Below, one piece after another: positions 1 through 14,525 of a stretch of 14,525 nucleotides of DNA. Position 1 is the first letter of the stretch. Every line of letters starts with the position of its first letter. Below the pieces are notes generated by a model. It made no database searches. It saw only the letters and a list, made by a program, of their open reading frames with translations, and was not told the origin of the DNA. Position numbers and translations under genes: made by a program. The DNA comes from Pseudobutyrivibrio sp. GTDB taxonomy: Bacteria > Bacillota_A > Clostridia > Lachnospirales > Lachnospiraceae. Location: positions 1 through 14,525 of the forward strand of contig JAILNO010000212.1 of NCBI GenBank assembly GCA_024691465.1. Direction: 5' to 3'.

Positions 1-362
1 GTCTCAGATATCTCAGAGAGATAGTCCAGTATCAAGTCCTCAGGCTTCTTGCGGGAGTTGTCCTTCTCCTTGGAGCCCTGGATAGAGCCGAAACCGCTGC
101 GCTCGATTAGGATGACACGGTACTGGTCCCCGTCTGGTCCCACTTCCTTAGCGAGAAATGGCATGGTCTCAGCAATCTCCACCACGCCCTTATCCTTGGC
201 TGCTGCACCATAGAAGCTTGAGAAATTCATGGAGTCCCCAGGGTTCACTAAGGCATCTATGAGCTTCTTCTTGTACTGCTCCTTAAGATACTCCTCAGTG
301 CCATACAGGAGATATAGGTTCTGAAATTTGCCGCTTGCTATATCCTCGTCGATTCGTCGCAT
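1..362 (-). CDS. holA: DNA polymerase III delta subunit, N-terminal part (cut by window edge)
   Basis: Delta is the clamp-loader subunit that opens the beta sliding clamp at the replication fork. I translated this stretch by hand: it reads 120 codons from an ATG at 362-360 and is still open at base 1, so the C-terminal two thirds or so lies outside the window. The start of the protein (MRRIDEDIASGKFQNLYLLY, then GTEEYLKEQYKKKL) is the typical HolA N-terminus, with its LYLLYG-EEYL segment. An in-frame TGA lies eight codons upstream and no other usual start codon intervenes, which fixes the start. A GGGA-type ribosome binding site sits about 12 bases upstream, rather far. The gene diverges from the plus-strand gene at 501. 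Identification rests on recognition of the N-terminal pattern only. Confidence 0.82.
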   Translation of the reverse strand, partial: MRRIDEDIASGKFQNLYLLYGTEEYLKEQYKKKLIDALVNPGDSMNFSSFYGAAAKDKGVVEIAETMPFLAKEVGPDGDQYRVILIERSGFGSIQGSKEKDNSRKKPEDLILDYLSEISE

Positions 363-405
363 ATATGATAAAATTCCCTTTCAATCTGTAATTCAATCTT
401 TCACT

Positions 406-414
406 ATTCTATCA
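406..414 (-). promoter_or_regulatory. candidate extended -10 promoter for holA
   Basis: Read on the minus strand, this is TGATAGAAT, an extended -10 element (TG, one base, then TAGAAT, one mismatch from TATAAT). It would start a transcript near base 399, giving a leader of about 37 bases before the holA ATG. I see no good -35 element, as is common for extended -10 promoters. No equally convincing promoter was found for the divergent plus-strand gene in 363-500. Confidence 0.35.
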
Positions 415-500
415 CACAATCTTCAAAGATACATTGTAAGATAATAGACACCTAAAGAAAATGTATTAATAACTCAGAACCCAGTCGATAGGAGGATTCA

Positions 501-863
501 ATGGATAGCCGTGAAGATTTAATTAAGGGACTAAGCCAAGCTATGAGTGGCAACAAAGAAGACGAACTTGGTCGTCAATTTTTCGCAGATACTAACACAC
601 TTAAGACAGGTGCAGCTGGTGGAAATGTGGAAGTAAGTGTCCTGGTTTCAAAGGCAGAGTTCGGAAGAATTGCCAGCGGTGTTGCTAAGTATCATATTAC
701 AGATAGACGTGGTATCGAGGACGGTAATGATATCACCTTTAATGAAGTGGAAGCTGACGGCTTCACTCAGACCGGTCACAAGCTTACCAAGCGAGTGCTG
801 GACATCAAATCCTATCTCCAAATTAATGGTCTTAAAGAAGGATTCTATATCGTATCATTCTAA
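501..863 (+). CDS. small protein with DUF3850/ASCH-like (PUA-type) C-terminal region
   Basis: This encodes a 120-residue soluble protein of unknown role. The start is well supported: AGGAGG lies 6 bases before the ATG. Residues 1-40 are polar and probably helical. From about residue 42 to the end the pattern resembles DUF3850/ASCH proteins, small PUA-like folds thought to bind RNA or nucleotides: a short strand (VEVSVLVS), a helix ending in SG, IxDRRGIEDGNDITF (the family's 'vGD.l.l' turn), an FTQTG segment matching the usual 'YTGR', then a strand and GLKEGFYIVSF matching 'lkeGYvVLgi'. The family's G-x-K-x-x-E-x-R signature is eroded: GVAKYHIT has His and Thr where Glu and Arg are expected. 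It has no signal peptide or membrane segment. It is monocistronic and ends at a shared terminator. The fold assignment comes from pattern reading, not a profile search. Confidence 0.72.
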   Translation: MDSREDLIKGLSQAMSGNKEDELGRQFFADTNTLKTGAAGGNVEVSVLVSKAEFGRIASGVAKYHITDRRGIEDGNDITFNEVEADGFTQTGHKLTKRVLDIKSYLQINGLKEGFYIVSF

Positions 864-912
864 TGAATGTATGTGCTACTTGAGGCGTTTGCTTCAGGTA
901 ACTTACTATAAA

Positions 913-956
913 AAGGACTCTGGTACCTTCCTGTTTAGTTGGATCCCAGAGTCCTT
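913..956. terminator. bidirectional intrinsic terminator
   Basis: An 11-bp perfect stem (AAGGACTCTGG at 913-923 with CCAGAGTCCTT at 946-956) encloses a 22-base loop. It lies between the convergent genes ending at 863 and 962. On the minus strand the stem is followed by a run of five U, and on the plus strand by a weaker U-rich stretch. It can therefore end both transcripts and probably works better for the DHH gene. Confidence 0.8.
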
Positions 957-961
957 ATTTA

Positions 962-2503
962 TTATATCTTGTCATATGTCTCAGAGAAAATATCCCTGGC
1001 CACTATATACACATCAGAAGTATCTGTTGCAGAGGCTGCCATGTAATCACCTGGCTTGCCCAGGTAGTAGTGCTCAGGGTCCCATCTGGTGAATATCTTA
1101 GTGCGATGATTAAGCTCCTTGGCATATATCTCGCTGCTTCCTATGGATACACAGCTGTGTGCGTGAGGAAGTAACTCCTTGCTCTTGCCATCCTCAGCAT
1201 TCTTAATAGTAGGACTGTACTGTCCTGGATATACATACTCCTCATCCACAGGCTTGTACTTGGTGATGAAGGAATCCCATGTCATAGGATAAATCTCGCC
1301 CTTGATACCGATGGCGATGACTGTGTCCTCCAGTACCTCCATCTCCACATCACCCTCTAAGGTACGAACGATGCAATTGGTGTGAGGCTCTACCACATCA
1401 GAGGCCTTGACATAGCCCACGTGTAAGAACTTCTTGCGGTACTTATCCATGGAATCGATATCCGCCTGATACCTGTCAGCGTAGATGATCTCATTGTCCT
1501 GGAAGTATTCCTTCATCCTGGTTCTGAAGAACTGCTGAATGGTAGGTGGAGTGTAATCCAGCTCATTCTTCTCTAAGAGCTTGCGTCGGATGGAACCACC
1601 GGCCTTAATCAGATGGCCGCCACCATCGCCCACTCCAGCGCAGATATAGCTAGCCAGCTCATCTGCCTTGACCTCCTTGACGCAGCTGCGGACCGATATC
1701 TTAATACCGCCCTCATGGATGGAATACACCAGACAGCAATCCACATCCTCCACCTCAAGGAACATATCTGAAATGATACCAAGGACATTAGGGTCACATG
1801 GATCAGTCTTAACAATAGAGTAATGATTATCTCGATAGTACTCTGAACCAAGCAGTGCAATACCTGCAATCCTAAGCTCCTCCTGGGAGATGTTAGAATT
1901 CTTGAATTTGGTAATGTCGGAGATCCTGTACTTAATCTCGTCTCGCATATCCATGTCCAGAGGATGGTGCAACTCACTGAAGTTGTTACTGTCAGTCATG
2001 AGTCCATAGTATAGCGCTGTACCTAGATCCAAGTCTTTATTAATATCATAATCCTCAGTCCTGAGCATGTCCCACACTACTGTGGCACAGCTGGCCTGAT
2101 ACGAGCGCACCTCTGCAAGAGCTGGCAGGGCACTGGATATCTGGTGATGATCGATGATGGCTATCTCCTTAGCCTCGAACTTCTGGATATTGCCCTCACC
2201 ATACTGGCTATCCACTGTAATCAGTAGATCTGGCAACTCATCCCTGCCCAGGCCGCAGAGCTCATTGAGCTGCTCCTGATACCTGACGAAGTGCATGTGA
2301 ATATTAAGATCTGATACCATGAGCTTGAGATTACTCTTAGATATCTCGAAATTGCCTCCGTATACCAGCCTGACATTCTTACCATGACTCTTAAGGTACT
2401 TAAATACCGCATATCCTGAAGCTATAGCATCAGCATCGGGATTGTTATGGCACTGAACTATTATATTCTCGTAATTTAATAACTGTGATAATCTCATATC
2501 CAT
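962..2503 (-). CDS. DHH/DHHA1 family phosphoesterase with long C-terminal extension
   Basis: The protein is a manganese-dependent phosphoesterase of the NrnA/RecJ-like DHH superfamily, whose members hydrolyse short oligonucleotides, pAp or cyclic dinucleotides. From the ATG at 2503 it has 513 residues. DHH motifs are intact: HNNPDADA at 19-26, D98 in ITVDSQ, DHH at 118-120, and TDSNNF at 170-175. The DHHA1 motif GGGH lies at 294-297. NrnA-type proteins usually end near residue 320. Here about 190 more residues follow, with two segments of similar style (GIKGEIYPMTWDSFITKY near 399-416 and GKPGDYMAA...VYIVARDIFSETY near 482-510). The frame stays open to a GTG at 2548, but family N-termini match MRLSQLLNYENI, so I place the start at 2503 (2497 also possible). 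Neither ATG has a clear ribosome binding site, and the only AGGAG is about 38 bases upstream. The substrate cannot be read from sequence. Confidence 0.88.
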   Translation of the reverse strand: MDMRLSQLLNYENIIVQCHNNPDADAIASGYAVFKYLKSHGKNVRLVYGGNFEISKSNLKLMVSDLNIHMHFVRYQEQLNELCGLGRDELPDLLITVDSQYGEGNIQKFEAKEIAIIDHHQISSALPALAEVRSYQASCATVVWDMLRTEDYDINKDLDLGTALYYGLMTDSNNFSELHHPLDMDMRDEIKYRISDITKFKNSNISQEELRIAGIALLGSEYYRDNHYSIVKTDPCDPNVLGIISDMFLEVEDVDCCLVYSIHEGGIKISVRSCVKEVKADELASYICAGVGDGGGHLIKAGGSIRRKLLEKNELDYTPPTIQQFFRTRMKEYFQDNEIIYADRYQADIDSMDKYRKKFLHVGYVKASDVVEPHTNCIVRTLEGDVEMEVLEDTVIAIGIKGEIYPMTWDSFITKYKPVDEEYVYPGQYSPTIKNAEDGKSKELLPHAHSCVSIGSSEIYAKELNHRTKIFTRWDPEHYYLGKPGDYMAASATDTSDVYIVARDIFSETYDKI

Positions 2504-2551
2504 AATTATATATATTCGAGTATAAAATATAAAGCTAATTCTCCTCACCTA

Positions 2552-2560
2552 TGTTATAAT
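2552..2560 (+). promoter_or_regulatory. extended -10 promoter of the signalling operon
   Basis: TGTTATAAT is a perfect extended -10 element (TG, one base, TATAAT). Transcription would begin near 2567, leaving a leader of about 37 bases before the ATG at 2604. No recognisable -35 is present. It lies in the 100-bp divergent region shared with the minus-strand DHH gene, for which I see only a weak -10 (TATACT read on the minus strand, at 2524-2519) that would give a nearly leaderless transcript. Confidence 0.5.
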
Positions 2561-2603
2561 TTGTAATATAATTGTTTTTCGTTTGAGAAAGACCGGGGAT
2601 TAT

Positions 2604-5600
2604 ATGATAAATGTAGATAGCATTGGTAATATTACTTTTAATCTAGCTGCACTCATCATTAGTTTTACTTGCATCATATATTCCGTAATGATGCGGAACA
2701 AGTCATCGGTAAGGAACAAGATTTTCCTTACTCTGGTTTTCATTGTCATGATTGACGCCTTCACTGGGCTATTCGCTGAGTTCGTGGGCTTCATCCATGT
2801 ATCTAACGAGCTTAAGATCATCCTATATCACTGCAGTCACTTCACATACTTCTTCACTCACTTTGCAACTGCTCCATTTCTGGCTTTATATATAATTATA
2901 TTCTGTGGCGTCTCCTTCAGATTCAGCAAGAGAGCCCGACTTATGCTTGTCTCTCCATTTATATTAATGGAGATATTAGTTCTGCTTAATCCATTTCTTC
3001 ATATCGTATATACAGTAGATGAGAATATGGTGTTCCACCGCGGTATCGGCGTGTACTTAGCCTATTTCATAAGCGCCTTCTATCTGCTATTTTCCATAGT
3101 CGCACTAGTATTATATTGGAATGTGTTCAACAAGCTGAAAAAGTACGCTATTAGTTACTTTTTATTCTTAGTCATAGCTGGTACAGTCATCCAGATGTTC
3201 TTCATCGAGATCCGCTGCGAGCTCATGTGCCATGCCATCGGTCTGATTGGTATCATGATCATCTTCGAAAATGACGATGACCGCTACGACCTCACCACAG
3301 GTGCTTACAATCGCGCCTCTTTCCTAAGGGACATGAAGATATACTTCAAGTACGATAGGGATTTCTACGGAATATGTATCCGCATACAGAATGCTGATTT
3401 ATATAGGAAGATTACCGGTTACGAAGAGTACGAGCGTATCCTTTATAATATCGCCATCTTCCTTAAGAGCGTCAGCCCTAACTATGACATATACAAGACC
3501 AGCGCTGATTGTTTCTTCCTAATCTGTCCTGATATCGAGCATGCCAACGCCAGCCAGCTGTCGGAGAAGATATTCGACAGATTCTCTAAGGAATGGATAC
3601 ATGACGGTGGAAGCTTCATGCTGAAGGCCCTCATAATCGAGGTACTTATGCCTGAGCAAATATCTAATCTGGACTACCTGCTACTCCTATCTGACTCTAG
3701 CATCACCACTGAGTCAGACAGGGTCTACTACAAAATAGACGATCTGGATTTCCTATTTAGAAAGGCCGACATCCAGAAGGCCATGAAGAATGGCATCGCC
3801 GATGGCAAGTTCGAGGTATGCTACCGCCCTATCTACCAGAAGGAAGGTCTTATCATATGTGGCGCCGAGTCTGTTCTTAAATTCTACGATGATGAGTTGG
3901 GCGAAGTATCCCAGGAGGAGTTCCTTCCTATAGCTTCTGAGTCAGGCATCATATCACAGTTGGGCTGGTTCAATATAGAAGAAGTATTCTATTTCCTAGG
4001 TGGTGGTATCACTGAGGAGATGGGACTGGAGTTCGTGTGCATCAATCTGTCATCACGCCAGTTCATCGAGTCTGGATTCACTGAGAAGGTTAAGTATTAT
4101 CTGAAGAAATACGGAGTGGATGCCCACAGGATAGGCTTCAACCTGTCTGAAGCGGCTGCCTCTGAGAATAAGAATGTGCTAGAGTCTATCTTAGAGGACT
4201 TGGCCACCATCGGTGTGAAGTTCTTCATGAGCGACTACGGCAAGGAATTATTTAGTATGCGTGCGGTGCTTCCGTCACTTTTTACAGGCGCCAGAATCAA
4301 GGCAAGCCTGATTCTTGATGCCCACACCAATCCTCAGAACAAGATCATCATCGACAACCGTATCAATATCATCAGCCAGATGGGCAAGACTCTCCTAATA
4401 GATGGGGTGGACAATTCTGAGATTATGAAATTCGTGGAGACCCTGGATGCCAACTACTATCAGGGCAACTACTTCTCTACCGCCACTAGTAAGAATGAGT
4501 TCATCGGTATCCTGAGGGCTACAGAGCTGGCCCGCATGGAGGAGCGTAGAGCTAAGGCTGCCAATGAGGCCAAGAGTAGCTTCCTTGCCAATATGTCCCA
4601 TGAAATCAGGACCCCTATCAATGCGGTCCTTGGTATGAACGAGGTAATACTTAGGGAGTGCAAGGATGAGAATATATTAGGCTATGCCAAGAATATCGAG
4701 GGTGCAGGCCGTACCCTCCTGTCTCTAATCAACGATATATTAGACTTCTCTAAGATTGAGTCAGGCAGTATGGAGATTAGTGAGTCAGAGTACGAGCTTT
4801 CATCACTTTTAAACGACATCTACAATATGGTTCATATCAAAGCTGAGCAGAAGTCCCTTCAGCTGGATTTCACCGTGGAGAACACCCTGCCTAACATCCT
4901 CTACGGCGATGAGATGCGCATGCGCCAGGTGATTGTGAACCTGCTTAACAATGCTGTGAAATATACTCTTGAGGGTAGCGTATCCCTGACACTCACTGGT
5001 ATCAAGAAAAGTGACGAGAAAATCGACCTGGTCATCAGCATCAGCGATACGGGTATCGGCATCAAGGAAGAGGATATGGATAGCCTCTTCGACAAGTTCA
5101 AGCGCTTAGAGATTGATAAGAACAAGACTGTGGAAGGCAGTGGCTTGGGCCTGGCCATCACCCACTCACTGGTGAAGCTTATGCATGGAGGCATCGATGT
5201 AGAGTCCGTCTATGGCGAGGGTTCCACCTTCACTGTGGTGGTTCCACAGAGGATTATGTCCGACGTGATAATAGGCGATTTCAAGTCCCGTATCAGCAAG
5301 GCCGCCAAGGAACACACTACCTACAAGGAGATGTTCGTAGCCCCTAGAGCACAGCTGCTTGTGGTGGACGACACACCTATGAATCACGTGGTTATCAAGG
5401 AGCTCCTTAAGCATACCAAGATACATATAGAATCAGCCAAGAGCGGTAAAGAGTGCCTAGAGTTACAGCATAATAAGAAGTACGACATCATATTCCTAGA
5501 CTACCGCATGCCTGAGATGAATGGCGTAGAGACCCTGATTAAGATGAGGGAGGATCTAGACTCCCCTAACAGAGGCACCCCTGTCATCGTCCTTACAGCC

Positions 5601-6383
5601 AATGCCATCTACGGCGCAAGAGAGTCCTTCCTCAAGGAGGGATTCGATGATTACCTTACCAAGCCTATTGATTCCGAGAAGCTTGAGAAGACCATCCTGC
5701 ACTTCCTGCCTCCATCTAAGGTCCAGGTGAGCAATACAGTAGACGAGCCTGAGCCTGAGGATAGGACCGATGACAATTGGATGGAGCAGCTTGATATTGT
5801 AAAAAGGGACGAGGGCCTTAAGAACTGCGGCAATGCCGAGAGCTACTTAAGCATCATCCAGGTATACTACAAGTCCGTCCCTACCAATAAGCACAACATA
5901 GAGGAGGCCTACGAAAGCGAGGACTACGACAATTACACCAGCTACGTCCACTCCCTCAAGAGTACCTCCCGCACCATAGGAGCTATGGAGCTATCCGCCC
6001 TTGCCAAGAAGCTTGAGGATGCAGGCAATAGTAAGGATATAGACTTCATCAGGGACAACACTGCTAAGCTGCTTGAGCTCTACTCTTCCGTAGAGTACGA
6101 GCTGTCTAAGATTCCTGCTATTACAGGTAAAAGTGATGATAATATGGAAGCATCTAAGGAAGTCATAAGTGATGAGTCACTTTTAGATGCATACAATAGC
6201 ATATTAGAAACCTGCGCCAACATGGATTACGACACACTCTCATTCATACTGAAGTCAGTAAGTGAGTATAGCCTTCCGCCAGAAGATAGTGATATAATAA
6301 GGAATATAGGTGAAATGGCTTACAAGTTGGACTGGGATGGAATTACTGAAACTATCAACCGTCGCTTAACAAAGGAGAATTAA
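2604..6383 (+). CDS. membrane hybrid histidine kinase: 7TM, degenerate GGDEF, degenerate EAL, HisKA, HATPase, REC, HPt
   Basis: A 1259-residue sensor kinase. Residues 11-221 form about seven hydrophobic segments resembling the N-terminal 7TM region of histidine kinases (LLNPFLHIVY at 127-136). Residues 225-370 are GGDEF-like, but the signature is TSADCF (299-304) and cannot be catalytic. Residues 385-640 are EAL-like: E422 survives (ESV), but the metal-binding DD pair reads SD (543-544) and later motifs are altered, while YQGNYF is kept. A helical linker leads to HisKA with H666 (SHEIRTP), then an HATPase with N779, DTGIGI and GSGLGLAI (845-852). REC follows with VVDD, D966 and the KP lysine, then HPt with H1116 (HSLKSTSRTIGA), and an acidic helical tail of about 85 residues. 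The full phosphorelay looks active. The frame extends to TTG at 2583, but GGGGA lies only before the ATG at 2604. The next gene begins 3 bases after the stop. Confidence 0.93.
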   Translation: MINVDSIGNITFNLAALIISFTCIIYSVMMRNKSSVRNKIFLTLVFIVMIDAFTGLFAEFVGFIHVSNELKIILYHCSHFTYFFTHFATAPFLALYIIIFCGVSFRFSKRARLMLVSPFILMEILVLLNPFLHIVYTVDENMVFHRGIGVYLAYFISAFYLLFSIVALVLYWNVFNKLKKYAISYFLFLVIAGTVIQMFFIEIRCELMCHAIGLIGIMIIFENDDDRYDLTTGAYNRASFLRDMKIYFKYDRDFYGICIRIQNADLYRKITGYEEYERILYNIAIFLKSVSPNYDIYKTSADCFFLICPDIEHANASQLSEKIFDRFSKEWIHDGGSFMLKALIIEVLMPEQISNLDYLLLLSDSSITTESDRVYYKIDDLDFLFRKADIQKAMKNGIADGKFEVCYRPIYQKEGLIICGAESVLKFYDDELGEVSQEEFLPIASESGIISQLGWFNIEEVFYFLGGGITEEMGLEFVCINLSSRQFIESGFTEKVKYYLKKYGVDAHRIGFNLSEAAASENKNVLESILEDLATIGVKFFMSDYGKELFSMRAVLPSLFTGARIKASLILDAHTNPQNKIIIDNRINIISQMGKTLLIDGVDNSEIMKFVETLDANYYQGNYFSTATSKNEFIGILRATELARMEERRAKAANEAKSSFLANMSHEIRTPINAVLGMNEVILRECKDENILGYAKNIEGAGRTLLSLINDILDFSKIESGSMEISESEYELSSLLNDIYNMVHIKAEQKSLQLDFTVENTLPNILYGDEMRMRQVIVNLLNNAVKYTLEGSVSLTLTGIKKSDEKIDLVISISDTGIGIKEEDMDSLFDKFKRLEIDKNKTVEGSGLGLAITHSLVKLMHGGIDVESVYGEGSTFTVVVPQRIMSDVIIGDFKSRISKAAKEHTTYKEMFVAPRAQLLVVDDTPMNHVVIKELLKHTKIHIESAKSGKECLELQHNKKYDIIFLDYRMPEMNGVETLIKMREDLDSPNRGTPVIVLTANAIYGARESFLKEGFDDYLTKPIDSEKLEKTILHFLPPSKVQVSNTVDEPEPEDRTDDNWMEQLDIVKRDEGLKNCGNAESYLSIIQVYYKSVPTNKHNIEEAYESEDYDNYTSYVHSLKSTSRTIGAMELSALAKKLEDAGNSKDIDFIRDNTAKLLELYSSVEYELSKIPAITGKSDDNMEASKEVISDESLLDAYNSILETCANMDYDTLSFILKSVSEYSLPPEDSDIIRNIGEMAYKLDWDGITETINRRLTKEN

Positions 6384-6386
6384 CCC

Positions 6387-7145
6387 ATGAATGGAAAGAA
6401 GATTCTACTTGTTAGTTCAGCAGATACTTTCATGGTCAATGCTATTAAAGACAATCTCAAATCTGCCGGATTCACTGTAGAGAAAGCCAAGTACACCACA
6501 TCAGATATTAATTCTAAGGTAGAGGGTAGCATACTGATTATTCTCTATACCGATCCAGATATTGAAACTCATGACGATGTCTTCGTCTATCTGAAGGACC
6601 TATGTCTTGAGCAGAATCAGCGTATGATTATCATCGGCGAGACCGATGCCTTTGATTTCGCTCACAAGTTCATACCTAAGGAGGATATTACCTACGAGAT
6701 TCGCAGGCCTCTTGATATGGGCGACTTAACCGAGAAGGTCCTACTAGTTACCAGCGATGAATACGAGCAGCGCCGCAGGAAGAGTATCCTCATAATCGAT
6801 GATGATCCTACCTTCCTACAGATGATGCGCGAGATGCTCAGAGTTAAATACAGAGTAGGTATGGCCAATTCAGGAGCCCAGGCCATCTCTTGGCTAGCCA
6901 GCAACAATGCTGACTTGATACTCCTAGATTACGATATGCCCGTACTTAACGGTCCTAAGGTACTTGAGATGCTCAAGAGTGAACCTTCCTCTGCCTCTAT
7001 ACCTGTAATGTTCCTTACAGGCAAGAATGACAGGGATGCAGTCACCAGCGTAATCTCTCTGAAGCCAGTTGATTACCTCCTTAAGTCCATCAGCAAACCT
7101 AAGTTACTTGCCACTTTAGACAAGTTCTTTAAGACGCGAGGCTAA
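6387..7145 (+). CDS. double receiver protein: pseudo-receiver plus canonical receiver, no output domain
   Basis: A 252-residue cytoplasmic response-regulator-like protein. Residues 4-118 have a receiver fold without its chemistry: the acidic pair is replaced by SS (LLVSSAD), and the phosphoacceptor position in IILYTD is Tyr54, with Asp56 two residues later. Residues 128-250 are a canonical receiver: IIDDDP, D181 in LLDYDMP, the Thr in MFLTG, and a Lys in YLLKS (Ser where KP is usual). No DNA-binding or enzymatic domain follows, so output must come through protein contact or phosphate transfer, as in Spo0F or CheY. AGGAG lies 9 bases before the ATG, which starts 3 bases after the kinase stop. 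The stop overlaps the next ATG (TAATG), suggesting translational coupling. It is the likely partner of the kinase HPt domain; that pairing is inferred from operon position. Confidence 0.9.
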   Translation: MNGKKILLVSSADTFMVNAIKDNLKSAGFTVEKAKYTTSDINSKVEGSILIILYTDPDIETHDDVFVYLKDLCLEQNQRMIIIGETDAFDFAHKFIPKEDITYEIRRPLDMGDLTEKVLLVTSDEYEQRRRKSILIIDDDPTFLQMMREMLRVKYRVGMANSGAQAISWLASNNADLILLDYDMPVLNGPKVLEMLKSEPSSASIPVMFLTGKNDRDAVTSVISLKPVDYLLKSISKPKLLATLDKFFKTRG

Positions 7146-9100
7146 TGCCTATGTATATTATGGAAATCAACGCTATGGGTGGCACTACCTTTAGGATAGC
7201 GGCCACCATAGTCAGTCTTACATGTGTTTTTTATACGATTCTTATTCAGCGAAGGCACAGTCAACGAAGCCGTCTATTTTTGATGCTTCTTTCCATAGTT
7301 CTAGTGGATTCCATCACAGGAATCATCGCCTATAAGACCTTCACATCATCCCTGCCTTACGAGTTCAGGTTCGTAGTCTGCTACTGCTGCAGGATGATAT
7401 ATTTCGCCACCCATTTCGCACTGCTCTACATATTCTCCCTCTACATAATTCATATGTGCAATCTGGTGTACAAGTTCGACCGCAATATCCAGAAATACCT
7501 GGCTATTCCTATTGCTATCATCGAGGCACTGCTTTTAAGTAATCCCTTCACCCACCTATTCTTCAAAGTGGACAAGGACATAGTCTTCACCAGAGAGATA
7601 GGCATATACATCGCCTACTTCATAGGTGGACTGTACTTCCTGCTGTGCTTCTACATACTTGCCAAGTACTGGCACACCATCAATCATCATAAGAAGATTG
7701 CCATGTTCTACTTCGTGTCCCTGGCAGTCCTGGGTATCATAATACAGATGATCTACCCTCACATCACCTGCGAGCTCCTATGCGAATCCATCGGACTCAT
7801 GGGCCTTATGATTATGATCGAGAAAGAGGACGACAAGCTGGACAGTACTACCAACGCCTACAATCGTTCCACCTTTATCTACGACCTGAATGGTCTCCTT
7901 AAGATGAAGGTGCCATTCCAGATCATATGTATCCGTATCGACAATTCAGGAACCTATCGCAGGATTACAGGATACGAAAATTTCGACCACATACTCTCGG
8001 AGATTAGTGACTTTCTCATTAATCTGGCTGGAGATTACAATGTATATAAGATTGGCGATGCCAATTTCTTCATACTGCTACCTATGGTCTCTGACCTGGA
8101 TGTAAAAAATTACGCCGATGCCATAGAAGAGAGGTTCAACGTAGGTTTTACCTCCGAGAACAGCACCACCATCATAGTGGAAACCATACTGTGTGCCAAG
8201 TCACCAGAGCAGTTCACCACTGCCGATGACATCTCACTCCTAGCCGATGCCCCTATGGAAAACGATGACAACAGGAGGACCTTCTTCTACGATGAGCTAG
8301 ACTTCCTGATTAACAATATTGCCATCGAGAAAGCTATTTCCATCGGTCTATCCACTAACAACTTCAGCGTCAATTATCAGCCTATATATGATATGAGATA
8401 CGGTAGAATCAAGGCTATGCAGGCACTCCTCAAGCTCAATGACCCTAAATTAGGCGATATCAATTTCAGCGAATTCATGCCTATAGCAGAGCGTGCTGGA
8501 CTGGCCGATACTCTCGAGGAGAAGATGATAGAGTCAATCTTCAGATTCGCAGGTACGGAGCTTGCTTCAGCCAATGTGCATCCAGACTTCATATTGATAC
8601 ACCTCATGTCCATCAACTTCTCTAATAAGAATCTGGTGGAGACCATCATGGGACTTAAGTACAAGTACAATATAGACCCATCTCTCATAGTGTTTGATAT
8701 AGACGATACCATCCTTAATCTAGGCCACGAGAATCTGTCATACGTATTAAATGAGCTATATGATGAGGGCTTCGGCCTGTTCTTAGGAAATTACGACCTG
8801 TCTAACTTAGGTCAGAATGAAGATGTATTAAATAAGTTCAGAGGCGTGGTGCTGACAGCCTGGAAGTTCCTAGACAGGCGCTACATTAGCCACGGCAATG
8901 TGGTCCTTAAGACCAGAGCTGAGATGCTTAATGAACTTAAGAAGGAAGTATTAATCACTGGTGTGGATTACGCTTCCGCATACGAAGTTACCAAGAATAC
9001 CAGAGCCTCTTATATCTCAGGCAAGTACATGGCCGAACCTCTTTCCAGGGAAGAAATAATAGCTCGATTTAAAAATATGGACATAGTAAAAGGCATCTAG
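7145..9100 (+). CDS. 7TM membrane protein with degenerate GGDEF and degenerate EAL domains, paralogue of the kinase N-terminus
   Basis: A 651-residue membrane protein whose whole length parallels the first 640 or so residues of the kinase at 2604: the same 7TM pattern, LLLSNPFTHLFF against LVLLNPFLHIVY, the shared TTxAYNR entry to the GGDEF region, and YRRITGY against YRKITGY. It stops where the kinase adds HisKA. The GGDEF signature reads IGDANF (303-308). The EAL glutamate is Gln426 (QAL), and the DD motif is lost (GNYD). Neither diguanylate cyclase nor phosphodiesterase activity is expected. It may act as a sensor, an assembly partner or a competitor of the kinase. The ATG at 7145 overlaps the preceding stop, but GAGG (7138-7141) is better spaced for the ATG at 7151, and alignment with the kinase would also allow 7160. 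The stop codon lies inside the terminator stem. Confidence 0.9.
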   Translation: MPMYIMEINAMGGTTFRIAATIVSLTCVFYTILIQRRHSQRSRLFLMLLSIVLVDSITGIIAYKTFTSSLPYEFRFVVCYCCRMIYFATHFALLYIFSLYIIHMCNLVYKFDRNIQKYLAIPIAIIEALLLSNPFTHLFFKVDKDIVFTREIGIYIAYFIGGLYFLLCFYILAKYWHTINHHKKIAMFYFVSLAVLGIIIQMIYPHITCELLCESIGLMGLMIMIEKEDDKLDSTTNAYNRSTFIYDLNGLLKMKVPFQIICIRIDNSGTYRRITGYENFDHILSEISDFLINLAGDYNVYKIGDANFFILLPMVSDLDVKNYADAIEERFNVGFTSENSTTIIVETILCAKSPEQFTTADDISLLADAPMENDDNRRTFFYDELDFLINNIAIEKAISIGLSTNNFSVNYQPIYDMRYGRIKAMQALLKLNDPKLGDINFSEFMPIAERAGLADTLEEKMIESIFRFAGTELASANVHPDFILIHLMSINFSNKNLVETIMGLKYKYNIDPSLIVFDIDDTILNLGHENLSYVLNELYDEGFGLFLGNYDLSNLGQNEDVLNKFRGVVLTAWKFLDRRYISHGNVVLKTRAEMLNELKKEVLITGVDYASAYEVTKNTRASYISGKYMAEPLSREEIIARFKNMDIVKGI

Positions 9101-9117
9101 TATTTCTAGATGCCTTT
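9089..9117. terminator. bidirectional intrinsic terminator
   Basis: A perfect 12-bp stem (AAAGGCATCTAG at 9089-9100 with CTAGATGCCTTT at 9106-9117) encloses a 5-base loop. The stem's 3' arm ends in three U and is followed by U-rich sequence; the minus-strand reading likewise gives a CCUUUU tail. It separates the convergent signalling operon and fbp. The TAG stop of the plus-strand gene (9098-9100) forms the top of the stem. Confidence 0.88.
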
Positions 9118-9120
9118 AAT

Positions 9121-11088
9121 TTATTCTGTCTCTACGAGAGCGCCTGTTCTGTAGGCCTCCAGTAGTTCTTCTAATTCTTTGATATTCTGCTTAAGTGCTA
9201 TTCCGTTGTCAGTGTCGGCCACAGTCTTGCGCCTGTCCACATGCTGGACTAGTACCGTATCGGAATGGATATCACTACCTGTCTCCACTGCTTTCTCCAC
9301 CGATTCAAATGGCTCGTGGGCTGCCAGCAGGAATCCGTAGGAATTGTAGGTTAGAGTGTAACCTGCGATACCTGTCTTAGGCTGATATGCCTTAGAGAAT
9401 CCACCGTCGATTACTATCAGTCTGCCGCCGCACTTGATAGGCAACTCACCCTTCTTAGCCTCCACTGGCACATGGCCGTTGATTATGTGGCTCTCTGGGC
9501 TATTAAGACCGAACTCATTGAGTATCATGGTGACTGTCTCATCCTTATCATACCAAGTATAGTAAGGGTTCTTCCTCTCCACATGGGTCTCCTTGTCAGC
9601 GATGAAGTATCGCTCGAAGGTAGCCATCTTGTCCTTGCCAAACACTGGTGAGTTAGCATGGCACCAGGTGTACCACAGCATATCCATGCCCTTCTTCTTC
9701 TCCTCAGGGTCGATGGCATAGTAGCCCTTCCTAAGCAGCTGCTCTAGGGCATCGTACAGGGCTCTGCCCTTATACTTGTGGCCGTACAGCTCCACTTCCT
9801 TGAACTGGCCATTGTCATCCAGTGGCACGCATCCATGGAACAGCAGATTATTATTGTAGGTCTTATACAGTCCGCCCTTGCGATACAGGAATCTCACATG
9901 CTCCTGAAGCTTGTCGCAATTAATGAAGCAGGTGCGTAACTTTTCCATGACCTCGGACTCTTCCTTGGAAAGGGCATATGGGTCCTTAGGGTCCACTGTA
10001 GGGAAGTTCTTATCAAGGAGCTCATACTCCCTTCCATCCACAGTAACCACGCCCCTGGTCAGGTCCATCTTATCTAAGAGTAGCCTGTCTTCCATGTGGA
10101 ACTCAGGATGCTCCTTAATGAGCTGTCCCTCAATCTTGAACTGGATGATGGCGATGGCCTTGTGCATCTTCCTGTCTATCTCAGCATTGGCGATATCGTA
10201 CTCGCCCTCGCGATAGTGCAGCTCGAACTGCTGGCATGGGTCCTCCTTGTAGGTGTCCATGGCGAACTTAAATAGTGGTAACAGATTGATGCCGTATCCA
10301 TCCTCCAGGATGTCTAGATTGCCATATCTAGCCGAGAATCTAAGGACTGTAGCGATACAGCCCAATTGACCTGTGGCAGCTCCCATCCACACCACATCGT
10401 GATTGCCCCACTGGATATCCACACTGTGATACTTCATAAGTATATCCATGCAGATATGTGGGCCTGGACCTCTGTCGTAGATATCACCCACGATATGCAG
10501 GTGGTCCACTACGAACCTACTGATTACATTGGACAAAGCTACGATTAATTCAGGCGCCTTGCCAATCCTGATAACTGTGCGGATAATCTCGTCGAAATAA
10601 GCCTCCTGATCACTATGATCCCTGCGACCTGTAATCAACTCCTCAATTACATAGGCAAAATCCTTAGGCAGAGCCTTACGAACCTTAGATCTGGTGTACT
10701 TGCTGGCTGCGGCCTTGCACACCTGAATCAGACGATTGATCATGACCACATACCAATCGTCCATAGCGGTTCCCCATTCTGACTCTTTCACCATCCTGAT
10801 CCGCTCCTCAGGATAGTAGATAAGTGTTGCTAAGTCTCGTTTCTCCTTTTCCGAGAGCATGTTTCCAAACTCTTCGTCGATCTTACGCTTGACTGCTCCA
10901 GAGCCATTCTTAAGCACATGAGCGAACTGCTCATGCTCCCCATGAATGTCAGATAGAAAGTGCTCAGTGCCCTTAGGCAAGCTCAGAATAGACTGAAGGT
11001 TGATAATCTCCGTAGCTGTAGAAGCTACATTTGGAAACTGCTTCGATAATATCCTAAGATATTGCTTTTCCATTTCTTTCTTCTGCAT
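9121..11088 (-). CDS. fbp: fructose-1,6-bisphosphatase, class III
   Basis: The enzyme hydrolyses fructose 1,6-bisphosphate to fructose 6-phosphate in gluconeogenesis. At 655 residues it has the usual length of the Firmicute class III enzyme, which is unrelated to the class I enzyme of E. coli. The metallophosphoesterase metal-site motifs are all visible: SDIHGEH at 46-52, GDIYDRGPG at 201-209, GNHD at 228-231, INGHVP, and the C-terminal IDGGFSKAYQ segment. It is cytoplasmic. AGGAG lies 5 bases before the ATG at 11088, which favours this start over the internal Met6. It is the last gene of the fprA-ldh-fbp cluster, 18 bases after the ldh stop, and ends at a strong terminator. Confidence 0.96.
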   Translation of the reverse strand: MQKKEMEKQYLRILSKQFPNVASTATEIINLQSILSLPKGTEHFLSDIHGEHEQFAHVLKNGSGAVKRKIDEEFGNMLSEKEKRDLATLIYYPEERIRMVKESEWGTAMDDWYVVMINRLIQVCKAAASKYTRSKVRKALPKDFAYVIEELITGRRDHSDQEAYFDEIIRTVIRIGKAPELIVALSNVISRFVVDHLHIVGDIYDRGPGPHICMDILMKYHSVDIQWGNHDVVWMGAATGQLGCIATVLRFSARYGNLDILEDGYGINLLPLFKFAMDTYKEDPCQQFELHYREGEYDIANAEIDRKMHKAIAIIQFKIEGQLIKEHPEFHMEDRLLLDKMDLTRGVVTVDGREYELLDKNFPTVDPKDPYALSKEESEVMEKLRTCFINCDKLQEHVRFLYRKGGLYKTYNNNLLFHGCVPLDDNGQFKEVELYGHKYKGRALYDALEQLLRKGYYAIDPEEKKKGMDMLWYTWCHANSPVFGKDKMATFERYFIADKETHVERKNPYYTWYDKDETVTMILNEFGLNSPESHIINGHVPVEAKKGELPIKCGGRLIVIDGGFSKAYQPKTGIAGYTLTYNSYGFLLAAHEPFESVEKAVETGSDIHSDTVLVQHVDRRKTVADTDNGIALKQNIKELEELLEAYRTGALVETE

Positions 11089-11106
11089 TACTTCTCCTTA
11101 AATGCC

Positions 11107-12060
11107 TTACCACTGGATGGTATCAACCACCTCTTTCAGTGTCCTGGCTGATTCTTGAAGTGCCTTAATCTCCTCCTCATCAAGAGATATAGGTACCTTA
11201 GTCTCAAGACCATCTGCTCCTACTACAGCTGGCATTGAGAGGCATACGCCATCTATATCATACTCACCGTGCATCATAGATGATACTGGCAAGATTGATT
11301 TCTCATCGCGAATGATTACTTCGCATATACGACGTACAGCTACGGCTACACCATAGTATGTAGCGTGCTTTCTCTTAATAATCTCATAAGCTGCATTCTT
11401 AACTCTATCAGCGATAGCCTTCTCAGATGCCTCGTGATTGAAGTGACCACGCATCTCGCAGAAGTCATTGACAGGAATACCAGATACATTAGCACTGGAG
11501 AATGCTGCTATCTCGCTATCACCGTGCTCGCCGATGATGAATGCATGTACTGAACGGCTATCGATACCCAGATGCTCACCTAGCTCTGTCTTAAGACGAG
11601 CTGAATCAAGTACTGTACCTGAACCGATTACTCTATTCTCTGGAAGTCCTGACAGCTTAAGTGCTGCAAGGGTAAGTACATCCACTGGGTTAGCTACTAT
11701 TAAGAGGATTCCGCCGAAGTCTCTCTTAGCTATCTCTGGAATGATGGACTTGAATATACCTACATTCTTATGAACCAGGTCTAGTCTAGTCTCACCTGGC
11801 TTCTGGCCTGCACCTGCTGTAACTACGCAGATAGCTGCATCAGCCACATCATCATAATCACCTGCATAGATCTTGATAGGCTTAGTAAATGGAGCACCAT
11901 GGGAGATATCCATAGCCTCGCCCTCAGCCTTCTCATGGTCAGCATCTATGAGTACCATCTCAGAGAACAGACCGCTCTGAGAGAGAGCAAATGCTGTAGC
12001 AGAACCTACGAATCCTGCACCAATTATCGCAACTTTTCTGTGATTAACCTCTACTGCCAT
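11107..12060 (-). CDS. ldh: L-lactate dehydrogenase
   Basis: The enzyme reduces pyruvate to L-lactate with NADH, regenerating NAD+ during fermentation. The 317-residue protein has the Rossmann motif GAGFVG at 14-19, LIDAD at the end of the second strand, and substrate-site residues Gln86 (GAGQKPGETR; Gln marks lactate rather than malate dehydrogenase), Arg92, Arg155 and the catalytic His179 (GEHGDSE). Of the allosteric fructose-1,6-bisphosphate site known from Bacillus enzymes, the His is present (His172 in VHA) and the Arg appears as Lys157 in my hand alignment. The frame extends to a GTG at 12066, but that GTG overlaps the ribosome binding site AGGAGG (12071-12066), so the ATG at 12060 is the start. 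A hairpin lies in the 76-base gap after fprA. Confidence 0.96.
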   Translation of the reverse strand: MAVEVNHRKVAIIGAGFVGSATAFALSQSGLFSEMVLIDADHEKAEGEAMDISHGAPFTKPIKIYAGDYDDVADAAICVVTAGAGQKPGETRLDLVHKNVGIFKSIIPEIAKRDFGGILLIVANPVDVLTLAALKLSGLPENRVIGSGTVLDSARLKTELGEHLGIDSRSVHAFIIGEHGDSEIAAFSSANVSGIPVNDFCEMRGHFNHEASEKAIADRVKNAAYEIIKRKHATYYGVAVAVRRICEVIIRDEKSILPVSSMMHGEYDIDGVCLSMPAVVGADGLETKVPISLDEEEIKALQESARTLKEVVDTIQW

Positions 12061-12086
12061 ACGCACCTCCTAACTTACTGTTACGA

Positions 12087-12116
12087 AATGCCAGTAAGCT
12101 ATTGCTCACTGACATT
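12087..12116 (-). promoter_or_regulatory. intercistronic hairpin between fprA and ldh
   Basis: In the minus-strand transcript, 13 bases (12116-12104) pair with 13 bases (12099-12087) around a 4-base AAUA loop. Eleven pairs are Watson-Crick and two are G-U. On the plus strand those two become A-C mismatches, so the structure is built for the fprA-ldh message. No U-run follows, so it is not a standard terminator. It ends about 15 bases before the ldh ribosome binding site. Likely roles are RNA processing, 3'-end protection of fprA, or partial attenuation. Confidence 0.55.
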
Positions 12117-12136
12117 CCTTTAAATACTAGTTACTT

Positions 12137-13294
12137 TTACTTAAGGGCCTCTACCAATTCCTTCATCTGAGCCTCTGAATCAGGGCTGAGAGTAGACTTG
12201 ATAGTAACCACTGGCTCTACACACTCGATATTTTTAAATCCTTCTACTATAGCCTTCATGCACTTAGCTGCCATAGGACCCCAAGTACCATTCTCAACGA
12301 AAGCGACCTTGCGATTCTGGAAAGCCTTAGCCTTGAGGTGATGTAGGAAGTCCTCCATAGGTGGGAATACTCCTCCATCATAAGTAGCTGCACAGCATAC
12401 CATCTTATCAAAATAGAATGCTCTAGCTACTGCCTCTGACATGTTCTCTCTGGTAAGATCTATGAGCATGTTCTTAACACCTGCTGCATCAAGCATCTCC
12501 TGAAGCTTCCTAGCAGCCTTAAGTGTATTGCCGTGGATAGAAGCACATGTGATAAGCACGCCCTCCTCCTCTGGCTTGTAGCTGCTCCATGTATCGTAGA
12601 GACCGATATAATACTCAAGATTCTCTGTAAGGATTGGACCATGTAGTGGGCAGATAGTCTTAATATCAAGAGCGGCTGCCTTTTTCAACAATCCCTGTAC
12701 AGATGCACCATACTTACCCACAATATTGAGATAATATCTACGTGCCTCGTCGATCCATGGCTCATCACAATCGAGAGCGCCGAACTTGCCGAAGCCATCT
12801 GCCGTGAAGAGTACCTTCTCTGTAGACTCATACTCAACCATAACCTCTGGCCAGTGAACCATAGGTGCCATAACGAATGTAAGGGTATGGCTACCAAGCT
12901 CTAGGGTATCGTTCTCTTTTACCACGAGCTTGCGTGACTCAAACAGGCTGGCATCCATGAACTGTCCCATCATAGGGAAAGTCTTAGCATTACCAACTAC
13001 TGTCACCTCAGGATACTTCTCAAGGAACACCTTGATAGAACCAGCATGATCAGGCTCCATATGTGAAACTACTAAGTAGTTAGGCTTGCGTCCTGCCAGG
13101 GCCTCCTCTAAGTTCTTAAGCCACTGGTCTGTGACCCTAGGATCTGCTGTATCCATAACAGCGATCTGCTCATCTATAATCACATAGGAATTATATGAAA
13201 CTCCGTTAGGAATTGGATACTGGCTCTCGAAGAGATCAAGAGTCTTGTCATCGCATCCAATGTATTTGATAGAATCTGAAATTATAATAGACAT
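12137..13294 (-). CDS. fprA: flavodiiron protein (A-type flavoprotein), oxygen/NO reductase
   Basis: FprA-type proteins reduce O2 to water or NO to N2O with electrons usually delivered by rubredoxin, protecting anaerobes from oxygen. The 385-residue protein has the standard two-domain form. The metallo-beta-lactamase-like domain carries the diiron ligands His78, Glu80, Asp82 (HMEPDH), His147, Asp166 and His219; the C-terminal flavodoxin domain has the FMN loop CASIHGNT near 250-257. No rubredoxin domain is fused, so a separate donor is needed and none is encoded here. All six ligands are present, suggesting an active enzyme. AGGAGGG lies 8 bases before the ATG. It is the first gene of the cluster, followed by ldh and fbp. 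Confidence 0.93.
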   Translation of the reverse strand: MSIIISDSIKYIGCDDKTLDLFESQYPIPNGVSYNSYVIIDEQIAVMDTADPRVTDQWLKNLEEALAGRKPNYLVVSHMEPDHAGSIKVFLEKYPEVTVVGNAKTFPMMGQFMDASLFESRKLVVKENDTLELGSHTLTFVMAPMVHWPEVMVEYESTEKVLFTADGFGKFGALDCDEPWIDEARRYYLNIVGKYGASVQGLLKKAAALDIKTICPLHGPILTENLEYYIGLYDTWSSYKPEEEGVLITCASIHGNTLKAARKLQEMLDAAGVKNMLIDLTRENMSEAVARAFYFDKMVCCAATYDGGVFPPMEDFLHHLKAKAFQNRKVAFVENGTWGPMAAKCMKAIVEGFKNIECVEPVVTIKSTLSPDSEAQMKELVEALK

Positions 13295-13336
13295 TTGTAT
13301 TCCCTCCTTGTCTCTTATATCTTAACAAATCAGGCT

Positions 13337-13365
13337 TGTATACACTAGCTTATAATTGTGAACAA
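13337..13365 (-). promoter_or_regulatory. candidate promoter of fprA-ldh-fbp
   Basis: Read on the minus strand, TTGTTC (13365-13360) and TATACA (13342-13337) are separated by exactly 17 bases, an acceptable housekeeping promoter. The start point would fall near 13330, giving a leader of about 35 bases. The -35 sits inside a small palindrome (ATTGT, two bases, ACAAT), which contains TTCACAA, half of a Rex-type site. A second inverted repeat, GTTAG/CTAAC at 13386-13401, lies just upstream. AT-rich sequence at 13370-13383 could act as an UP element. Confidence 0.45.
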
Positions 13366-13407
13366 TCCTGCAATTAATTAAATATGTTAGTTGATGCTAA
13401 CCTAGGG

Positions 13408-13674
13408 CATAGGGATTTACTTTTTTTATTTTTCCTATGTCTTCTTTCTTCTACTTTGCTTGATTCAGGCATAGGGATTTCTCTTTTTCTTTTTTCCTAT
13501 GTCTTCTTTCTTCTACTTGGCTTGATTTAGACATAGGGATTTGCTTTTTTTATTTTTCCTATGTCTTCTTTCTTCTACTTGACTTGATTCAGACATAGGG
13601 ATTTACTTTTTTTATTTTTCCTATGTCTTCTTTCTTTTACTTGGCTTGATTCAGGCATAGGGATTCTTTTTTGC
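13408..13674. repeat. 62-bp tandem repeat, four full units plus a partial fifth
   Basis: Units start at 13408, 13470, 13532, 13594 and 13656, each exactly 62 bases apart; the fifth breaks off after about 18 bases. Each full unit opens with CATAGGGATT, continues with a T-rich stretch, then CCTATG, a polypyrimidine block (TCTTCTTTCTTCT or near), and ACTT-GCTTGATT-AG. Units differ at only a few positions. Each holds an inverted repeat (CATAGG/CCTATG, 20 bases between arms). The plus strand is strongly pyrimidine-rich. It lies between the terminator of the efp transcript and the fprA promoter, and encodes nothing convincing; the 62-base unit also shifts frame each time. Confidence 0.95.
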
Positions 13675-13677
13675 AAT

Positions 13678-13705
13678 AAAAAAGGACCTTGGTAATCCAA
13701 GGTCC
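13678..13705 (-). terminator. intrinsic terminator of the efp transcript
   Basis: On the minus strand a perfect 9-bp GC-rich stem (GGACCTTGG with CCAAGGTCC, 13705-13684) closes a 4-base ATTA loop and is followed directly by six U (13683-13678). It lies 14 bases after the stop of the 66-residue gene and directly abuts the 62-bp repeat array. Confidence 0.9.
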
Positions 13706-13719
13706 TGGTAATCAAGAAT

Positions 13720-13920
13720 TTATTTCGAGAGTCTTTCCACAATCTTATCAAGTGTCTCGCGTGGAACTGTGCCATCGCGATATAGCTGATTGATTGTGCT
13801 GTCGCTTCCAAGTAAAGCTGTGGCATCCAGCCAAGTGCCCTTCTGAAACTCCTCGTCAAATACAGCAAATATTTTTCGATTTTGTAAAAGCTCTGAAAGC
13901 GGGTATTCTCTGTAATCCAT
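13720..13920 (-). CDS. small protein of unknown function downstream of efp
   Basis: A 66-residue soluble protein that I do not recognise. It starts MDYREYPLSELLQNR and contains FDEEFQKGTWLDAT and the amphipathic C-terminal segment VPRETLDKIVERLSK. It is polar, mostly helical in style, with no Cys, His, signal peptide or membrane segment. The frame extends to a TTG at 13926; the ATG at 13920 is the better start, though no ribosome binding site is visible. Translation may depend on efp, whose stop is 23 bases upstream. It shares the efp transcript and terminator, which supports a real gene. A role connected with EF-P or translation is only a guess from position. Confidence 0.7.
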   Translation of the reverse strand: MDYREYPLSELLQNRKIFAVFDEEFQKGTWLDATALLGSDSTINQLYRDGTVPRETLDKIVERLSK

Positions 13921-13943
13921 AATCAATTAATCAAAAATCTAGA

Positions 13944-14501
13944 TTAGACTCTTGATAAATACTCTCCTGTTCTTGTATCAATCTTGATTGTCTCACCGTT
14001 CTCAACGAAAAGTGGAACATATACAACTGCGCCTGTCTCAACTGTAGCTGGCTTAGTAGCACCTGTAGCTGTGTCGCCCTTGAAACCTGGCTCTGTATCT
14101 GTAATCTGAAGCTCTACGAACATAGGTGGCTCAACTGAGAAGATTGAACCATTGTGTGAAAGCATCTTAACGATCTCATTCTCTTTAACGAACTTGAGAG
14201 CATCACCAATCTGATCTGATGTAAGAGCAACCTGATCATATGTCTCAACATCCATGAAGTTGTAAAGCTCACCATCATTGTAAAGGTACTGCATATCCTT
14301 ACGATCGATACGTGCTGCTGGGAACTTCTCTGTAGGTCTGAAAGAAGTCTCTGTAACACCACCGTTCTTAATATTCTTAAGCTTAGTACGAACGAAAGCT
14401 GCACCCTTACCTGGCTTTACGTGCTGAAATTCAATAACCTGATAAACCTGATTGTCCATCTCGATAGTCATACCGTTTCTGAAATCACCGGCTGTAATCA
14501 T
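13944..14501 (-). CDS. efp: elongation factor P
   Basis: EF-P binds the ribosome between the P and E sites and relieves stalling at consecutive prolines. The 185-residue length and three beta-barrel domains are standard: an N-terminal KOW-like domain, a central domain ([25 protein letters not shown]), and a C-terminal domain with the conserved [17 protein letters not shown] segment ending in TGEYLSRV. The loop tip is PGKGAA with Lys32, the position modified in many bacteria (5-aminopentanol in Bacillus subtilis, beta-lysine on the corresponding Lys34 in E. coli). No modification enzyme is in the window. AGGAGG lies 8 bases before the ATG. The upstream promoter is outside the window. It is followed 23 bases later by a 66-residue unknown gene. 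Confidence 0.97.
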
Positions 14502-14525
14502 TATAAAATCCTCCTTAAATAGCCA

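Follow-up and report, generated by a model that had tools for sequence, protein, structure and literature searches.

LapD and FimX, described proteins with a fold like that of those considered here, are not known to be fused to a kinase. Both bind c-di-GMP and serve signalling with a GGDEF-EAL fold that lacks the full set of catalytic residues (for FimX, in the available part of PMC3527489). The hybrid histidine kinase SgmT of Myxococcus xanthus carries a catalytically dead c-di-GMP-type domain and, according to the available text of PMC3509222, is a cytoplasmic protein with a GAF sensor and a C-terminal GGDEF domain whose I-site is intact. In Caulobacter, the multistep relay ShkA-ShpA-TacA is tied to c-di-GMP and includes a pseudo-receiver, which lies inside the kinase ShkA and binds c-di-GMP (PMC7010744, portions available). 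A signalling unit of three genes, A, B and C, in rumen bacteria of the Butyrivibrio type resembles each of these systems in part. It was analysed in a 14,525-nucleotide stretch of Pseudobutyrivibrio sp. DNA (the window), where the three genes are open reading frames on the + strand with the following features:

2604..6383, + strand: gene A, hybrid kinase of the order 7TM, GGDEF-like, EAL-like, HisKA, HATPase, REC, Hpt (ATG start, 1259 aa)
2613..3269, + strand: A, membrane-helix region, residues 4-222 (AlphaFold helices)
3279..3761, + strand: A, GGDEF-like domain in which SADCF replaces GGDEF, residues 226-386 (model; no Pfam match)
3783..4481, + strand: A, EAL-like domain, residues 394-626, 5/11 scored residues kept (Pfam, site scoring)
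4569..5252, + strand: A, HisKA (His666) and HATPase_c (Pfam, alignment)
5358..5696, + strand: A, receiver domain (Asp966) (Pfam, alignment)
5853..6032, + strand: A, Hpt domain (His1116) (Pfam, alignment)
6387..7145, + strand: gene B, pseudo-receiver plus receiver (252 aa)
6387..6752, + strand: B, probable pseudo-receiver with Tyr54 where the phospho-Asp would stand (weak profile alignment)
6786..7118, + strand: B, intact receiver (Asp181, Thr211, Lys233) (Pfam, motif residues)
7145..9100, + strand: gene C, 7TM, GGDEF-like, EAL-like, a kinase-less paralogue of the front half of A (651 aa)
8333..9040, + strand: C, EAL-like domain, 0/11 scored residues kept (Pfam, site scoring)
9089..9117, + strand: terminator-like hairpin of 12 pairs, overlapping the stop codon of C

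The open reading frame coordinates agree with the tight spacing described in the first-pass annotation, with 3 bases between A and B and a 1-base overlap of B and C. The promoter proposed there found no support, as a consensus scan places none on the + strand from 2400 to 2604, and such sites occur overall at chance level (30 found, 30.2 expected). As for the proposed terminator, the hairpin is present, but the total of terminator-like sites (9) does not exceed the chance expectation (7.3, sd 2.4). A plasmid collection searched with C gave no match.

In gene A, Pfam recognises EAL (6.4e-35), HisKA (8.9e-18), HATPase (7.1e-26), REC (1.7e-24) and Hpt (1.9e-9) domains and no GGDEF domain, and in the AlphaFold model eight N-terminal helices are followed by GGDEF and EAL folds and by a single helix (residues 630-685) that connects EAL to HisKA. 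In the case of C, Pfam reports an EAL domain (3.6e-22) and a GGDEF match below its cut-off (9e-4), and the model shows seven N-terminal helices ahead of the same two folds. Both models are single chains with a pLDDT of about 80 (pTM 0.50 for A and 0.61 for C), and the EAL fold is retained in each (Foldseek TM-score by target length up to 0.90 in A and 0.87 in C), with LapD and FimX structures among the fold matches. The Pfam family HisKA_7TM (PF16927) matches neither A nor C of the window; among relatives, P0061 reaches 34.6 bits (cut-off 28.6), and P0033 (26.7) and the C protein of L109 (26.1) stay below. The complete hybrid kinase with Hpt that had been proposed for A is confirmed by these domains and by 14 tested residues (the HisKA His, ATP-binding boxes, REC Asp/Thr/Lys and Hpt His), all invariant in 40/40 aligned A-type proteins. 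The residues expected for autophosphorylation (His666) and for transfer to the receiver (Asp966) and to the Hpt domain (His1116) are thus present.

The double receiver previously read in gene B stands in its second half, the only REC that Pfam finds there (2.6e-24), which is complete, as in the terminal response regulator of an HK-REC-Hpt-RR phosphorelay. The first half is probably a pseudo-receiver. A weak profile alignment (probability 7%) puts Tyr54 and Gly84 at the phospho-Asp and Thr places, and both are invariant in 40/40 proteins; a likewise invariant Asp56 lies two places past Tyr54, and Arg107 would occupy the Lys place, as read from the motif and not from the profile alignment. B-type receivers also adjoin other hybrid kinases: at 19/20 further B neighbourhoods the cluster includes a hybrid kinase or REC-Hpt gene, and in two relatives (L128 and L129) a REC, an Hpt-like stretch and the B pair are fused in one protein, with the Hpt-like stretches at 22.4 and 22.0 bits, below the Pfam cut-off of 24.6. 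B is a recurrent Lachnospiraceae double receiver, partly recognised by Pfam, and likely the terminal phosphate acceptor.

When 79 Butyrivibrio-group genomes were scanned separately with A, B and C profiles, A was found in 45 and module-type B in the same 45, sharing contig and strand in 43 (the other two are split over contigs), and C adjoins B in 43 of the 79. The expectation that relatives keep the three genes together was thereby borne out, with exceptions: A-B without C beside them in L066-L068 and L127, A-C without B beside them in L038 and L126, and four genomes without the kinase half and module-type B, in which a 7TM-GGDEF stub of A and C remain. These four kinase-less remnants sit behind the same HDOD gene as full modules and show dN/dS values of 0.04-0.08. 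The earlier description of a self-contained module holds for the cohesion of the three genes, but not entirely for their surroundings, given the B-type receivers beside other kinases and the HDOD gene directly upstream of the unit in 35/45 genomes and at the 31 loci L007-L037. Since this is a core gene (75/79 and 27/29 genomes) and does not lie beside the module in the window or in L001-L006, it is kept as a lead only. The flanking genes of the window include a DHH phosphoesterase and a fructose bisphosphatase, the two that were sought elsewhere, and neither recurs at the 45 module loci above 60 bits.

We consider it somewhat probable that A-B-C forms a membrane-anchored phosphorelay with a non-catalytic GGDEF-EAL fold as its input platform. 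The 7TM region and the GGDEF-EAL part of A would take up the signal and relay it through the EAL-to-HisKA helix, and phosphate would then pass from the Hpt domain of A to the second receiver of B. C would pair with A through the same fold and tune it, a pairing that co-conservation alone suggests. As neither a DNA-binding nor an enzymatic output is recognised in any of the three genes, phosphorylated B would act by contacting other proteins. The position of C can also be read in another way, in which phosphorylated B docks on C and C acts as the output, through its 7TM region or its eroded EAL surface. C is indeed the last gene of the A-B-C operon, A and B have no other recognised output, and EAL proteins working purely by protein contact exist (PMC12900916, part available). 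However, C sits between A and B in the modules of A-C-B order, the four remnants keep C with neither module-type B nor kinase half, and some modules are A-B with no C beside them, so that an output role for C is possible but unlikely.

The erosion of catalytic motifs reported for the two 7TM GGDEF-EAL proteins is real: residue scoring and motif search found intact GGDEF or EAL active sites in neither A nor C. The GGDEF position of C reads GDANF, the Arg of EALxR is Lys in both proteins, and the Glu of the EGVE motif is replaced by Asp in A and by Thr in C. The pattern [GA]G[DE]EF occurs in none of 128 relatives with a 7TM hit, with 0/50 A-type, 0/42 C-type and 0/36 other 7TM-GGDEF-EAL proteins (a few rows end at contig edges), and an RxxD I-site is absent in A and C of the window, as no Arg lies among the 15 residues that precede the degenerate GGDEF site. 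By the same scoring, the erosion of the EAL site is graded across relatives. Where the locus carries no fused kinase, 26/36 keep all 11 residues, which makes the stand-alone 7TM-GGDEF-EAL relatives probable active phosphodiesterases. Among the 50 kinase-fused relatives, three (L066-L068) keep 10/11, with only the EGVE Glu changed, and the remaining 47 keep 1-7. This Glu is present in 0/50 kinase-fused EAL domains, 0/42 partners beside a fused kinase and 26/36 others, and its replacement is the similar Asp, as in A of the window, in 14/50 kinase-fused domains. The partner C keeps 7-9/11 residues in A-C-B modules, with Arg, Asn and Lys intact and A at 3-6, and 0-4/11 in the A-B-C order; in Butyrivibrio, A averages 4.1 over 37 loci and C 1.3 over 35 loci. 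The available sources disagree on the role of the EGVE Glu, which is the catalytic base in the accessible part of PMC12900916, where domains without it are predicted to be inactive; PMC7911125 lists E352 of RocR under metal coordination and E175 under catalysis, and the general base in the part of PMC3527489 at hand is the Glu of the EAL motif.

This gradation bears on whether one or both of the window's A and C have kept c-di-GMP binding in the manner of LapD and FimX, the module then being a c-di-GMP-gated kinase. The nucleotide should be present in the cell, as four checked genomes hold 27, 32, 41 and 61 GGDEF matches, and the fold matches to LapD and FimX, the well-kept C of A-C-B modules and the kinase-fused L066-L068 all favour this reading. 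In these three relatives c-di-GMP sensing fits, since only the EGVE Glu is missing, and binding is plausible; for the proteins of the window it is unlikely, with 5/11 and 0/11 residues, Lys at the EALxR Arg and no I-site, and the reading as a whole is rather doubtful. The idea of c-di-GMP-type domains as input of a phosphorelay is supported in part, with a GGDEF-EAL region that has lost its active sites on the input side of a complete relay. Of the two roles suggested for it, nucleotide sensing or scaffold, the second is likelier in the window, where too little of the pocket is kept for the first. The EAL domain would descend from a c-di-GMP phosphodiesterase, probably via an intermediate able to bind its ligand but not to cleave it, as the three A-B modules of relatives suggest. 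In the window it would most likely serve dimerisation and signal transmission, and its ligand would have changed or been lost.

Were the GGDEF-EAL parts instead inert, drifting linkers of a kinase that responds to its 7TM region alone, differences in active-site residues among species would be accounted for. Purifying selection nevertheless acts on the eroded EAL domains, whose dN/dS is 0.02-0.11 in 8 genome pairs (dS near saturation in several), values that the 7TM and GGDEF parts show as well; in A, several EAL positions do not vary, and the fold is retained in the models, which makes drift improbable. That A or C cleaves or makes c-di-GMP via an unusual site is hardly credible, even though Glu/Asp swaps preserve carboxylates in many Butyrivibrio A proteins (of 37, for instance, 18 have Asp for E1, 27 have Glu for D2 and 13 have Asp for the EGVE Glu), as none of the 92 scored module proteins (50 fused, 42 partners) has the EGVE Glu and the GGDEF motif is likewise not found.

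A last question concerns the descent of the input platform. In a tree of the 7TM and GGDEF regions, the Butyrivibrio A and C proteins form one clade, separate from the C proteins found in A-C-B order (100/100), and placing every C in one clade is rejected (p 6e-6). On these two results we base the tentative proposal, which may prove wrong rather than right, that the EAL fold changed on two independent occasions from an enzyme to a heterodimeric kinase input platform, by recruitment of a separate protein in A-C-B and by duplication of the front half in A-B-C, that contact between folds would have replaced c-di-GMP in passing the signal, and that one lineage later discarded the kinase and kept the pair. 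A single clade for all A is also rejected by the tree test; since Butyrivibrio C falls among the A rows, this gives little information on whether fusion happened repeatedly. The positions of L066-L068 and of the A-C-B kinases differ between two trees, and two of the four remnants were placed. Corrected for kinship, the association of a fused kinase with a missing EGVE Glu is not significant (3 independent pairs, median p 0.5); of the tree proteins labelled stand-alone, 6/30 also lack this Glu, 2 of them remnants. In any case, the relatives suggest an order of active enzyme, loss of the EGVE Glu, loss of the pocket and loss of the kinase, and because they suggest each step, natural proteins could be used to test how an enzyme became first a sensor and then a scaffold.

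The literature on Butyrivibrio and c-di-GMP, judged by titles and abstract openings, describes no such module, a search for Lachnospiraceae with an EAL domain and a histidine kinase returned nothing, and no hybrid kinase that combines a GGDEF-EAL front end with a pseudo-enzyme partner lacking the kinase was found in the literature searched. Within the Lachnospiraceae, pairs of a hybrid kinase of the same HK-REC-Hpt type and the same B-type double receiver differ in their inputs, which Pfam identifies as FIST or a Reg_prop propeller or does not recognise (a DegV domain occurs in some of the kinases), whereas kinase-less 7TM-GGDEF-EAL proteins share the front half of A (L039 and L042 at 28-30% identity) and have no kinase. 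In contrast to SgmT, the unit of the window has a 7TM region, an N-terminal GGDEF-EAL part with no I-site, an Hpt domain and a kinase-less partner. Unlike the ShkA relay, its probable pseudo-receiver lies in a separate protein, B, without a known ligand, and the unit includes no transcription factor. Kinases gated by nucleotide receptors are already known, and the new part would be the GGDEF-EAL front end together with its pseudo-enzyme partner.

Three adjacent genes on one strand, with a gap of 3 bases between A and B and an overlap of 1 base between B and C, make up the module as the first-pass annotation had described it, and they are listed here with two further reading frames of the window:

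501-863 (+), open reading frame of 120 aa with zero Pfam matches at E <= 0.01
962-2548 (-), gene for a DHH/DHHA1 phosphoesterase, transcribed divergently from A
2604-6383 (+), A, 1259 aa; 7TM, GGDEF-like, EAL-like, HisKA, HATPase, REC and Hpt
6387-7145 (+), B, 252 aa; one Pfam receiver, N-terminal half without significant Pfam hit
7145-9100 (+), C, 651 aa; 7TM, GGDEF-like and EAL-like

AlphaFold models of A residues 1-765 (pLDDT 80.6, pTM 0.50) and of C (pLDDT 79.9, pTM 0.61) display N-terminal helices and the GGDEF and EAL folds, with a single helix of A (630-685) connecting its EAL part with the HisKA hairpin, and their top Foldseek matches are the GGDEF-EAL structures MorA, DosP, PA0575, PA0861 and LapD. 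A terminator-like hairpin is present as proposed, but the single promoter claimed for the module finds no support in the scan. Any promoters of A and of the DHH/DHHA1 gene would have to fit within the 55 to ~100 bp between the two starts.

Erosion of the EAL domains was scored at 11 positions with the phosphodiesterase MorA as reference. The roles of the scored residues follow PMC7911125 and PMC12900916, that of the loop-6 Glu only in part. Sources disagree on the EGVE Glu: PMC12900916 makes it the catalytic base, PMC7911125 groups it (as RocR E352) with the metal-coordinating residues, and in PMC3527489 it is the EAL-motif Glu that acts as general base. The comparison set comprised 133 unique EAL proteins from the fetched loci, the window excluded; because the loci entered the set as top-scoring matches, they do not represent random sampling. 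The loss of catalytic motifs noted earlier is borne out in both window proteins, A keeping 5 of 11 and C none. Fifty kinase-fused EAL proteins score 1-7, save three at 10 (L066, L067, L068) whose sole change is EGVE Glu to Ser or Thr, and 42 partners, the kinase-less proteins adjoining a fused kinase, score 0-9. Another 36 7TM-GGDEF-EAL proteins include 26 with the full 11; the ten below are the kinase-less remnants L109-L112, L041 (a module partner next to a kinase truncated by the contig boundary), the truncated L043, and one protein apiece from L042, L075, L079 and L080. Five more lack a 7TM match, four scoring 11 and one, a cut module partner, 8. The EGVE Glu is kept in 0/50 kinase-fused proteins (Asp in 14), 0/42 partners and 26/36 others. 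With kinship considered there are only three independent comparisons, and the link between Glu loss and kinase is not significant. In modules of order A-C-B, the kinase's own EAL (3-6) is more eroded than the partner's (7-8); the partner in L126, an A-C pair, scores 9. Adjacent pairs of 7TM-GGDEF-EAL genes also occur in L042, L069 and L075-L080, with one intact and one eroded site in L042, L075, L079 and L080 and 11/11 in both members in L069, L076, L077 and L078.

In eight pairs of related modules the eroded EAL domains show dN/dS of 0.02-0.11, with dS near saturation in several. These values are in line with those of the 7TM parts (0.04-0.19) and GGDEF parts (0.03-0.11); the domains are being retained and are not in decay. 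Butyrivibrio A and C form one clade in both trees (all columns, 77 rows, support 100; 7TM and GGDEF only, 54 rows, support 100/100), C of A-C-B modules is placed away from it in both, and gene order (A-B-C vs A-C-B) tracks this split. Such separate placement of two C types is suggestive, not proven, because of long branches. Single clades for all C (p 6e-6) and for all A (p 5e-55) were rejected, with groups defined by gene role before the tests yet after the first tree was viewed; rejection for A is no proof of repeated fusion, since an origin of C from within A would predict it.

The 45 loci retrieved through C form a C-biased set, and whole genomes were therefore scanned with single profiles for A, B and C. 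In the 79 genomes grouped at genus level with G006 (Butyrivibrio proteoclasticus), A (E <= 1e-290) occurs in 45 and module-type B (E <= 1e-95) in the identical 45. Both share contig and strand in 43 genomes (39 adjacent, 4 with a single gene between), and C adjoins B in 43 (38 after, 5 before); the two genomes without a listed C (G464 and that of L037) are contig-end cases. A occurs in 2/29 genomes of the Pseudobutyrivibrio group of G001, the closest to the window by identity. With two candidates per genome scored, a match extends to A's N-terminus in 6/397 sampled family genomes, ending before Hpt in one of them (G332), and in 4/391 sampled class genomes. As exceptions, C does not adjoin A-B in L066-L068 and L127, nor does B adjoin A-C in L038 and L126.

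An HDOD gene lies immediately upstream of A in 35/45 genomes by coordinates; in 31 loci (L007-L037) its product (407-432 aa) is 77-97% identical to that of L007, 7-138 bp before A. Within the G006 group this HDOD gene belongs to the core genome. In L109-L112, from four genomes that lack both A and module-type B, the same gene precedes a 7TM-GGDEF protein of 380-400 aa and a C-like protein. The tree includes two of these four pairs, with the stub next to A and the partner next to C of L007 and L014. For either gene, the six pairwise dN/dS values all fall within 0.04-0.08. The plainest reading is loss of the kinase half and B with retention of the membrane pair. Genes for a solute-binding protein, a His_kinase-type kinase and an AraC-type regulator come after the pair in L109. 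As a lead, the HDOD protein is a candidate for the output of phosphorylated B.

All 14 kinase, receiver and Hpt residues tested in A are invariant among 40 proteins (the window and 39 picked from 55 listed close relatives). Across 40 B proteins, one from the window and the others from 39 loci, Asp and Thr of the second receiver are present in 40/40 and Lys in 39/40, the remaining row stopping short of the Lys site. Of the double receiver claimed for B, this second one is complete and the other a probable pseudo-receiver, since its Tyr54 and Gly84 (both invariant, 40/40) pair with the second receiver's phospho-Asp and Thr in a weak profile alignment (probability 7%). Since an invariant Asp56 stands two places beyond Tyr54, it may be a shifted phospho-Asp. 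Pseudo-receivers can bind ligands, as at the c-di-GMP site of ShkA (PMC12632262, PMC7010744). A phosphate relay from A to B is very probable.

B-profile matches number 108 in 25 genomes (E <= 1e-30, partial matches counted). A hybrid kinase or REC-Hpt gene shares the cluster in 19/20 fetched B neighbourhoods, one being a further A-C-B module (L065); in L049 no kinase was found around B, and in L050 the position of B came from the profile search. Inputs or added domains of these kinases include FIST, Reg_prop and DegV. B-type pseudo-receiver/receiver proteins recur near many Lachnospiraceae hybrid kinases (L046-L065, L088-L106) with these or unrecognised added domains, as a putative general relay partner. 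Two of the kinases contain DegV (PF02645; L062:9352-12783, L064:10022-12697). In L128 and L129, REC, an Hpt-like stretch under the Pfam cut-off and the B pair occur within one protein, which supports Hpt-to-B transfer. The L128 fusion (2735-4468) is flanked by SpoIIE phosphatase (970-2703) and GGDEF (4571-6004) genes, a possible hint at the output of B-type receivers.

A and C almost certainly do not turn over c-di-GMP, and a pairing of A with C is somewhat favoured. Judged from their residues, binding of c-di-GMP by window A is unlikely, and by window C highly improbable. The earlier statement that no characterised system with this exact arrangement is known agrees with the titles and abstract starts of the openly licensed papers searched, where such an arrangement is not described. 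The closest known kinases are SgmT and ShkA, both with c-di-GMP receptor domains, and the closest known dead GGDEF-EAL receptors are LapD and FimX.
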